Of a stretch of 64,000 bases of DNA, positions 1-64,000 are shown piece by piece. The translations under genes and the position numbers were made by a program. Every line of letters begins with the position of its first letter. The stretch's first letter is position 1. The notes under the pieces are model-generated. The model was not told the origin of the DNA. It did no database searches and worked only from the letters and a program-made list of their open reading frames with translations. Source of the stretch: Piscinibacter sp. (lineage in GTDB: Bacteria > Pseudomonadota > Gammaproteobacteria > Burkholderiales > Burkholderiaceae_C); assembly GCA_019635485.1 (NCBI GenBank), contig JAHBZL010000013.1, forward strand, positions 1 through 64,000. The letters run 5' to 3'.

Positions 1-331
1 CGCGCGCCGCCTCGCCGGGCGGCGGCGCCGGTGCGGCCGGCAGCGCGGCGATCGCCTCCGAGAAGCCGCGCAGGTCGGCATCGCTCATGCCCTTGGCCAC
101 CGCCGTCATCGCCGCGTTGTCGCGCCGCCCGTCGCGGAACAGGAACAGCTGCGTGATCGCGTAGAAGCTCGGCTGGCCGGCCAGGGTCGGCGTCAGTGCC
201 GTCGTGCTGACGCCCTGCGCGCCGTGGCAGGCCGCGCAGACGCCGGCGAAGCGCTCGCCGTAGCTCTCCCCCGCACGCGCCGCCGCGGCGAGCAGCGCGA
301 GGGCGAACACGAGGGCCGGCCCGGTGCTCAC
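1..331 (-). CDS. c-type cytochrome, partial (C-terminus beyond window edge)
   Basis: Small periplasmic class I cytochrome c, of which about 110 codons are visible. The GTG start overlaps the TGA of the upstream dehydrogenase (GTGA), so the two genes are probably translationally coupled. A hydrophobic signal peptide (about residues 4-20, ending ARA) precedes a CAACH haem site at about residues 33-37. A downstream Met in the sequence AAMTAVAKGMSD is typical of cytochrome c553/c4-like proteins, where a Met is the sixth ligand. A Pro/Ala-rich stretch follows near the window edge. Its position right after a PQQ-type dehydrogenase suggests it accepts electrons from that enzyme; this is inferred from context. 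The exact subfamily cannot be settled from the fragment. Confidence 0.85.
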   Translation of the reverse strand, partial: MSTGPALVFALALLAAAARAGESYGERFAGVCAACHGAQGVSTTALTPTLAGQPSFYAITQLFLFRDGRRDNAAMTAVAKGMSDADLRGFSEAIAALPAAPAPPPGEAAR

Positions 332-1539
332 CGGCCGTAGCTGACGCGATAGATCGCGCCGTTGTGGTCGTCGCTGACGAGCAGCGAGCCGTCCTTCAGC
401 ACCAGCACGTCGACCGGCCGGCCCAGGTAGTCGTTGTTCTCGACCAGCCCGGTCAGGAACGGCTCCATCTTCGCGATGCCGCCCTTGCCGTCCGGCCAGG
501 CGACGATCACGTCGGCCGCGTACTTCTGCGAGCGGTTCCACGGGCCGTGGCGCGCGATGAAGATAGCGCCCTGGTACTTCTTCGGGAACATCTTCCCGGT
601 GTAGAAGCGCATGCCCAGCGTGCCCGCATGCGGGCCGGTCAGCAGCGCCGGCTTGGCGTAGTCGTTGCAGTTCTTGCCCCAGCCGAACTCCGGATCGGCG
701 AAGTTGCCCTGGTGGCAGTACGGGAAGCCGAAGTGCTGGCCGACCTTGGTGACGTGGTTCAGCGAGTCGTTCGGCAGGTCCTCGCTGAGCCAGTCGCGCC
801 CGTTGTTCGTGTACCAGAGGCTGCCGTCCTTCGGGTCGAAGTCGAAGCCGACGGTGTTGCGCACGCCCAGCGCGACGTCCTCGACGCCGCTGCCGTCGAG
901 ATTCATGCGCATGATCTTCGCGAAGCGGGCGTCCGGCTCGCAGATGTTGCACGGCGCCCCCACCGGCACGTAGAGCTTGCCGTCCGGCCCGAGCTTGATG
1001 AACTTCCAGCCGTGCGGCACCTCGCCGGGCAGCTTGTCGTACACCATCACCGGCGCGGGCGGATTGTCGAGATGGTTCTCGATGTCGTCGTAGCGCGTGA
1101 TGTCCTTCGGCGTCGCGACGTAGAGCGACCCCTTCACGAACTCGATGCCGTTGGGCAGGAACAGCTTCTCGGCGATCGTCTTCACCTCGCGCCGGCCGCC
1201 CCGGTCGACCACCGCGTAGAGCTTGCCGGCAACGAACAGCGAGGAGACGAACACCGTGCCCTTGTCGCCCTGGCGCAGGCCGCGTGCGTCGAGGATGCCG
1301 CTGGCCCAGACCTCGACCTTGAAGCCCGGCGGCAGCTTCATCTTCTTCACCGGCAGCTGGTCGGCCGGGGTCGGGATCGGGAACGCCGGCACCGGCGCCA
1401 TCTTCATCGCCGTGTCGGTCTTCGGCCGGCCCTTGGCCCAGAACGGCTCCTCGGCCGGCTGCTGCGCCACGGCGGCGCCGGCGAACAGGACCAGCGCCAG
1501 CAGTGCCAGGCGGCGGGACGAGAACAGTGATGGCTTCAT
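328..1539 (-). CDS. PQQ-dependent sugar/aldehyde dehydrogenase (sorbosone dehydrogenase-like), periplasmic
   Basis: 403-residue secreted beta-propeller protein of the soluble glucose/sorbosone dehydrogenase superfamily. These enzymes use PQQ to oxidise sugars or related aldehydes and pass electrons to a cytochrome. I chose the ATG at 1539 because GAGGAGACGACACG lies just upstream and the first 25 residues form a clear Sec signal ending AVAQ. Family-type motifs include LPPGFKVEVWA near residue 67, the blade motif VRNTVGFDFDP, LNHVTKVGQHFGFPYCHQG and the C-terminal LLVSDDHNGAIYRVSY. It lies 31 bp after iorB and overlaps the next gene, a cytochrome c, so all four genes probably form one transcript. 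The substrate is not determinable from sequence. Confidence 0.85.
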   Translation of the reverse strand: MKPSLFSSRRLALLALVLFAGAAVAQQPAEEPFWAKGRPKTDTAMKMAPVPAFPIPTPADQLPVKKMKLPPGFKVEVWASGILDARGLRQGDKGTVFVSSLFVAGKLYAVVDRGGRREVKTIAEKLFLPNGIEFVKGSLYVATPKDITRYDDIENHLDNPPAPVMVYDKLPGEVPHGWKFIKLGPDGKLYVPVGAPCNICEPDARFAKIMRMNLDGSGVEDVALGVRNTVGFDFDPKDGSLWYTNNGRDWLSEDLPNDSLNHVTKVGQHFGFPYCHQGNFADPEFGWGKNCNDYAKPALLTGPHAGTLGMRFYTGKMFPKKYQGAIFIARHGPWNRSQKYAADVIVAWPDGKGGIAKMEPFLTGLVENNDYLGRPVDVLVLKDGSLLVSDDHNGAIYRVSYGR

Positions 1540-1570
1540 CGTGTCGTCTCCTCGTGGTTGCCCGAACGTG

Positions 1571-3133
1571 TCATGACGATCGGGGCGCGCCCGTGGCGGG
1601 CGTGTCGGGGCGCCGGCGGTGCCAGCGGATCGGCTGCGCGCGCGGCGTCCGCGGCGGCGCGCCGTGGGCGACCAGCGCCTGGTCGAGCCCGCGTCCTGCC
1701 TCGTCGGCCAGCGCCGCCGTGCGCGCGGCGCGCACGGCCGCGGCGCGTGCGGCCGGGTCCGGCAGGTGATCGGCGCGCGCCAGGTGGTCGACGATGTGCA
1801 GCAGGTTGCGCTTGCCGCGTTCGTTGGTGCTGCCGTAGCCCTTGACGAGGCGCCCGCAGCAGGCCAGTTCATGGCCGAGCGCCCAGTGTTCGCGCGCGCC
1901 CTGCTCCACCGCCGCCAGCCAGCGCTCGATCAGCGCCTGCTCGGCGGCGAAGCGCTCACCGCGCCGGCGCCAGCCGCGCAGCGATGCGAGCAGGCGCAGC
2001 GCCAGCGCCCCGCGCACGCCATGTGTCGCGAGGCGGATCGGCAGCGCCCAGGGCGCGCGCCCGCGCGCGATGCGGCGCTCGTCCCAGGCCACCAGCCGGC
2101 GCGCCAGCGCGGCCGGCAGCAGCGCGGCGAACTCGGCGACGCCCGGCTTGAAGTGGTCGAAGACACGCACGAGTTCGTCCTCGCGCGCGCCGACCTCACG
2201 GCGCACCCGTTCGAGCCGGTCGGCGCGCAGCTTCAGCGCGGCGACCCGCACGATGTCGTCGAAGGCCATCCACAGCACCAGCCAGCGCGCCGCCTCGCGC
2301 GTGAGCCGCGCGTCATGTTCTGCCCCCGGGTCGGACGCCTGCTCGGCCAGCCGCAACCGTTCGACACGGCCCGCGAACAGTTCGCCGTAGGCCGCGTCCT
2401 GGTAGTCGGCCAGGCGCTCGCGGCCGAGCGCCAGCAGCGTGTCGAGTTCGGGCAGCGGCCGTTCGGCGGCGCCTGCCGATTCGATGGAAGCGGCGGGAGC
2501 GGCCGCCCGCTGCACGGCCGCGAAACCGAGTGCGAAGCCCCTCAGGCTCGCCTCGACACCGGTGCCGCCGGCGCGGATCGTCGCCTCGCAGGCCTCGCGC
2601 GCAAACGGCAGCACGCCGCTGCCGGCGATGGCGCCGAACAGCACCGCGCTGATCACCGTGCCGGCCTCGCGCGCCAGCGCCGCCATGTCGATCACCTCGC
2701 AGCGCCGGCTGTGCCGCTGCACCGTTGCGCGCAGCGCCGCGGCGTCGAGGCGGCCGTCGCCCAGCGGCATGCGTTCGGCCACCGTCAGCGCGCGCGCGCT
2801 CGAGGTCAGCACGGTGGTGCGCTCGGCACTGGCCATGCCGAGCCCGGCCTGGCGCGCCGTCTCGAGCAGTTCTGAGGAGACCAGCAGGTCGATCGCGCCG
2901 GGCACCGGGTTCAGGCTGAACACCGGCCGCAGGCCGCCGAGCACCTCGTCGGCCAATGGGCAGATCTCGATGTAGTAGGTGGTCGCGCCGGTGCGCTGCG
3001 CGACGCCCGGGATCGAGGTCGCCTGCGCGCTGTGGCCGCAGCGCACGGCCAGCTCGTACAGCCATTCCGACAGCACGCCCCCGCCCTCGCCGCCGAGGGC
3101 GCAGACCAGCACGGTGATCGGTGCGGCGTCCAT
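1571..3133 (-). CDS. iorB: indolepyruvate ferredoxin oxidoreductase, beta subunit (extended form)
   Basis: 520-residue IorB-type subunit. With IorA it oxidatively decarboxylates aryl-pyruvates (indolepyruvate, phenylpyruvate) to aryl-acetyl-CoA, reducing ferredoxin. The N-terminal gamma-type domain is clear: GGEGGG at residues 14-19 and GVAQRTGAT near 43-51, which bind CoA/pyrophosphate in this fold. Residues from about 220 to the end form a long helical, Arg/Ala-rich extension. That extension is usual in the long bacterial IorB proteins and absent from short archaeal ones. The start is 3 bp after the iorA stop, indicating tight coupling. The genes match in base composition. No frameshift was seen. 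Confidence 0.9.
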   Translation of the reverse strand: MDAAPITVLVCALGGEGGGVLSEWLYELAVRCGHSAQATSIPGVAQRTGATTYYIEICPLADEVLGGLRPVFSLNPVPGAIDLLVSSELLETARQAGLGMASAERTTVLTSSARALTVAERMPLGDGRLDAAALRATVQRHSRRCEVIDMAALAREAGTVISAVLFGAIAGSGVLPFAREACEATIRAGGTGVEASLRGFALGFAAVQRAAAPAASIESAGAAERPLPELDTLLALGRERLADYQDAAYGELFAGRVERLRLAEQASDPGAEHDARLTREAARWLVLWMAFDDIVRVAALKLRADRLERVRREVGAREDELVRVFDHFKPGVAEFAALLPAALARRLVAWDERRIARGRAPWALPIRLATHGVRGALALRLLASLRGWRRRGERFAAEQALIERWLAAVEQGAREHWALGHELACCGRLVKGYGSTNERGKRNLLHIVDHLARADHLPDPAARAAAVRAARTAALADEAGRGLDQALVAHGAPPRTPRAQPIRWHRRRPDTPATGAPRSS

Positions 3134-3136
3134 GGC

Positions 3137-5317
3137 TCAGCCGCGCAGCCAGCCGGTCAGGCGCCGCCGCAGCGCCGCCGCGAGGCGCTCGCCCCAGCGC
3201 GGGTGGCGCACGACCTCGGCGCGGTAGAAGCTCGGGCACAGCGTCGCGGCATGCGCGTTGGCACCGCACAGGCCGCAGCCGACGCAGCCGTCGATCACCG
3301 TCGCGACCGGGTCGACCTTCAGCGGGTCCGGGTTGTCCTTCAGCGTCAGCGTCGGACAGCCGGACAGGCGGATGCAGGCGTGGTCGCCGTTGCAGACGTC
3401 CTCGTCGACGCCGTACTTGACCCGCTCGACCCGTTCGCCGCGCTGCAGCCGCGCGGCGTTCCACGGCTTGATGCGGCGCTGCCGCTCGAGCTGGCATTCG
3501 CCCTCGGCGACGATCACCTTCAGGCCGGGGGCATCGGTCGTGAACGCCTCCTCGAGCGTGCGGCGCATCGCGTCGACCTCGTAGGTGTGCACGCTGCGCA
3601 GCCACTTCAGGCCCATGCCGGTGAGCGTGTCCTCGATGGTGCGGTTCTTGTGCGCGAGGCTCTGGTGCAGCCCGGCCTGCGCCGCGGCCTCGGCCTTGGC
3701 CGCATCGTCTGGCGTGTTCAGGATGTCCTGCGTGCCGGTGGCCGAGGTGTAGCCGTTCTTCATGATCAGCAGCACCGCGTCGTCGCCGTTGAACAGCGCC
3801 GCCTGCACGCCGGTCAGCAGGCCGTTGTGCCAGAACCCGCCGTCGCCCATGATCGCCAGCGAGCGCCGCTGCATCATCGGCGAGACGCCGGCGCGGCTCG
3901 CGAGGCTCATGCCGTAGCCGAGGATCGAATGGCCCGAGCTGAACGGCTCGAAGGTGGCGAGCGCGTGGCAGCCGATGTCGGCCGCGATGTGCACCGGGCC
4001 GACGGCCTGCTGCGCCAGCTTCAGCGCCGCGAACACCGGCCGCTCCGGGCAGCCGACGCAGAAGCCCGGCGGCCGGGCCGGCAGCGGCGGCACCTCCTGG
4101 ACGACCGCCGTGCGGCGCTGCGCATTGCCGGCCAGCCAGGCACGCCCGGGTCCGAGGTCGTGGTCCGGCAGGTGCTGCTCGCAGAATCCGATCAGGCCCT
4201 GCGCGATCACCTCGACGGTGTACTCGCCGGCCGGCGGCAGCAGGTCCTTGCCGTGCACCGGCGTCTGCAGGTCGCGCCGGCGCAGCAGCTGGATCACGTC
4301 CTTCTCGATGTATTCCGGGCTGCCTTCCTCGATCACCAGCACCGCGCGCTTGCCCGCGCAGAACGATCCGATCTCCGCCGGCACCAGCGGGCAGGTCACG
4401 TTCAGCACCAGCAGCGAGAGCTCGCAGTGGCCGAAGGCGTCCGCCAGCCCGAGCTGCTGCAGCGCACGCAGCAGCGCGTTCGTCAGCCCGCCCTGCACGA
4501 TCAGGCCCAGCTCGCCGTGGCGGGTGCCGTCGCTGCGCTCGTTCAGGCCGTGCTCGGCGATGTAGGCCTGCGCGGCCGGGATGCGCTGCTCGATCTTCAG
4601 CTTCTCGTGGCGGAAGGTCACCGGCGGGTGCGCCAGCCGCATGTAGTCGAAGCCGGCCGGCTCCTCGATCAGCGCATGCGTGCCGTGCGCCGGCGCGCGG
4701 TTGTCCTTGCACCCGAAGCGGCCGCGCACGTGGCAGGCGCGGATGCGCAGCTCCATGACCGCCGGCATGTTGCTGGCTTCCGAGCAGGCGAAGGCGTGCT
4801 CGACGAGGCGCACCATCGTGGCCGGGTCCGGCCGCGGGTCGAACAGCAGCAGCGTGCTCTTCAGCGCATAGGCGTGGGTGCGCTCCTGGATCACGCTGGC
4901 GCCCTCGCCGTAGTCCTCGCCGACGACGATCAGCGCGCCGCCGACCACGCCCGGCGACGCCAGGTTGGACAGCGCGTCGGCCGCGACGTTGGTGCCGACG
5001 ATCGACTTCCAGGTCACCGCGCCGCGCAGCGGGTAGTGGATCGACGCGCCGAGCATCGCCGCGGCCGAGGCCTCGTTCGAGCAGGCCTCGACGTGCACGC
5101 CCAGCGTGTCGAGGTAGGGGCGGGCCTGCACCAGCACGTCCAGCAGGTGCGAGACCGGCGCGCCCTGGTAGCCGCCGACGTAGGCGACGCCGGACTGCAG
5201 CAGGGCCTTGGTGATGGCGAGAATGCCTTCGCCGTGGAACGTGGCGCCGGCCCCGAGCTTGAGTTGCTCGATTTCGCGGGTGAACTGGACTTCCATCGTC
5301 GCGCCGCCGGCCTGCAT
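3137..5317 (-). CDS. iorA: indolepyruvate ferredoxin oxidoreductase, alpha subunit
   Basis: 726-residue catalytic subunit holding thiamine diphosphate and two [4Fe-4S] clusters. The N-terminal pyruvate-oxidoreductase domain includes GGYQGAPVSHLLD. The TPP-binding region near residue 490 contains GDGGFWHNGLL and MKNGYTSATGTQD. Near the C-terminus are two ferredoxin-like groups, CNGDHACIRLSGCP and CVGCGLCGANAHAATLCP. The start is uncertain. ATG 5317 (MQAGG) has AGGAGAC upstream but with long spacing; ATG 5296 (MEVQF) would give 719 residues. The gene is divergent from a LysR regulator and is followed at once by iorB. Function by family is aromatic amino acid catabolism in the cytoplasm. Confidence 0.92.
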   Translation of the reverse strand: MQAGGATMEVQFTREIEQLKLGAGATFHGEGILAITKALLQSGVAYVGGYQGAPVSHLLDVLVQARPYLDTLGVHVEACSNEASAAAMLGASIHYPLRGAVTWKSIVGTNVAADALSNLASPGVVGGALIVVGEDYGEGASVIQERTHAYALKSTLLLFDPRPDPATMVRLVEHAFACSEASNMPAVMELRIRACHVRGRFGCKDNRAPAHGTHALIEEPAGFDYMRLAHPPVTFRHEKLKIEQRIPAAQAYIAEHGLNERSDGTRHGELGLIVQGGLTNALLRALQQLGLADAFGHCELSLLVLNVTCPLVPAEIGSFCAGKRAVLVIEEGSPEYIEKDVIQLLRRRDLQTPVHGKDLLPPAGEYTVEVIAQGLIGFCEQHLPDHDLGPGRAWLAGNAQRRTAVVQEVPPLPARPPGFCVGCPERPVFAALKLAQQAVGPVHIAADIGCHALATFEPFSSGHSILGYGMSLASRAGVSPMMQRRSLAIMGDGGFWHNGLLTGVQAALFNGDDAVLLIMKNGYTSATGTQDILNTPDDAAKAEAAAQAGLHQSLAHKNRTIEDTLTGMGLKWLRSVHTYEVDAMRRTLEEAFTTDAPGLKVIVAEGECQLERQRRIKPWNAARLQRGERVERVKYGVDEDVCNGDHACIRLSGCPTLTLKDNPDPLKVDPVATVIDGCVGCGLCGANAHAATLCPSFYRAEVVRHPRWGERLAAALRRRLTGWLRG

Positions 5318-5357
5318 GGGCCACGGCTTGTCTCCTGCGCGGACTCTAGGCAGGGGC

Positions 5358-5402
5358 ATGCCATTCGTCCATGCCATGGAACGAACGAGTACGATTCATC
5401 GT
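5358..5402. promoter_or_regulatory. candidate LysR operator between iorA and lysR
   Basis: The divergent gap holds several symmetry elements. TTCGT (5364-5368) and ACGAA (5381-5385) form a spaced dyad around an ATGCCATGGA core. CATGCCAT occurs twice (5358-5365, 5370-5377). ACGATTCATCGT (5391-5402) is a second dyad touching the chosen GTG of lysR. LysR proteins normally bind such dyads in the divergent region. Assignment as an operator is inference, and it assumes iorA starts at 5317 or 5296. Confidence 0.4.
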
Positions 5403-6326
5403 GTGCATATCAGCGACTTCGACCTGAACCTGCTGCGGGTCTTCCAGGCCGTCCATGCGGCCGGCAACGTGAGCCGCGCGGCCGAGGCACTCGGCCTCTC
5501 GCAGCCGGCGACCAGTCACGCGCTGGCGCGCCTGCGCCGGGCCCTGCACGACCCGCTGTTCGTGCGCGCCGCCGGCGGGGTGCTGCCGACGCCGCGCGCC
5601 GAGCGCTTCGCGCGCCAGGTGGCGGCGACACTGAAGTCGCTCGAGCTGGCGCTGCACGAGTCGGACCGCTTCGACCCGGCCGGGTCCGAGCGCCGCTTCG
5701 TCGTGCACATGAGCGACATCGGCGCCGACGAGTTCCTGCCCCTGCTGATGGCACGCCTGCGCGGTGATGCCCCCGGCGTCCGGCTGGAGGCGCTGCAGCT
5801 CGACCCGGCCGCCATCGCGCCGGCGCTCGAGGAGGGCCGCATCGATCTCGCGTTCGGCTACCTGCCGGCGCTGACCGGCACCGAGCAGATGCACCTGCTC
5901 GACGAGCGCTACGTCGTGCTGCTGCGCCGCGGCCACCCGCTGGCCGCCGGTCTGCGCGACCGCGCGGCGCTGCAGCAGCTCGACTTCATCCTCGTGGCCA
6001 GCCACGCCGAGCCGGCGCGCGCGCTGCACGTGCTGGGGCTGGAGTCGCGCATCCGGCTGACGCTGCCGCACTTCATGGTGGCCCCGTCGATCCTGGCCAG
6101 CAGCGACCTGGCGGTCGTGGTCCCGCTGCGCCCGGCGCTGCGCTTCGCGGCGCGCCACGACCTGCAGGTGGTCGAGCCGGACCTGGGCCTGCCGCCCTTC
6201 GCCGTCTCCTGCCACTGGACCTGGCGGGCCCGGCACGACAGCGGTCACCGCTGGCTGCGCGAGCAGGTGGCCGGCCTGCGCTTCACGCCGGTGCCGGCGG
6301 CGCCGCGGCGCACTCGGCAGCGCTGA
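5403..6326 (+). CDS. LysR-family transcriptional regulator (probable iorAB regulator)
   Basis: 307-residue LysR protein. The N-terminal winged helix-turn-helix is textbook (DLNLLRVFQAVHAAGNVSRA, then ALGLSQPATSHALARLR). The rest is a periplasmic-binding-type effector domain with typical segments such as PALTGTEQMHLLDERYVVLLRRGHP and LVASHAEPARALH. I take GTG 5403 as the start because it gives HISDFDLNLL at the usual distance from the N-terminus. ATG 5376 would add nine residues. Divergent placement next to iorA argues that it controls the indolepyruvate oxidoreductase operon, perhaps with an aryl-pyruvate or aryl-acetate as ligand. The ligand is a guess. Confidence 0.9.
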   Translation: MHISDFDLNLLRVFQAVHAAGNVSRAAEALGLSQPATSHALARLRRALHDPLFVRAAGGVLPTPRAERFARQVAATLKSLELALHESDRFDPAGSERRFVVHMSDIGADEFLPLLMARLRGDAPGVRLEALQLDPAAIAPALEEGRIDLAFGYLPALTGTEQMHLLDERYVVLLRRGHPLAAGLRDRAALQQLDFILVASHAEPARALHVLGLESRIRLTLPHFMVAPSILASSDLAVVVPLRPALRFAARHDLQVVEPDLGLPPFAVSCHWTWRARHDSGHRWLREQVAGLRFTPVPAAPRRTRQR

Positions 6327-6340
6327 GCCTCCGCACGGGC

Positions 6341-6391
6341 CATCGCGCCCATGGCTCCGCGGCCCGCGGGCCATGGCTCCATCGGGCGATG
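6341..6391. terminator. stem-loop after lysR
   Basis: A nested inverted repeat lies just past the lysR stop. CATCGC (6341-6346) pairs with GCGATG (6386-6391). CCATGGC plus CCGCGG pairs with a matching arm ending in GCCATGG (6349-6376). There is no T tract, so it may terminate only weakly or protect the 3' end of the lysR message. Confidence 0.45.
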
Positions 6392-6452
6392 CTGCCGCGG
6401 GACCCGGTTTCCAGAATGCGCGCCATCGCATTCAACCCCGATGGAGCTTCCC

Positions 6453-8150
6453 GTGCAGACCCTCGCCCGCGCCTTCCCGAAGGCGCCGATCGCCGCCCTG
6501 TTCAGTCTCGTCGCGCTGGCCGCCTGCGGCGGCGGCGGCGCGGCCGCGCCCGCCCCCGTGCCCGCCCCCGGGCAGGGCCAGGGCGCGCCCGCGCCGGCCC
6601 CGGCACCGACCGGCGCCTTCACGCTGACGCTGTCCACCGACCGCACGCTGGTCATCCAGGGCCACAGCGCCGAGATCACCGCCACGGTGACCCGCCACAA
6701 CGGCTTCGACGGCGCCGTGCTGGTCACGCTGCAGAACCTGCCTGCCGGCGTGACCGCCGCGCCGGTGCTGATTCCCCAGGGCGCGACCAGCGCGCCGGTG
6801 ACGCTGGTGGCTGCCGCCAGCGCCGCCCACTCGCTGCCGACCGCGGGCCGCGCCGACGGCAGTGCCGGCAGCGATGCCGACAGCAAGCCGCTGACCGTGA
6901 CGGTCGGCGGCGCGCCGGGTGTGGTCGACACCAGCTTCAACGGCGGGGCGCAACTGCTCTCGGTCGCCGAAGGCGAGGACTACGCCACCGCGATGGCGGT
7001 GCAGGCGGACGGCAAGGTGATCACGGTCGGCTGGACCACCACCAACGCCGGCGGCACCGACATCGCCCTCGTGCGCCACACACGCGACGGCGTGCTGGAC
7101 ACCACCTTCGGCAACGGCGGGCGCGTCGTGACGGCCGTCGCTGCCGGCCGCGGCAGCGACGAGGCCTACGCAGTGGCCGTGCAGGCGGACGGCAGGATCG
7201 TCGTGGCCGGCTCGACCGCGGTCGGCAGCGGCGACCAGGACTTCGTGCTGCTGCGCTACCTCGCCGACGGCTCGCTGGACGCCGGCTTCGGCACCGGCGG
7301 CAAGGTCGTCACGGCGCTGGGCGCGTCGGTGGACCGCATCAACGCGATCGCGATCCAGGCGGACGGCAAGATCGTGGTCGGCGGCGAATCCGACCGCGGC
7401 AGCGCGGCCACCGGCATCGACTTCGCGCTGGCGCGCTACCAGCCGAACGGCACGCTCGACGCCGGCTTCGGCAACGGCGGCACGGTGGTCACGCCGATCC
7501 GCGCGCAGGCCGCGCGCGACTCGATCTACGCGATCACGCTGCAGCCGGTCGGCGCCGAGCAGCGCATCGTGGCGGTCGGCGGCGAAGGCGACTTCGTCGC
7601 GGCGCGCTACACGGCAGCCGGCGCGCTCGACGGCGCTTTCGGCAACGGCGGCAAGATCGCCGGCGTGTTCGGCAGCTCGACCATCGGCGCCGCGCGCGCC
7701 GTCACGGTCGCGGCGGACAACAAGCTGGTCCTGGCCGGCCAGGTGCAGAATGACTTCGCGCTCGCCCGGCTGAACGTCGACGGCAGCGCGGACGCCGGCT
7801 TCGGCACCGGCGGCAAGGTGGTGACGGCGCTGTCCGCCACCAACTGGGACGGCGCCACGGCGCTGGTGCGCCAGGCCGACGGCAAGCTGCTCGCCGGCGG
7901 CTGGGTCTACGAAGGCAACAGCAGCAGCGGCAACTTCGCGGTGGCGCGCTACAGCGCCGACGGCGCGCTCGACGCCGGCTTCGGCAGCGCCGGCATCGCG
8001 ATCACCCCGGTGGCCGCGCCGACGCGCAGCGACTCCGGCCGCGCCCTGGTGCTGCAGAGCGACGAGCGTGTTCCGACGGTGCGCGTGCTGCAGGCCGGCG
8101 AGGCGAGCGACAGCGGCTACAAGTTCGCGCTGCTGCGCTACTGGCTCTGA
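6453..8150 (+). CDS. lipoprotein with delta-60 repeats (beta-propeller)
   Basis: 565-residue predicted outer-surface lipoprotein. I chose GTG 6453 because GGAG sits seven bases upstream, whereas the ATG at 6441 has no ribosome site. The signal ends in LAAC followed by GGGG and a Pro/Ala linker (APAPVPAPG). An Ig-like domain covers about residues 55-150. The remainder carries about seven copies of the 50-60 residue delta-60 motif, e.g. QADGKIVVGG, DFALARYQPNGTLDAGFGNG and DFVLLRYLADGSLDAGFG. Such repeats build secreted beta-propellers of unknown ligand. It stands alone between two oppositely oriented neighbours. No enzymatic motif was seen. Confidence 0.85.
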   Translation: MQTLARAFPKAPIAALFSLVALAACGGGGAAAPAPVPAPGQGQGAPAPAPAPTGAFTLTLSTDRTLVIQGHSAEITATVTRHNGFDGAVLVTLQNLPAGVTAAPVLIPQGATSAPVTLVAAASAAHSLPTAGRADGSAGSDADSKPLTVTVGGAPGVVDTSFNGGAQLLSVAEGEDYATAMAVQADGKVITVGWTTTNAGGTDIALVRHTRDGVLDTTFGNGGRVVTAVAAGRGSDEAYAVAVQADGRIVVAGSTAVGSGDQDFVLLRYLADGSLDAGFGTGGKVVTALGASVDRINAIAIQADGKIVVGGESDRGSAATGIDFALARYQPNGTLDAGFGNGGTVVTPIRAQAARDSIYAITLQPVGAEQRIVAVGGEGDFVAARYTAAGALDGAFGNGGKIAGVFGSSTIGAARAVTVAADNKLVLAGQVQNDFALARLNVDGSADAGFGTGGKVVTALSATNWDGATALVRQADGKLLAGGWVYEGNSSSGNFAVARYSADGALDAGFGSAGIAITPVAAPTRSDSGRALVLQSDERVPTVRVLQAGEASDSGYKFALLRYWL

Positions 8151-8163
8151 GCCGGGGCGCTGC

Positions 8164-9588
8164 CTACATCCACGGCAGCATCATCGTCAGCAGCAGCAGC
8201 TTCTCGAACTCCGGTTCGAAGCCGTCGATGATCTGCTGCGGGTGCGGGCACAGCTTCGCGTCCGTGATCAGCCCGAACTGCACGCCGCCGGCGTAGGTCA
8301 GGATGCTCACCCCCATCCCGATCTCGCCGGAGGCGGGCACCCAGAACATGTTCTGCTTCAGCGTGGACCCGCACAGCTTCAACGGCTGGGCGGGTCCCGG
8401 CACGTTGGTCATCACCGCGGTGGTCTTCTTCGCGAACAGGCCGAGCAGCGTGTCCTGCACCGGCTTGACGAGCAGGCCGGCCACCGCCAGCACCGCGAAC
8501 GCGAGCAGCGGCTGGTAGCTGCCCTTCAGCTCGCTCATGCGCCGCCGCACGGCGTAGACACGTTCCACCGGGTTCTCGATGCCGATCGGCAGCACCAGCG
8601 GCGCGAGGCCGAAGCGGTTGCCGAGCTTCCAGGCCTCCTCGATCGGGCGCAGGTTGACCGGCACCATGGCCCGGATCTCCTGGCCGGCCGGGTCCTCGCC
8701 GCGCTCGCGCAGGTAGTGGCCGATCGCGCCGGCCACGCAGGCCAGCAGCACGTCGTTGATCGAGCAGCCCAGGCCCTTGCCGATGGCCTTCACGCGGTCC
8801 AGCGGCATCGGCTCGCTCCAGGCCACCACCTTCTTGCCGATCGGGTGGCCCTTCAGGGAGGTCGGCGAGTCGTCGGGCATCAGCGCCAGCGCGGCCACGT
8901 CGCTGATCACCTGGTAGCCCACGCGTGCCATGTCCAGCGACCCGAGCAGCGGCTGCTGCGGGTTGGCCAGCATCTCCATCGACTTGGCCACGCCGCTGCC
9001 GTACATGCCGATCGCCTTGACGGTGATGTCGGTCAGCGGCTTCAGCACGGCCTCGGAGAGCCAGTCCTCCTCGTGCGCCTCGTCCGGCTTCGTGCGGCGG
9101 GCCCGCTGCGGCGGATCGCTGCCGCCGTCGGTGATGGACATCACCACCGAGATCAGCGCGATGCCGTCGCCGATGCAGTGGTGCACGCGGGCGATCATCG
9201 CGCTGCCGCCGTCGTAGTGCTCGACCAGGTGGAACTGCCAGAGCGGATGGTGCGGGTCCAGCGGCGCCGTGGCCAGCTCGCCGGCGCGCTCCTGCAGCGC
9301 GTCGCGCAGCGTGCGTCCCGGGCGCGGCTCGAGCGACTCGCGCACCACGTGGCGCTGCACGTCGAAATGCTCGTCCTCGACCCAGTTGGCGCCCATCGCG
9401 TCCTGCACGACGCGCTGCCGGAAGCGCCCGTACTTGAGCAGCTTGTCCTCGACGCGCCGGCACAGCGCCTCGTGCGTGATGCCTGGCTCGAGCATCCAGA
9501 CCCCGACGATCATCATCAGGTTGACGTCGTTGTCCATGCGCAGCCATGCGGTGTCGACGCGCGACATGCGCTCGGGGTGTGACGGCAT
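8164..9588 (-). CDS. wax ester synthase / diacylglycerol acyltransferase (WS/DGAT)
   Basis: 474-residue bifunctional acyltransferase. The family joins acyl-CoA to long-chain alcohols or diacylglycerol, making wax esters or triacylglycerol at the inner membrane. The active-site motif HHCIGDG is at about residues 135-141 (HHxxxDG) and the C-terminal GxPG-type motif appears as NVPGPAQPL. The N-terminus MSRVDTAWLRMD matches the family. ATG 9588 has GAGGAGAC seven bases upstream. It is divergent from an acyl-CoA-binding protein, which could deliver its substrate. With the PHA-system gene nearby, this points to carbon-storage metabolism. Substrate choice is not readable. Confidence 0.93.
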   Translation of the reverse strand: MPSHPERMSRVDTAWLRMDNDVNLMMIVGVWMLEPGITHEALCRRVEDKLLKYGRFRQRVVQDAMGANWVEDEHFDVQRHVVRESLEPRPGRTLRDALQERAGELATAPLDPHHPLWQFHLVEHYDGGSAMIARVHHCIGDGIALISVVMSITDGGSDPPQRARRTKPDEAHEEDWLSEAVLKPLTDITVKAIGMYGSGVAKSMEMLANPQQPLLGSLDMARVGYQVISDVAALALMPDDSPTSLKGHPIGKKVVAWSEPMPLDRVKAIGKGLGCSINDVLLACVAGAIGHYLRERGEDPAGQEIRAMVPVNLRPIEEAWKLGNRFGLAPLVLPIGIENPVERVYAVRRRMSELKGSYQPLLAFAVLAVAGLLVKPVQDTLLGLFAKKTTAVMTNVPGPAQPLKLCGSTLKQNMFWVPASGEIGMGVSILTYAGGVQFGLITDAKLCPHPQQIIDGFEPEFEKLLLLTMMLPWM

Positions 9589-9684
9589 CGGGGGTCTCCT
9601 CGCGGCGCGCTGTTCTTGGCGGGTCAAGATGCTGGGTAACATCGGCAGCGTCAATGCCCATTTTCACCCACAGGAGACCTTCCC

Positions 9685-9942
9685 ATGGCGGACCTCAAGA
9701 AGCTGTTCGAGCAGGCGGTGGCGGATTCGAAGCAGCTGCCGGAGAAGCCGGACAACGCGACGCTGCTGAAGATCTACTCGCTGTACAAGCAGGCCACGGA
9801 AGGCGACGTCGAAGGCAAGCGCCCGGGCTTCACCGACATGGTCGGGCGCGCCAAGTGGGACGCCTGGAACGAGGTCAAGGGCAAGAGCGGCGACGAGGCG
9901 ATGCAGGAATACATCGACCTGATCGAATCGCTGAAGGAGTAG
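9685..9942 (+). CDS. acyl-CoA-binding protein (ACBP)
   Basis: 85-residue four-helix ACBP, the full size for this family. Hallmark residues are visible: LLKIYSLYKQATEGD, then KRPGFTDMVGRAKWDAWNEV with the ligand-binding Lys/Tyr/Trp pattern, ending EYIDLIESL. It binds medium- and long-chain acyl-CoA esters in the cytoplasm. CAGGAGACCTTCCC precedes the ATG. It is divergent from the WS/DGAT gene with a 96-bp gap that must hold both promoters. ACBP is uncommon in bacteria but recurs in betaproteobacteria. The pairing suggests acyl-CoA supply for storage-lipid synthesis. Confidence 0.95.
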   Translation: MADLKKLFEQAVADSKQLPEKPDNATLLKIYSLYKQATEGDVEGKRPGFTDMVGRAKWDAWNEVKGKSGDEAMQEYIDLIESLKE

Positions 9943-9945
9943 CCG

Positions 9946-10293
9946 CTACTTCTTCTTCGAGGCCGCCTTCTTCGCCGCGGCCTTCTTCGCTGCCGGCCCG
10001 GCCGACTGGGCCAGCAGCGTGTCGAGTTCCTTCTCGATCTCCGCCTCGATGCTGCGGCTGAACGCGCCGAGCAGGAAGCCGAGTTTCGCGTCGAGGTCGA
10101 AGTGGTCGGCCGCGACGATCAGCCGCCCGTTCACGCCGCTGCGCGTGAACTCGACGGTGTCGCTGCTGTCGCCCTCGAGCACGCTGCACTCCATGTCGAA
10201 CTTCTTCTCCACCTCCTCGGCCCAGCGCCAGGCCACCTTGCGGGCCTGCGCGAGGCCCAGCGAGTGCTTGCGGTGGATGCGGATGTCGGGCAT
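9946..10293 (-). CDS. polyhydroxyalkanoic acid system family protein
   Basis: 115-residue small basic protein matching the PHA-granule-region family (start MPDIRIHRKHSLGLAQARKV; core VEFTRSGVNGRLIVAADHFD and GFLLGAFSRSIEAEIEKELD). The last 20 or so residues are a Lys/Ala tail (AAKKAAAKKAASKKK) reminiscent of phasin or histone-like tails. The family is found with PHA synthesis genes, but its biochemical role is unclear. The gene is convergent with ACBP, with 3 bp between the stop codons. GGAGGA lies upstream of the ATG. Confidence 0.88.
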   Translation of the reverse strand: MPDIRIHRKHSLGLAQARKVAWRWAEEVEKKFDMECSVLEGDSSDTVEFTRSGVNGRLIVAADHFDLDAKLGFLLGAFSRSIEAEIEKELDTLLAQSAGPAAKKAAAKKAASKKK

Positions 10294-10344
10294 GGGGGTC
10301 CTCCTCCCGGTGCGCCGCGGCGCCTGGCCGCGGCAGGGTTCATG

Positions 10345-11436
10345 TCAGTCTCCGCCGCCGGCGCGCAGTTCGGCCCGGCGCTGCGGCTTGGGCAGCGCCG
10401 CCAGGCGCTGCACCGCCGCGTAGAAGCGATCGAAGTCGCGCCCTTCGCGCTCGAACAGCCGCTCGAAATCCGGCACCAGGGCGTTGTAGGCAGCCAGCAC
10501 GCCGAACGACGCGTTGTTGGCGCGCGCGAACCATGGGTCGTAGCCGGCATATCCGTCCCAGCGCGTGCGCTTGAGCGCCGCGTAGTCGGCCCGCAGTTCG
10601 GCCAGCAGCGCCTCCTTGCCGGCGCGCTTGTCGGCGGCGCTGCCGGGACCGCGGTACAGCGCATCGAAACGGTCGCGGTAGCGCATGGTCAGCGCGCGGA
10701 AGTCCTGCCGGCGCGCATCGAAGCGGGCGTACTCGTCGCGGGCGGCCGGGCTCGCATGCTGCGCCAGCCAGCGCGCGCCGCCGATGCGTTCGACCGCCGT
10801 GGCGAAGGATTCGTTGAACTCGGTGTCGTCGGCCGCGTAGGCCACCTGGTGCGACAGCTCGTGGAAGATCAGCCGCGCCAGTTCGCCCTCGGGGTAATTG
10901 ATGAAGGTGTTCAGCAGCGGGTCCGCCAGCCAGTCGCCGGGCAGACGCCCGAGCGTCGAGTAGGCCGGCACGCCGTAGACGCTGACCTCGAGGGCCTCGT
11001 CGCGCAGCTCGGCGGCATACGCGTCGGCGTCGCCGCGGTCGAAGTAGCCGCGGTAGCCGACGCAGCCGACCACCGGGAAACACCAGGTCTTCAGCTGCAG
11101 GCTCAGCTCCGGCGCGGCGACCACGTTCCACACCGCCGCCGGGCGCTTCAGGTCCGCATAGCGGCGGTAGCTGGCGTTGTCCGGCAGCTTCAGCTCGCTG
11201 ACCGCGAAGTCGCGCATGCGCTGCGACAGCGCCAGGCGCTGCTTCAGCGAATCGCCGGAGCGCCCGTCCCCCAGCCAGTCGTCGACCGGGCGCGCCGCGC
11301 GCACCATGCCGAGGTGCCCGTTGACCGACTGGGCGTAGTAGCCGACCGTGCTGCAGCCGCTGGTCAGGCACACCCCGCCGAGCAGCAGCACGACGACGCC
11401 GGCGAAACCCAGGCTGGCCATCAGCAGCGCACGCAT
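10345..11436 (-). CDS. putative lipoprotein aminopeptidase (zinc metallopeptidase)
   Basis: 363-residue protein of the predicted-aminopeptidase family. The N-terminus is a lipoprotein signal with lipobox SGC (Cys near residue 28) followed by STVGYYAQSVNGHL, the usual opening of this family. The zinc site HELSHQ is at about residue 192, with FNESFAT downstream as the probable third-ligand helix. It would act in the periplasm, anchored to a membrane. Its ATG overlaps the stop of the preceding molybdopterin enzyme (ATGA), so the two are co-translated; no functional link is known to me. Peptidase activity is predicted, not shown. Confidence 0.85.
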   Translation of the reverse strand: MRALLMASLGFAGVVVLLLGGVCLTSGCSTVGYYAQSVNGHLGMVRAARPVDDWLGDGRSGDSLKQRLALSQRMRDFAVSELKLPDNASYRRYADLKRPAAVWNVVAAPELSLQLKTWCFPVVGCVGYRGYFDRGDADAYAAELRDEALEVSVYGVPAYSTLGRLPGDWLADPLLNTFINYPEGELARLIFHELSHQVAYAADDTEFNESFATAVERIGGARWLAQHASPAARDEYARFDARRQDFRALTMRYRDRFDALYRGPGSAADKRAGKEALLAELRADYAALKRTRWDGYAGYDPWFARANNASFGVLAAYNALVPDFERLFEREGRDFDRFYAAVQRLAALPKPQRRAELRAGGGD

Positions 11437-13499
11437 CACGACGGCAGCGCGGCGACCTCGACCAGGCAGTCGTAGAACGCCGGCGCACGGCCGATGTCGG
11501 TGAGCTTCTGGTGCGTCAGCTCGTTGACGTTGGTGCCGCGCAGCCCGAGCTTGCGCCACCAGATCCCGAGCCCGTTGACGACGCCCGGCCGCGCGCGGCT
11601 GCCGACGCTGGCCTTGCAGACGTATTCGCCGCGGTCGTTGAACACCCGCACGACCTGGCCGTCGGCGATGCCGCGCGCGGCGGCGTCGTCCGGGTGGATC
11701 TCGAGCAGGGGTTCGCCCTCGATGTCGCGCAGGCTGGTCACGTTGACGAACGTGGAGTTCAGGAAATTTCGCGCCGGCGGCGAGATCATCGCCAGCGGAT
11801 AGCGCCCGGCCAGCGCCGGCGCGCTGTCGGGCGACTCGTGGTTCGGCACATGGTCCGGCACGCCCAGCCCCGGCGCGTCGATCTGGCAGCGCCCGCTCGG
11901 GGTCGGGAAGCCGCCCTCGGCGAACGGCGCCTCCGGCAGCGGGAGCTTCACCCAACCCTGCGCCTCCAGCGCCGCGACATCGACCTCGGCACTCAACGCA
12001 CTGCGCGCCAGCGTCTCGTCGTCGTCGGCGAAGCAGGGATCGTCGAAGCCCAGACGCGCGGCCAGCTCGCGGAAGATCTGCGTGTTCGGCTTCGCGTCGC
12101 CGAGCGGCGCGATCGCCGGCCGATTCAGCATCGCCCAGGTGTGGCCGTAGCTGGTGTGCACGTCCAGGTGTTCGAGCTGCGTGGTGGCCGGCAGCACGAT
12201 GTCGGCATGGTCGGCCGTGTCGGTCATGAAGTGCTCGAGCACGACGGTGAACAGGTCCTCGCGCGCGAACCCGGCCACGACCTTGCGCGATTCCGGCGCC
12301 ACGGCGACCGGGTTGCTGTTGTAGACCACCAGCGCCTCGATCCTCGGACCGAAGTCGGGCGAGGTCTCGCGCAGCAGGTCGTCGCCGATCGTGCTCATGT
12401 TGATCGTGCGCGGCCGCCGCCCGCCGGCGGCAGGGCCGTAGACCTGCTCGAGCAGGTCCGGCCGCTGCAGCGCCGCATCGTTGCGGAAGCGCTTGAACCA
12501 GCCGGAGGCCGACAGCAGCAGGCCGCCGGCGCGGTGCCGCCAGGCGCCGACGAGGCAAGGCAGGATCGCGATCAGCCGGGTCGCGTTGCCGCCGCCGCGC
12601 ACCCGCTGCATGCCGTAGTTGAGCCGGATCGCGGCGGGTCGGGTCGTGCCGTAGTCGCGCGCCAGGGTGCGCACCTCGTCGGCACCGATGCCGCACACCG
12701 CGGCCGTGCGCTCGGGCGTCCAGGCCAGCGCCCGTTCGCGCAGCGCCGCCCAACCCTCGGTGTGGCGGGCGATGTAATCGTGGTCGAGCCAGTCGTTGAC
12801 GATCAGCTCGTGCATCAGGCCGAGCGCGAGCGCGCCATCGGTGCCGGGCCGCAGCGCGATGTGCCGGTGGCACTTGTCGGCCGTCTCGGTGCGGCGCGGG
12901 TCGATGCAGACCAGCTTCGCGCCGGCCCGCTTGGCCTGCTGCGCGAAGGTCCAGAAGTGCAGGTTGGACGCGATCGAGTTGCTGCCCCAGATCAGGATCA
13001 GCTTGCTCTCGGCGTAGTGCTCCAGGTGCATGCCCACCTTGCCGCCGTAGGTGGCTGCCAGCGCGTCGCCGCCGGCGCTGGCGCAGATGGTGCGGTCCAG
13101 CAGCGAGGCGCCGAGCCGGTGGAAGAACCGGGCCGCCATGCTCTCGCCCTGCAGCATCCCCATCGTGCCGGCATAGCTGTAGGGAACGACCGCCTCAGGC
13201 GCGCGCGCGGCGATCGCGCGCAGCCGCGCGGCCACCTCGTCGAGCGCGGCCTCCCAGCCGATCGGCTCGAAGCGCCCGCTGCCCTTCGGCCCGGTGCGAC
13301 GCAGCGGCCGCAGCACCCGCTCGGGGTGGTAGGTGCGCTCCGGATAGCGTGAGACCTTGGTGCACAGCGCACCGTGGGTCGGCGGGTGATCGGGGTCGCC
13401 CTGCACCTTCACCGCGCGGCCGTCCTGCACGGTGATGCGCAGCGCGCAGGTATCGGGGCAGTCGTGCGGACAGGCCCCCCGGACCGTCAAGGTTTTCAT
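11436..13499 (-). CDS. molybdopterin-dependent oxidoreductase (DMSO reductase family)
   Basis: 687-residue cytoplasmic-type oxidoreductase. Cys10, Cys14, Cys18 and Cys47 (ACPHDCPDTC then GALCTK) form the N-terminal [4Fe-4S] site. The bis-MGD domains follow, with LILIWGSNSIASNLHFW and CIDPRRTETADK as nucleotide-type motifs and the C-terminal YVCKASVGSRARPGVVNGLG. There is no Tat signal. It resembles the anaerobic dehydrogenase / assimilatory nitrate reductase-like group whose substrates are mostly unknown. It is the first gene of a two-gene unit with the lipoprotein peptidase and is divergent from a binding-protein gene across 186 bp. Confidence 0.9.
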   Translation of the reverse strand: MKTLTVRGACPHDCPDTCALRITVQDGRAVKVQGDPDHPPTHGALCTKVSRYPERTYHPERVLRPLRRTGPKGSGRFEPIGWEAALDEVAARLRAIAARAPEAVVPYSYAGTMGMLQGESMAARFFHRLGASLLDRTICASAGGDALAATYGGKVGMHLEHYAESKLILIWGSNSIASNLHFWTFAQQAKRAGAKLVCIDPRRTETADKCHRHIALRPGTDGALALGLMHELIVNDWLDHDYIARHTEGWAALRERALAWTPERTAAVCGIGADEVRTLARDYGTTRPAAIRLNYGMQRVRGGGNATRLIAILPCLVGAWRHRAGGLLLSASGWFKRFRNDAALQRPDLLEQVYGPAAGGRRPRTINMSTIGDDLLRETSPDFGPRIEALVVYNSNPVAVAPESRKVVAGFAREDLFTVVLEHFMTDTADHADIVLPATTQLEHLDVHTSYGHTWAMLNRPAIAPLGDAKPNTQIFRELAARLGFDDPCFADDDETLARSALSAEVDVAALEAQGWVKLPLPEAPFAEGGFPTPSGRCQIDAPGLGVPDHVPNHESPDSAPALAGRYPLAMISPPARNFLNSTFVNVTSLRDIEGEPLLEIHPDDAAARGIADGQVVRVFNDRGEYVCKASVGSRARPGVVNGLGIWWRKLGLRGTNVNELTHQKLTDIGRAPAFYDCLVEVAALPS

Positions 13500-13685
13500 G
13501 CGCGAACTATTGCACAGCGCCGCTGCGGACGCAGCCGCGACCGGGACGATGTCACGCCACGGCCGCTGTTACCCGGCGTATCCTCCGCGCCAGCGTCAGT
13601 TCAAACCATCACGGGCCGTGCGCTGACCCTGCGCGCACCGGAGCGCAGGCGGCTGGACACCCCGGACGTCATCGTTGGAGTTCAC

Positions 13686-14813
13686 ATGAACCGTCGTCAC
13701 GCGATCAAGCGAGTGGCTGCCGCGGCCGCCACCGTGGCCCTGCCGGCCTGGGCGCAAACCACCGGCCGCATCATCCTGGGCCAGTCGGCCGCCTTCACCG
13801 GGCCCGCCGCGCAGCTCGGCATCCAGATGAACAAGGGCGCGAAGATCTTCTTCGACCAGCTCAACGCCAGCGGCGGCGTGAACGGCCACACGATCGAGAT
13901 GCGCACGCTCGACGACGGCTACGAGCCCGACCGCTGCAAGGCCAACACCGAGAAGCTGATCAAGGACGAGGTGTTCGCGCTGCTCGGCTACGTCGGCACC
14001 CCGACCTGCGTGGCCGCACTGCCGCTGGTCAACGACGCGAAGATCCCGTTCTTCGGCCCCTTCACCGGCGCCGAGGTGCTGCGCGACCCGTTCAGCAAGT
14101 GGGTGTTCCACCTGCGCGCCAGCTACTACGACGAGACCGGCCTGATCGTCAAGCAGCTCACGTCGCTCGGGCTGAAGAAGATCGCCGTCTTCTACCAGGA
14201 CGACTCCTACGGCAAGGCCGGCCTGGAAGGCGTCAAGCGCGCGCTGAAGCCGCTCGGCCTGGAGCCGGTCGCGCTCGGCACCGTGCAGCGCAACACCGTG
14301 GACGTCGCCAAGGCGGTGTCCGAGATCGTGCCGAAGCTGCCCGACGCCGTGGTGCAGATCAGCGCCTACAAGTCCTGCGCCGCCTTCATCCGCGAGGCGC
14401 GCAAGGCCGGCTACGGCGGCACCTTCTTCAACGTGTCCTTCGTCGGCACGCAGGCATTGGCCGACGAACTCGGCCGCGAAGGCCGCGGCATCATGGTCAG
14501 CCAGGTGATGCCGTTCCCGTTCTCGACCACGACGCAGATCTCGCGCGAGTACCTGGACGCCGTCGGCCGGGCCGGGGCGGACACGGTGCCGAACTACTCC
14601 AGCATGGAGGGCTACCTGTCCGCGAAGGTGTTCGCCGAAGGCCTGCGCCGCGCCGGCCGCAACGCGTCGCGCGACTCGCTGGTGACGGCGCTGGAGTCGA
14701 TCTCGAACGCCAACTTCGGCGGCTTCCGGGTCGACTTCAATACGCGCGACCACGTCGCCTCGCACTTCGTCGACCTGTCGATGCTCACCGAGGACGGCAA
14801 GGTCCGCCGCTGA
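13686..14813 (+). CDS. ABC-type branched-chain amino acid/amide binding protein, copy 1
   Basis: 375-residue periplasmic binding protein of the Leu/Ile/Val (Peripla_BP_6) class. The N-terminus MNRRHAIKR followed by an Ala-rich segment ending PAWAQ is a Tat-like or Sec export signal. Family segments include LGQSAAFTGPAAQLG, GGVNGHTIEMRTLDDGYEP and VFYQDDSYGKAGLEGVKRAL. GGAG precedes the ATG. It is followed 19 bp later by a close paralogue. No permease or ATPase gene is adjacent, so it must share a transporter encoded elsewhere or serve in sensing. The ligand is not identifiable. Confidence 0.92.
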   Translation: MNRRHAIKRVAAAAATVALPAWAQTTGRIILGQSAAFTGPAAQLGIQMNKGAKIFFDQLNASGGVNGHTIEMRTLDDGYEPDRCKANTEKLIKDEVFALLGYVGTPTCVAALPLVNDAKIPFFGPFTGAEVLRDPFSKWVFHLRASYYDETGLIVKQLTSLGLKKIAVFYQDDSYGKAGLEGVKRALKPLGLEPVALGTVQRNTVDVAKAVSEIVPKLPDAVVQISAYKSCAAFIREARKAGYGGTFFNVSFVGTQALADELGREGRGIMVSQVMPFPFSTTTQISREYLDAVGRAGADTVPNYSSMEGYLSAKVFAEGLRRAGRNASRDSLVTALESISNANFGGFRVDFNTRDHVASHFVDLSMLTEDGKVRR

Positions 14814-14832
14814 GCGTTCCCGGAGGAGTCCA

Positions 14833-15969
14833 ATGCGCCGCCGCCAGTTCATCGTCCACGCCGCCGCCGGCGGAGCCGCCGCGGTGCTGGCGGGGCCGCT
14901 GCGGGCGCAGGCGCCGGCGCGCCTGCTGCTCGGCCAGTCGGCCGCGCTGTCCGGTCCGGCCGCGGCACTCGGCCAGCAGTTCCGCGCCGGCGCGCAGCTG
15001 GTGTTCGAACGGCTCAACGCACGCGGCGGCGTCAACGGCCGCACCATCGAACTGCAGAGCCTGGACGATGGCTACGAGCCCGACCGCTGCGCGGCGAACA
15101 CCCGCAAGCTGATCGAGGGCGGCGCCTTCGCGCTGTTCGGCTACATCGGCACGCCCACCAGCCTGGCCGCGCTGCCGCTGGCCACGCAGGCCAAGCTGCC
15201 CTTCGTCGCACCGTTCACCGGCGCCGAGGGCTTGCGCGCGCCGTTCAACCGCTACGCCTTCCACGTGCGCGCCTCGTACTTCGACGAGACGGCGAAGATC
15301 GTCGAGCAGTGCACCTCGGTGGGCATCAAGCGCATCGCGGTGTTCCACCAGAACGACAGCTACGGCAAGGCCGGGCTGGAAGGCGTGACCCGCGCGCTCA
15401 AGCCGCTCGGGCTCGACCCCGCCGCGCTCGGCACCGTGGAGCGCAACACCGTCGACGTCGACGCCGCGGTGAAGTCCATCATCGCCGGCCGCCCCGACGC
15501 GATCGTGCAGATCAGCGCCTACAAGTCCTGCGCTGCCTTCATTCGCGCGGCGCGCAAGGCCGGATTCGGCGGCACCTTCTACAACGTGTCCTTCGTCGGC
15601 ACCAAGGCGCTGGCCGACGAGCTGGGGGCGGACGCGCGCGGCGTCGTCGTCTCGCAGGTGATGCCCTACCCGTACGCGCCGCATTCGGCGCTGGCCAGCG
15701 AGTACCTCGCCGCCAGCAAGGCCGCCCAGGGCGACGCGTTCGCGCCGAACTACGGCAGCATGGAAGGATATGTCGCGGCGCGCACACTGGCCGAGGCGCT
15801 GCGGCGCCCGGGCGGGACCGCCAGCGCCGACGGCCTGATCGGCGCGCTCGAGTCGCTGCACGACCTCAACCTCGGCGGCTTCTTCGTCGATTTCGGGCCG
15901 CAGAAGCACACCGGCTCGAAGTTCGTCGACCTGACGATCCTCACCGAGGACGGCCACGTCCGGCGCTGA
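14833..15969 (+). CDS. ABC-type branched-chain amino acid/amide binding protein, copy 2
   Basis: 378-residue tandem paralogue of the gene just upstream. Long blocks are nearly the same in both: LDDGYEPDRC, FTGAE, NDSYGKAGLEGV, VQISAYKSCAAFIR, GGTFFNVSFVGT versus GGTFYNVSFVGT, and VDFNTRDH versus VDFGPQKH. The export signal has a clear RRRQFI twin-arginine motif. CGGAGGAGTCC precedes the ATG. The pair probably arose by local duplication and may bind related ligands. A GC-rich stem-loop follows the stop. No transporter subunits are adjacent. Confidence 0.92.
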   Translation: MRRRQFIVHAAAGGAAAVLAGPLRAQAPARLLLGQSAALSGPAAALGQQFRAGAQLVFERLNARGGVNGRTIELQSLDDGYEPDRCAANTRKLIEGGAFALFGYIGTPTSLAALPLATQAKLPFVAPFTGAEGLRAPFNRYAFHVRASYFDETAKIVEQCTSVGIKRIAVFHQNDSYGKAGLEGVTRALKPLGLDPAALGTVERNTVDVDAAVKSIIAGRPDAIVQISAYKSCAAFIRAARKAGFGGTFYNVSFVGTKALADELGADARGVVVSQVMPYPYAPHSALASEYLAASKAAQGDAFAPNYGSMEGYVAARTLAEALRRPGGTASADGLIGALESLHDLNLGGFFVDFGPQKHTGSKFVDLTILTEDGHVRR

Positions 15970-15970
15970 C

Positions 15971-15994
15971 CCCGCGGGCCGGGTGGCCCCGCGG
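15971..15994 (+). terminator. GC-rich stem-loop after the tandem binding proteins
   Basis: CCGCGGGCC pairs with GGCCCCGCGG across a GGGT loop, with one bulged base, immediately after the stop. No U run follows, so this is a weak or attenuating terminator candidate between the binding proteins and the amidohydrolase. Confidence 0.4.
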
Positions 15995-16064
15995 CCGACC
16001 GGGGCGGCGACGGCCCGATAAGATCGGGTTCCGGGCCCGCCGGGCCTGCGCTTGCGGAGCCGAC

Positions 16065-17261
16065 ATGCAGCTCATCGACTCGATCCTGGCCGACGCAGCC
16101 GCCATCACCGCGCTGCGCCGCGACATCCACGCGCATCCCGAACTCTGCTTCGAGGAACTGCGCACCTCCGACCTGATCGCGCAGCAGCTGACGGCCTGGG
16201 GCATCCCGGTCGAGCGCGGCCTGGGCAAGACCGGTGTCGTGGCGATCCTCAAGAACGGCACCAGCGACCGGGCGGTCGGCCTGCGCGCCGACATCGACGC
16301 GCTGCCGATGACCGAGCACAACCGGTTCGCGCACGCCAGCCGGCATGCCGGCAAGATGCACGCCTGCGGGCACGACGGCCACACCGCGATGCTGCTGGCG
16401 GCGGCCAAGTACCTCGCGAAGCACCGCAACTACGACGGCACGGTCTACCTCGTGTTCCAGCCGGCGGAAGAAGGCGGTGGCGGCGCGCGCGAGATGATCC
16501 GCGACGGCCTGTTCGAGAAGTTCCCGATGGAGGCGATGTTCGGCGCCCACAACTGGCCCGGCATGGCGGCCGGCCAGTTCGCGCTGAAGAACGGGCCCTG
16601 CTTCGCCTCCAGCAACGAGTTCCGCATCGTCGTGCGCGGCAAGGGCGCGCACGGCGCGATGCCGCACAACGGCATCGATCCGGTGCCGGTGGCGTGCCAG
16701 ATGGTGCAGGCCTTCCAGACCATCATCACGCGCAACAAGCGGCCGATCGACGCCGGCGTGATCTCGGTGACGATGATCCACACCGGCGAGGCGACCAACG
16801 TGGTGCCGGAGAGCTGCGAGATCCAGGGCACGGTGCGCACCTTCACGCTGGAGGTGCTGGACCTGATCGAGCGCCGCATGCGCGAGGTGGCCGAGCACAC
16901 CTGCGCCGCCTTCGGCGCCGGCTGCGAGTTCGAGTTCCACCGCAACTACCCGCCCACCATCAACCACCCGGACGAGACGGCCTTCGTGCGCGGCGTGCTG
17001 TCCGGGCTGGTCGGCGCCGACAATGTGCACGAGTTCGAGCCGACCATGGGCGCCGAGGACTTCAGCTACTTCCTGCTCGAGAAGCCCGGCTGCTACTTCC
17101 TGATCGGCAACGGCGACGGCCAGCACCGCGAAGGCGGCCATGGCATGGGGCCGTGCATGCTGCACAACCCGAGCTACGACTTCAACGACGAGCTGATTCC
17201 GCTCGGCGCCACGATGTGGGTGCGCCTCGCGGAGGCCTGGCTCGCGCAGCCGCGCCGCTGA
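16065..17261 (+). CDS. M20-family amidohydrolase (hippurate hydrolase / N-acyl-amino-acid deacylase type)
   Basis: 398-residue cytoplasmic di-metal hydrolase. Signature segments are IHAHPELCFEE, GLRADIDALPMTE, KMHACGHDGHTAMLLAAA, VFQPAEEGGGGA and GAEDFSYFL, giving the Cys/His/Glu metal set of the M20D group. These enzymes remove acyl groups from amino acids or hydrolyse related amides. The ATG is preceded by GCGGAGCCGAC. The gene runs into the next by a TGATG overlap. With two amino-acid-type binding proteins upstream and a peptidase downstream, the cluster looks like uptake and hydrolysis of an acylated amino acid or small peptide. This is inferred from context. Confidence 0.92.
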   Translation: MQLIDSILADAAAITALRRDIHAHPELCFEELRTSDLIAQQLTAWGIPVERGLGKTGVVAILKNGTSDRAVGLRADIDALPMTEHNRFAHASRHAGKMHACGHDGHTAMLLAAAKYLAKHRNYDGTVYLVFQPAEEGGGGAREMIRDGLFEKFPMEAMFGAHNWPGMAAGQFALKNGPCFASSNEFRIVVRGKGAHGAMPHNGIDPVPVACQMVQAFQTIITRNKRPIDAGVISVTMIHTGEATNVVPESCEIQGTVRTFTLEVLDLIERRMREVAEHTCAAFGAGCEFEFHRNYPPTINHPDETAFVRGVLSGLVGADNVHEFEPTMGAEDFSYFLLEKPGCYFLIGNGDGQHREGGHGMGPCMLHNPSYDFNDELIPLGATMWVRLAEAWLAQPRR

Positions 17262-18361
17262 TGGACACCCGGGCCGCCTTTTCGCAGGACTACGCCGAGG
17301 CCCGCGGCAAGTTCCTCGCCGCGGCGGAGGAGGCCGGCCTCGACGCCGAGCCGCAGGTGCATCCGCTGCTGGGGCGCGACGGCGAGACGCTCGCGCTGGA
17401 CATGGTCTACCAGGGCCCGAAGGCGGCCCCGGCGCTGCTGATCGTCTCGAGCGGCTGCCACGGCGTCGAGGGCTACTGCGGATCGGCGGTGCAGACGGCG
17501 CTGCTGCGGGACCCGGACTGGCACGCGCGTGTGCACGCCAGCGGCGCGGCCGTGCTCTACCTGCACGCGCTGAACCCGTACGGCTTCTCGTGGTGCCGGC
17601 GGACGACGCAGGAGAACGTCGACCTGAACCGCAACTTCCGGGACTTCCACCAGCCGCCGCCGGCCAACCCGGTCTACGACGAGATCGCCGCGCTGCTCGT
17701 GCCGGCGACCTGGCCGCCCTCGCCGGAGGTGAACGCGGCGCTGCAGCGCTTCGTCGCCGAGCGCGGCTTCGCGGCGCTGCAGCAGGCGGTGACGACCGGC
17801 CAGTACGCCCACCCGGAAGGGCTGTTCTTCGGCGGCCACGATCCGACCTGGAGCCACGTGGCGCTGCGCCACGCGCTGCGGGAGCATGGCCGGCACTGCG
17901 CCCGCCTGGCCTGGATCGACCTGCACACGGGGCTCGGCCCGCCGGGCGTCGGCGAGCGCATCTGGGCCGGCCGCGACGACCCGCCGGCACTGGCGCGCGC
18001 CAAGGTCTGGTTCGGCGAACGGGTCACCTCGATCTACGACGGCAGCTCCAGCGCGGCGCTGCTGACCGGCCTGATGTGGAACGCGGCCTACGAGGAATGC
18101 CCGCAGGCGGAGTACACCGGGATCGCCCTCGAGTTCGGCACCGTGCCGCTGGCGCAGACCCTCGAGGCCCTGCGCGCCGAGCAGTGGCTGGAGAACCACC
18201 CCGAGGTCGACGACACACGCCGCGCGTCGATCAAGCGCCAGCTGCGCGAGGCCTTCTACGTCGAGACGCCGGCCTGGCAGCAGGCGGTGCTGGCCCAGTC
18301 CTTGGAGGTCGCCGCTCAGGCGCTGAAGGGCCTCGGCAGCACGGCCGCAGGTCCTGCCTAG
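17261..18361 (+). CDS. DUF2817 protein, M14-like zinc carboxypeptidase fold
   Basis: 366-residue protein of the DUF2817 group. M14-type features are visible: SGCHGVEGYCGS supplies the HxxE zinc motif, ENVDLNRNF corresponds to the Asn-Arg substrate-binding step, and WIDLHTGLG gives the third zinc His. The late ALEFGT could supply the catalytic Glu. There is no signal peptide, so it is probably cytoplasmic. The ATG overlaps the M20 stop (TGATG), strong evidence for a joint pathway. Its stop overlaps the convergent HAD gene by four bases (CTAG). The substrate is unknown. Confidence 0.85.
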   Translation: MDTRAAFSQDYAEARGKFLAAAEEAGLDAEPQVHPLLGRDGETLALDMVYQGPKAAPALLIVSSGCHGVEGYCGSAVQTALLRDPDWHARVHASGAAVLYLHALNPYGFSWCRRTTQENVDLNRNFRDFHQPPPANPVYDEIAALLVPATWPPSPEVNAALQRFVAERGFAALQQAVTTGQYAHPEGLFFGGHDPTWSHVALRHALREHGRHCARLAWIDLHTGLGPPGVGERIWAGRDDPPALARAKVWFGERVTSIYDGSSSAALLTGLMWNAAYEECPQAEYTGIALEFGTVPLAQTLEALRAEQWLENHPEVDDTRRASIKRQLREAFYVETPAWQQAVLAQSLEVAAQALKGLGSTAAGPA

Positions 18362-18975
18362 ACCGCCAGCCCCTCGGCCCGCAGGTCGGCGGCGCAGCGC
18401 TCGGGATCGGTGAACTGCACGGCGCGCCAGCCGGCGGCGCGGGCCGCCGCCACGTTCTCCGCCACGTCGTCGATGAAGAGCGTGCGCGCCGGCTCGATGC
18501 GGAAGCGTTCGGCACAGTGGGCGAAGATCTCCGGCTCGGGCTTGCACAGCCGCGCACGCGCCGAGAACACACCGTCCCGGAAGAGGCGCAGGAAGTCGTG
18601 GGTCGCCTCGAGATGCCGGGCGTATGGCTCGGGCATGTTGGACAGGAAAAAGAGCGGCGCGCCCTGGGCATGCAGGCGCTCGAGCAGCCGCACCGTGCCT
18701 GCCACCGGCTGCAGTTCCCCAGGCACCCCGTCGATCACGCGGCGCGTCTCGTCGACCGTCAGCCCGGTGCGGCGCGCGATGCGCTCGGCCAGCGGCCCGG
18801 GCTCGACGGTGCCGCGGTCGAAGTCGCCCCAGTCGCCGGCGTAGTTCTGGAAGAAGCGCTCGAACAGCGCGTCCGCCGCGGCCGCGTCGGGCGCGTGCCC
18901 GGGCAGCAGCCGCGCCAGCAGATCGCGCGGGCGCCAGCGGAACAGCACGCCGGCGAAGTCGAACACGATGTTCAT
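18358..18975 (-). CDS. HAD-superfamily phosphatase (YihX/glucose-1-phosphatase-like)
   Basis: 205-residue HAD hydrolase. Motif I is FDFAGVLF, motif II is FLSNMPEP, the motif III Lys is in LCKPEPEIF and motif IV is FIDDVAENV. The second Asp of the usual DxD is replaced by Ala, as the corresponding position is Gly in YihX-type sugar-phosphatases. It lies 49 bp downstream of pgi on the same strand and so is the last gene of the polyol/sugar block. A role on a hexose phosphate fits this setting but is inferred. Confidence 0.85.
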   Translation of the reverse strand: MNIVFDFAGVLFRWRPRDLLARLLPGHAPDAAAADALFERFFQNYAGDWGDFDRGTVEPGPLAERIARRTGLTVDETRRVIDGVPGELQPVAGTVRLLERLHAQGAPLFFLSNMPEPYARHLEATHDFLRLFRDGVFSARARLCKPEPEIFAHCAERFRIEPARTLFIDDVAENVAAARAAGWRAVQFTDPERCAADLRAEGLAV

Positions 18976-19024
18976 GCCCGCCCCTCGGGCGGCGATGGCA
19001 ACACGAGGCGCGGCGGGCCGGCCT

Positions 19025-20620
19025 TCATCCGCGCAGCTTGGCCAGCAGGCCGGCCGTCGAGCCGTCCAGTCCGGCCGTGTCGCCCGAGGCCAGGCGCGGC
19101 AGCAGGTCGCTGGCGAGCGCCTTGCCGAGCTCGACGCCCCACTGGTCGAAGCTGTTGATGCCCCACAGCACACCGCTTGCGAACACGCGGTGCTCGTACA
19201 GCGCGATCAGCGCGCCGAGCGAGCGCGGCGAGAGCTGGTCCAGCAGCAGCGTCGTGCTCGGCCGATTGCCGGGGAAGGTGCGGTGCTTTGCGATCGTCGT
19301 CGCGTCGAGCTCGCGCGACGCCGTCGGCGCCTTCTCGGTGAGCGCCTGTTCGGTGGTCTTGCCCAGCATCAGCGCCTGCGACTGCGCCAGACCGTTGGCG
19401 AGCAGCTTGGCATGCAGGTCCGCGAGCGCATGGGTCGGGCGCCGTACCAGGATGAACTCGACCGGGATCACGTCGGTGCCCTGGTGCAGCATCTGGAAGT
19501 AGGCGTGCTGGCCGTTCGTGCCCGGCTCGCCCCAGACCACCGGGCTGGTGCCGAACGGCAGTGGTTCGCCGTCCAGGTCGACCCGCTTGCCGTTGCTCTC
19601 CATCTCGAGCTGCTGCAGGTAGGCCGGCAGGCGGCGCAGGCCCTGGTGGTAGGGTGCCACGCTGCGGCTCGTGAAGCCGTGGAAGTTGCGGTACCAGACG
19701 TCGATCAGGCCGAGCAGCACCGGCAGGTTCTTCTCCAGCGGCGCCTCGGCGAAATGCCGGTCCATCGCATGCGCGCCGGCCAGCAGTGCGCGGAAGTTGT
19801 CGGCGCCGATCGCCAGCGCGATCGGCAGGCCGATGGCCGACCACATCGAGTAGCGCCCGCCGACCCAGTCCCAGAAGCCGAACGTGGTGGCGATGCCGAA
19901 CTCGGCTGCCGCCTTCACGTTGGTCGTGGTCGCGACGAAGTGCCTGGCGGTGTCGGTGCCGCCGTTCGCGGTGAACCAGGCCTTGGCCGCCATCGCGTTG
20001 GCCATCGTCTCCTGGGTCGTGAAGGTCTTGCTCGCGATGATGAACAGCGTCTCGGCCGGCTTGAGCTGGCGCAGCACCGGCGTGATGTCGTGCCCGTCGA
20101 CGTTGGCGACGAAGTGGAACTGCAGCTTCGGGTGCACGAACGCGTCCAGCGCCGGCACCACCATCTGCGGCCCCAGGTCGCTGCCGCCGATGCCGATGTT
20201 GACGACGTGGCGGATGCCGCTGGTCGCGGTGTCGCGCACCGTCTCGACGTAGGCGAGCAGGCGGTCGAGCACACCGTGCACCTCGTCCGAGAACGGCCCC
20301 TGCCCCTTCGGCGCGCGCAGCGCCGTGTGCAGCACCGCGCGGCCCTCGGTGTGGTTGATCGGCGCCCCGGCCAGCATCGCGTCGCGCCGCTCGGCGAGCC
20401 GGCACTCGCGCGCCAGGTCGAGCAGGAACTTCAGCGTCGCCAGGTCGACGAGGTTCTTCGACAGGTCGGCGTACAGCTCGGGCGCCTCGACACCGAGCGC
20501 CGCGAAGCGGCCGGCGTCGCGCGCGAAGGCCTCGCGCAGGTCGAAGGCGCGGCCATGCGCCTCGTAGTGGCCGCGCAGCGCGGCCCAGGCCTCGGTGCGA
20601 TCGCAGCGGGGGGTGTCCAT
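19025..20620 (-). CDS. pgi: glucose-6-phosphate isomerase
   Basis: 531-residue cytoplasmic enzyme interconverting glucose-6-phosphate and fructose-6-phosphate. Length and motifs match the proteobacterial form: VNIGIGGSDLGPQMV, FHFVANVDGHDI, the conserved EPGTNGQHAYFQMLHQGTD and the C-terminal SFDQWGVELGKALA. AGGAGACCTGAC is upstream of the ATG. It follows tal by 69 bp. In this block it would connect ketose phosphates from polyol oxidation to glucose-6-phosphate, the substrate of the nearby zwf product. Confidence 0.97.
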   Translation of the reverse strand: MDTPRCDRTEAWAALRGHYEAHGRAFDLREAFARDAGRFAALGVEAPELYADLSKNLVDLATLKFLLDLARECRLAERRDAMLAGAPINHTEGRAVLHTALRAPKGQGPFSDEVHGVLDRLLAYVETVRDTATSGIRHVVNIGIGGSDLGPQMVVPALDAFVHPKLQFHFVANVDGHDITPVLRQLKPAETLFIIASKTFTTQETMANAMAAKAWFTANGGTDTARHFVATTTNVKAAAEFGIATTFGFWDWVGGRYSMWSAIGLPIALAIGADNFRALLAGAHAMDRHFAEAPLEKNLPVLLGLIDVWYRNFHGFTSRSVAPYHQGLRRLPAYLQQLEMESNGKRVDLDGEPLPFGTSPVVWGEPGTNGQHAYFQMLHQGTDVIPVEFILVRRPTHALADLHAKLLANGLAQSQALMLGKTTEQALTEKAPTASRELDATTIAKHRTFPGNRPSTTLLLDQLSPRSLGALIALYEHRVFASGVLWGINSFDQWGVELGKALASDLLPRLASGDTAGLDGSTAGLLAKLRG

Positions 20621-20689
20621 GTCAGGTCTCCTGTCGGGCCGCCGGCGCCCTCGTGGAGGGCAACGAACGGAAGTGACTTCGAGGCTGCA

Positions 20690-21637
20690 TCACAGCCCTC
20701 CGATCATCTTGTCCAGCTTGACCGCATCGGCGGCGAAGGCGCGGATGCCCTCGGCCAGCTTCTCCGTGGCCATCGCATCCTCGTTGAGCGCGAAGCGGAA
20801 GCTGGCTTCGTTGAAGCTCACCGCATGCACCGTGGCGGCGCGCGCCTGTTCCGCATCGAGCACCCGCGGCACGGGGGCATCGGCGGCCTGCAGCTGGGCG
20901 AGCAGCTCGGGGCTGATCGTCAGCAGGTCGCAGCCGGCCAGCGCGAGGATCTGCCCGATGTTGCGGAAGCTCGCCCCCATCACCTCGGTGCCGATGCCGA
21001 ACTTCTTGTAGTACGTGTAGATCTGCGTGACCGACTTGACGCCGGGATCGTTGCGGCCCGCGTTCGCCGCCTCGTCCCAGGCGGCGCCGGCGCTCTTCTT
21101 GTACCAGTCGTAGATGCGGCCGACGAAGGGCGAGATCAACGTCACGCCGGCCTCGCCGCAGGTCACCGCCTGGCAGAACGCGAACAGCAGCGTCAGGTTG
21201 CAGTGGATGCCCTCGTGCTCGAGGATGCGCGCCGCCTGGATGCCCTCCCAGGTGGAGGCCACCTTGATCAGCACACGGTCACGGCCGACGCCGGCGTCCT
21301 CGTACAGCGCCATCAGGCGGCGCGCCCGCGCGACCGATCCCGCGGTGTCGAAGCTCAGCCGGGCATCGACCTCGGTCGACACGCGGCCCGGCACCACCTT
21401 CAGGATCTCACGGCCGAAACGCACCAGCACATGGTCGACGATCTCCTCCAGCGGCTGGCCCTTGTGCGCGGCGACGGTGTCCGCCAGCAGCGGCGCATAG
21501 TCCGGCTGCTGCACCGCCTTCAGGATCAGCGACGGGTTGGTGGTCGCGTCGCGCGGGGCGAACTGCGCGAGTTGCTTGAAATTGCCGGTATCGGCGACGA
21601 CGGTGGTGTGCTGCTTGAGCTGATCGAGCTGGTTCAT
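20690..21637 (-). CDS. tal: transaldolase
   Basis: 315-residue class I aldolase-type enzyme of the pentose phosphate pathway, exchanging a dihydroxyacetone unit between sugar phosphates. [12 protein letters not shown] and the Schiff-base Lys in [11 protein letters not shown] are clear, as are [10 protein letters not shown] and [12 protein letters not shown] take ATG 21637 ([11 protein letters not shown]), the usual start of the family. No strong ribosome site precedes it. It is upstream of pgi and downstream of a sugar-alcohol dehydrogenase gene. The octamer AAGTTACA (minus strand) lies about 95 bp upstream and recurs before zwf. Confidence 0.97.
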
Positions 21638-21738
21638 GGCGGGTCGGCGGTCGGCGAGGGGTCCCACCCCACATTAGAACGCTTCCGGATGACCGCGCGG
21701 CGATCTCGATGCTGGCTTGACGCCCGCCTGTAACTTCC

Positions 21739-22467
21739 CTAGAGATCGAAGTTGGTCGGCAGCATGACCACGTCGCGGATCGTCATGCCGCGCGGTCGCG
21801 TCAGCATGAACAGCACCACCTCGGCCACCTCGCGCGCCTCCAGCAGGCTGCCCGAGGCCCGGGCTTCCTGGAGCTTGTCGGCCGGCCAGTCGGCGAGCAG
21901 CGCGCTGATCACCGGGCCGGGGGAGATCGAGCCGACGCGGATGCCGTGCTTGAACACCTGGCGCCGGACGGTCTGAACGAAGCAGTTGATGGCCCACTTC
22001 GACGACGCGTACACCGGCTCCCAGGGCGTCGGGAAGTGCGCCGCCAGCGAACTCGTGACGACGATGTCGCCGCTGCGCTGCGCGATCATGGGGGTCAGCA
22101 CGTCGTGCACGTTCTTCATGACGACGTTGACGTTCAGGTGCAGCATGCGGTCGATGTCCGCGTTGGCGGCGTCGACCAGGTCGCCGCCGACGTAGATGCC
22201 GGCGTTGGCGTGCAGGATGTCGATCCGGCCCGCCAGCGCCAGCGCCTGCGGCACCAGCGTCGCGCAGTCCTTCGGGTCCAGCAGGTCGATCCGCAGCGGG
22301 ATCGCCGCGTCCCCGAGACGGCCATGGTGCGACTTCAGCGCCGCCGCGTCGCGGTCGACCATCACCACGCGCGCGCCGGCGGCCAGCATCGCCTCGGTGC
22401 TGGCCAGCCCGATGCCCGAAGCGGCGCCGGTCACGACGGCGACCTTGCCTTCCAATGCACCTGTCAT
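21739..22467 (-). CDS. SDR-family dehydrogenase (ribitol/polyol 2-dehydrogenase-like)
   Basis: 242-residue classical short-chain dehydrogenase. It has the Rossmann motif TGAASGIG (residues 14-21), Asp after beta-2 (VMVDRD) favouring NAD over NADP, NAG in LHANAGIYVGG and the YASSK catalytic step. An extra Ser sits in VTSSLAAH. CCTAGGGAGCC is upstream of the ATG, which lies 11 bp after the AraC gene. The setting (polyol transporter, second polyol dehydrogenase, pgi, tal) suggests a sugar-alcohol substrate such as ribitol or sorbitol. The exact polyol cannot be assigned. Confidence 0.88.
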   Translation of the reverse strand: MTGALEGKVAVVTGAASGIGLASTEAMLAAGARVVMVDRDAAALKSHHGRLGDAAIPLRIDLLDPKDCATLVPQALALAGRIDILHANAGIYVGGDLVDAANADIDRMLHLNVNVVMKNVHDVLTPMIAQRSGDIVVTSSLAAHFPTPWEPVYASSKWAINCFVQTVRRQVFKHGIRVGSISPGPVISALLADWPADKLQEARASGSLLEAREVAEVVLFMLTRPRGMTIRDVVMLPTNFDL

Positions 22468-22478
22468 GTCCTGGCTCC

Positions 22479-23402
22479 CTAGGCCGCGTGCCGCCCGAAG
22501 CGCGCCTCCGACTGGCGGCGGAACTCCTTCGGCGTCATGCCCTTGACCTGCAGGAAGCGGCGGTTGAAGTTGGCCACGTTGTTGAAGCCGACGTCGTAGC
22601 AGACGTTGGTGATGTAGCGGTCGGTCTCCATCAGCAGCTGGCAGGCCTTGTTGATGCGCAGCCGGTTGACGAAGTCGGTGAAGCTGTTGCCCGTGGCGCG
22701 CCGGAAGACGCGCGAGAAGCTGCTTTCGGTCATGCCGATGCGCTGGCACAGCTCGGCCATCGAGAAGCTCTCGCAGTAGTGCTCGCTGAGGTAGTCGACG
22801 ATGCCGCTGATGCGCGCCAGCGCCGCGTCGTCGTCGAAGCTCTGCAGCTGCACGGTCGAGAGCAGCCGATAGTCCGTGCAGCGCACCAGCTCGCCGAGGA
22901 ACTCGCTGAACTCGGCGAAGCGCTGCAGTCCGTGCGAGGCCTTGATGCGCTCGAAGCGCTCCCGCGCCCGCTCCGACAGGCCGAAGAACTCGATGCCGTT
23001 GCGCGCCCGCTCGAGCAGCGGCAGCGCCTCGGCCAGCTCCGGGATCAGCACGGCGGCCTGGCGCAGCGGTGCGTCCGGAAACTGCAGCACCATGTCGCGC
23101 AGCGCCACGCCCTCGGGCGGCACGTCGGTGGAGATCCAGTTGTGCGGCAGGCGCGGGCCGGTCAGCACCAGGTGCCCCGGCTCGAAGTGGCCGATGTAGT
23201 CGCCGACGAACACCTTGCCGCGGGTGGCGACGATCAGGTGCAGTTCGTACTCCTCGTGGTAGTGCCAGCGCACGAGCGGATTCGGGAAGCCGTGCTCCAG
23301 GCAGCGCACGTGGCCGAAGCTGCCCTCCGGCTCGTAGCCCAGGCTGGGCGTTCTTCCGACGTCGTGTTCCAGCTCCGGGCTGCGCACGCGCAGGCTGGCC
23401 AT
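22479..23402 (-). CDS. AraC-family transcriptional regulator of the polyol block
   Basis: 307-residue regulator. The N-terminal half is a cupin-like sensing domain (VRWHYHEEYELHLIV, GHLVLTGPRLPHNW). The C-terminal 100 residues carry the two helix-turn-helix units (FSMAELCQRIGMTESSFSRV and YDVGFNNVANFNRRF). GCAGGAGACGAACC precedes the ATG. Position between the polyol dehydrogenase and SDR genes is typical of regulators that activate a sugar-alcohol operon on binding the inducer. A 167-bp palindrome lies directly upstream. Confidence 0.93.
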   Translation of the reverse strand: MASLRVRSPELEHDVGRTPSLGYEPEGSFGHVRCLEHGFPNPLVRWHYHEEYELHLIVATRGKVFVGDYIGHFEPGHLVLTGPRLPHNWISTDVPPEGVALRDMVLQFPDAPLRQAAVLIPELAEALPLLERARNGIEFFGLSERARERFERIKASHGLQRFAEFSEFLGELVRCTDYRLLSTVQLQSFDDDAALARISGIVDYLSEHYCESFSMAELCQRIGMTESSFSRVFRRATGNSFTDFVNRLRINKACQLLMETDRYITNVCYDVGFNNVANFNRRFLQVKGMTPKEFRRQSEARFGRHAA

Positions 23403-23455
23403 GGTTCGTCTCCTGCTCAGAACGTCATCGACGAAACGGATTCTGCGCCCGCGGC

Positions 23456-23622
23456 CTCAGAAGCTGTGGATGAACCCGGCGCGCCCGAGCGGGCCGACAG
23501 AACGCGGCCAATCCAGGCGCAAAGCACAGCCATGGCTCGTGCCATGGCGAGCATTTGCAGCGACGAGTGGCCGCGTTCTGGCGGGACGAGCGGGGGTGGC
23601 GGGTTCGTTCACAGCTTCTCAG
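23456..23622. repeat. 167-bp near-perfect palindrome (MITE- or REP-like hairpin)
   Basis: The two arms mirror each other over the whole length. TCAGAAGCTGTG (23457-23468) matches CACAGCTTCT near 23610-23619. AACCCG, CAGAACGCGGCC and GCAAA recur in inverted order on the far side. The centre is GCCATGGC-TCGT-GCCATGGC (23529-23548). It overlaps the last bases of the polyol dehydrogenase gene, so the TGA stop (23619-23621) lies within the right end. It may be a mobile hairpin element and/or a strong transcript terminator or stabiliser. No transposase is present. Confidence 0.8.
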
Positions 23623-24995
23623 CCTTCCAGGAATTGCTGCACGCGCCGCTCGCCGGCACGGATCGCCGCTTCCAGCGCCGCATGGCCGGCCAGCGGGCCC
23701 CACAGCAGCGGGTCGCGGCAGAACGCGGCCAGCGGGTCCGCTGCGGTGAAGAAGGCATGCGCCGCATCGGGGCTCATCACGCCGTCCTGGTAGGCGTAGG
23801 CCAGTTCGCCGCGGTGCCAGCGGCCGAGGTAGACGAAGAACAGCGCCGGCAGCAGCGCCGTGCTGTCCATCGGCGCGCCGCGCTCGAGGCACTCGCGCAG
23901 CGTCGGCACGATGAAACCGGGGATCTTCGAGAAGCCGTCCATCGCGACGCGCTGGTTCGTGTCGCGTACGTGCGGGTTGCCGAAGCGCTCCAGCACCACG
24001 TCGCGGTACTTCGGCAGGTCGATCGGGCTCGGATGGCCCGGCCGGTCCAGGCACGGGATCACGTCGTTCGTCACGTAGTCGAAGGCCATCTGCCGGATCG
24101 CCGGCACCGCCATGCCTTCGTGGATGTAGGTCAGGCCCTTCAGCGTGCCGGCCCAGGCGATGCAGCTGTGCGTGGCGTTCAGCACGCGGATCTTGGCCTC
24201 CTCGTGGGCGTGCACCGACTCGACCATCTCGACACCGACACGCTCCCAGGCGGGGCGGCCGGCGATGAAGCGGTCCTCCACCACCCACTGGATGAAGCTC
24301 TCGCCCATCACCGCGGCACCGTCGTTCCAGCCGGTCGCGGCCCGCACGCGCTCGGCCACGTCCACCGACGGACGCGGCGTGATGCGGTCGACCATGTCGC
24401 AGGGGCACGAGGTGTTCGCCTCGACCCAGTCGCGTAGCGCCACTTCGCCGCGCCGCTCGAGGAAGTCCAGCAGCCCGGCGCGGAACCGCGTGCCGTTGCT
24501 GCGCAGGTTGTCGCAGTTCAGGAGCGTGACCGGCGCGCCGCCGCGCTTGAGCCGCTCGCGCAGGATCGCCGTGATCGCGCCGTAGATCGTCACGAAGCGG
24601 TCACCCTGCAGGTCCGCGCGCAGGTCGGCGTGACTGAGGTCGAGGCGGTTCTTCGAATCGAGGTAGTAACCCGCCTCGGTGACGGTGAAGGAGACGATCC
24701 GCGTCGCCGCGTCCGCGCCGACGTCGATCAGCCGCGCATGCGCAGGGTCGTAGGGAATCACCTCGCGGATCGAGCGGATGCGCTCGTAGCGTCGCTGGCC
24801 TGCCGGCGTCACGGTCTCCAGCGTGTACTCGCCCTTCTGGGCGGCCAGTGCCGCCATGGTCTCGGCCATGTCGTCGCGGATGTTGCCGCCGACGATGCTC
24901 CAGTCGCGCTCGCCCAGCTCGCGCAGTTCGTGCAGGTAGACGGCCTGGTGGGCGCGGTGGAACGAGCCCAGGCCGATGTGCAGGATCGTGTTCAT
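23619..24995 (-). CDS. dalD: mannitol-dehydrogenase family polyol dehydrogenase (D-arabinitol 4-dehydrogenase-like)
   Basis: 458-residue long-chain zinc-independent polyol dehydrogenase. The N-terminal dinucleotide region (ILHIGLGSFHRAHQAVYLHE) and the catalytic-domain motif with Lys in GFSKIPGFIVPT are present, as are LLNCDNLRSNGTRF and VDRITPRP. The opening and length most resemble D-arabinitol 4-dehydrogenase, but mannitol or fructuronate activity cannot be excluded. It oxidises a sugar alcohol to the ketose with NAD. It starts 12 bp after the transporter ATPase gene. Its stop codon is supplied inside the adjacent palindrome, which suggests the element landed at the 3' end. Confidence 0.85.
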   Translation of the reverse strand: MNTILHIGLGSFHRAHQAVYLHELRELGERDWSIVGGNIRDDMAETMAALAAQKGEYTLETVTPAGQRRYERIRSIREVIPYDPAHARLIDVGADAATRIVSFTVTEAGYYLDSKNRLDLSHADLRADLQGDRFVTIYGAITAILRERLKRGGAPVTLLNCDNLRSNGTRFRAGLLDFLERRGEVALRDWVEANTSCPCDMVDRITPRPSVDVAERVRAATGWNDGAAVMGESFIQWVVEDRFIAGRPAWERVGVEMVESVHAHEEAKIRVLNATHSCIAWAGTLKGLTYIHEGMAVPAIRQMAFDYVTNDVIPCLDRPGHPSPIDLPKYRDVVLERFGNPHVRDTNQRVAMDGFSKIPGFIVPTLRECLERGAPMDSTALLPALFFVYLGRWHRGELAYAYQDGVMSPDAAHAFFTAADPLAAFCRDPLLWGPLAGHAALEAAIRAGERRVQQFLEG

Positions 24996-25007
24996 GGCAT
25001 TCGCGCC

Positions 25008-26057
<1,050 letters not shown>

Positions 26058-26112
26058 GGTTTCAATCCTTGGTAGATTGCGATACCGACGGGTGCGGGAC
26101 TTCAGCGCCATC

Positions 26113-26195
26113 AAGCGGCCGCCGCGGATCCGGCTCTGCCGGTCCGCTGGCGGCGCCCCCTTGAGGGGGAGCGGCGCAGCCGCTACGGGGGTGGT
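26113..26195. repeat. intercistronic repeat, copy 1 (permease-ATPase junction)
   Basis: GC-rich segment beginning immediately after the stop of the second permease gene (read on the minus strand). It contains two stem-loops: AGCGGC/GCCGCT and CCCCCT/GGGGG. A second copy with scattered changes sits at 27896-27976 in the same operon. Blocks such as CGCTGGCGGCGCCCCC and GCTACGGGGG are identical. Such elements usually affect message stability or termination. Confidence 0.8.
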
Positions 26196-27011
26196 TCATT
26201 TCACGGCGCCAAAGGTCAGGCCCTGCACCAGCTGCTTCTGGCTGAACCAGCCAACCACGACGATCGGCGCGATCGCCATCAACGAGGCCGCGGACAGCTT
26301 GGCCCAGAACAGGCCCTCGGGGCTCGAGTAGGACGCGATCAGCGTCGCCAGCGTGCCGGCCTTGGCCGAACTGAGGTTCAGCGACCAGAACGCCTCGTTC
26401 CACGCCATCACCAGGCACAGCAGCGCCGTGGAGGCGAGCGTGCCCATCGCGAGCGGGCGGATCACGTGCTTGAACTCGCCCCAGACGTTGGCCCCGTCCA
26501 TGCGCGCCGCCTCCAGGATGTCCGGCGGGATGTCCTTGAAGCCGGAGTACAGCATCCAGACCATGATCGGCAGGTTGGACAGCGTGAAGACGATGGTCAG
26601 CGCCGTCAGCGAGTCCAGCAGCCCGGCGGTCTGCGCCATCACGTAGACCGGGACCAGCGCGCCGACCGCGGGCATCATCTTGGTGGACAGCATCCACATC
26701 AGGATGTCGCGCGTGCGCTTCGTGCGGAAGAAGGCCATCGAATACGCCGCGGGGGCGGCGATCGCCAGGCCGAGCAGCGTCGAGAGCACGCTGGTGATCA
26801 CCGAGTTCTTCGCGTACAGCAGGTAGTCGCTGCGCACGTTGACCTCCTCGAAGCTCTCCATCGTCGGCGTGAAGAACAGCTGCGGCGGCACCGAGATGGC
26901 CTGCTGCTCGGTCTTGAAGGCCGTCAGCACGAGCCAGATCAGCGGGAACACGATCAGCAGCGTGATGCCCCAGGCCGCCACGGTGCGCAGGATGAGTGCG
27001 AGGTTCTTCAT
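26196..27011 (-). CDS. ABC transporter permease 2 (MalG-like), polyol/sugar importer
   Basis: 271-residue inner-membrane permease with six predicted transmembrane helices. The EAA loop that docks the ATPase is visible as EAARMDGANVWGEFKHVIRP. The N-terminus is short, as in MalG-type subunits, and the C-terminus (QKQLVQGLTFGAVK) is the classic sugar-permease tail. It starts 4 bp after the first permease gene. It would pair with that protein and the ATPase to import the polyol bound by the periplasmic protein. Confidence 0.95.
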   Translation of the reverse strand: MKNLALILRTVAAWGITLLIVFPLIWLVLTAFKTEQQAISVPPQLFFTPTMESFEEVNVRSDYLLYAKNSVITSVLSTLLGLAIAAPAAYSMAFFRTKRTRDILMWMLSTKMMPAVGALVPVYVMAQTAGLLDSLTALTIVFTLSNLPIMVWMLYSGFKDIPPDILEAARMDGANVWGEFKHVIRPLAMGTLASTALLCLVMAWNEAFWSLNLSSAKAGTLATLIASYSSPEGLFWAKLSAASLMAIAPIVVVGWFSQKQLVQGLTFGAVK

Positions 27012-27015
27012 GGGC

Positions 27016-27873
27016 TCAGTCCAGGTTCTTGCCGATCATGCGGATCAGGAACACCGCGGCGATGTTGGCCAGCACGACGGCGAACAGCGCCCCCGCCGAA
27101 GCCACGCCGACGTCGAAGTTCATCAGCGCCTGCTTGAAGATCAGGAACGCGACGTTGGTGCTCTCGTTGCCGGGGCCGCCGCCGGTGGTCGTGAAGATCT
27201 CCGCGAACACGCTCATCAGGAAGATCATCTCGATCATGATGACGACGGCGATCGGCCGGCCCAGGTGCGGCAGCGTCAGGTACCAGAACTTCTGGAACGC
27301 GTTCGCGCCGTCCATGCCGGCCGCCTCCATCTGGTCGCGGTCCAGCGACTGCAGCGAGGTGATGAAGATCAGGCAGGCGAACGGCAGCCACTGCCAGGCC
27401 ACCATCAGGATCACCGAGAGCAGCGGGAAGTCGGTCAGCCAGTCGACCGGCGTGCCGCCGAAGAACAGGACCACCTGCGCCAGCACGCCGTACACCGGGT
27501 TCATCATCATGTGCTTCCACAGCAGCGCGTTGGCCGTGGGCATCACGAAGAACGGCGAGATCAGCAGCACGCGCACGATGCCGCGGCCCGGGAACGCCTC
27601 GTTCACCAGCAGCGCCAGCGCGATGCCGAGCACGACGGTGATCGCGATCACCGAACCGAGCAGCAGCAGGGTGTTCCACACCGAGGCGCCGAAGTCCGGA
27701 TCGGTGACGAAGAACTCCCAGTTCATCAGGCCGATGAAGTCCTTCGGCCCCGGCTGCATCAGGTTGTACCGGACGAGCGAGAAGTAGATCGTCATGGCCA
27801 GCGGCACGATCATCCAGAGGAAGAGCGTGACCACCGCAGGCGCCATGAGCGCGCGGGGAAGCAATCGATTCAT
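27016..27873 (-). CDS. ABC transporter permease 1 (MalF-like), polyol/sugar importer
   Basis: 285-residue inner-membrane permease with about six helices. The periplasmic segment FIGLMNWEFFVTDPDFGAS and EAA loop MEAAGMDGANAFQKFWYLTL are standard for sugar-type MalF subunits, though without the large MalF periplasmic insert. CCTGCACC precedes the ATG. The repeat at 27896-27976 separates it from the binding-protein gene, an arrangement that could lower permease expression relative to binding protein. Confidence 0.95.
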   Translation of the reverse strand: MNRLLPRALMAPAVVTLFLWMIVPLAMTIYFSLVRYNLMQPGPKDFIGLMNWEFFVTDPDFGASVWNTLLLLGSVIAITVVLGIALALLVNEAFPGRGIVRVLLISPFFVMPTANALLWKHMMMNPVYGVLAQVVLFFGGTPVDWLTDFPLLSVILMVAWQWLPFACLIFITSLQSLDRDQMEAAGMDGANAFQKFWYLTLPHLGRPIAVVIMIEMIFLMSVFAEIFTTTGGGPGNESTNVAFLIFKQALMNFDVGVASAGALFAVVLANIAAVFLIRMIGKNLD

Positions 27874-27895
27874 GGTGCAGGCCCTCGGTCAGACC

Positions 27896-27976
27896 AAGCG
27901 GTCGCCGCGGGACCGGCTTGGCCGGCCCGCTGGCGGCGCCCCCCTGGGGGGGAGCGCCGCAGGCGCTACGGGGGGG
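27896..27976. repeat. intercistronic repeat, copy 2 (binding protein-permease junction)
   Basis: Second copy of the element at 26113-26195. It again begins directly after a stop codon, here the TAA of the binding-protein gene. Its stems are AGCGCC.. paired with GGCGCT and a C6/G6-type arm. The compensating changes (AGCGGCGCAGCCGCT versus AGCGCCGCAGGCGCT) keep the hairpin intact. That argues the structure, not just the sequence, is maintained. Confidence 0.8.
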
Positions 27977-29281
27977 TTACTTGTAATACCCGCCCTTGCG
28001 CATCTCGCGGTCCGCGGCCACCTGCGCCGTCTTCAGCGCCTGGTCCACCGACACCTTGCCCGCCAGCGCCGCGCTCATCTGCTGGCCCACCGCGATGCCG
28101 ATCGCCTGGAACTCGGGAATCGCGGCGAACTGCACGCCGACGTAGGGCGACTTCGGCAGCGTCGAGTCGTTCGGGTTGGCGCTGTCGATCGCCTTCTTTT
28201 CGGCCTCGGCGAACACGGCCGCCTTCAGGAACTCGGGGTTCGCGTAGGTCGACTTGCGCGTGCCGGTCGGCACCGCGGCCCAGCCCTTCTCCTTGGCGAC
28301 CAGATTGACGTAGTCCTTCGAGGTCGCCCAGGTGATGAACTTCTGCGCTTCCGCGGTGTGCTTCGTGCCGGCGGGGATCGCCAGCGCCCAGGCCCACAGC
28401 CAGTTCGCGCCCTTGTCGGTGGCCATCGTCGGTCCCTGCGCGAAGGCCACCTTGTCGGCCACCTTGCTCTGCTTCGGGTCGGTGATGAACGAGGTGGCGA
28501 TCGTCGCGTCGATCCACATGCCGCACTTGCCCTCGTTGTAGAGCGCCAGGATCTCGTTGAAGCTGTTCGCGCTCGACCCGGGCGGGCCGTACTTGGTCAG
28601 CAGCTCGACGTAGAACTTGATCGCGTCCTTCCACGGCTTGCTCTCGAGCTGCGGCTTCCACGACATGTCGAACCACTGGCCGCCGAAACTGTTCACCATC
28701 GTCGTGATGAAGGCCATGTTGTCGCCCCAGCCCGGCTTGCCGCGCAGGCAGATGCCGTACACGCCGCTCTTCGGGTCGTGGATCTTGGCCGCCGCGTCGC
28801 GCACCTGCTCCCAGGTGGGACGCTCGGCGAACTTGATGCCGGCCTTGTCCGTCAGGTCCTTGCGGTACATCAGCATCGAGCTCTCGCCGTAGAACGGCGC
28901 GGCATACAGCTTGCCGTCCACCGACAGGCCGTTGCGCATCGCCGGCAGCAGGTCGTCGACGTCGTAGGAGGCGTCGGGCTTGAGCTCCTTCAGCCAGCCC
29001 TTCTTGCCCCAGATCGGCGTCTCGTACATGCCGATCGTCATCACGTCGAACTGGCCGCCCTTGGTGGCGATGTCGGTCGTCACGCGCGAGCGCAGCGTGC
29101 CTTCCTCGAGCGTGACCCACTTCAGCTTGATGTCCGGATGGGCCTTCTCGAAGTGCGGCGTCAGCTTCTGCATCTCGATCATGTGGCCGTTGTTGACCGT
29201 CGCGATCACGAGGTCGACGGCGAATGCAGGCCCCGCCAGGCACAGCCCGGCAAGCATCGGAAGGGCAGCCTTCAGCTTCAT
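27977..29281 (-). CDS. ABC transporter periplasmic binding protein, polyol/sugar type
   Basis: 434-residue extracellular solute-binding protein family 1 member. The Sec signal ends PAFAVDL. Family features include the N-terminal VIATVNNGHMIEMQKL, GGQFDVMTIGMYETPIWG, the central GICLRGKPGWGDNMAF and the C-terminal AQVAADREMRKGGYYK. It resembles the sorbitol/mannitol-binding SmoE/MtlE group, fitting the polyol dehydrogenases downstream. ACAAGGAGACAAGACC precedes the ATG. As the first gene of the minus-strand block, it probably has its promoter in the 264-bp gap shared with zwf. Confidence 0.93.
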   Translation of the reverse strand: MKLKAALPMLAGLCLAGPAFAVDLVIATVNNGHMIEMQKLTPHFEKAHPDIKLKWVTLEEGTLRSRVTTDIATKGGQFDVMTIGMYETPIWGKKGWLKELKPDASYDVDDLLPAMRNGLSVDGKLYAAPFYGESSMLMYRKDLTDKAGIKFAERPTWEQVRDAAAKIHDPKSGVYGICLRGKPGWGDNMAFITTMVNSFGGQWFDMSWKPQLESKPWKDAIKFYVELLTKYGPPGSSANSFNEILALYNEGKCGMWIDATIATSFITDPKQSKVADKVAFAQGPTMATDKGANWLWAWALAIPAGTKHTAEAQKFITWATSKDYVNLVAKEKGWAAVPTGTRKSTYANPEFLKAAVFAEAEKKAIDSANPNDSTLPKSPYVGVQFAAIPEFQAIGIAVGQQMSAALAGKVSVDQALKTAQVAADREMRKGGYYK

Positions 29282-29545
29282 GGTCTTGTCTCCTTGTTGG
29301 GTTCGGACCCCAGGATCACGGTCGCGGGGTTGTGGTCAATTTAGACGTGCCCCGAACCGGGCTTGATACTTTTCTGCCCACCCTCTGTACTTCATTGCAT
29401 CGCCGGCTAGTGTTTTCCCCATGAGCCTGCAAGAGAAGTTGCTCCGCCGCGGTGGCTTCGCGGCCGGTTTGACCCCTCGCAGAAACTCATGCATCATCCG
29501 GTACGAAACAAAGTTACATCCACTGGGCCACCCCGGTTTCATCCC
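29282..29545. other. divergent intergenic region between binding protein and zwf
   Basis: This 264-bp gap is less GC-rich than its surroundings (e.g. TTGATACTTTTCTG) and must hold both promoters. AAGTTACA (29511-29518) occurs in minus-strand orientation as TGTAACTT upstream of tal (21729-21736). Both genes are classic HexR targets, so it may be a HexR half-site, but the palindrome is incomplete. No confident -35/-10 pair was assigned. Confidence 0.4.
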
Positions 29546-30991
29546 ATGTCCTTCGATCTCGTCTTCTTCGGCGGCACCGGCGACCTCACCTGGCGCAAGC
29601 TGATGCCCGCCCTGTTCCAGGCCTGGCGACACGGCAAGCTGCCCGAGGGCGGCCGCATCCTGGCGGTCGCGCGCGACGAGCGCAGCGACGCCGACTACCG
29701 CGCCTTCATCAAGGAACGCTTCGGCGACGTCGAGAGCGCCAAGCAGCCCAGCGACGAGGAGTTCGAGACCTTCGCGCAGCTGCTGCACTATCGCCGCATG
29801 GACCTGTCGCAGCCCGAGCATTACGCCGGGCTGAAGGACTGGCTCGATGCGCGCGGCGCCGACACCGTGGTGCTGTTCCTCGCCACCAGCCCGCACCTGT
29901 TCCCGCAGATCGTCGGTCAGCTCGGCCGCGTCGGGCTGAACGGCCCGAACGTGCGCGTGGTGCTCGAGAAGCCGCTGGGCCACGACCTGGCCAGCGCGCA
30001 AGAGATCAACCGCGTCGTCAGCGGCGCGTTCCGCGAAGACCAGGCACTGCGCATCGACCACTACCTCGGCAAGCCCGCAGTGCAGAACCTGATGGCGCTG
30101 CGTTTCGGCAACCTGCTGTTCGAACCGCTGTGGCGGCGCGAGTGCATCTCCAACATCCAGATCACCATCGCCGAGAGCATCGGCGTGGGCACGCGTGGCG
30201 ACTTCTACGACCGCACCGGCGCGCTGCGCGACATGGTGCAGAACCACGCGCTGCAGCTGCTGACGATGGTCGCGATGGAGCCGCCCGGCCGCAACGACGC
30301 GGACTCGATCCGCGACGAGAAGCTCAAGGTGCTGCGCTCGCTGAAGCCCTTCACCGAGGAGACCGTGGCGCGCGACGTGGTGCGCGGGCAGTACCGCGGC
30401 GGCAACTGCGCCGGCAGCCCGGCGCCGGCCTACCTGGAGGAAACCAAGGTGCCGCGCGGCAGCCAGACCGAAACCTTCGTCGCGCTGCGCACGGAGATCC
30501 AGAACTGGCGCTGGGCCGGCGTGCCGTTCTACCTGCGCACCGGCAAGCGCCTGGCGGCGCGCGACGCGCAGATCGTCGTCAGCTTCCGGCCCACCCCGCA
30601 CAGCATCTTCCCGGGCATCAACCAGCCGAACAAGCTGGTCATCAAGCTGCAGCCCGAAGACGGGCTGGAACTGCACCTGATGGCCGCCAAGGGCTCGGGA
30701 CAAAGCGAATCGCTCGCGCCGGTGTTCCTCGACCTGGACTTCGACAAGGCCTTCGCCGAAAACCGCGTCGGCGGCTACGAGCGCCTGCTGCTGGACGCGA
30801 TTGCCGGCAAGCTGAACCTGTTCGTGCGCAGCGACGAGCAGGAGCAGGCGTGGCGCTGGGTCGAGCCGATCCTGAACGCGTGGAAGAACGACAGCACCGG
30901 CCCGCGCCCGTACGCGGCCGGCACCTGGGGCCCGGCGGCGGCCAGCGCGCTGGTGGCGCGCGACGGCTTCGCGTGGAGCGAGGAGCAATAG
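29546..30991 (+). CDS. zwf: glucose-6-phosphate 1-dehydrogenase
   Basis: 481-residue cytoplasmic enzyme, first step of the oxidative pentose phosphate and Entner-Doudoroff pathways. The nucleotide motif FGGTGDLTWRKLMP opens the protein. The active-site signature RIDHYLGK is at about residue 170, and EKPLGHDLASA is also typical. I chose ATG 29546 because MSFDLVFFGGTGDL is the common start in this order; no clear ribosome site precedes it, and ATG 29489 would add 19 residues. It is followed by hexR and divergent from the polyol importer. Confidence 0.96.
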   Translation: MSFDLVFFGGTGDLTWRKLMPALFQAWRHGKLPEGGRILAVARDERSDADYRAFIKERFGDVESAKQPSDEEFETFAQLLHYRRMDLSQPEHYAGLKDWLDARGADTVVLFLATSPHLFPQIVGQLGRVGLNGPNVRVVLEKPLGHDLASAQEINRVVSGAFREDQALRIDHYLGKPAVQNLMALRFGNLLFEPLWRRECISNIQITIAESIGVGTRGDFYDRTGALRDMVQNHALQLLTMVAMEPPGRNDADSIRDEKLKVLRSLKPFTEETVARDVVRGQYRGGNCAGSPAPAYLEETKVPRGSQTETFVALRTEIQNWRWAGVPFYLRTGKRLAARDAQIVVSFRPTPHSIFPGINQPNKLVIKLQPEDGLELHLMAAKGSGQSESLAPVFLDLDFDKAFAENRVGGYERLLLDAIAGKLNLFVRSDEQEQAWRWVEPILNAWKNDSTGPRPYAAGTWGPAAASALVARDGFAWSEEQ

Positions 30992-31003
30992 ATGGCGACC
31001 CCA

Positions 31004-31029
31004 TGCCCCATGGGATCCGGCATGGGGCA
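31004..31029 (+). other. perfect stem-loop between zwf and hexR
   Basis: TGCCCCATG (31004-31012) and CATGGGGCA (31021-31029) are exact inverted repeats around GGATCCGG, in the 62-bp gap. There is no U tract. It could be an operator for HexR autoregulation, an attenuator, or a stabilising hairpin at the zwf 3' end. Confidence 0.5.
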
Positions 31030-31053
31030 GCCTGCCGGCTCGAGGTGATACCG

Positions 31054-31935
31054 ATGGAAACGTCCATGCTCGACCGCATCCGCGCGTCGATCCCGGCACT
31101 GCCGCCGGCCGAGCAGCGGGTGGCCAAGCTGCTGCTGCTGGATCCGCGCAGCTTCGCGACGCTGCCGGTCGCGGAGTTGGCCGACCGCTCGCACGTCAGC
31201 AAGCCGACCGTCGTGCGCTTCTGCCGCAGCGTCGGCTACGACGGCCTGGCGGACTTCAAGCGCAAGCTGGCCGGCAGCGTCAACGAGGGCGTGCCCTTCG
31301 TGCACCGCGCGGTCGACGAGGACGACAAGGTCGGCGACATCGTCGTCAAGGTGATCGACAACGCGGTCAGTGCGCTGCTGAAGTTCCGCAACGACGCCGC
31401 CGGCCACGCGTTCGAGCGCGCGATCGAGGCGCTCGCGGAAGCCGGACGCGCCGGCCGGCGCATCGAGTTCTACGGCGTCGGCAATTCCGGCATCGTCGCG
31501 CAGGACGCGCAGCACAAGTTCTTCCGCCTCGGCGTGCATGCCACGGCGGTCAGCGACGGCCACGTGCAGGTGATGAGCGCGACCATGCTCGAACCCGGCG
31601 ACTGCGTGGTGCTGATCAGCAACTCCGGCCGCACGCGCGACCTGCTGGACGCGGCCGAGATCGCGCGCCGCCGCGGCGCCACCACCATCGTGGTCAGCGC
31701 CAGCGGCTCGCCGCTCGCGCTGATGGGCCAGGGCGGCGCGAACCAGATCCTGCTCGCGGTCGACCACCCGGAGGACTACGACCGCTACAGCCCGATGGTC
31801 TCGCGCCTGCTGCACCTGACGGTGATCGACATCCTGACCACCGCGGTCGCGCTGCGCCTGCCGGGTGAACTGCGGCCGATGCTGCAGGAGATCAAGAAGA
31901 ACCTGCGCGCCAAGCGCTACGCGAAGGCGGAGTAA
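31054..31935 (+). CDS. hexR: HexR-type RpiR-family regulator (HTH + SIS sugar-phosphate domain)
   Basis: 293-residue repressor. The N-terminal RpiR helix-turn-helix (VAELADRSHVSKPTVVRFCR) is followed by a SIS domain, e.g. RIEFYGVGNSGIVAQDA and VVLISNSGRTRDLLDAAEIA. HexR binds 2-keto-3-deoxy-6-phosphogluconate and represses glucose-catabolic genes such as zwf. Location directly after zwf and near pgi and tal makes this the likely function. I chose ATG 31054 (METSMLDRI); ATG 31066 is also possible. Confidence 0.92.
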   Translation: METSMLDRIRASIPALPPAEQRVAKLLLLDPRSFATLPVAELADRSHVSKPTVVRFCRSVGYDGLADFKRKLAGSVNEGVPFVHRAVDEDDKVGDIVVKVIDNAVSALLKFRNDAAGHAFERAIEALAEAGRAGRRIEFYGVGNSGIVAQDAQHKFFRLGVHATAVSDGHVQVMSATMLEPGDCVVLISNSGRTRDLLDAAEIARRRGATTIVVSASGSPLALMGQGGANQILLAVDHPEDYDRYSPMVSRLLHLTVIDILTTAVALRLPGELRPMLQEIKKNLRAKRYAKAE

Positions 31936-31953
31936 GCGCCGTCCGCACGGTCC

Positions 31954-32460
31954 TCACCGGTGGAACGTGCCCTTGCCCTTGAAGTAGGTCGCGAACTCGT
32001 TGTCGGCCACCTTGCCCTGGTTGCTCGAGTCGTGGCGGATGGTGATCTTCGGCTCGTCGGGCTTCTTCGGGTCGGGCGTCACCTTGATCACGAGGCCGGT
32101 GTGGTCCTTGGACGGCGAGGCGTAGACGTCGTTGACCTTCACGTCCGCCAGCTTCTTCACCTCGCCCAGCCCGCCGAGCATCGTCTTGACCCGGAAGGTG
32201 TGGCCGAGCATGCACTGCTCGTTCTTGCTGCCGCGCTTGTAGCCGCGCTGGTGCGACACCCAGTGCGCGCAGCCCGTGCCGGGAATCGGCTGCCAGCCCG
32301 TCTTGCCGCCCTCGTACCAGATGAAGCAGTCCTTCGGCTCGACATGCTTGTCGACCTTCTTGCGCGCCGCGACGATCTGATCCTTGCACTTCTGGCACAC
32401 GTCGACGCCGTTCACCTTGCCGACCGAGGCCGTGCCGGGATGGATGCTGCAGTTGGCCAT
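31954..32460 (-). CDS. unrecognised small Cys/His protein, possible NlpC/CHAP-like amidase
   Basis: 168-residue protein I cannot place in a named family. The N-terminus has a possible zinc site (CSIHP and CQKC, about 20 residues apart). The middle and end show a spaced pattern of the papain-like amidase fold: CAHWVSHQ (candidate nucleophile Cys), DHTGLVIKV (candidate His) and RHDSSNQG. There is no signal peptide. CTAGGAGGCGGAGC is a strong ribosome site before ATG 32460. It follows a lipoprotein gene by 13 bp, so they form a two-gene unit. Peptidoglycan or peptide amidase activity is a hypothesis from pattern alone. Confidence 0.6.
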   Translation of the reverse strand: MANCSIHPGTASVGKVNGVDVCQKCKDQIVAARKKVDKHVEPKDCFIWYEGGKTGWQPIPGTGCAHWVSHQRGYKRGSKNEQCMLGHTFRVKTMLGGLGEVKKLADVKVNDVYASPSKDHTGLVIKVTPDPKKPDEPKITIRHDSSNQGKVADNEFATYFKGKGTFHR

Positions 32461-32473
32461 GCTCCGCCTCCTC

Positions 32474-32932
32474 CTAGCGGGCCGTCGCGCCGATGCGGGC
32501 CAGCGTGTCGTCGAGCGCCCGGCGGCCGCCGGACTCGGCGCGGCCGGCGACCAGCGCGTCGAGATCGATGGCGACCGGCCGGTCCGGGACCAGGTGCGCC
32601 CGCAGGATCTCCTCCAGGCTGCGCTGGCCGGGCTGGCCGTCCGCCCCGGCGTAGCGTGCGGCAGCGAGCTCGGCGGGCGGCTTGTCCCGCAGGTCCTGCA
32701 GCGCGCGGCGCAGTTCGGCGCGCTGCGCATCGGTCTCGGCCTGGATCTCGGCGCCCTGCAGCAGGGCCACGAGCCGGTTCTCGACCTGTGCCGCTGCCGA
32801 AGCGCCGGCCGATGCGGCGGGGGGCGGCGCAGGCGCCACGGTCTCGGCGGGCTTGCCGCACGCCGTGACCAGCGCGAGTGTCACGGCGACCAGCGCGGCG
32901 CCGGGCGCGGCGTGCCATCGAAGGGGTTTCAT
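32474..32932 (-). CDS. small lipoprotein, unknown function
   Basis: 152-residue predicted lipoprotein. The signal is MKPLRWHAAPG plus a hydrophobic stretch ending in LVTAC (lipobox Cys near residue 25). A Pro/Ala/Ser linker follows, then a helical, charged domain (VENRLVALLQGAEIQAETDA, AELRRALQDLRDKPPAELAA). No enzyme motif is visible. It sits immediately upstream of the Cys/His protein and is probably co-transcribed. It could be a periplasmic partner or protective factor for that protein, but there is no direct evidence. Confidence 0.7.
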   Translation of the reverse strand: MKPLRWHAAPGAALVAVTLALVTACGKPAETVAPAPPPAASAGASAAAQVENRLVALLQGAEIQAETDAQRAELRRALQDLRDKPPAELAAARYAGADGQPGQRSLEEILRAHLVPDRPVAIDLDALVAGRAESGGRRALDDTLARIGATAR

Positions 32933-33113
32933 GCCGGTCGTGGTGTGCACTCGCAGCCTCGGACCGCTCCACTGTAGCGTCAGCCCGCACGCCGCCGCAG
33001 CGGCGGCGCCGGCGTGGCAGGGCCGCAACAGCCCCGACAGTCGGTAACGATTGGTGCCTCCTCCCGCCGCGGCCGCAGGCTGAAATCCCGCGGTCGCCAC
33101 CACCGGGCCCACC

Positions 33114-33917
33114 ATGCCGCCTGCCGTCCGCGCCGCCCTCGCCGGCCTCGCCCTCGCCTGCTCCGGCACCCTGACGTTCGCCCAGGCGGCGGACGACCCG
33201 CTGGCCGGGCGCACGCTGTTCAACAACACCCCGAGTTCCGGCGGCGCCGGCATCACGATGAGCTGCCCGCAATGCCATGGCTCGGTGGAGGACCGCCGGG
33301 CGCGCATCAGCGGCAGCAACGACCCGTACGCCGACATCAGCTTCGACACCGCGATGACCCGCTTCGCCGGCGCGGTGCAGAACCAGTCGGCGATGGCCCA
33401 GTTCCGCACGCTGACGCAGCAGCAGGCCCGCAACATCGCGGCCTACCTGGCCGACACGCCCGAGACGCTGCCCGAGCACGAATCGCAGCTGACCTTCAGC
33501 GCGACGGCCGCCAACACGAGTTCGGCGCCGCAGACGGTGACGATCCGGCACGCGGTGGCGACGAACGAGTCGCTGACCATCGTCGGCGTGCAGGCCTTCG
33601 GCGCCGAGGCCGGGAACTTCAGCGTGCAGCCGGCCTGCAACGGCCTCGTGCTGGCCCCCGCCGGCAGCTGCCAGTTCACCGTCACCTACACGCCGCGCAA
33701 CACCAATCTGTCGGCGCCGGACCTCGTGATCACGCTGCGCCAGGGCACGTCGACGACCCAGTTCGAGCGCGTGCTGTTCCTCAGCGCCTCGATCGCCGGC
33801 ACGCCGCCGCCGGCCAACGCCGGCGACGACAGCGGGGGCGGTGCCCTCGACGCGCGCGGGCTGGCCGCGCTGGCGCTGGCGGTCGCGCTACTGGCGCGCC
33901 GCCGACGCCGCGCCTGA
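33114..33917 (+). CDS. secreted cytochrome c / ASPM-like domain protein with GlyGly-CTERM-type tail
   Basis: 267-residue protein: Sec signal (ends AQAAD), one haem site CPQCH near residue 51, and an Ig-like 'choice-of-anchor' domain (QTVTIRHAVATNESLTIVG, CQFTVTYTPRNTN). The C-terminus has GGG, a hydrophobic helix ([13 protein letters not shown]) and RRRRR. That tail matches GlyGly-CTERM sorting signals, which rhombosortase proteases process at the inner membrane before surface release. No rhombosortase gene is in this window. The 3' end overlaps the convergent NTF2-like gene by 30 bp. The redox partner is unknown. Confidence 0.8.
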   Translation: MPPAVRAALAGLALACSGTLTFAQAADDPLAGRTLFNNTPSSGGAGITMSCPQCHGSVEDRRARISGSNDPYADISFDTAMTRFAGAVQNQSAMAQFRTLTQQQARNIAAYLADTPETLPEHESQLTFSATAANTSSAPQTVTIRHAVATNESLTIVGVQAFGAEAGNFSVQPACNGLVLAPAGSCQFTVTYTPRNTNLSAPDLVITLRQGTSTTQFERVLFLSASIAGTPPPANAGDDSGGGALDARGLAALALAVALLARRRRRA

Positions 33918-34388
33918 CGCGCGCTGCGCCTCGCGCGCGCGGTCCTGCTCGCTCAGCGGGCTGCCCTTGTCGAACACGATGCGCCAGACGCCCGGCGCCT
34001 CCTGGCGCCAGACCGAATTGAATCGCGCCACCAGCCGGCCGTCCGGATCGCGCACCGGGCCGCTGGAATGCGCCAGCGTGCCGTCGGCCAGCACGTCGAC
34101 CTGGTCGGGCTCCCACGAGAACGGCGCCGCCGGCCCGTCGAAGAACGCCTTCCAGGCGGCGGCGACCTCCGCCCTGCCGCGCAGCACGCGGTTCGGCGCG
34201 TAGAACACCGCCTGCTCGGACAGCAGCGCGACGAAGGCCGCATGGTCGCGTTGCGCCATGCTGCGCGCGAAGGCGCGCTCGGTGGCCTCCACCTGCGCGC
34301 GCAGGTCGTCCGGCGGTGCGGCCTGGGCCGGCTGCAGCGCCGCGCTCAATGCCGCCCACAGGGCCAGCGGTGCGATCCGGTCAGACAT
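33888..34388 (-). CDS. secreted SnoaL/DUF4440 (NTF2-like) protein
   Basis: 166-residue periplasmic protein. An Ala-rich Sec signal (about residues 6-23) precedes an NTF2-like cone fold. The fold opens with [20 protein letters not shown] and contains [18 protein letters not shown] and [21 protein letters not shown], typical of DUF4440/SnoaL proteins. These bind or transform diverse small molecules, and none is predictable here. The ATG overlaps the end of uvrA by eight bases, so it could be translated from the uvrA message. It overlaps the cytochrome gene at the other end. Confidence 0.82.
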
Positions 34389-37300
34389 GGCGGACTTCTC
34401 CTCGTTGCAGCACGGGCCTCAGCGCGTGCCCGGTGTGGCTGGCCCGGTGCGTGGCCAGGACTTCCGGCGCGCCGGCGACGACGACCTGGCCGCCGCGCGC
34501 ACCGCCCTCGGGCCCGAGGTCGACCACCCAGTCGGCCTCCGCGATCACGTCCAGGTCGTGTTCGATCACGACCACGCTGTGCCCGCCGTCGACCAGCCGG
34601 TGCAGCACGCGGATCAGCTTCTCGACGTCGGCCATGTGCAGGCCGACGGTCGGCTCGTCCAGCACGTACAGCGTGTGCGGCGCCTTGTTGCCGCGCCGCG
34701 TGACGTCGTCGCGCACCTTGGTCAGCTCGGTGACCAGCTTGATGCGCTGCGCCTCGCCGCCGGACAGCGTCGGCGACGGCTGGCCCAGCGTCAGGTAGCC
34801 CAGCCCGACGTCGCGCAGCAGCGAGAGCGGGTAGGAGATCGCCGGCATCGACGCGAAGAACTCGACCGCCTCGTCGACCTCCATCGTCAGCACCTCGCCG
34901 ATGTTGCGACCGCGCCAGGTGACCGCCAGCGTCTCGGCGTTGAAGCGCTGACCGTGGCAGACGTCGCAGGGCACCTTCACGTCCGGCAGGAAGCTCATCT
35001 CGATCGTGCGCAGGCCCTGCCCTTCGCAGGCCGGGCAGCGCCCTTCGCCGGTGTTGAACGAGAAGCGCGCCGGCGCGTAGCCGCGCGCCTTCGCCTCCAG
35101 CGTGTCCGCGAACAGGCGGCGGATCGTGTCCCAGAAGCCGATGTAGGTGGCCGGGCAGGAACGCGGCGTCTTGCCGATCGGCGTCTGGTCGACCTCCAGC
35201 ACGCGGTCGATGCGCTCCCAGCCGTCGACCCGTTCGCAGCCCTGCCAGTTCGGCTTGGCGCCGCGGGTGTTGATGAACTGCAGGTTGGCCAGCAACACGT
35301 CGCGGGCGAGCGTCGACTTGCCCGAGCCGCTGACGCCGGTCACGCCGACCAGCCGGCCGAGTGGCACGGCCACGTCCAGCCGCTGCAGGTTGTGCAGCGA
35401 CGCGCCGCGCAGCACGATGCGCGGCGTGCCGGCGTCGACCGGCCGGCGCGCCTGCAGCGGGTGGCGCATCGGCGCGGCCAGGAATCGGCCGGTCACCGAG
35501 TCGGCATGCGCGGCGAGGTCCCGCGTGTCGCCCTGCGCCACCAGACGGCCACCGCGCTTGCCCGCGCCGGGGCCGATGTCGATGATGTGGTCGGCGCGCC
35601 GGATCGTGTCCTCGTCGTGTTCGACGACGACCAGCGTGTTGCCCTTGTCGCCGAGCTTGTGCAGCGCGTCGAGCAGGATCCGGTTGTCGCGCGGGTGCAG
35701 GCCGATGGTCGGCTCGTCCAGCACGTAGCAGACACCCTGCAGGTTGCTGCCCAGCTGCGCGGCGAGCCGGATGCGCTGGGCCTCGCCGCCGGACAGGGTC
35801 GGCGCGGCGCGGTCCAGCGTCAGGTAGCCGAGCCCGACCTCCTCGAGGAACTCGAGCCGGCTGCGGATCTCGGCGACCACGTCGCGGGCAATGTCGGCGT
35901 CGCGGCCCTCCAGCCGCAGCGCCTCGATCCAGCGCCGCGTGTCGGAGACGCTCCACTGCGCGATCGTCGTGATGGCGTGCTGCTCGAAGGTCACGCCGCG
36001 CGAGGCCGGATTCAGGCGCGTGCCGCCGCAGTCCGGGCACGGTGCGTCGACGACGCCTTCGACCTCCGGCTCCTCCGACGGGAAACTCTGCTCGCGGCCC
36101 TTGTCGTCGTCGTCGCGCTTCGAATCGTCGTAGGCCTTGCGCTGCTCACGCGTCAGCGCGAGCCCGGTGCCGACGCAGCCGGTGCACCAGCCGTGCTTGC
36201 TGTTGTAGCTGAACATGCGCGGGTCCAGCTCGGGGTAGCTGGTGCCACACACCGGGCAGGCGCGCTTGGTCGAGAACACCTGCACTGCCCCGATGCGGCC
36301 GGTCGGCGCGCCACTGAGCATCGCGCCGTGCAGCCCGGTCAGCGGCGCGAGCAGATGCATCACGCCCTTGCCGTGCTCGAGCGTGCGCGCCAGCAGCGTG
36401 CGCAGTTCGGCCTCGTGGGCGGGGTCGATCACCAGGTCGCCGACCGGCAGCTCGAGCGTGTGCTCCTTGAAGCGGTCCAGCCGCGGCCAGGGGTCGACCG
36501 GGACGAACTCGCCGTCCACGCGCAGGTGCGTGTGGCCGCGCTGCCGGGCCCACTTGGCGAGGTCGGTGTAGACGCCCTTGCGGTTCACCACCAGCGGTGC
36601 GAGCAGACCGACATGCTCGCCCTTGTAGTCGCGCAGCAGCTGCGCCGCGATGCTCTCGGCGCTCTGCGGCCGCACCGGCGCGCCGTCCTTGACGCAGTGC
36701 TGCAGGCCGAGCTTCACGTACAGCAGGCGCAGGAAGTGCCACACCTCGGTGGTCGTCGCGACCGTGCTCTTGCGCCCGCCGCGCGACAGCCGCTGCTCGA
36801 TCGCGACGGTCGGCGGGATGCCGTACACCGCATCGACCTCGGGGCGCCCGGCCGGCTGCACGATGCTGCGCGCGTAGGCGTTCAGCGACTCGAGGTAGCG
36901 CCGCTGCCCTTCGTTGAACAGGATGTCGAACGCCAGCGTGCTCTTGCCCGACCCCGAGACGCCCGTCACCACCGAGAACTTGCCGCGCGGGATGTCGACG
37001 TCGAGCGCCTTCAGGTTGTGCTCGCGCGCGTTGACGATGCGGATCACCTCCTCGGCGGCGCGGCGCTGGTCGCGCGCCTGCTTGATCAGCGACTGCAGCG
37101 GCCGGCTCTCCTCGGCGCCGAGCGCGACGTCGTACTCCGCGAGCGCACGGCCGGTGTGCGAACCCGGGTGCCGCTTCACCTCCTCCGGCGGTCCGGCGCA
37201 GACGAGCTGGCCGCCGGCGTCCCCGCCCTCGGGGCCGAGCTCGACCAGCCAGTCGCTGGCGCGGATCACGTCCAGGTTGTGCTCGATCACGATGATCGAA

Positions 37301-40068
37301 TGCCCGGCATCGAGCAGCTTGCGGAAGGCCCGCATCAGCTTGGCGATGTCGTCGAAATGCAGCCCGGTGGTCGGCTCGTCGAACAGGTACAGCGTGCCCT
37401 TCTTCGCCGCCGGCTGCGCCGGGCCGCCGGCCGCCTCGGCCAGGAAACCCGCCAGCTTCAGGCGCTGCGCCTCGCCGCCGGACAGCGTCGGCACCGGCTG
37501 GCCGAGCTTCACGTACTCGAGGCCGACGTCGACGATCGGCTGCAGCACGCGCAGCACCTCGCGGTCGTCGCGGAACAGCGCCACCGCTTCGCTGACCGTC
37601 AGCTCCAGCACGTCAGCGATGCTGAGCTCGCGAACGATGTCGGTCGGCAGGCGGCGGTCGATCTTCACGTCCAGGATCTCGGCGCGGTAGCGGCGCCCGT
37701 CGCAGTCCGGGCAGCGCAGGTAGACGTCGGACAGGAACTGCATCTCGACGTGCTCGAAGCCGGATCCGCCGCAGGTCGGGCAGCGCCCGTCGCCGGCGTT
37801 GAAGCTGAACATGCCGGCGCCGTAGCCGCGCTGCTGCGCCAGCGGCGCGGCGGCGAACAGCTTGCGGATCTCGTCGAAGGCGCCGACGTAGCTGGCCGGG
37901 TTCGAGCGCGCCGTCTTGCCGATCGGCGACTGGTCGACGAACACCGCGTCGGCCAGCCAGTCGGCGCCCAGCAGGCGGTCGTGCTCGCCCGGCGCCTCGG
38001 TGGCCTTGCCGAAGTGGCGCTGCAGCGCCGGGTACAGCAGGTCCTGCATCAGCGTGCTCTTGCCCGAACCCGACACGCCGGTCACGCAGACCAGGTGCTG
38101 CAGCGGGAACTCGACCGCGATGTTCTTCAGGTTGTGCTCGCGCGCGCCCTCGACGATCAGCTTCGGCGTCGCCGGGCCGACCAGCCGCTTGATGCCCATG
38201 CTGACGTGCTTGCGGCCGCCGAGGTAGGCGCCGGTCAGCGTGTCGGCGCTGCGGATGTCTTCGGGCGTGCCGTCGAACACGATGCGCCCGCCGCGCTCGC
38301 CCGGGCCCGGCCCCATGTCGATCAGCCGGTCCGCGGCCAGCATCACCGCCGGGTCGTGTTCGACGACCACCAGCGTGTTGCCGGCGTCGCGCAGGCGCTG
38401 CATGGCCTCGACGATGCGGTTCATGTCGCGCAGGTGCAGGCCGATCGACGGCTCGTCGAGCACGAACATCGTGTTGACCAGCGAGGTGCCGAGCGCGGTG
38501 GTCAGGTTGATGCGCTGCACTTCGCCGCCGGAAAGGGTACGGCTCTGCCGGTCCAGCGTCAGGTAGCCGATGCCGACGTCGCAGAGGTAGCGCAGCCGGG
38601 TGCGGATCTCGTCGAGCAGCAGCTTGAGCGCCTCGTCGAGCATCGTGCTGGGCAACGAGAGCCGGTCGAAGAAGCGGCGCAGCCGCTCGATCGGGATCAG
38701 CATCAGGTCATGCACGGTCAGCCCGGGCAGCGCCTCGAGCTGCGCGCGCGACCACTGCGCGCCCACCGGCAGGAAGCGCCTTGCCGGCTCGAGCGCGGCG
38801 TCGGCATCATCCCGGCTGCCCAGGCGCCACAGCAGCGCCTCGGTCTTCAGCCGCGCGCCGCCGCAGGCGCCGCAGGGCGTGTAGCTGCGGTACTTCGACA
38901 AGAGCACGCGGATGTGCATCTTGTAGGCCTTCGATTCGAGGTACTCGAAGAAGCGCTTGACGCCGTACCACTGCTTGTTCCAGTTGCCGTTCCAGTGCGG
39001 CGAGCCGTTGATGACCCAGTCCCGCTGCGCCGCCGTCAGCTGCGACCACGGCGTGTCGCGCGGGATGCCGGCCTCGCCGCCGTACTTCATCAGGTCGTCC
39101 TGGCATTCCTTCCAGGCCGGCGTCTGCATCGGCTTGATCGCGCCGGCGCGCAGCGTCTTGCGGTGGTCCGGGATCACGAGGCCGTAGTCGACCCCGATCA
39201 CGCGCCCGAAGCCGCGGCAGGTGTCGCAGGCGCCGTAGGCGGAGTTGAAGCTGAACAGCGCCGGCTGCGGATCGGCGTAGCGCAGGTCGCTGTCGGGGCA
39301 GTGCAGGCCGGTCGAGAAGCGCCACAGCTCGGGCTCGCCTTCTTCCTTGAGCGCATACACGTTGACGCGCCCGCTGCCGCGCCGCAGCGCCGTCTCGATC
39401 GCCTCGATCGCGCGGACCTTCTCGGTGCCCTGCAGGCGGAAGCGGTCGGCCACCACGTCGAGCACGCGCCGCGGACCGGTCGGCGAGGCCACCTCGCGCT
39501 GCGCCTGCACGCGCGTGAAGCCGCTGGCCGCGAGCCACTGCTCGATGTCGGCTTCGCTGGCATCGGCGGGCAGCTCGACCGGGAAGGTCACGACCAGCCG
39601 CGGGTCCGTCGCCCGGGTGCGTTCCAGCAGCTCGGCGTGGATCGTCTCCGGCGAGTCGTGCCGCACGCGCTGCGCGGTCTGGCGGTCGAACAGTTCCCCG
39701 GCTCGCGCGAACAGCAGCTTCAGGTGGTCGTTCAGCTCGGTCATCGTGCCGACCGTGCTGCGGCTCGAACGCACCGGGTTGGTCTGGTCGATCGCGATGG
39801 CCGGCGGCACGCCGTCGACGCGGTCCACCGCCGGGCGGTCCATGCGGTCGAGGAACTGGCGCGCGTAGGCGCTGAAGGTCTCGACGTAGCGGCGCTGCCC
39901 CTCCGCGTAGAGCGTGTCGAACACCAGGCTGGATTTGCCCGAGCCGCTCGGCCCGGTGACCACCGTCATCTCGCCGGTGCGGATGTCGAGGTCGAGGTTC
40001 TTCAGGTTGTGCTGGCGTGCGCCGCGGATGCGGATCAGGCCCGAGTCGGGTTGGCGGCGGCTGTCCAT
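34381..40068 (-). CDS. uvrA: double-length UvrA (excinuclease ABC subunit A, tandem fusion)
   Basis: 1895 residues, twice the usual 940. Two complete UvrA modules are fused in frame. Walker A sites (GPSGSGKSS or GVSGSGKST) are near residues 43, 664, 1038 and 1579. ABC signatures LSGGE lie near 514, 865, 1424 and 1767. UvrA, with UvrB, scans DNA for bulky damage in nucleotide excision repair. The second module has intact Zn-finger 1 (CPVCG ... CTGC). In the first module it reads CPDSD, losing one Cys, though CDTC follows. Zn-finger pairs near each C-terminal half (CPTC/CPDC, CPAC/CDVC) are intact. No LexA-type box was recognised upstream. Large fused UvrA proteins occur in this order. Confidence 0.95.
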
Positions 40069-40217
40069 GGTGGGGGAGGTCGAAGGCGGAAGATTCTACG
40101 GATCGGTGCGAACCCGTCCCCGGACTCCGGGGGTTGCCGCAGCGCCGAGCTGGGATTGAAACTTCCGTAACAACTCGTCGCGCGGGGCCCTGGGGAGGGC
40201 AGGCCGTGCCCCACGCC

Positions 40218-43200
40218 ATGAACAAGAACATCCCGGCCCGTCGGCGCACGTTCTCGCTGACCCTCGTCGTGGCGGCCGCGCTGCTCGCCTCCTGCGGCGG
40301 CGGTGACCCGGAGGCCACCGCCGATCCGGCCGGCGCCACCAAACGCGCCGCCGGCTTCACGCCGACCACCCCGATCCCGCTCGACGCCAATGCCCGCGGC
40401 ATGTGGTCGCCGGTCACCGCCTGGCCGCTGATCCCGCTGCACGCGGTGATGCTGCCGGACGGCCGCGTGATGAGCTACGGCACCACCGCCAGCGGCACGC
40501 AGACGGCCAACTTCATCTACGACGTGTGGGACCCGGCCGGCGGCCTGGCAGGCGGCCACCTGACGCTGGCCAACGGTACCGGCACCGACATCTTCTGCAG
40601 CTCGCAGCTGGTGCTGCCCGGCGGCGACGCGGTGTTCATCGCCGGCGGCGACAACTGGACCGGCACGGCCACGACCAACACCGGCAACAACAACTCGAAC
40701 CTGTTCAGCGTCGGCAGCAATTCGCTGACCCGGCAGAACAACATGAACCGGGCGCGCTGGTACTCCAGCTCGACCACGCTGCTGAACGGCGAGACCTACA
40801 TCCAGGGCGGCTCGAGCGGCACCGACCGGCCCGAGGTCCGCCAGGCGGACGGCGTGTTCCGCCTGCTGTCCGGCGCCAACACGAGCAGCCTGGACTTCAT
40901 GTACCCGCGCAACTTCGTCGCCCCGGACGGCCGCGTGTTCGGCTACGACAGCGTCGGGCGCATGTACTACGTCGATCCCGCCGGCACCGGCACGATCACC
41001 TCGGTGGGCCAGTTCGCCAGCGCCTACACCGGCAACGACGCGAGCGCGGCGATGTTCCGGCCCGGCCGCATCCTGCAGTTCGGCGGCAACAGCAACGGCG
41101 CGATCGTGATCGACATCCGCGGCGGCGCGCCCACGGTCACGCCGACCGCATCGATGTCGAGCCAGCGCCGCCTCGTCACCGGCACGATCCTGCCGGACGG
41201 CAAGGTGCTCGCCACCGGCGGCAGCCGCACCTGGAACCAGCTCGACCAGGTCAACAACAGCGCCGAGATCTGGAACCCGGACACCGGCACCTGGAGCGTC
41301 GGCGCCTCCGGCGTGCAGGCACGCCTGTACCACTCGATGGCCCTGCTGCTGCCCGACGCCACGGTGATGGTCGGCGGCGGCGGCGCCCCGGGCCCGCAGA
41401 ACAACACCAACTTCGAGCTGTACTACCCGCCCTACCTGTTCGCGCCCGGCGGCACCCTCGCGGCGCGCCCGGTCATCGACGCCGCACCGACGGTGATGGA
41501 CATCGGCCGCACCTACACGGTGGACGTCGCCGGTGCCGGCCCGGCCGCCCGCGTCGTGATGGTCAAGACCGGCTCGGTGACGCACAGCTGGAACATGGAG
41601 CAGCGCTTCGTCGAGCTCACCTTCGCGGCCAACGGCAACCGGCTCGCGGTGCAGGCGCCGACCCATGCGGCCGACGCGCCGCCCGGCTTCTACATGCTGT
41701 TCGTGCTGGACGGCAACGGCGTGCCGTCGGAAGCGAAGATGGTGCGCGTCAACGTCGCGCCGACGCCGAACCCGGCCACGGTGCCGACGCTCGCCGCAGT
41801 CGGCGACCGGACGGCGACGCTCGGCACGCCGACCAGCCTGCAGCTCGGCGGCAACGACCCGAACGGCGACACGCTGACCTACAGCGCGACCGGCCTGCCG
41901 CCCGGCCTGGCGCTCGACCCGGCCAGCGGCCTGATCTCCGGCACGCCGGGTGTGGTCGGCGTCTACAACGTGGTCGTCGCGGTCAGCGACGGCGTCAACA
42001 GCGCCAGCCGGGCCTTCACATGGACGGTGACCGGCACCGGTGGCGACTTCAGCGTCTCGATCCCGCTCGCCCCAAGCGCGACGGTGGCAGGCGGCAGCGC
42101 CAGCTTCACGGCCAGTGCGAACGGCGTGAACACGCAGTACAGGTGGGACTTCGGCGACGGCACGCCGGTGACGGCCTGGAGCAGCTCGCCGACCATCAGT
42201 CACGTCTTCACGCAGCCGGGGCTGTTCACCGTGACGGTGATCGCAGTGGACGCCGGCGGCATCGAGCAGCGTGCCTCGGTCGTGCAGGCCATCCACCTGC
42301 CGCTCGCGGCGGGCACGCCGACGGCCTCCGGTCCGCTCGCGCTGGCCGGCGGCCGGCTGTGGGTGGTCAACCCGGACAACGACAGCGTCTCGGTGTTCGA
42401 CACCGCAACTCGCACCCGACTGGCCGAGATCGGCGTCGGCAGCGCGCCGCGCACGCTGGCCGTGGCGGCGGACGGCAAGGTGTGGGTCGCCAACAAGCGC
42501 AGCGCGACGCTCAGCGTGATCGACCCCGGCACGCTGGCGGTCAGCCGCACGATCGCGCTGCCGCGCGGTTCGATGCCGTACGGCGTGACCGCCTCGGCGG
42601 GCGGCCTCGTACTGGTGGTGCTGGAGGGCAGCGGCCAGCTGCTGCGCTTCGACGCCGCCAGCGCGGCGCAGACCGGCAGCCTCGCGATCGGCGCGAACCC
42701 GCGCCATGTCGCGCTCGGCGGCGACGGCGCCACGGCCTACGTGAGCCGCTTCGTCTCGCCGCCGGCGCCGGGCGAATCCACCGCCGCTCCGGGCAGCGGC
42801 CGCGGCGAACTACTCACGGTGGCGACCGCCTCGATGAGCCTGGTGCGCACGGTCGCCCTCGCCCACAGCAGCAAGCCGGACTTCGAGAACCAGGGCCGCG
42901 GCCTGCCGAACTACCTCGGCGCGGCCGCGATCTCGCCGGACGGCGTCGCGGCCTGGATGCCGTCCAAGCAGGACAACATCCAGCGCGGCCTGGGCCGCGA
43001 CGGCCTGCCGCTGAACTTCCAGAACACCGTGCGCGCGATCAGCTCGCGCGTCGTGCTCGCCAGCGGCAGCGAGGACCTGGCCGCACGCATCGACCACGAC
43101 AATGCCAGCCTGGCCAGCGCCGCGGTCTTCGACCCGAAGGGCCTGTACCTGTTCGTCGCCCTCGAGACCAGCCGCGAGGTCGCGGTGGTCGACGCCCACG

Positions 43201-45041
43201 GCAAGCGCGAGCTGTTCCGCTTCGGCACCGGGCTCGCGCCGCAGGGCCTGGCGGTTTCGGCCGACGGTCAGACACTGTACGTGCACAACTTCATGGACCG
43301 CAGCGTCGACGAGCACGACCTGCGGCCGCTCGCCGCCGGCCAGTTCAGCGCCCCGCTGCAGGCGACGCTGGCCAGCGTCGCGGTCGAGAAGCTCGCACCG
43401 ACGGTGCTGCGCGGCAAGCAGCTGTTCTACGACGCCGCCGACCCGCGCCTCGCGCGCGACCGCTACATGAGCTGCGCGAGCTGCCACAACGACGGCGGCC
43501 AGGACGGCCGGGTCTGGGATCTGACGGGCTTCGGCGAGGGCCTGCGCAACACCATCGCCCTGCGCGGGCGCGGCGGCATGGGCCAGGGCTTCCTGCACTG
43601 GAGCAACAACTTCGACGAGGTGCAGGACTTCGAAGGCCAGATCCGCTTCCTGGCCGGCGGCAGCGGCCTGATGTCCGATGCCGACTTCGCGGCCGGCACC
43701 CGCAGCCAGCCGCTCGGCGACCCGAAGGCCGGACGCTCCAGCGACCTGGACGCGCTGGCCGCCTACCTGAACTCGCTGGACGGCTTCGACGCCAGCCCCT
43801 ACCGCCCGGCGGCGGCGACGCTGTCGGCCGCCGCCAGCGCCGGCAGGACGCAGTTCACGACGCTGAACTGCGCGTCCTGCCACGCCGGAAGCGCCTTCAC
43901 CGGCAGCGGCGCCAACACGCTGGTCAACGTCGGGACGCTGAAGCCCACCAGCGGCCAGCGCCTCGGGGCGGCGCTGACCGGCATCGACGTGCCGACCCTG
44001 CGCGACGTCTGGGCCACCGCGCCGTACCTGCACGACGGCTCGGCCGCCACGCTCGAGGCGGCGGTGCGGGCGCACAGCGGCGTCACGATCAGCGACGCCA
44101 ACCTGGCGAACCTGGTGGCCTACCTGCGCGAGATCGGCGGCGACGAGGCCGCGGCGCCCGCGCCGGCGGGCAGCGGCACCGGCCTCGCCGCGAGTTACTT
44201 CAACAACCTGACGCTCTCCGGCACGCCGGCGCTGACGCGCACCGAGGCGATCGACTTCGACTGGGGTTCGGGCGCCCCGGCAGCCGGCGTGAACGCCGAC
44301 AACTTCTCGGTGCGCTGGACCGGCAAGCTCACGGTGCCGGCCACCGGCAGCTACCGCTTCCAGACCGAGTCGGACGACGGCGTGCGGGTCTGGGTCAACG
44401 GCGCAGCGCTGATCGACAACTGGACCGACCACGCCCCGACCGTGGACACCAGCGCGCCGGTCAACCTGGTCGCCGGCAGCCAGGTCGACGTGGTGGTCGA
44501 GTTCTACGAGAAGGGCGGCGGCGCGGTGATGCGGTTGCGCTGGCTCGCGCCCGGCGAGACGGATTTCGTCGCCGTGCCCGCGGACCGGCTGAGCCCGCCG
44601 CCGGTCACCACCGGCAGCGGCCTGGTCGGCAGCTACTTCAACAACACGACGCTCAGCGGCAGCGCGGTGCTGACGCGCACGGAGGCGATCGACTTCAACT
44701 GGGGCACCGGCTCGCCCGGCGGCGGCGTGGCGTCGAACAACTTCTCGGTGCGCTGGACCGGCACGGTGCTCGCGCCGACCACCGGCACCTACCGCTTCCA
44801 GACCGTGTCGGACGACGGCGTACGGGTCTGGATCAACGGCGTGCAGGTGATCAACAACTGGTCGGACCACTCGGCCGCGACGAACACCAGCGGCAACGTC
44901 AGCCTGACCGCCGGCCAGCGCTACGCGGTGCGCGTGGAGTACTACGAGAAGGGCGGCAATGCCGTGATGCGGCTGCGCTGGCGCCTGCCGGGAACGACGA
45001 CCTACAGCGCGATCCCGGCGGCGAGCCTGTTCACGAACTGA
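40218..45041 (+). CDS. galactose-oxidase-like copper radical oxidase fused to di-haem cytochrome c and PA14 domains (lipoprotein)
   Basis: 1607-residue lipoprotein (lipobox LLASC, then GGG). Residues about 40-500 form a kelch propeller plus DUF1929 domain. The galactose oxidase active-site set is all present: Cys127 (FCSSQ), Tyr182 (RWYSSS), Tyr371-His372 (LYHSM) and His456 (VTHSW). A cadherin/He_PIG-like domain, a PKD domain (YRWDFGDGTPV) and a YVTN-type propeller follow. Two haem sites, CASCH near residues 1086 and 1218, mark a MauG/CcpA-like module. Two PA14 domains (RFQTESDDGVRVWVNG and its repeat) end the protein. It is divergent from uvrA. An extracellular alcohol or sugar oxidase that passes electrons to its own haems is my inference. 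Confidence 0.88.
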   Translation: MNKNIPARRRTFSLTLVVAAALLASCGGGDPEATADPAGATKRAAGFTPTTPIPLDANARGMWSPVTAWPLIPLHAVMLPDGRVMSYGTTASGTQTANFIYDVWDPAGGLAGGHLTLANGTGTDIFCSSQLVLPGGDAVFIAGGDNWTGTATTNTGNNNSNLFSVGSNSLTRQNNMNRARWYSSSTTLLNGETYIQGGSSGTDRPEVRQADGVFRLLSGANTSSLDFMYPRNFVAPDGRVFGYDSVGRMYYVDPAGTGTITSVGQFASAYTGNDASAAMFRPGRILQFGGNSNGAIVIDIRGGAPTVTPTASMSSQRRLVTGTILPDGKVLATGGSRTWNQLDQVNNSAEIWNPDTGTWSVGASGVQARLYHSMALLLPDATVMVGGGGAPGPQNNTNFELYYPPYLFAPGGTLAARPVIDAAPTVMDIGRTYTVDVAGAGPAARVVMVKTGSVTHSWNMEQRFVELTFAANGNRLAVQAPTHAADAPPGFYMLFVLDGNGVPSEAKMVRVNVAPTPNPATVPTLAAVGDRTATLGTPTSLQLGGNDPNGDTLTYSATGLPPGLALDPASGLISGTPGVVGVYNVVVAVSDGVNSASRAFTWTVTGTGGDFSVSIPLAPSATVAGGSASFTASANGVNTQYRWDFGDGTPVTAWSSSPTISHVFTQPGLFTVTVIAVDAGGIEQRASVVQAIHLPLAAGTPTASGPLALAGGRLWVVNPDNDSVSVFDTATRTRLAEIGVGSAPRTLAVAADGKVWVANKRSATLSVIDPGTLAVSRTIALPRGSMPYGVTASAGGLVLVVLEGSGQLLRFDAASAAQTGSLAIGANPRHVALGGDGATAYVSRFVSPPAPGESTAAPGSGRGELLTVATASMSLVRTVALAHSSKPDFENQGRGLPNYLGAAAISPDGVAAWMPSKQDNIQRGLGRDGLPLNFQNTVRAISSRVVLASGSEDLAARIDHDNASLASAAVFDPKGLYLFVALETSREVAVVDAHGKRELFRFGTGLAPQGLAVSADGQTLYVHNFMDRSVDEHDLRPLAAGQFSAPLQATLASVAVEKLAPTVLRGKQLFYDAADPRLARDRYMSCASCHNDGGQDGRVWDLTGFGEGLRNTIALRGRGGMGQGFLHWSNNFDEVQDFEGQIRFLAGGSGLMSDADFAAGTRSQPLGDPKAGRSSDLDALAAYLNSLDGFDASPYRPAAATLSAAASAGRTQFTTLNCASCHAGSAFTGSGANTLVNVGTLKPTSGQRLGAALTGIDVPTLRDVWATAPYLHDGSAATLEAAVRAHSGVTISDANLANLVAYLREIGGDEAAAPAPAGSGTGLAASYFNNLTLSGTPALTRTEAIDFDWGSGAPAAGVNADNFSVRWTGKLTVPATGSYRFQTESDDGVRVWVNGAALIDNWTDHAPTVDTSAPVNLVAGSQVDVVVEFYEKGGGAVMRLRWLAPGETDFVAVPADRLSPPPVTTGSGLVGSYFNNTTLSGSAVLTRTEAIDFNWGTGSPGGGVASNNFSVRWTGTVLAPTTGTYRFQTVSDDGVRVWINGVQVINNWSDHSAATNTSGNVSLTAGQRYAVRVEYYEKGGNAVMRLRWRLPGTTTYSAIPAASLFTN

Positions 45042-45120
45042 TGCAATTTCGCCGCGTGCGGCCCGTGCAGGCCGTCACGCGGCACGCCGCCACCCGCGCT
45101 TACCCGCTTCAGCACGCGCG

Positions 45121-45139
45121 CGGAGTTGACGACACTCCG
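45121..45139 (+). other. short stem-loop upstream of binding-protein gene
   Basis: CGGAGT (45121-45126) and ACTCCG (45134-45139) form a small hairpin in the 137-bp gap before the next gene. It could be part of a terminator for the large oxidase gene or an operator. Evidence is weak, and nothing else was recognised in the gap. Confidence 0.25.
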
Positions 45140-45178
45140 GGCTGGCGCCGAATCTCGCGCCGGTTCCCGGAGAACAGC

Positions 45179-46291
45179 ATGAAATCAGTCGTTGGACGGC
45201 TGGCCCTGGTGGCCGGCCTGTTGGCGTCCGTGGTAGCCCAGGCGCAGATCCTGATCGGGCAGACCTCGGGCTTCACCGGCCCGGTGGCCGCAGGCGTCAA
45301 GGAAGTCTCCGACGGCGCCCGGCTCTACATCGATTCGGTCAACGCCAAGGGTGGGGTGAACGGCCAGGCGATCGAACTGATCTCGATGGACGACAAGTTC
45401 GACCCGAAGCTCGCCGGCGCCAACGCCAAGACGCTGATCACCGAGAAGAACGTCGTCGCGCTGTTCCTCAGCCGCGGCACGCCGCACACGCAGGCCATCC
45501 TGCCGCTGCTGGCCGAGTACAAGGTGCCGCTGATCGGCCCGTCCACCGGCGCGATGGTGCTGCACAAGCCGGTCAACCCCTGGGTGTTCAACGTGCGCGC
45601 GACCTACCAGCGCGAGGCCGAGCGTGCCGTGCAGCACCTCAGCCTGATCGGCATGGACCGCATCGGCGTGATCCACGTCGAGGACAGCTTCGGCGCCGAC
45701 ATGCTGGAGGGCGCCAAGCGCGGCTTCGAAGCGGTCGCGAAGAACGCGGTGTTCATCGAGAAATACAGCCGCGAGAAGTGGGACTTCACGAAGATCGCGC
45801 CGCTGGTCGCGTCGTCGGGCGTGCAGGCCGTGCTGTTCATCGGCTCGGGCAACGCCGTGGCCGACGGCATCGGCGCGATCCGCAAGGCCGGTTCGCGCGC
45901 GCAGATCGTGACCTTCTCGAACAACGCCTCGGGCGGCTTCATCAAGTCGCTCGGCGACAACGCGCGCGGCACCATCGTCGCCCAGGTGTTCCCGTACGAG
46001 CGCTCGCTGTCGGCGCCGATCGTGAAGGAGGCGCACGACCTCGCCGTCGCCAAGGACCTGGAAGGCGTGACGCCGGCGATGCTCGAAGGCTTTGCCGCCG
46101 CCAAGGTGCTGGTGGCGGCGTTGAAGAAGGCCGGCCCGAATCCGACGCGGCTGCGCATCCAGCAGGCGCTGGACGGGATTCAAAAGCTCGACATCGGCGG
46201 CCTGGACATCAGCTACAGCCCGACCGACCACACCGGTCTGGACTTCGTCGACCTGTCCATCATCGGCCCGAACGGCAAGTTCCGCCGCTGA
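45179..46291 (+). CDS. ABC-type branched-chain amino acid/amide binding protein, solitary
   Basis: 370-residue Peripla_BP_6 protein with a Sec signal ending VVAQAQ. Typical segments are LIGQTSGFTGPVAAGVKE, GGVNGQAIELISMDDKFDP, IGVIHVEDSFGADMLEGAKR and the terminal VDLSIIGPNGKFRR. It is a diverged member of the group at 13.7-16.0 kb, sharing layout but not long identical blocks. CCCGGAGAACAGC precedes the ATG. No permease or ATPase is adjacent. A GGCCGGT/ACCGGCC hairpin follows. Confidence 0.92.
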   Translation: MKSVVGRLALVAGLLASVVAQAQILIGQTSGFTGPVAAGVKEVSDGARLYIDSVNAKGGVNGQAIELISMDDKFDPKLAGANAKTLITEKNVVALFLSRGTPHTQAILPLLAEYKVPLIGPSTGAMVLHKPVNPWVFNVRATYQREAERAVQHLSLIGMDRIGVIHVEDSFGADMLEGAKRGFEAVAKNAVFIEKYSREKWDFTKIAPLVASSGVQAVLFIGSGNAVADGIGAIRKAGSRAQIVTFSNNASGGFIKSLGDNARGTIVAQVFPYERSLSAPIVKEAHDLAVAKDLEGVTPAMLEGFAAAKVLVAALKKAGPNPTRLRIQQALDGIQKLDIGGLDISYSPTDHTGLDFVDLSIIGPNGKFRR

Positions 46292-46332
46292 GGAAGCCCT
46301 GACGACGTGCGGTCGCGGCGCGCGCGCCCGGG

Positions 46333-46349
46333 GGCCGGTCCGACCGGCC
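46333..46349 (+). terminator. stem-loop after solitary binding protein
   Basis: GGCCGGT (46333-46339), loop CCG, ACCGGCC (46343-46349): a perfect 7-bp stem 41 bp after the stop and just before the GntR gene. It lacks a T run. Probable 3' hairpin or weak terminator. Confidence 0.5.
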
Positions 46350-46371
46350 TGCTCGCTACACTGCCGGGCCG

Positions 46372-47082
46372 ATGCCGACGACCGCCCGCCGCCGCCGAAC
46401 CTCGACCGCCGCGCCGACCCGCTCGTCGTCCCGCCCGGTCACCGGCATGCTCGACCAGACCGTCTACGACGCGCTCTTCGATGCGGTGATGCAACGCCGG
46501 CTGCGGCCCGGCGAACGCCTTGCCGAGGCGACGCTGTGCGCGCAGTTCGACGTCAGCCGGACCGTGGTGCGGCAGGCGCTGCGTCGGCTGGCCGAGGCGC
46601 GGATCGTCGAGATCGTGCCGAACAAGGGTGCCACGGTCGCTGCGCCGACCCCGGAAGAGACCCGCGAGGTGTTCGTCGCGCGGCGCGCCATCGAGGGAGC
46701 GATCGTGCGCCAGGCGGCGCTGCGCCTCTCGCACGGCGACGTGCAGCGCCTGCACGAGCGGCTGGCGGCAGAGCACGCCGCGCTGCACCAGGGCGACCAC
46801 GGCCGCTGGGTCGCGCTGGCCGGCGGGTTCCACCTCGCGCTCGCCCAGCTCGCCGGCAACCGCGTGCTGCTGCGCCTGCTCACCGAACTGATGACCCGCT
46901 GCTCGCTGATCGTCGCGCTGTACGAGGCGCCGGGAGAGGCCTCGTGCGAGCACGACGAGCACGTGCGCATCGTCGACCTGCTCGCCCTGCGCGATGGCGA
47001 GGCGGCCGCCGCCGAGATGGAGCGGCACCTCACCGGGCTCGAGGGCCGCCTGGCCATCCCGACCCCCGCGGCCGCGGCCTGA
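46372..47082 (+). CDS. GntR-family regulator (FCD ligand domain)
   Basis: 236-residue FadR-type GntR protein. After a 25-residue Arg/Thr/Ser-rich N-terminal tail, the winged helix is clear: VYDALFDAVMQRRLRPGERL, AEATLCAQFDVSRTVVRQAL and PNKGATVAAPTPEE. The FCD domain has metal-binding-type His/Asp residues (FHLALAQLAGN, HDEHVRIVDLLALRDGE). Two TGTATACA palindromes, a shape used by many GntR regulators, lie downstream around the promoter of the BMP gene. It probably controls that operon and may sense a purine-related or carboxylic ligand; the ligand is unknown. Confidence 0.9.
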   Translation: MPTTARRRRTSTAAPTRSSSRPVTGMLDQTVYDALFDAVMQRRLRPGERLAEATLCAQFDVSRTVVRQALRRLAEARIVEIVPNKGATVAAPTPEETREVFVARRAIEGAIVRQAALRLSHGDVQRLHERLAAEHAALHQGDHGRWVALAGGFHLALAQLAGNRVLLRLLTELMTRCSLIVALYEAPGEASCEHDEHVRIVDLLALRDGEAAAAEMERHLTGLEGRLAIPTPAAAA

Positions 47083-47139
47083 CGCGCCGGCCTGGGGCCC
47101 GCGGCACGCGGAAGGTGCAATGGCCACCAAACTGGCGCA

Positions 47140-47149
47140 ATGTATACAT
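47140..47149. promoter_or_regulatory. candidate GntR operator 1 (ATGTATACAT)
   Basis: A perfect 10-bp palindrome in an AT-rich pocket (47140-47200) within otherwise very GC-rich DNA. Its core TGTATACA is repeated at 47221-47228. FCD-type GntR regulators often bind palindromes with a GTATAC core. The adjacent GntR gene makes the assignment plausible. Confidence 0.5.
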
Positions 47150-47204
47150 AAACAAAGTATCTCATAACACATTGATTTAAATACGTTTTCATACTAATTT
47201 CGCC

Positions 47205-47220
47205 TGGCACGATGGATGCA
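47205..47220 (+). promoter_or_regulatory. candidate sigma-54 promoter for the BMP operon
   Basis: TGGCACGATGGATGCA matches the sigma-54 consensus TGGCACGNNNNTTGCW at every fixed position but one (A for T). GG and GC are spaced ten bases apart as required. The predicted start would be near 47231, about 47 bp before the BMP gene ATG. No bacterial enhancer-binding protein gene is in the window. Confidence 0.55.
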
Positions 47221-47228
47221 TGTATACA
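47221..47228. promoter_or_regulatory. candidate GntR operator 2 (TGTATACA)
   Basis: Second TGTATACA, touching the -12 side of the sigma-54-like element and overlapping the predicted transcription start. A protein bound here would block the promoter. An alternative reading is that TATACAAT serves as a sigma-70 -10 box. Confidence 0.5.
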
Positions 47229-47277
47229 ATCTGTCGGCCCTCTCGCCGGCCCCTGCCCTCAACCCAGGAGCCTCCCC

Positions 47278-48360
47278 ATGACCCTCCGTCGTCGCCACCT
47301 GCTCGCTTCCGGCCTCGCCGCCGCCACCCCCGCGCTGTGGCCGCTCGCGGCGCGCGCCGCCGCCCCGCTCAAGATCGGCTTCGTCTACTCCGGCCCGATC
47401 GCCGACATCGGCTGGACCTACCAGCACGACCTCGGCCGCAAGATGGTCGAGAAGGAGTTCGGCAGCCGGGTGCAGACCGTCTACGTCGAGAAGGTGCCCG
47501 AATCGGCCGAGGCCGACCGCGTGATCCGCCAGCTCGTGCAGGACGGCTGCAAGATGGTCTTCACCACCTCGTTCGGCTTCATGGATCCCACCCTCCGCGT
47601 CGCCGCCGACTTCCCGGACGTGGCCTTCGAGCACTGCTCCGGCTACAAGACCGCGAAGAACGTCGGCATCTACCAGACGCGCTTCTACGAGGGCGCCTAC
47701 CTGATCGGCCTGCTGGGCGGCCGGATGACGAAGAGCAACACCTTCGGCTACGTCGCGCCCTTCCCGATTCCGGAGGTGATCCGCAACCTGTCCGCCTGGA
47801 CGCTGGGCGCGCGCAGCGTGAACCCGAAGGTCGGCACCAAGGTGGTCTGGATCAACTCCTGGTACGACCCGGGCCGCGAACGCGAGGCCGCGCAGGCGCT
47901 GATCGACCAGGGTGCCGACGTGCTGTACCAGAACACCGACTCGCCGGCCGTCGTGCAGCTCGCGCAGAGCAAGGGCCTGTACGCCTTCGGCCAGGATTCG
48001 GACATGACGCGTTTCGGCCCGAAGGCGCATCTGTCGGGCAACACGCTGAACTGGGGCGTCTACTACGTGCACAAGGTGCGCCAGCTGCTCGAGGGAAAGT
48101 GGAAGAGCGAGGACACCAAGTGGGGCATGAAGGAAGGCATCGTGCAGGTGGTGCCGCCGAACGCCGAGGTGCCGAAGGACGTGGCCGCGCTGTTCGAGCG
48201 CAAGAAGGCCGAGATCCTGGCCGGCGGCTTCCACCCCTTCACCGGGCCGATCAAGGACACCACGGGCGCGCTGAAGGTCGCCGCCGGCCAGGTGCTGGCC
48301 GAGGACGAACTCTGGAAGATGAAGTGGTACGCCGAAGGCGTCCTGGGCAAGCAGCCCTGA
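47278..48360 (+). CDS. BMP/PnrA-family ABC binding protein (nucleoside-type)
   Basis: 360-residue basic-membrane-protein family binding protein. The N-terminus MTLRRRHLLASG is twin-arginine-like, with the signal ending AARAAAP. Family segments are KIGFVYSGPIADIGWTYQHD, FTTSFGFMDPTLRVA, NVGIYQTRFYEGAYLIGLLG and VLYQNTDSPAVVQLAQ. Members bind purine nucleosides or related bases for ABC import. CCAGGAGCCTCCCC precedes the ATG. It is the first gene of a unit with a flavin reductase and a deaminase, both compatible with purine or related heterocycle catabolism. The membrane components are not in the window. Confidence 0.92.
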   Translation: MTLRRRHLLASGLAAATPALWPLAARAAAPLKIGFVYSGPIADIGWTYQHDLGRKMVEKEFGSRVQTVYVEKVPESAEADRVIRQLVQDGCKMVFTTSFGFMDPTLRVAADFPDVAFEHCSGYKTAKNVGIYQTRFYEGAYLIGLLGGRMTKSNTFGYVAPFPIPEVIRNLSAWTLGARSVNPKVGTKVVWINSWYDPGREREAAQALIDQGADVLYQNTDSPAVVQLAQSKGLYAFGQDSDMTRFGPKAHLSGNTLNWGVYYVHKVRQLLEGKWKSEDTKWGMKEGIVQVVPPNAEVPKDVAALFERKKAEILAGGFHPFTGPIKDTTGALKVAAGQVLAEDELWKMKWYAEGVLGKQP

Positions 48361-48368
48361 GGGAAGAC

Positions 48369-49004
48369 ATGGAGATCGATTTCGCCGAACTCAGCGCCTA
48401 CCAGCGCTACAAGCTGATGGCCAGCCTGATCGTGCCGCGGCCGATCGCGCTGGTCACCACGCTCTCGGCCGGCGGCGTGGCCAACGCGGCGCCGTTCTCG
48501 ATGTTCAACATGCTCGGCGAGGATCCGCCGATCGTGATGCTGTCGATCAATCGCCTGAAGGACGGCCGGCTCAAGGACACCGCGGCGAACATCCTGCGCA
48601 GCGGCGAGTTCGTCGTGCACATCAGCGACGAGGCGATCGCCGCGAAGATGCACGCCTGCGGCGAATCGCTGCCGCCCGAGGTGAGCGAGCTGGAGCGCTT
48701 CGGGCTGCACCCCGCCGCGTCGCGCACCGTCGCGCCGCCGCGCATCGCCGAGGCGCCGGTGGCCTTCGAGTGCGTGCTGCACGAGAAGCTCGAGACCGAG
48801 AGCCGCTACGTGTTCATCGGCCGCGTGCAATGGCTGCATGCGCGCGACGGCCTCGTCGACAGCGCCACCTGGCGCGTGCGCCTGCAGGACTACCACCCGG
48901 TCGGCCGCTTCGGCGCGAGCTTCTACGTGACGACGCGCGACCGCTTCGCGATCGACGGGCAGGACCGCGAAAGCCGCGCCAGCACGTCGATCGACGAGAT
49001 CTAG
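48369..49004 (+). CDS. flavin reductase-like FMN-binding protein
   Basis: 211-residue flavin-reductase-domain (split-barrel) protein. The diagnostic segments are LIVPRPIALVTTLSAGG and NAAPFSMFNMLGEDPPIVML near the N-terminus, and ESRYVFIGRVQWLHARDG later. Such proteins bind FMN and reduce it for partner monooxygenases or act as FMN-dependent reductases. It starts 8 bp after the BMP gene and is followed by the deaminase after 17 bp, so the three are an operon. No monooxygenase partner is encoded nearby. The end, SRASTSIDEI, is hydrophilic. Function within the pathway is unassigned. Confidence 0.88.
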   Translation: MEIDFAELSAYQRYKLMASLIVPRPIALVTTLSAGGVANAAPFSMFNMLGEDPPIVMLSINRLKDGRLKDTAANILRSGEFVVHISDEAIAAKMHACGESLPPEVSELERFGLHPAASRTVAPPRIAEAPVAFECVLHEKLETESRYVFIGRVQWLHARDGLVDSATWRVRLQDYHPVGRFGASFYVTTRDRFAIDGQDRESRASTSIDEI

Positions 49005-49021
49005 GGAAGAAGGAGACCACG

Positions 49022-49510
49022 ATGCCGCTCACCGCCGCCGACGACGAACCGATGCGCCAGGCCATCGCGGCCTCGCGCCAGGCGCTCGACGAGGGCAACA
49101 TGCCGTTCGGCGCGACGCTGGTCGCGCCCGACGGCCGCCTGCTCTGGACCGCGCGCAACAACCAGGTGAGCAGCGGCGACTGCACCGGCCACGCCGAGCT
49201 GGTGCTGGTGCGCGAGGCGCGCGCCGCGCTCGGCGCCGACGCCGTGCGCGGCGGCACGGTCTACGCGAGCGGCGAGCCCTGCGCGATGTGCAGCGGCGCG
49301 ATGTTCTGGGCCGGCATCCGGCGCGTCGTCTACGCCGCCTCGCAGGACGACATCGCCGCCGCGCTGGGCGGCGACACGCTGCCGATCCGCAGCGCCGCGG
49401 TCTATGCCGGTGCGCGCCCGCCGGTGCGGGTGGATGGTCCGCTGCAGGCCGATGCGGCGATCGCGGTGCTTCAGGACGCCGCCGCGCGCTTCGCCGGGCG
49501 CGTGCGGTAG
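49022..49510 (+). CDS. nucleoside/nucleobase deaminase (CDA fold, guanine-deaminase-like)
   Basis: 162-residue zinc deaminase. The zinc/proton-shuttle motif is GHAEL (HAE) near residue 60 and PCAMC (PCxxC) near residue 90. The opening MPFGATLVAPDGRLL and the segment WAGIRRVVYA are shared with guanine/cytosine deaminase-type proteins, not the tRNA-editing TadA start. Members hydrolyse amino groups on guanine, cytosine or related bases. GGAAGAAGGAGACC precedes the ATG. Placement after a purine-type binding protein supports a nucleobase substrate. The 3' end overlaps convergent rlhA by 40 bp. Confidence 0.9.
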   Translation: MPLTAADDEPMRQAIAASRQALDEGNMPFGATLVAPDGRLLWTARNNQVSSGDCTGHAELVLVREARAALGADAVRGGTVYASGEPCAMCSGAMFWAGIRRVVYAASQDDIAAALGGDTLPIRSAAVYAGARPPVRVDGPLQADAAIAVLQDAAARFAGRVR

Positions 49511-51432
49511 AACTGCATCGGCACTGCCGCGGCGTCCTTCAGGACACTCTTGCGCATCCGGCCGACCACGTGCATTTCGCAGGGCTTGCAGTCGAAGCGC
49601 AGCGTCAGCCGATCGCCGCCGCTGACCAGCGTCAGCGGCTCGGCCCGCACGGTGCCCTGCACGCCGACCACGCCCTTGGCCTGCTTCGGGCACAGGCTCA
49701 GGCTGTAGCGCACGCAGTGCCTGGTGATCATCAGCGACACCTCGCCGAGCTCCTCGTGGCTCTCGTACGCGGCGGCGACGACCTTCACGCCGTGGCGGGC
49801 GTAGAACGCGGCGGCACGGCCGTTGTGGACGTTGGCGAGGTAGCTCAGCGTGTCCTCCGGGTACGGCAGCGGCGGCTCGACGGGCCGCGCCCGCGGCAGG
49901 CGCGCGAGCGCGCCCGCCCGCGCGGCCTCCAGCGCGGCGATCACGTCGCGGCGCAGGCCGTTGGCGAGCGAGGCGGGCACGAACGCATCGCCGGCGATCG
50001 TGATGGCGCGCGCCTCGAAGATCGTCGTGCCGAGCTTGCCGAGCGCGTCGTGCAGTGCGCTGCGCGCGCGCACCGGGTCGCGTGCCGGCTCCAATGCCCG
50101 CGCGGCGGCGACGGCGGCATGGTGCCCGTCCTCGTCGACCGCCTCGAGCACGAAGCCGGCCTCGACGGCCCGCCAGTACAGGTCGACGCCGATGCGGCGT
50201 TCGGCCGACGGGCGCGCGAGAAGCCGCTCCCACGCCATGTCGCGGTTGCGGCTGATGGCCGTACCGCGCCGCAGATCCTTCAGCGCGGCCATCTCGGCAT
50301 TCGGCTCGACGCGCCACGTGCGGCCCGCCAGACGCGTCGCGACGTTGACCGGCACACCCTGCAGTTCCCCCTGCAGGTCGACCCAGGTCAGCGCATCGCC
50401 GTTGTTCAGAACCGCGTCCTGCGCCTCGGTTTCGAGCTCGAAATGCGCGCGCCCGACCTGCGTCACGTGGCCGAGCGGCAGGCCGGCGTGCTTGGGCGTG
50501 TCGAAGGCGCCGATGTCCTCCAGGCGGCCGTTCACGAAGTAGTCGGTCGCGCCCCGGTTGAAGTTGCGCGCGGGGTCGGGCGCGAAATGGAAGCGGCAGC
50601 GGCCCGACGACGCGCGCCTGAGCCCGCGGCGGCCCTCCAGCAGCGCGTCGAACAGCTGCCGGTAATGCGCCGTCACGTTCTTCACGTAGCCGAGGTCCTT
50701 GTAGCGGCCCTCGATCTTGAAGCTGCGCACGCCGGCCTCGACCAGCGCGGCGAGGTTGGCGCTCTGGTCGTTGTCCTTCAGCGACAGCACGTGCTTCTCG
50801 TGCGCGACGATGCGGCCCTGCGCGTCGGTCACCGTGTAGGGCAGCCGGCACTCCTGCGAGCAGTTGCCGCGGTTCGCGCTGCGGCCGGTGTGCGCATGGC
50901 TGATGAAACACTGGCCGCTGTAGGCCACGCACAGCGCGCCGTGGATGAAGAACTCGAGCGTCGCCTCGCCGACCTGCGCGGCCACCGCCTGGATCTGCGC
51001 CAACGTCAGCTCGCGCGCCAGCACCATCTGCGAGAAGCCCGCGTCCTGCAGGAAGCGCGCCTTCTCCGGCGTGCGGATGTCGGTCTGCGTGCTGGCATGC
51101 AGCTGGATCGGCGGCAGGTCGAGCTCGAGCAGGCCCATGTCCTGCACGATCAGCGCGTCGATGCCGAGGTTCCAGGCGTCCCAGGCCAGCCGGCGCGCGG
51201 CCTCCAGCTCGTCGTCGCGCAGGATGGTGTTCAGGGTCAGGAAGATGCGCGCGCGGTAGCGGTGCGCATGTTTCACCAGGCGCTCCAGGTCGGGCAGCTC
51301 GTTGCCCGCCTTGTCGCGCGCGCCGAAGGACGGGCCGCCGATGTAGACGGCGTCCGCACCGTGGTTCACCGCCTCGATGCCGATGTCGGCATCGCGCGCG
51401 GGGGCGAGCAGTTCCAGTTCGGGGCGGGGCAT
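49471..51432 (-). CDS. rlhA: U32 peptidase-family 23S rRNA hydroxylase RlhA
   Basis: 653 residues, the same length as E. coli RlhA (YdcP) as I recall it. That protein makes 5-hydroxycytidine at position 2501 of 23S rRNA. The N-terminal U32 barrel includes LELLAPARD, NHGADAVYIGGPSFGAR and IQLHASTQTDI. The Cys-rich patch ALCVAYSGQCFISH and NRGNCSQECRLPY holds the conserved Cys residues. The last 350 residues form the DUF3656-type extension. ATG 51432 opens MPRPELELLAP. It is convergent with the deaminase (40-bp overlap) and lies downstream of the ATPase operon on the same strand. Assignment rests on length and motifs. Confidence 0.9.
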   Translation of the reverse strand: MPRPELELLAPARDADIGIEAVNHGADAVYIGGPSFGARDKAGNELPDLERLVKHAHRYRARIFLTLNTILRDDELEAARRLAWDAWNLGIDALIVQDMGLLELDLPPIQLHASTQTDIRTPEKARFLQDAGFSQMVLARELTLAQIQAVAAQVGEATLEFFIHGALCVAYSGQCFISHAHTGRSANRGNCSQECRLPYTVTDAQGRIVAHEKHVLSLKDNDQSANLAALVEAGVRSFKIEGRYKDLGYVKNVTAHYRQLFDALLEGRRGLRRASSGRCRFHFAPDPARNFNRGATDYFVNGRLEDIGAFDTPKHAGLPLGHVTQVGRAHFELETEAQDAVLNNGDALTWVDLQGELQGVPVNVATRLAGRTWRVEPNAEMAALKDLRRGTAISRNRDMAWERLLARPSAERRIGVDLYWRAVEAGFVLEAVDEDGHHAAVAAARALEPARDPVRARSALHDALGKLGTTIFEARAITIAGDAFVPASLANGLRRDVIAALEAARAGALARLPRARPVEPPLPYPEDTLSYLANVHNGRAAAFYARHGVKVVAAAYESHEELGEVSLMITRHCVRYSLSLCPKQAKGVVGVQGTVRAEPLTLVSGGDRLTLRFDCKPCEMHVVGRMRKSVLKDAAAVPMQFYRTRPAKRAAAS

Positions 51433-51476
51433 GGCAGGACGCGGGCAGCAGCGCGCGGATTGTCCGCCAGCTTCGC

Positions 51477-52304
51477 TCAGTCTGTCGCCAGCGCACGTTC
51501 CAGCGAACTGTTCAGCGTCTCCAGCTCGTTGGTGATGTCGGCCTGGCGCAGCGCGGCGCGGCGCCGGCGCAGCTGGCGCCCGAGTTCGTCCAGATGGTCC
51601 TGCGCGCGCTGCATCTGCGCCAGGCGCCAGCGGTTCTCCTGTTCCAGCGAGGCCTGCAGCGCACCCAGCAGACGCAGCCGCAGCATCTGCCGGCGCAGTG
51701 CCGACCACAGCGCCGGCAGCGCGAGCTGGCGCAGCGGCGCGACGCCGGTGTCGGCCACGCCGTGCGTCTGCACGCCGTCGTCCTCCGGCCGCGGCCAGAG
51801 CGGCACGCTGAGCAGCTCGGTCTCGCCGTGGTGCAGAAGCCGCAGCGACCGCCCCGCCTGCAGCTCGTGGACCAGCGCGAGGCTCCAGGCGTCGAGCGCG
51901 GCGTCAGCCTCGTCGAGCGCGGCGCAGCCCGGCAAGGCGACGACGGGCAGATCGGCAGGCAGCAGCGCCCCCAGCCGCGTGCCGGCCACCAGCCAGCGTG
52001 CCGCGGGCTCGGCGGCGCGCCGCGACAGCATCGCCTCGACGAGCCGCGCGTTGAACGCACCACAGAAGCCGCGCTCGGCACCGACCACCAGCCAGGTCGT
52101 TGCCCGGGCGGACCGCGTGTCCTCGTCGTCCGCGGGCAGCGCATGCAGTGCCCGTTGCAGCGCCGCACGCGCCTCGACCAGCGCCGGTTGCGCGCGGCTG
52201 ACGCGCTGCAGTTCGGCAAAGGCGAGGTTCTTCATCGCCTGGACGATCTGGCGCAACTCGCCGAGCAGGCGCTCGCGTTCGCGCAGCGCATGCTGGCCGC
52301 TCAC
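51477..52304 (-). CDS. atpG: N-type ATPase gamma subunit
   Basis: 275-residue central-stalk subunit. It keeps the canonical ends: N-terminal AMKNLAFAELQRVSRAQP and C-terminal DITNELETLNSSLERAL, plus GFCGAFN in the middle. It rotates inside the alpha/beta hexamer. I chose GTG 52304 because GGAGGG lies eight bases upstream; an upstream GTG (52328) lies inside the 58-bp repeat and has no ribosome site. Last gene of the N-ATPase operon, 58 bp after alpha. Sequence is diverged from standard F1 gamma, as expected for N-type. Confidence 0.9.
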   Translation of the reverse strand: MSGQHALRERERLLGELRQIVQAMKNLAFAELQRVSRAQPALVEARAALQRALHALPADDEDTRSARATTWLVVGAERGFCGAFNARLVEAMLSRRAAEPAARWLVAGTRLGALLPADLPVVALPGCAALDEADAALDAWSLALVHELQAGRSLRLLHHGETELLSVPLWPRPEDDGVQTHGVADTGVAPLRQLALPALWSALRRQMLRLRLLGALQASLEQENRWRLAQMQRAQDHLDELGRQLRRRRAALRQADITNELETLNSSLERALATD

Positions 52305-52307
52305 GGC

Positions 52308-52365
52308 ACGACCCTCCGTGCTGCGCACTCCGGGGTTCGCGCTTGGGAGCGGCCCGGCGCGCTCA
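52308..52365. repeat. 58-bp intercistronic linker repeat, copy 1 (alpha-gamma junction)
   Basis: Read on the minus strand, this runs from the TGA of atpA to just before the GTG of atpG and contains the GGAGGG ribosome site. The copy at 55791-55848 agrees at 55 of 58 positions by my alignment. The start has a small dyad, GAGCG...CGCTC. Identical spacing and placement show the linker was duplicated as a unit. Confidence 0.85.
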
Positions 52366-53787
52366 CGGGGCGCGTCCCAGCGCGTCGCGCACCGCGGCCA
52401 CCCAGCGCTCGCGCGGCGCGTCGAGCGGCGGCGCCTGGCCGGCCAGTGCCGCCAGGCGCGCGAGCGCCGCGTCGAGCGCCTCGCCTGCGAGGCCGTCGAG
52501 CCAGCCTTCGTTGAGCGCCACCAGCCAGCCCATCTGGTAGGCGATCGCGCGCGGCGCGAGCCGCCCCTGGCGCAGCAGCGCCTGCAGCAGCTGGCCGCGC
52601 GCGAGGCGCGCCCGCATCGCGTCGTCCAGCCGCGTGCCGAAGCGGGTGAACAGCTCCAGCTCGAGGAACTGCAGGTAGTCCAGCCGCAGCCGCTTGCACT
52701 CGTGCGCGACGGCGCGGTCCTGCGCCTTGCCGCCGATGCGCGAGACCGAGGTGCCGACGTCGATCGCCGGAAACATGCCCGAGGCCACCAGCTTGCTGCT
52801 CAGGTAGACCTGACCGTCGGTGATCGAGATCAGGTTGGTCGGGATGTAGCTCGCCACCTCGCCGAGCTGCGTCGGCACGATCGGCAGCGCCGTCATGCTG
52901 CCGCCGCCCTGCGCCGCGCTCAGCTGCGTCGAGCGTTCGAGCAGGCGCGAGTGCAGGTAGAAGATGTCGCCCGGGTAGGCCTCGCGCCCCGGCGGGCGGC
53001 GCAGCAGCAGCGACAGTTCGCGGTAAGCCTGCGCATGCTTGCCCAGGTCGTCGTAGACGATCAGCGTGTCGTGCCCGGCGTGCATCCACGACTCGGCCAG
53101 CGCACAGCCGGCGAACGGCGCGAGGTACTGCAGCCCGGGCAGCGAGCCGGCCTCGGCGGCCACCACCGTGGTGTGCTCGAGCGCGCCTTGCTCGCTCAGC
53201 AACGCGAGGGTCTCGGCCACCTCGGCTCGGCGCTGCCCGATCAGCACCAGCACGCAGCGCACGCCCTGCCCGCGCTGGTGGATCAGCGCATCCAGCGCCA
53301 GCGCGCTCTTGCCGGTGCCCTCGTCGCCGATCAGCAGCTCGCGCTGGCCGCGGCCGATCGGCAGCAGCGTGTCGATCACGGTGTTGCCGGTGTACAGCGG
53401 GCGCGTCACCGGGTCGCGCTCGACGATCGCCGGCGAGCGCGTCTCCAGCGGGCGCTGCTCATCGGCGCGCGGCGCGGGCTTGCCGTCCAGCGGCCGGCCG
53501 AGCGGATCGATCACGCGCCCGAGCAGCGCGTCGCTGCAGCCCAGCGCGAGCCGCTGGCCGCTGCGCCGCATCCTCAGCCCGGCCACCAGCTGCTCGCTCT
53601 GGTCGAGCAGGATGCAGCCTGCCAGGCGCTCGTCGAGCTGGAACACCCAGGCGCGGCTGCCGTCGCCCGAGCGCAGCACCTCGCCGACGGGCACCGACGG
53701 CAGCCCCTGCAGCCAGGCGATGCCGTCGGCCACGCCGATCACGGTGCCGACTTCCTCGACGACCAGGCCGATGTTGGCAGCCCCCAA
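52363..53787 (-). CDS. atpA: N-type ATPase alpha subunit (short N-terminus, TTG start)
   Basis: 474 residues, against about 500-513 usually. Walker A is GDEGTGKS, and the arginine-finger region VGTSVSRIGGKAQ is intact. Start TTG 53787 is supported by GGAGG eight bases upstream. It lies 3 bp past, and in the same frame as, the b-delta stop. The N-terminus therefore begins at the crown barrel (IGLVVEEVGTVIGVADGIAW) and lacks the 20-30 residue helix that binds delta in ordinary F1. This is consistent with the loss of the delta N-domain. Non-catalytic nucleotide-binding subunit of the hexamer. Confidence 0.92.
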   Translation of the reverse strand: MGAANIGLVVEEVGTVIGVADGIAWLQGLPSVPVGEVLRSGDGSRAWVFQLDERLAGCILLDQSEQLVAGLRMRRSGQRLALGCSDALLGRVIDPLGRPLDGKPAPRADEQRPLETRSPAIVERDPVTRPLYTGNTVIDTLLPIGRGQRELLIGDEGTGKSALALDALIHQRGQGVRCVLVLIGQRRAEVAETLALLSEQGALEHTTVVAAEAGSLPGLQYLAPFAGCALAESWMHAGHDTLIVYDDLGKHAQAYRELSLLLRRPPGREAYPGDIFYLHSRLLERSTQLSAAQGGGSMTALPIVPTQLGEVASYIPTNLISITDGQVYLSSKLVASGMFPAIDVGTSVSRIGGKAQDRAVAHECKRLRLDYLQFLELELFTRFGTRLDDAMRARLARGQLLQALLRQGRLAPRAIAYQMGWLVALNEGWLDGLAGEALDAALARLAALAGQAPPLDAPRERWVAAVRDALGRAP

Positions 53788-53790
53788 GGA

Positions 53791-54537
53791 TCAGTCCTCC
53801 GCGGCGAACGCGTCGACGCCGCGGCGCAGGCTGGCCTCGAGCTGATGCCCCGGCAGGTGCACGCAGATGCCGGCCAGCAGCGCCGGGTCGCGGCGCCACC
53901 GGGTCTGCACCGCGGCCCCGGCCAGTGCGCGCACCTCGGTGTCGATGCGTTCGCGCTGCGCCGGCGCCGGATCGTGCGCGGTGCAGACATCCACCGTCGG
54001 CGCCGCGTCACGTCCCGGGTCCCAGCCGTCGCGCAGCGCGGCGCGCGCCGGTCCGGCCTGCTGCGCCAGGTCGTCGAGGAACAGCTCGACCACCGCCGCC
54101 TCGACCGCAGGCGTCGCGAGGCGCCGCAGGTAGCCGGCGACAAAGGCCGCGGCGCGCTCGCGCAGCGCGCGTTCGTCCTGCTGGCGTGCGCGCGCCAGTT
54201 CCTGCTGCGCCGCCGCGCGTGCCTTCTCGCGCTCGGCCGTCAGCTCACGCTGCAGCTGATCGAGCTGGCGCTGGCGCAACGCAGCGATCTCCTCGGCCAG
54301 TGCACGCTCGGCCTGGCCGCGTCGGGCCTCCTGCTGCGCCGCCTGCTGCGCCAGCGCCGCCGCACGCGCGTCGAGCTGCTCGTGCTCCGTGCGCAAGCGC
54401 TCGGCCTGCTGCGCTTCGGTAGCGGCGCGCGCCGCGAGGTTCGCGCGCAGCGGGCGGAACAGGAAGCGGTTCAGCAGCCACAGCAGCACCAGGAAGTTGA
54501 GGATCTCCAGCGCGAAGGTGGTGGCGTCGAGTTCCAT
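53791..54537 (-). CDS. atpF: N-type ATPase b subunit fused to a delta-like C-terminal domain
   Basis: 248 residues, versus about 156 for ordinary b. One N-terminal membrane helix (ILNFLVLLWLLNRFLF) is followed by a long Ala/Gln/Arg coiled coil to about residue 135. Residues about 140-248 resemble the C-terminal half of delta: ATPAVEAAVVELFLDDLAQQ, and RRDPALLAGICVHLPGHQLE, matching the DPxLxGG pattern of delta. No separate delta gene is in the operon, so this fusion supplies the stator cap. It starts 10 bp after atpE and its stop is 3 bp before the atpA TTG. Confidence 0.88.
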   Translation of the reverse strand: MELDATTFALEILNFLVLLWLLNRFLFRPLRANLAARAATEAQQAERLRTEHEQLDARAAALAQQAAQQEARRGQAERALAEEIAALRQRQLDQLQRELTAEREKARAAAQQELARARQQDERALRERAAAFVAGYLRRLATPAVEAAVVELFLDDLAQQAGPARAALRDGWDPGRDAAPTVDVCTAHDPAPAQRERIDTEVRALAGAAVQTRWRRDPALLAGICVHLPGHQLEASLRRGVDAFAAED

Positions 54538-54547
54538 CGCCGCCGCC

Positions 54548-54814
54548 TCACTTCAGCAGGTACTCGAGCAGCGGGTTGCGGAACAGGATGATCAGCGCCA
54601 CCACCAGGCAGTAGATCGCCAGCGACTCGATCATCGCCAGGCCGATGAACAGCGTGCGGCTGATCGACTTCTCGGCCTCGGGCTGGCGCGCCAGCGCATC
54701 CAGCGCCGCGGCGATCGCGCGGCCCATCGCAAGTGCGGGGAAGAACACGCCCAGCGCGATCGCCAATGCGGCGACGACGGTGGACACGAGGCTGAACAGG
54801 TGCAGGTCGCTCAT
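54548..54814 (-). CDS. atpE: N-type ATPase c subunit (rotor ring)
   Basis: 88-residue two-helix rotor protein. Loop ARQPEA is conserved, and the ion-carrying Glu is in [11 protein letters not shown]. Aligned by eye to Na+-binding c subunits, the Glu, Ser and Tyr of helix 2 are present. The helix-1 Gln ligand position is Met (ALAMGRAI), and the Thr after Ser is Leu. That favours H+ over Na+ coupling. The ATG overlaps the stop of the a-subunit gene (ATGA). Sits in the inner membrane. Confidence 0.93.
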
Positions 54815-55503
54815 GCGGACTCCTGGGAAGGCGGGGAAGGTTCGGAGGAAGAAGACGTCTGCGCGGCACGCGCGTGGCTCGCCTCGAGCGCACTGCCGAT
54901 GTAGATCAAGGCCAGCATGCCGAAGATGTAGGCCTGAACCAGCGCCTCTATCACATGCAGCAGCAGCAGCGGCACCGGCACCAGCAGGCCGGCCACCAGC
55001 AGCACCAGCAGCGCCGCCATCTCCAGGCTCATCATGTTGCCGAACAGGCGGATCGCCAGCGCCAGCGTGCGCGTGACCTCGCTGATCAGGTGGAAGGGCA
55101 GCAGGATCGGGCTGGGCGAGAGGTAGTGGCGCAGATAGGCCCGCCAGCCCGCCGCGCGGATGCCGTAGACGTGCACCGCGGCGAACACGATCAGCGCCAG
55201 CGCCCCGGTCACCGACAGGTCGCGCGTCGGCGACGACAGGCCAGGCACCAGGCCGAGCAGGTTGGCCATCAGCACGAACAGCCACAACGTGCCGACGAAG
55301 GGCAGCACGTGGTCGACGTCGTCCGCCGGCACGACCTCGGCAACGGCGTCGCGCATCAGCGTGTAGGCCGCCTCGCCGGCGCGCGCCGACCCGTGGCGCC
55401 ACGCGAACGCGAGCGCCAGCAGCAGCGCGCCGACCGCCACCGACAGCAGCAGCGGCTCGCGCAGCGACAGCGCGCCGAGGTGGATCGCAAACTCGCCGTC
55501 CAT
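54811..55503 (-). CDS. atpB: N-type ATPase a subunit
   Basis: 230-residue membrane stator with about five to six helices. The essential Arg is in [12 protein letters not shown] and the last helices end VHVIEALVQ-like, typical of the a subunit. ATG 55503 is taken as the start. GTG 55515, overlapping the AtpQ stop as GTGA, would add four residues. Because AtpQ and a abut, there is no room for the AtpR gene usually found in N-ATPase operons. A Ser/Glu/Pro tail closes the protein. Forms the ion half-channels against the c ring. Confidence 0.9.
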
Positions 55504-55511
55504 GCCGACGC

Positions 55512-55787
55512 TCACTTGCCGTGCGTGCGGAAGAACCACACGACGTTGCCGACGCCGACCGCGAGGCCGAGCAGGATCAGGTTGACGGTCCAGCGCACCG
55601 AGTAGCCGGCCGACTGCTCGTCGAGCCAGCGCCCGAGGTAGGCGCCGGCCACCAGCGGCACGGCCAGCAGCAGCCCGGCGGTGCCGCCGGTGACGAGCAG
55701 GCCCAGCAGTCCCGCGGGCCGCGCCTCGCGCAGGCGCCGCACCTGGCGGGTCAGGCTGTCGCGCAGGCGGTCGTCGTCGCCGTTCAC
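55512..55787 (-). CDS. atpQ: AtpQ-like small membrane protein of the N-ATPase operon
   Basis: 91-residue protein with two membrane helices ([20 protein letters not shown] and [17 protein letters not shown]), matching the AtpI/AtpZ-like 'gene 1' family of N-ATPase operons. I chose GTG 55787 because GGAGGG is eight bases upstream, supplied by the second 58-bp linker. Its role may be ring assembly or Mg2+ handling. It lies between epsilon and a, as in the canonical atpDCQRBEFAG order. Confidence 0.85.
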
Positions 55788-55790
55788 TGG

Positions 55791-55845
55791 ACCACCCTCC
55801 GTGCTGCGCACGCCGGGATTCGCGCTTGGGAGCGGCCCGGCGCGC

Positions 55846-55848
<3 letters not shown>
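55791..55848. repeat. 58-bp intercistronic linker repeat, copy 2 (epsilon-AtpQ junction)
   Basis: Same element as at 52308-52365, with three base differences. It again runs from a TGA stop to a GTG start on the minus strand and carries the GGAGGG ribosome site used by AtpQ. Two copies 3.4 kb apart in one operon make a recombination hazard that would delete atpQ, atpB, atpE, atpF and atpA. Confidence 0.85.
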
Positions 55849-57972
<2,124 letters not shown>

Positions 57973-58902
57973 ATGTTCGATTGGCTCAAGAGACTGACGG
58001 CGCTGGCCGTCCTCGTGTCGGTGGCCGCCTGCGGCGGCGGCGACGATCACCCGCCCGGCACCGTGGTGCAGGTGGCCCAGGGCGATGCCCGCTTCAGCAT
58101 CCTGGCCGAGGCGGTCGTCGCGGCCGACCTCGGAGCCACACTGTCGGCGGCAGGCCCTTACACGGTCTTTGCGCCGACGAACGACGCGTTCGCCGCGCTG
58201 CTGACCGAGCTGGGTGTGACCAAGGCCCAGCTGCTCGCCGACAAGCCGTTGCTGACCGCGGTGCTGCAGTACCACGTGCTCGCAGCGCGCGTGCTGCGCG
58301 CGGACGTGCCGCTCGGCCAGGCGGTCACGCCGCTGGCCGGCGGCATCTTCAAGGTCGATGCCGCTGGCGCGGATCTCGTGATCACGGACGGCCGCAACCG
58401 CACCGCGCGCATCGTGCAGACCGACGTGCCCGCGTCGAACGGCGTGATCCATGCCGTCGACAAGGTCCTGCTGCCGGCAGACAAGACCATCGTCCAGACC
58501 GCGATCGCGAATCCAAGCTTCAGCATCCTCGTCGAGGCCGTCGTCGCCGCGAACCTCGTCGACACACTCAGCGGCGATGGTCCCTTCACGGTGTTCGCGC
58601 CGACCGACGCGGCCTTCGCCGACCTGCTGGCCGAACTCGGCATCACGAAGGACGCCCTGCTCGCAGACACCGCGCTGCTGACCGAGGTGCTGACCTACCA
58701 CGTCGTGCCGGGACGCGTGCTGAAGGCCGGCGTGCCGGTCGGTACGCCGATCGCGACGGTGCAGGGCGACACCTTCACGGTGAATGGCTCGCTCGCGATC
58801 ACCGACCAGCGCGCCCGCGTCGCCAACATCGCCGCCACCGACGTGCTCGCGAGCAACGGCGTCATTCACGTCATCGACAAGGTGATCCTGCCGGCGCCCT
58901 GA
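57973..58902 (+). CDS. lipoprotein with two fasciclin (FAS1) domains
   Basis: 309-residue predicted lipoprotein: signal ending SVAAC, then GGGDD. Two tandem FAS1 domains (about residues 35-170 and 175-309) are close copies. Each has the H1/H2 boxes, YTVFAPTNDAFAAL and FTVFAPTDAAFADL, then LQYHVLAARVL and LTYHVVPGRVL, and ends SNGVIHAVDKVLLP or SNGVIHVIDKVILP. FAS1 domains mediate adhesion and are common in surface proteins. GGAGCAGTAACC precedes the ATG. The photolyase gene starts 23 bp after its stop, so both are likely co-transcribed. Confidence 0.93.
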   Translation: MFDWLKRLTALAVLVSVAACGGGDDHPPGTVVQVAQGDARFSILAEAVVAADLGATLSAAGPYTVFAPTNDAFAALLTELGVTKAQLLADKPLLTAVLQYHVLAARVLRADVPLGQAVTPLAGGIFKVDAAGADLVITDGRNRTARIVQTDVPASNGVIHAVDKVLLPADKTIVQTAIANPSFSILVEAVVAANLVDTLSGDGPFTVFAPTDAAFADLLAELGITKDALLADTALLTEVLTYHVVPGRVLKAGVPVGTPIATVQGDTFTVNGSLAITDQRARVANIAATDVLASNGVIHVIDKVILPAP

Positions 58903-58925
58903 CGAGACGGCTTACTGCCGCCGAA

Positions 58926-60491
58926 GTGAGCGCCGCGCCGTCCAGGCGTGCCCGCCATCTCGTGATCGTGCTGGGCGACCAGCTCGACCGAGGGGCGAGC
59001 GCGTTCGACGGATTCGACGCCGCACTCGACATCGTCTGGATGTGCGAGGCCGCGGAGGAGAGCAGGCACGTCTGGAGCAGCCAGCAGCGCATCGTGATGT
59101 TCCTCGCGGCGATGCGCCACTTCGCGGCGCAGTTGCGCGACGAGCGAGTGACCGTCGACTACGAGGAGCTTCGCGAAGGGTCGCTCGGCGACGCGCTCGC
59201 CGAGGCCATCGCGCGGCATCGGCCGGAGCGCGTGCGGCTCACCGAGCCCGGCGACTGGCGCGTGGCGCAGGCATTGCGCAGCGCCGTGGGCAACACGCCG
59301 CTCGACCTGTGCGAGGACCGTCACTTCCTCTGCGACCACGCGGCGTTCGCCGCCTTCGCGCGCGGCCGGCGCACGCTGCGCATGGAGCACTTCTACCGTG
59401 TGATGCGCCGCCGCCACCGGATCCTGATGGATGGCGACAACCCCTGTGGCGGCCGCTGGAACTTCGATGCCGACAACCGTGCCGCCTTCGGTCCGCAGGG
59501 ACCCGGCTTCCTGCCGCCGCCCGCACGTTTCGAACCCGATGCCATCACGCGGCAGGTGATCACGCTCGTGCAGGCGCGCTTCGGCACGCATCCCGGCCAG
59601 GCCGATCCCTTCGGCTGGCCGGTGACGCGGGCGCAGGCGCTGCAGGCGCTGCGCGTCTTCGTCGACGAACGCCTCGAACACTTCGGCCGCTGGCAGGACG
59701 CGATGTGGCCGGGCGAACCCTGGCTCTACCACGCTCACCTCGCGGCGGCGCTCAACCTGAAGCTCCTCGACCCGCGCGAGGCGATCACCGCGGCCGAGTC
59801 GGCCTGGCGAGCCGGCCGCGTGCCGCTCGCGGCGGCGGAGGGCTTCATCCGCCAGATCCTCGGCTGGCGCGAGTACGTGCGCGGCATCTACTGGCAGCAG
59901 ATGCCGGGCTACGCCGACTCGAACGCGCTGCAGGCGCGACACGACCTGCCCGCCTGGTACTGGAGCGGCGAAACCTCGATGCGCTGCCTGGCCGACGCGA
60001 TCGGCCAGACGCTGCGCCACGGCTATGCCCACCACATCCAGCGACTCATGGTGACCGGACTGTTCGCGCTGCTCTACGGCGTCGAGCCGAAGCAGGTGCA
60101 CGCCTGGTATCTGAGCGTGTACGTCGATGCGGTCGAGTGGGTCGAACTGCCGAACACGCTGGGCATGAGCCAGTTCGCCGACGGCGGCCTGCTCGCGAGC
60201 AAGCCGTACGTGGCGAGCGGCCGCTACATCGAACGCATGAGCGACCATTGCCGCGGTTGCCGCTTCGACCCGGCCGCGCGGACCGGCGAACGGGCGTGCC
60301 CCTTCACCACGCTGTACTGGGACTTCCTCGCCCGTCATGCCTCGCGCTTCGCGGCGCACCCCCGCCTGGCACCGCAAGTCAGGAACCTGGAGCGCATCGA
60401 TGCATCGGAGCGGGCCGCGATCGCCGCGCGGGCGCGCGACATCCGCGACGACCGGGTCGGCCATCGCGACGGCGACGATCAATTCGACTGA
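58926..60491 (+). CDS. FeS-containing (6-4) photolyase / cryptochrome-like protein
   Basis: 521-residue deoxyribodipyrimidine photolyase-related protein of the FeS-BCP class (PhrB/CryB). The opening HLVIVLGDQLD, the core EGFIRQILGWREYVRGIYW and HHIQRLMVTGLFALLYGVEP fit. The C-terminal cysteines CRGCRFDP and ACPF, with an upstream MRCLAD Cys, form the [4Fe-4S] set. It binds FAD and repairs UV photoproducts or senses light. GTG 58926 is used; the ribosome site is weak. Downstream of the fasciclin gene with a short gap. Confidence 0.93.
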   Translation: MSAAPSRRARHLVIVLGDQLDRGASAFDGFDAALDIVWMCEAAEESRHVWSSQQRIVMFLAAMRHFAAQLRDERVTVDYEELREGSLGDALAEAIARHRPERVRLTEPGDWRVAQALRSAVGNTPLDLCEDRHFLCDHAAFAAFARGRRTLRMEHFYRVMRRRHRILMDGDNPCGGRWNFDADNRAAFGPQGPGFLPPPARFEPDAITRQVITLVQARFGTHPGQADPFGWPVTRAQALQALRVFVDERLEHFGRWQDAMWPGEPWLYHAHLAAALNLKLLDPREAITAAESAWRAGRVPLAAAEGFIRQILGWREYVRGIYWQQMPGYADSNALQARHDLPAWYWSGETSMRCLADAIGQTLRHGYAHHIQRLMVTGLFALLYGVEPKQVHAWYLSVYVDAVEWVELPNTLGMSQFADGGLLASKPYVASGRYIERMSDHCRGCRFDPAARTGERACPFTTLYWDFLARHASRFAAHPRLAPQVRNLERIDASERAAIAARARDIRDDRVGHRDGDDQFD

Positions 60492-60519
60492 GGGGCGTTG
60501 GCCCTGCTCACGAGGGTTT

Positions 60520-60536
60520 CGATTCGCCTCGAATCG
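60520..60536 (+). terminator. stem-loop after photolyase gene
   Basis: CGATTCG-CCT-CGAATCG is a perfect 7-bp stem with a 3-base loop, flanked by GGGTT and GACCC that can extend it. It lies 29 bp after the photolyase stop. It lacks a strong T run. Confidence 0.55.
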
Positions 60537-60551
60537 GACCCTGCAACGAAG

Positions 60552-60572
60552 GCGCCCGCACAGGGCGGGCGC
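60552..60572. terminator. GC-rich bidirectional terminator between photolyase and M36 protease
   Basis: GCGCCCGC (60552-60559) and GCGGGCGC (60565-60572) form an 8-bp GC stem with loop ACAGG, 25 bp past the protease stop on the minus strand. It probably serves both convergent genes. Confidence 0.6.
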
Positions 60573-60596
60573 TTGCGACGGGTCGGAGCGGACGTA

Positions 60597-62771
60597 TCAG
60601 GGGCAGGACGAAGGTAGCGCGAACGATTCGGTGATCGTCACCTTGCCCCGCCGGCTGACGGTGCCCTTGGCACCGACCCCGATGCCCTGGGCGGCAAAGC
60701 CGCGCCACACCAGGCACTCGCGTCCCGTTCCCGCCACGGCCTGCAGCATGCCGTCGCGCATGTTCTCGAAGGTCGGCGTGGCGGGCGTGAAGTTCATGCC
60801 CTGCACGAAGTCTCCATGGGCATCCACCGAGGTCAGGCCGGCCGCCAGGTAGTTCTGACGGACCTTCCACATCGCTGCGGCGTAGATCTCGCCGTCGTCA
60901 TGCACTTCGCCGCCGTCGACGGCGCCGTAGGTCCGCGGGTAACCTTCGTAGCTGTCGCGACGGATGCCCGCAGGGTTGCTGAACGCAAAGTCACCCATGA
61001 TGGGTCGCCCGAGGACCATGAAGGCATTGACGTCGGAGGCTCCCTCTCCGATCGCGCCGGCGAGTGGCCCGCTCATGCCACCGATCATGCGCCACGTCAG
61101 GCCGTGGCCGTACTCGTGGTACACGATGCTGGCGTCGAGGTCGCCATCGATCTGCAGCGGATCCACCGGATTCTTGCGCAGGCTGGCGCCCTGGCTCAGT
61201 GCGGCGAGATTGCGGAGCGTCGAACCATCGGTCTGGGAGACCATGGCCGACGGAATCTTGATCTTCCGATCCGTTCCACCCGGGCTGAAGCCGTTGCCCG
61301 GGACGTTGTTGACGATGATCACGCCCACCGCGCCTGCCCTTTGCGCGTTCACCACCTTCACCGTGAAGTTGCAGTTGCCGCGATCGACGATCGCGAGCTT
61401 GCCGGTCAGAGACGCCACCGACGCCTCACAGCCATCGGTTGCGCTGATACCGCCCGCATCGGTGTAGACGGCGAGGGGCGCCGCCACGCCGGCCAGGGTC
61501 ACCGCCGAACCGAAGGTGGAACTCCACGCGCCATAGTCGGCGCCGCCGGTCGTCACGAACGCGTTGGGGCCGGCGCCGCTCCAGAGGTACATCTGCATCC
61601 GCGGCGAGGAGCCATCGTTGGGGGTCGCGAAGTTGGCGTTGTCGGTGCCGCTGCCGTCCTGCGCCTCGGCCAGCACCGGGTCGTTGCCCAGCCCCCCGTT
61701 GCCGAAGTTGTTGGCCTGGAAATTCCTGTGCGCCTCGTCGAAGCCGTGGCCGTAGAGGATGTCGTGGATCGTGTTGGTCAGGTAGAACAGGTTCTGCACC
61801 GCGACCGCGCGGTTGCCGGTTGTCTTCGGCGTGGAGAACAGATCCACGGCCGTCAGGAATCTGCCGTCCGTCACAGGCGTGCCCCCGGCGTCGGGAGCGT
61901 TGTTGGCGTCCGTGTCGAGATACGTCCTGGTGTTGTTGCCCTGGATGTTGATGGTCGATTGGGCACCGCTCAACCAGCCTGCCGGTGACTGCGCATTGCC
62001 TGCCCCGGGGCCGTTGACCGGGGTTTGCGCGCCCCTCAACGGGTCGTCGACGAACACGTTGTAGCTGTCGTTCGCCGTCCGCCGCTCGACGTTGAGCACG
62101 CGCCCGTTGCCACCGACCAGGGTGTGGTCGAGCAGGTTGTCGCGGCGGGTCCAGGTCTGCACCAGCCAGCCTTGCGACATCGAGCCATCGTCGAGCGGGA
62201 TCACGACCGCGCTCACCGTGGGCGGGTTGAAGAAGAAGCCGCCGCCGTCGAACGACTCGGTCCGGCCGCTGCGCCCCATCGAACGGAACTGCGCCTGTTC
62301 GCCCGGGTGCACCTGGGCCATCGCGGCGCGCAGGGCGTCGAGTGCCGAAGTGCGCGGCGCGGCGAGGGCCTGGGTGGGCACCGCCGCGAGGTGGTCGATC
62401 AAATGCACCAGCTGACCATTGCGGTCGAACGCTGCCTTGGCATACGCGCCGTAGACCGGCAGCCCGGCGACCACCTGCTCATAACGTTGGTGCGTGACAC
62501 CGTTGCGGCCGGCGGCGCTGCCCGCGTCCACCAGGGCGGCCAGCGTCGCAAGGTCGCGCCCATTGGAACGCAGCACCGTCGCGGTGGCCTGGGCCCGATT
62601 CATGAGGGCCGAGGCCAGTGCACTGCCGGACTCAGCCCGGTAGACCGCCGCCTCGGCGCGGTGGTAGCCAGAGCCGAGATCCTGCGACCACGAGCTGCCG
62701 CTCATGGCCAAGGTCACTGCCAGCGCCAAGCCGGCCTGTCGGATAGGGCCCGCGGTGATGGGACGCAACAT
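60597..62771 (-). CDS. secreted M36 (fungalysin-like) metallopeptidase
   Basis: 724-residue exported zinc protease. The Sec signal (ends SSWSQ) is followed by a propeptide of about 200 residues (FTP/PepSY-like, RYEQVVAGLPVYGAYAKAAF). The catalytic domain has the zinc site HEYGHG at about residues 552-557, and Glu in GEGASDVNAFMVLG as third ligand. A PA domain (about residues 430-530) is inserted ahead of the zinc site, as in bacterial M36 proteins. It is convergent with the photolyase gene. GGCACCTC precedes ATG 62771. No sorting signal is seen at the C-terminus (SLPSSCP). Confidence 0.92.
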   Translation of the reverse strand: MLRPITAGPIRQAGLALAVTLAMSGSSWSQDLGSGYHRAEAAVYRAESGSALASALMNRAQATATVLRSNGRDLATLAALVDAGSAAGRNGVTHQRYEQVVAGLPVYGAYAKAAFDRNGQLVHLIDHLAAVPTQALAAPRTSALDALRAAMAQVHPGEQAQFRSMGRSGRTESFDGGGFFFNPPTVSAVVIPLDDGSMSQGWLVQTWTRRDNLLDHTLVGGNGRVLNVERRTANDSYNVFVDDPLRGAQTPVNGPGAGNAQSPAGWLSGAQSTINIQGNNTRTYLDTDANNAPDAGGTPVTDGRFLTAVDLFSTPKTTGNRAVAVQNLFYLTNTIHDILYGHGFDEAHRNFQANNFGNGGLGNDPVLAEAQDGSGTDNANFATPNDGSSPRMQMYLWSGAGPNAFVTTGGADYGAWSSTFGSAVTLAGVAAPLAVYTDAGGISATDGCEASVASLTGKLAIVDRGNCNFTVKVVNAQRAGAVGVIIVNNVPGNGFSPGGTDRKIKIPSAMVSQTDGSTLRNLAALSQGASLRKNPVDPLQIDGDLDASIVYHEYGHGLTWRMIGGMSGPLAGAIGEGASDVNAFMVLGRPIMGDFAFSNPAGIRRDSYEGYPRTYGAVDGGEVHDDGEIYAAAMWKVRQNYLAAGLTSVDAHGDFVQGMNFTPATPTFENMRDGMLQAVAGTGRECLVWRGFAAQGIGVGAKGTVSRRGKVTITESFALPSSCP

Positions 62772-63040
62772 GAGGTGCCTCGGGCTCGTGAATCAAGAGT
62801 CTGCGCATTCTGGGGCAGGCTCCATGAACGGGCCGCTAGGGTACTCCCCGGGGAATGCGGTTCCCCCCGCGAGTCAGGGACGCACCGCGCCGCCAGCGTG
62901 CTTCGACGCGCTCGGTGCTGGTCTCCGGGGAGGCACTCGATCGGGACCCGCGGCGGGCCCGACAGCTGTCACCGCCGACCGCTCCGGCCAACGGCCGTCA
63001 ACCACGAATCACCGCTTGCCGGCCGTCCGATTCCGGCGTC

Positions 63041-63706
63041 CTACGGCAGCGCTTGCCACAGTGCCACGCCGCCCGCCGCGATCAGCATCAGGGCCCACAG
63101 CAGGTCGAGGTTGAACCAGGAGCGGTTCAGGAAACGCAGGCCCAGGTGGCGGTAGACCCCCCAGGCGATCGCCCCGCCGACCCCCATCATCACCAAGGTG
63201 TGCAGCGCGGCGGCCAGCACGGTGAGCCCGAGGTCGTTGCCCGCGGCGGCCAGCAGGGCCGCGTGGCCGGTGTGCCCCTGCGTGCCGCCGCACAGCACCA
63301 GCACGGCCGGCACCAGCATCAGCCCGGCGCCGTGGGCCGTGGCCATCAGGAAGGACCACAGCGCGAGGCGCGACGGCCCGATGCGGGCCAGCCAGCGCGG
63401 ATGGCGCTGCCGCAGCAATCGGTAGACGCCGAAGCCGATCAGCAACGCTCCGGCGGCGAGCCGGATCTCGGTCAGCCGTTCGAGATACGCGCCCAGCAGC
63501 GCGAAGGGCAGCAGCGCGACGGCCATCGCCGCGAAGTGCCCGCCGGCGATCGGCGGCAGCGCCTTGAACACGGCCGCGCCGCGGCGTGCCTCGAGCCCGG
63601 CGGAGACCGCGAACAGCCAGCCCATCGCCGGGTTGAGCCCATGGAAGGCGCCCAGGCCCGCGATGGCGGCCCAGGCCCAGACCTGCGTCCCGAGCGCGTC
63701 GCCCAT
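63041..63706 (-). CDS. integral membrane protein with conserved histidines, unknown function
   Basis: 221-residue inner-membrane protein with about six helices and several intramembrane His motifs: FHGLNPAMGW near the N-terminus, GGHFAAM, ATAHGAGLML, GHTGHAAL and LHTLVMM. The pattern recalls small metal transporters (HupE/NicO-like), but I cannot name a family. Its ATG lies 22 bp after the stop of the methanethiol-oxidase-like gene, so they probably share a transcript. It might supply copper or another metal to that enzyme; this is conjecture. Confidence 0.75.
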   Translation of the reverse strand: MGDALGTQVWAWAAIAGLGAFHGLNPAMGWLFAVSAGLEARRGAAVFKALPPIAGGHFAAMAVALLPFALLGAYLERLTEIRLAAGALLIGFGVYRLLRQRHPRWLARIGPSRLALWSFLMATAHGAGLMLVPAVLVLCGGTQGHTGHAALLAAAGNDLGLTVLAAALHTLVMMGVGGAIAWGVYRHLGLRFLNRSWFNLDLLWALMLIAAGGVALWQALP

Positions 63707-63728
63707 CGCGGCGCGGCCGGTGCCGCTT

Positions 63729-64000
63729 TCAGGCCGACGCGTAGCAGAACGAATCGGTCGAGCAGTCGCCGCCCGCCAGGCGGACCTGGTGCGCGCGGTA
63801 GCCGTCGTCGAAGGAGACGCAGAACTTGTCGTCCAGCGCGATCCCGCCCTGCGCCCCGACGCGTGCCATCACCATGCGTCCGGGCACGCCGTCGGGATAG
63901 AACTGGTCGTCCCAGCTGCTGTAGAGCGAGTTCGTGAAGTAGACCCGTTCACCGTCGCGGCTGACCTCCACCATCTGCGGCCCGCCGCCGAAGGCGGTGC
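63729..64000 (-). CDS. methanethiol oxidase / SBP56 (selenium-binding protein), partial
   Basis: The C-terminal 90 residues of an SBP56-type protein; the 5' part lies beyond the window. Diagnostic end motifs are GGPQMVEVSRDGERVYFTNS, SLYSSWDDQFYPDGV and AHQVRLAGGDCSTDSFCY. Bacterial members oxidise methanethiol to formaldehyde, hydrogen sulfide and peroxide (EC 1.8.3.4), probably in the periplasm with a metal centre. A membrane-protein gene follows closely. Confidence 0.88.
   Translation of the reverse strand, partial: TAFGGGPQMVEVSRDGERVYFTNSLYSSWDDQFYPDGVPGRMVMARVGAQGGIALDDKFCVSFDDGYRAHQVRLAGGDCSTDSFCYASA

Follow-up and report, generated by a model that had tools for sequence, protein, structure and literature searches.

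What does a copper-radical oxidase (CRO) gain from a dihaem cytochrome on its own chain? The question is raised by one gene in a 64-kb stretch of Piscinibacter DNA (hereafter the window), whose product was predicted to unite a galactose oxidase active site with two CASCH haem sites and two PA14 domains on a lipoprotein. The accessory parts of this prediction hold: a lipobox, LLASC, with Cys26 is present at the N-terminus, both PA14 domains are recognised by Pfam, and CASCH motifs occur at residues 1086 and 1218 (Table 1). Between the two redox parts lie a He_PIG domain, a PKD domain and a YVTN propeller, all omitted from the original prediction. A promoter scan of the gene region gave no promoter, and its terminator-like sites numbered 2 against 1.8 expected by chance. 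We show below that the combination of a CRO and a dihaem module on one chain is real, conserved and repeatedly assembled, and then weigh what it may be for.

Table 1. Features of the fused gene in the window, with positions counted from the first nucleotide of the window.
Feature	Position	Strand	Evidence
Whole gene, 1607-aa lipoprotein: CRO, He_PIG, PKD, YVTN propeller, dihaem, PA14, PA14	40218..45041	+	sequence, Pfam, PDB
Signal peptide, lipobox LLASC	40218..40304 (lipid-modified Cys26 at 40293-40295)	+	sequence
CRO domain, residues 56-513, kelch propeller and GO-like E-set	40383..41756	+	profiles, alignment, model
Cys127, thioether partner	40596..40598	+	alignment
Tyr182, cross-linked radical Tyr, equivalent of Tyr272	40761..40763	+	alignment
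Tyr371-His372, axial Tyr and copper His	41328..41333	+	alignment
His456, second copper His, in E-set domain	41583..41585	+	alignment
He_PIG Ig-like domain	41784..42032	+	Pfam
PKD domain	42069..42284	+	Pfam
YVTN-type beta-propeller, residues 694-1050	42297..43367	+	Pfam, PDB, model folds
Dihaem domain, residues 1057-1316, CCP/MauG superfamily	43386..44165	+	profiles, alignment
Haem 1 site CASCH (1086-1090)	43473..43487	+	sequence, alignment
His1127 (presumed haem 1 distal pocket) and Trp1128 (inter-haem Trp position)	43596..43601	+	alignment, both in 82/82 rows
Haem 2 site CASCH (1218-1222)	43869..43883	+	sequence, alignment
His1286, haem-2 distal ligand slot, 14 residues past His1272 of YLHDG, predicted bis-His	44073..44075	+	alignment
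PA14 domain 1	44169..44591	+	Pfam
PA14 domain 2	44616..45008	+	Pfam

The N-terminal catalytic part is a CRO. Pfam scores its E-set domain (PF09118) at 90 bits, the best matches in the PDB are the galactose oxidases 9g8h and 9g43 (E 2.4e-46), and the five active-site residues originally proposed, Cys127, Tyr182, Tyr371, His372 and His456, all align with those of 9g8h, a bacterial galactose oxidase of solved structure. With the cross-link pair, the axial Tyr, two copper His and a kelch propeller plus E-set, the domain falls within the AA5 copper-radical oxidases; against the GlxA equivalog (NF052501) it reaches only 138.8 bits for a cut-off of 800. The spacings had been described as close to those of the fungal enzyme, and this is true of Tyr371 to His456 (85 residues versus 86), but the Cys-to-Tyr distance is longer, 55 versus 44 for the fungal pair Cys228 and Tyr272. 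An AlphaFold2 model of the domain built from 28 sequences had a mean pLDDT of 92.4 and a pTM of 0.93. Structure prediction had been suggested as a check, and in a Foldseek search the model ranked galactose oxidases first (TM 0.89 to 9g43 and 0.90 to 1gof), with GlxA (4unm) at TM 0.84. From this fold taken with the alignment, we infer that the five side chains converge on one site. The C-Y-Y-H-H set is kept in 90/90 fused CROs, four of which are from frame-split or contig-cut genes, and in 36/38 stand-alone CROs, the other two having Ser in place of Cys; these counts omit two rows of at least 620 residues, L213 and L214. Profiles, structure and conservation together rule out a chance motif match.

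The haem-bearing part belongs to the CCP/MauG superfamily, scoring above the cut-offs for both PF03150 (37.3 bits, cut-off 25.6) and PF00034 (34.5 bits, cut-off 21.3) and having two CxxCH sites. To this extent its description as a MauG/CcpA-like region stands, but the likeness is loose. In eight canonical CCPs from this bacterial family, Met lies 14 residues past the His of YFHDG (8/8) and Gln at W+10 is combined with Glu at W+20 (7/8), whereas the window family has neither that Gln nor that Glu and does not conform to the FWDGR-type canonical CCP. Moreover, His1286 occupies the haem-2 slot that is filled by Met in CCPs and by Tyr, as the distal ligand of the C-terminal haem, in MauG. The residues thus do not support a canonical CCP or MauG domain. 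Because His stands at +14 where CCPs have Met, haem 2 is predicted to be bis-His, as is haem gamma-II of hydrazine synthase. At haem 1, His1127 replaces a Phe that precedes the Trp and lines the distal pocket in CCP structures.

These positions are highly conserved. Across 82 dihaem rows, comprising the window and the named loci described below, 81 retain the CxxCH letters of haem 1, and all retain the haem-2 Cys and His columns, His1127, Trp1128 and His1286. In a wider set of 86 fused dihaem rows every one has the HW pair. Both motifs are strict CxxCH in 84, the exceptions being L093 and L096 with CxxxCH at haem 2, and the haem-2 ligand slot is His in 84 and Ala in two closely related genes (L046 and L205). 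A model of the propeller and dihaem domain together had a mean pLDDT of 74.8 and a pTM of 0.82, the propeller being mostly confident and the dihaem half weak. Its nearest folds were an archaeal S-layer YVTN protein (1l0q) and the beta subunit of hydrazine synthase (5c2v_B), and overall the module resembles hydrazine synthase beta-gamma more closely than MauG. The window's own genome also encodes an 812-aa stand-alone YVTN-dihaem protein (L182), by eye without the HW pair.

We then considered how widely the fusion is spread. Among 200 genomes of the family, three (G197, G005 and G108) encode relatives over most of the length at 59-71% identity, and profile mapping recovered the order CRO, Ig-like domains, YVTN propeller, dihaem module in 17 fused proteins besides that of the window. 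L050 is a further, frame-broken fused gene and L063 is cut at a contig end. In 399 genomes of the family the CRO E-set was found in 41 (72 matches) and the dihaem module in 43 (57 matches). From their positions and the lengths of their frames, 38 of the 72 CROs, the frame-broken L050 among them, are encoded in the same open frame as the module; on inspection G347 adds a 39th fused case, and in G330 the gene is spread over two frames that overlap. No CRO lies upstream in 15 of the 57 module matches, some of which are at contig ends. The seven CRO-less modules examined carry an LVIVD-type propeller instead, a label given by Pfam for L047 and by a profile made from four such proteins for the others, except L051, for which there was no match at E 1e-4. 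The modules linked to LVIVD propellers form one clade of seven rows (support 98), none of which has His at +14 and six of which have His at +15.

A contig profile search with the dihaem alignment extended this picture. The best 80 of 578 relatives were kept as named loci. In 75 of these a CRO match stands in frame with dihaem sequence, reduced to a fragment only on cut contigs and with a frame break in L104; the remaining five (L074, L076, L077, L115 and L130) are truncated at the 5' end. Among the named hosts are Piscinibacter, Rivibacter, Azohydromonas, Methylibium, Steroidobacter, Leucothrix, Brevifollis and Prosthecobacter. Loci from metagenome-assembled genomes of Acidobacteriota, Planctomycetota, Deinococcota and Chloroflexota may be binning errors, and that of Chloroflexota is cut before any CRO. 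In 349 phylum-wide genomes the CRO E-set occurs in 10, the window's own included, and one of the other nine (G467) is fused, with CRO and dihaem module in a single 3186-aa frame (L214). The fused proteins are often long and multi-domain, with PA14, F5/8 type C, lectin, PKD and He_PIG domains, and a crude pattern finds a lipobox-like motif upstream of the CRO in 69/93 fused frames. The 80 named loci and the 399-genome survey rule out a local oddity of one genome.

The pairing has a complex history. In a FastTree phylogeny of 130 CROs the fused members fall in at least four groups, intermixed with stand-alone CROs: A, which includes the window; B; C, the most like galactose oxidase; and D, from Verrucomicrobiota and others. 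With L214 and the split genes counted as fused, the fused or stand-alone label needs eight changes on this tree, six of them forced by starred branches. Placing all fused CROs in one clade cost 643 log-likelihood units and was rejected (p-AU 0.0002) in a test on 50 of the 130 rows, L214 being absent. Of these rows 33 were fused, about every second or third per type, and 17 stand-alone, chosen by removing nine distant or long-branched rows by hand, taking every second of the rest and adding five. On a dihaem tree of 73 rows (types A-C) CRO type needs 15 changes; well-supported branches force few of these (4 for C, 3 for A and 2 for B). AU tests likewise rejected one dihaem clade for each type (A, p 0.016; B, 0.014; C, 5e-5), the genes having been grouped by types read off the CRO tree after it was seen; all trees were FastTree or quick IQ-TREE. 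Moreover, G005 carries two fused genes whose dihaem domains are 89% identical and whose CROs are only 34% identical. Taken together, the AU tests and this gene pair show that the module has been re-paired repeatedly with different CRO types, and a single ancient fusion without re-pairing is not supported by the AU tests. Such repeated pairing suggests that electrons or peroxide pass between the haems and the copper site.

Among the neighbouring genes, an SCO1/SenC gene lies within 5 kb of 33/91 de-duplicated fused loci versus 4/34 stand-alone CRO loci (Fisher p 0.008), and a mono-haem cytochrome c gene near 15/91 versus 1/34 (Fisher p 0.07), although the loci are not independent, near copies such as L117 and L118 being among the 91. 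The control joins 26 loci (SCO 2, cytochrome 1) with 8 re-checked loci (SCO 2, cytochrome 0), and the search profiles, built from fused loci, may favour these over the control. At least 1.2 kb was available on both sides of 70 of the 91 fused loci (SCO 29, cytochrome 13), and control flanks vary. The cytochromes have the motif CxNCH in 15/15, and SCO is also present at 14 of these 15 loci. By CRO type, SCO accompanies 23/32 of C, 6/13 of B, 4/29 of A, 0/16 of D and 0/1 of E, and among fused loci the cytochrome occurs only near type C (15/32). An MbnP-CCP-like gene is found beside 7/91 fused loci, six of these directly upstream in Verrucomicrobia. Four of these proteins had their names confirmed by Pfam: an SCO, a cytochrome c (21.5 bits against a cut-off of 21.3) and two of the MbnP-CCP type. 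On an annotated plasmid of Comamonadaceae bacterium OTU4NAUVB1 the fused gene, the cytochrome c gene (8-base overlap) and the SCO gene (13 bases on) stand in a row. SCO also adjoins the stand-alone CROs of L224 and L228, and at L191 two stand-alone CROs are accompanied by SCO and cytochrome c with no dihaem module, so that these neighbours can serve a CRO alone. Neither gene was found at the seven loci linked to LVIVD propellers, nor within the 64-kb window, whose genome has three SCO genes elsewhere.

What might the haems do? CROs must lose one electron to become the active Cu(II)-radical form. The reading that we favour, with slightly less than even confidence, is of a surface-anchored CRO whose own chain includes a haem partner to handle peroxide and one-electron steps. 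The group oxidised by the CRO would be a primary alcohol, an aldehyde or a sugar group, probably part of a polysaccharide bound by the PA14 domains, and the YVTN-dihaem unit would play the role of the separate haem peroxidase of other CROs. Haem 1, with its distal His, may react with H2O2 made by the CRO; haem 2, predicted bis-His, could swap electrons with a small cytochrome c, as source or sink; and the Trp between the haems could act as relay. The outcome would be that the active Cu(II)-radical form of the CRO is maintained and peroxide is consumed where it arises, with the SCO chaperone loading copper. There are precedents. In Colletotrichum a haem peroxidase activates an alcohol oxidase CRO, with EPR support (excerpts of PMC9770985), and maturation of Streptomyces GlxA needs Sco and the DyP peroxidase DtpA, which uses H2O2 made by GlxA (excerpts of PMC4736821); the latter study also reports neither a strong physical interaction of the two proteins nor activity beyond that seen with HRP. 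The premise of the original prediction that galactose oxidase normally uses O2 alone is therefore incomplete. For a homologous dihaem subunit, that of hydrazine synthase, a cytochrome c has been proposed to supply electrons to the bis-His haem (PMC12607021, in part). From the sequences come the CRO site, both haem sites and the HW pair, kept across the fused proteins, the predicted ligand change and, in many relatives, nearby SCO and cytochrome c genes; the recurrent re-pairing (AU tests, 15 type changes, G005) and the enrichment of those neighbours likewise argue for a haem partner in cis. Against it, the Gln and Glu of canonical peroxidases are gone, the window itself has neither neighbour gene, SCO and cytochrome c may serve the CRO alone, as at L191 and near other stand-alone CROs, and the module also occurs without a CRO (15/57, with an LVIVD-type propeller in the seven examined). 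Two Ig-like domains stand between the CRO and the haems, across which contact would have to be made, the dihaem model is of low confidence, and Ala occupies the haem-2 ligand position in L046 and L205. A search for residues conserved in fused but not in stand-alone CROs, as a candidate electron path, gave no convincing path.

The same neighbours and ligands admit a wired dehydrogenase, in which substrate electrons would pass from the CRO to haem 1, haem 2 and a respiratory cytochrome c with little or no O2 used and little H2O2 made. The Cu-Tyr/Cys site would then be wired through the dihaem module to a dedicated cytochrome c, and electrons from surface alcohols or sugars could reach the respiratory chain, or an acceptor outside the cell, with no need for O2. 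We regard this as rather unlikely, both as a route and as a physiological role, though it is the main rival. The mono-haem cytochrome c beside 15/91 loci, the invariant inter-haem Trp (82/82 rows) and a bis-His haem 2, which would suit electron exchange, are all consistent with it, but the cytochrome is confined to type C CROs among fused loci and occurs once beside stand-alone CROs (L191). To our knowledge, the characterised homologues of the dihaem fold reduce peroxide or NO with electrons from cytochrome c, or use H2O2, and none accepts electrons from a dehydrogenase. Hydrazine synthase is one such homologue (PMC12607021, in part), while cytochrome fusion does give some other oxidoreductases direct electron transfer (PMC6472588, in part). 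An improbable alternative is that two independent enzymes share an adhesive surface scaffold, the haem module acting on another substrate as it must in the LVIVD-linked proteins. The length and many adhesive-type domains of the fused proteins (PA14, F5/8 type C, lectin, PKD, He_PIG) and the existence of LVIVD-linked versions fit such an arrangement; repeated re-pairing of the module with different CRO types does not, nor does the retention of both centres in 90 fused CROs and 86 fused dihaem rows. More improbable still is a maturation factor in cis, in which the haem domain would assist Tyr-Cys cross-linking, much as a Trp of the partner is modified by MauG and MbnH, and SCO would provide copper. 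The thioether cross-link of galactose oxidase forms with copper and O2 alone, the catalytic residues of MauG and CCP are gone, and all five residues are present in 36/38 stand-alone CROs, which lack the module. SCO neighbours, the MbnP-CCP-like gene beside 7/91 loci and the requirement of GlxA maturation for DtpA and Sco (excerpts of PMC4736821) speak for it. Of the purposes first proposed for the di-haem module, electron export is thus possible, given cytochrome c at 15/91 loci, but cofactor generation is the weakest, as the 36 stand-alone CROs are intact without it.

The family puts a CRO and a dihaem module in one protein, often with SCO and sometimes with cytochrome c genes beside it, and so makes the question of what activates bacterial CROs by one electron testable. 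If electrons leave via the haems, the CRO could dispense with O2, which would have clear applications in electrodes and sugar oxidation; we know of no other CRO with this ability. The author of the original prediction knew of no described enzyme with this layout, and in the open-access full-text literature we likewise found none, nor any account of a CRO joined to c-type haems, which is no proof of absence. The word 'cytochrome' does not occur in the main text, as available, of a GlxA phylogeny paper (PMC3543389) or of an AA5 survey (PMC11267884), nor does 'galactose oxidase' in that of a CCP_MauG network paper (PMC6405878). The fused gene of OTU4NAUVB1 is annotated only as 'discoidin domain-containing protein' in its public record, and such genes are therefore easily overlooked.

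Lastly, we compared the fused protein with known systems. With galactose oxidase and AA5 (1gof; Pseudoarthrobacter 9g43 and 9g8h) it shares the fold (TM 0.89-0.90) and the five residues, yet the CRO titles listed among the Foldseek matches name no haem module. Moreover, the window's CRO type has no Trp at the place that by eye corresponds to galactose oxidase Trp290, which is kept in 32/33 type-C fused CROs. Streptomyces GlxA with DtpA and Sco offers the same set of a CRO, a haem peroxidase and a copper chaperone, but as separate proteins and with a DyP peroxidase rather than a dihaem c-type cytochrome (excerpts of PMC4736821). Similarly, the fungal tandem of peroxidase and alcohol oxidase provides a dedicated haem partner that brings a CRO to its active radical form, as two secreted proteins with a class II peroxidase (excerpts of PMC9770985), where here there is one bacterial chain with c-type haems. 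Bacterial dihaem CCPs and MauG share with the fused protein the two CxxCH sites, PF03150 and PF00034 scores over their cut-offs, and the inter-haem Trp position, but the fused protein is without the Gln/Glu pair at W+10/W+20 and has His for the Met (or, in MauG, Tyr) at haem 2. The beta and gamma subunits of hydrazine synthase likewise present a beta-propeller followed by a dihaem CCP-like unit with a bis-His second haem, predicted in our case, and among the alignments shown hydrazine synthase is the best sequence match of the N-terminal haem part. However, the curated profile for hydrazine synthase scores 66.3 here against a cut-off of 1250, placing the protein outside that family. Moreover, the third Cys at haem gamma-I has no counterpart among residues 1057-1316, where only the four CxxCH cysteines occur, and the partner of the propeller-dihaem unit is the alpha subunit in hydrazine synthase and a CRO here.

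The gene neighbourhood of the fused loci, in which a copper-radical oxidase (CRO) domain and the YVTN propeller-dihaem module share one frame, was also considered. In six Verrucomicrobia loci (L100, L117, L118, L125, L139 and L144) the fused CRO gene is immediately preceded by an MbnP-CCP-like gene, at most 117 bases away or with overlapping frames. This arrangement suggests a copper-handling unit. The window has a different upstream neighbour, listed below; a related frame was found upstream in six other fused loci, one of the six having been viewed.

Upstream neighbour of the fused gene in the window
Feature	Length	Position	Strand	Orientation
Double-length UvrA-like protein	1895 aa	34381-40068	-	divergent

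Rivibacter subsaxonicus carries a tandem of three CRO genes (L034/L070), one alone, one with two PA14 domains and one fused to the dihaem module. In a single 2568-aa frame from the same species (L035/L083), the unit HePIG-PKD-YVTN-dihaem-PA14 occurs twice after one CRO. The two dihaem parts look identical and together hold four CxxCH sites; this doubling is either a real duplication or an assembly effect. A frame of 3186 aa (L222), in genome G467 of the same class as the window's, has a long N-terminal part, then the CRO and lastly the dihaem module, and is succeeded by a CCP-like gene.

In L047 and L051-L056, from genomes of the family, an LVIVD-type beta-propeller rather than a CRO is joined to the same PKD-YVTN-dihaem module. 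Because three histidines of the LVIVD-type part are invariant across 7/7 proteins compared, these proteins may represent a metal enzyme of a new kind.

Two Rubrivivax MAGs (L093, L096) have CxxxCH in place of CxxCH at the second haem site. The window's own genome encodes, on contig C34, an 812-aa stand-alone YVTN-dihaem protein (L182) that is a distant homologue of the module and lacks both the His-Trp pair (His1127-Trp1128 in the fused protein) and the His at +14 (His1286 in the fused protein, 14 residues past His1272 and the predicted haem-2 ligand). Further afield, a protein encoded on an Anoxybacillus plasmid (NZ_CP015439.1) matches the YVTN-dihaem part at 29% identity and is annotated as a lactonase-family beta-propeller.
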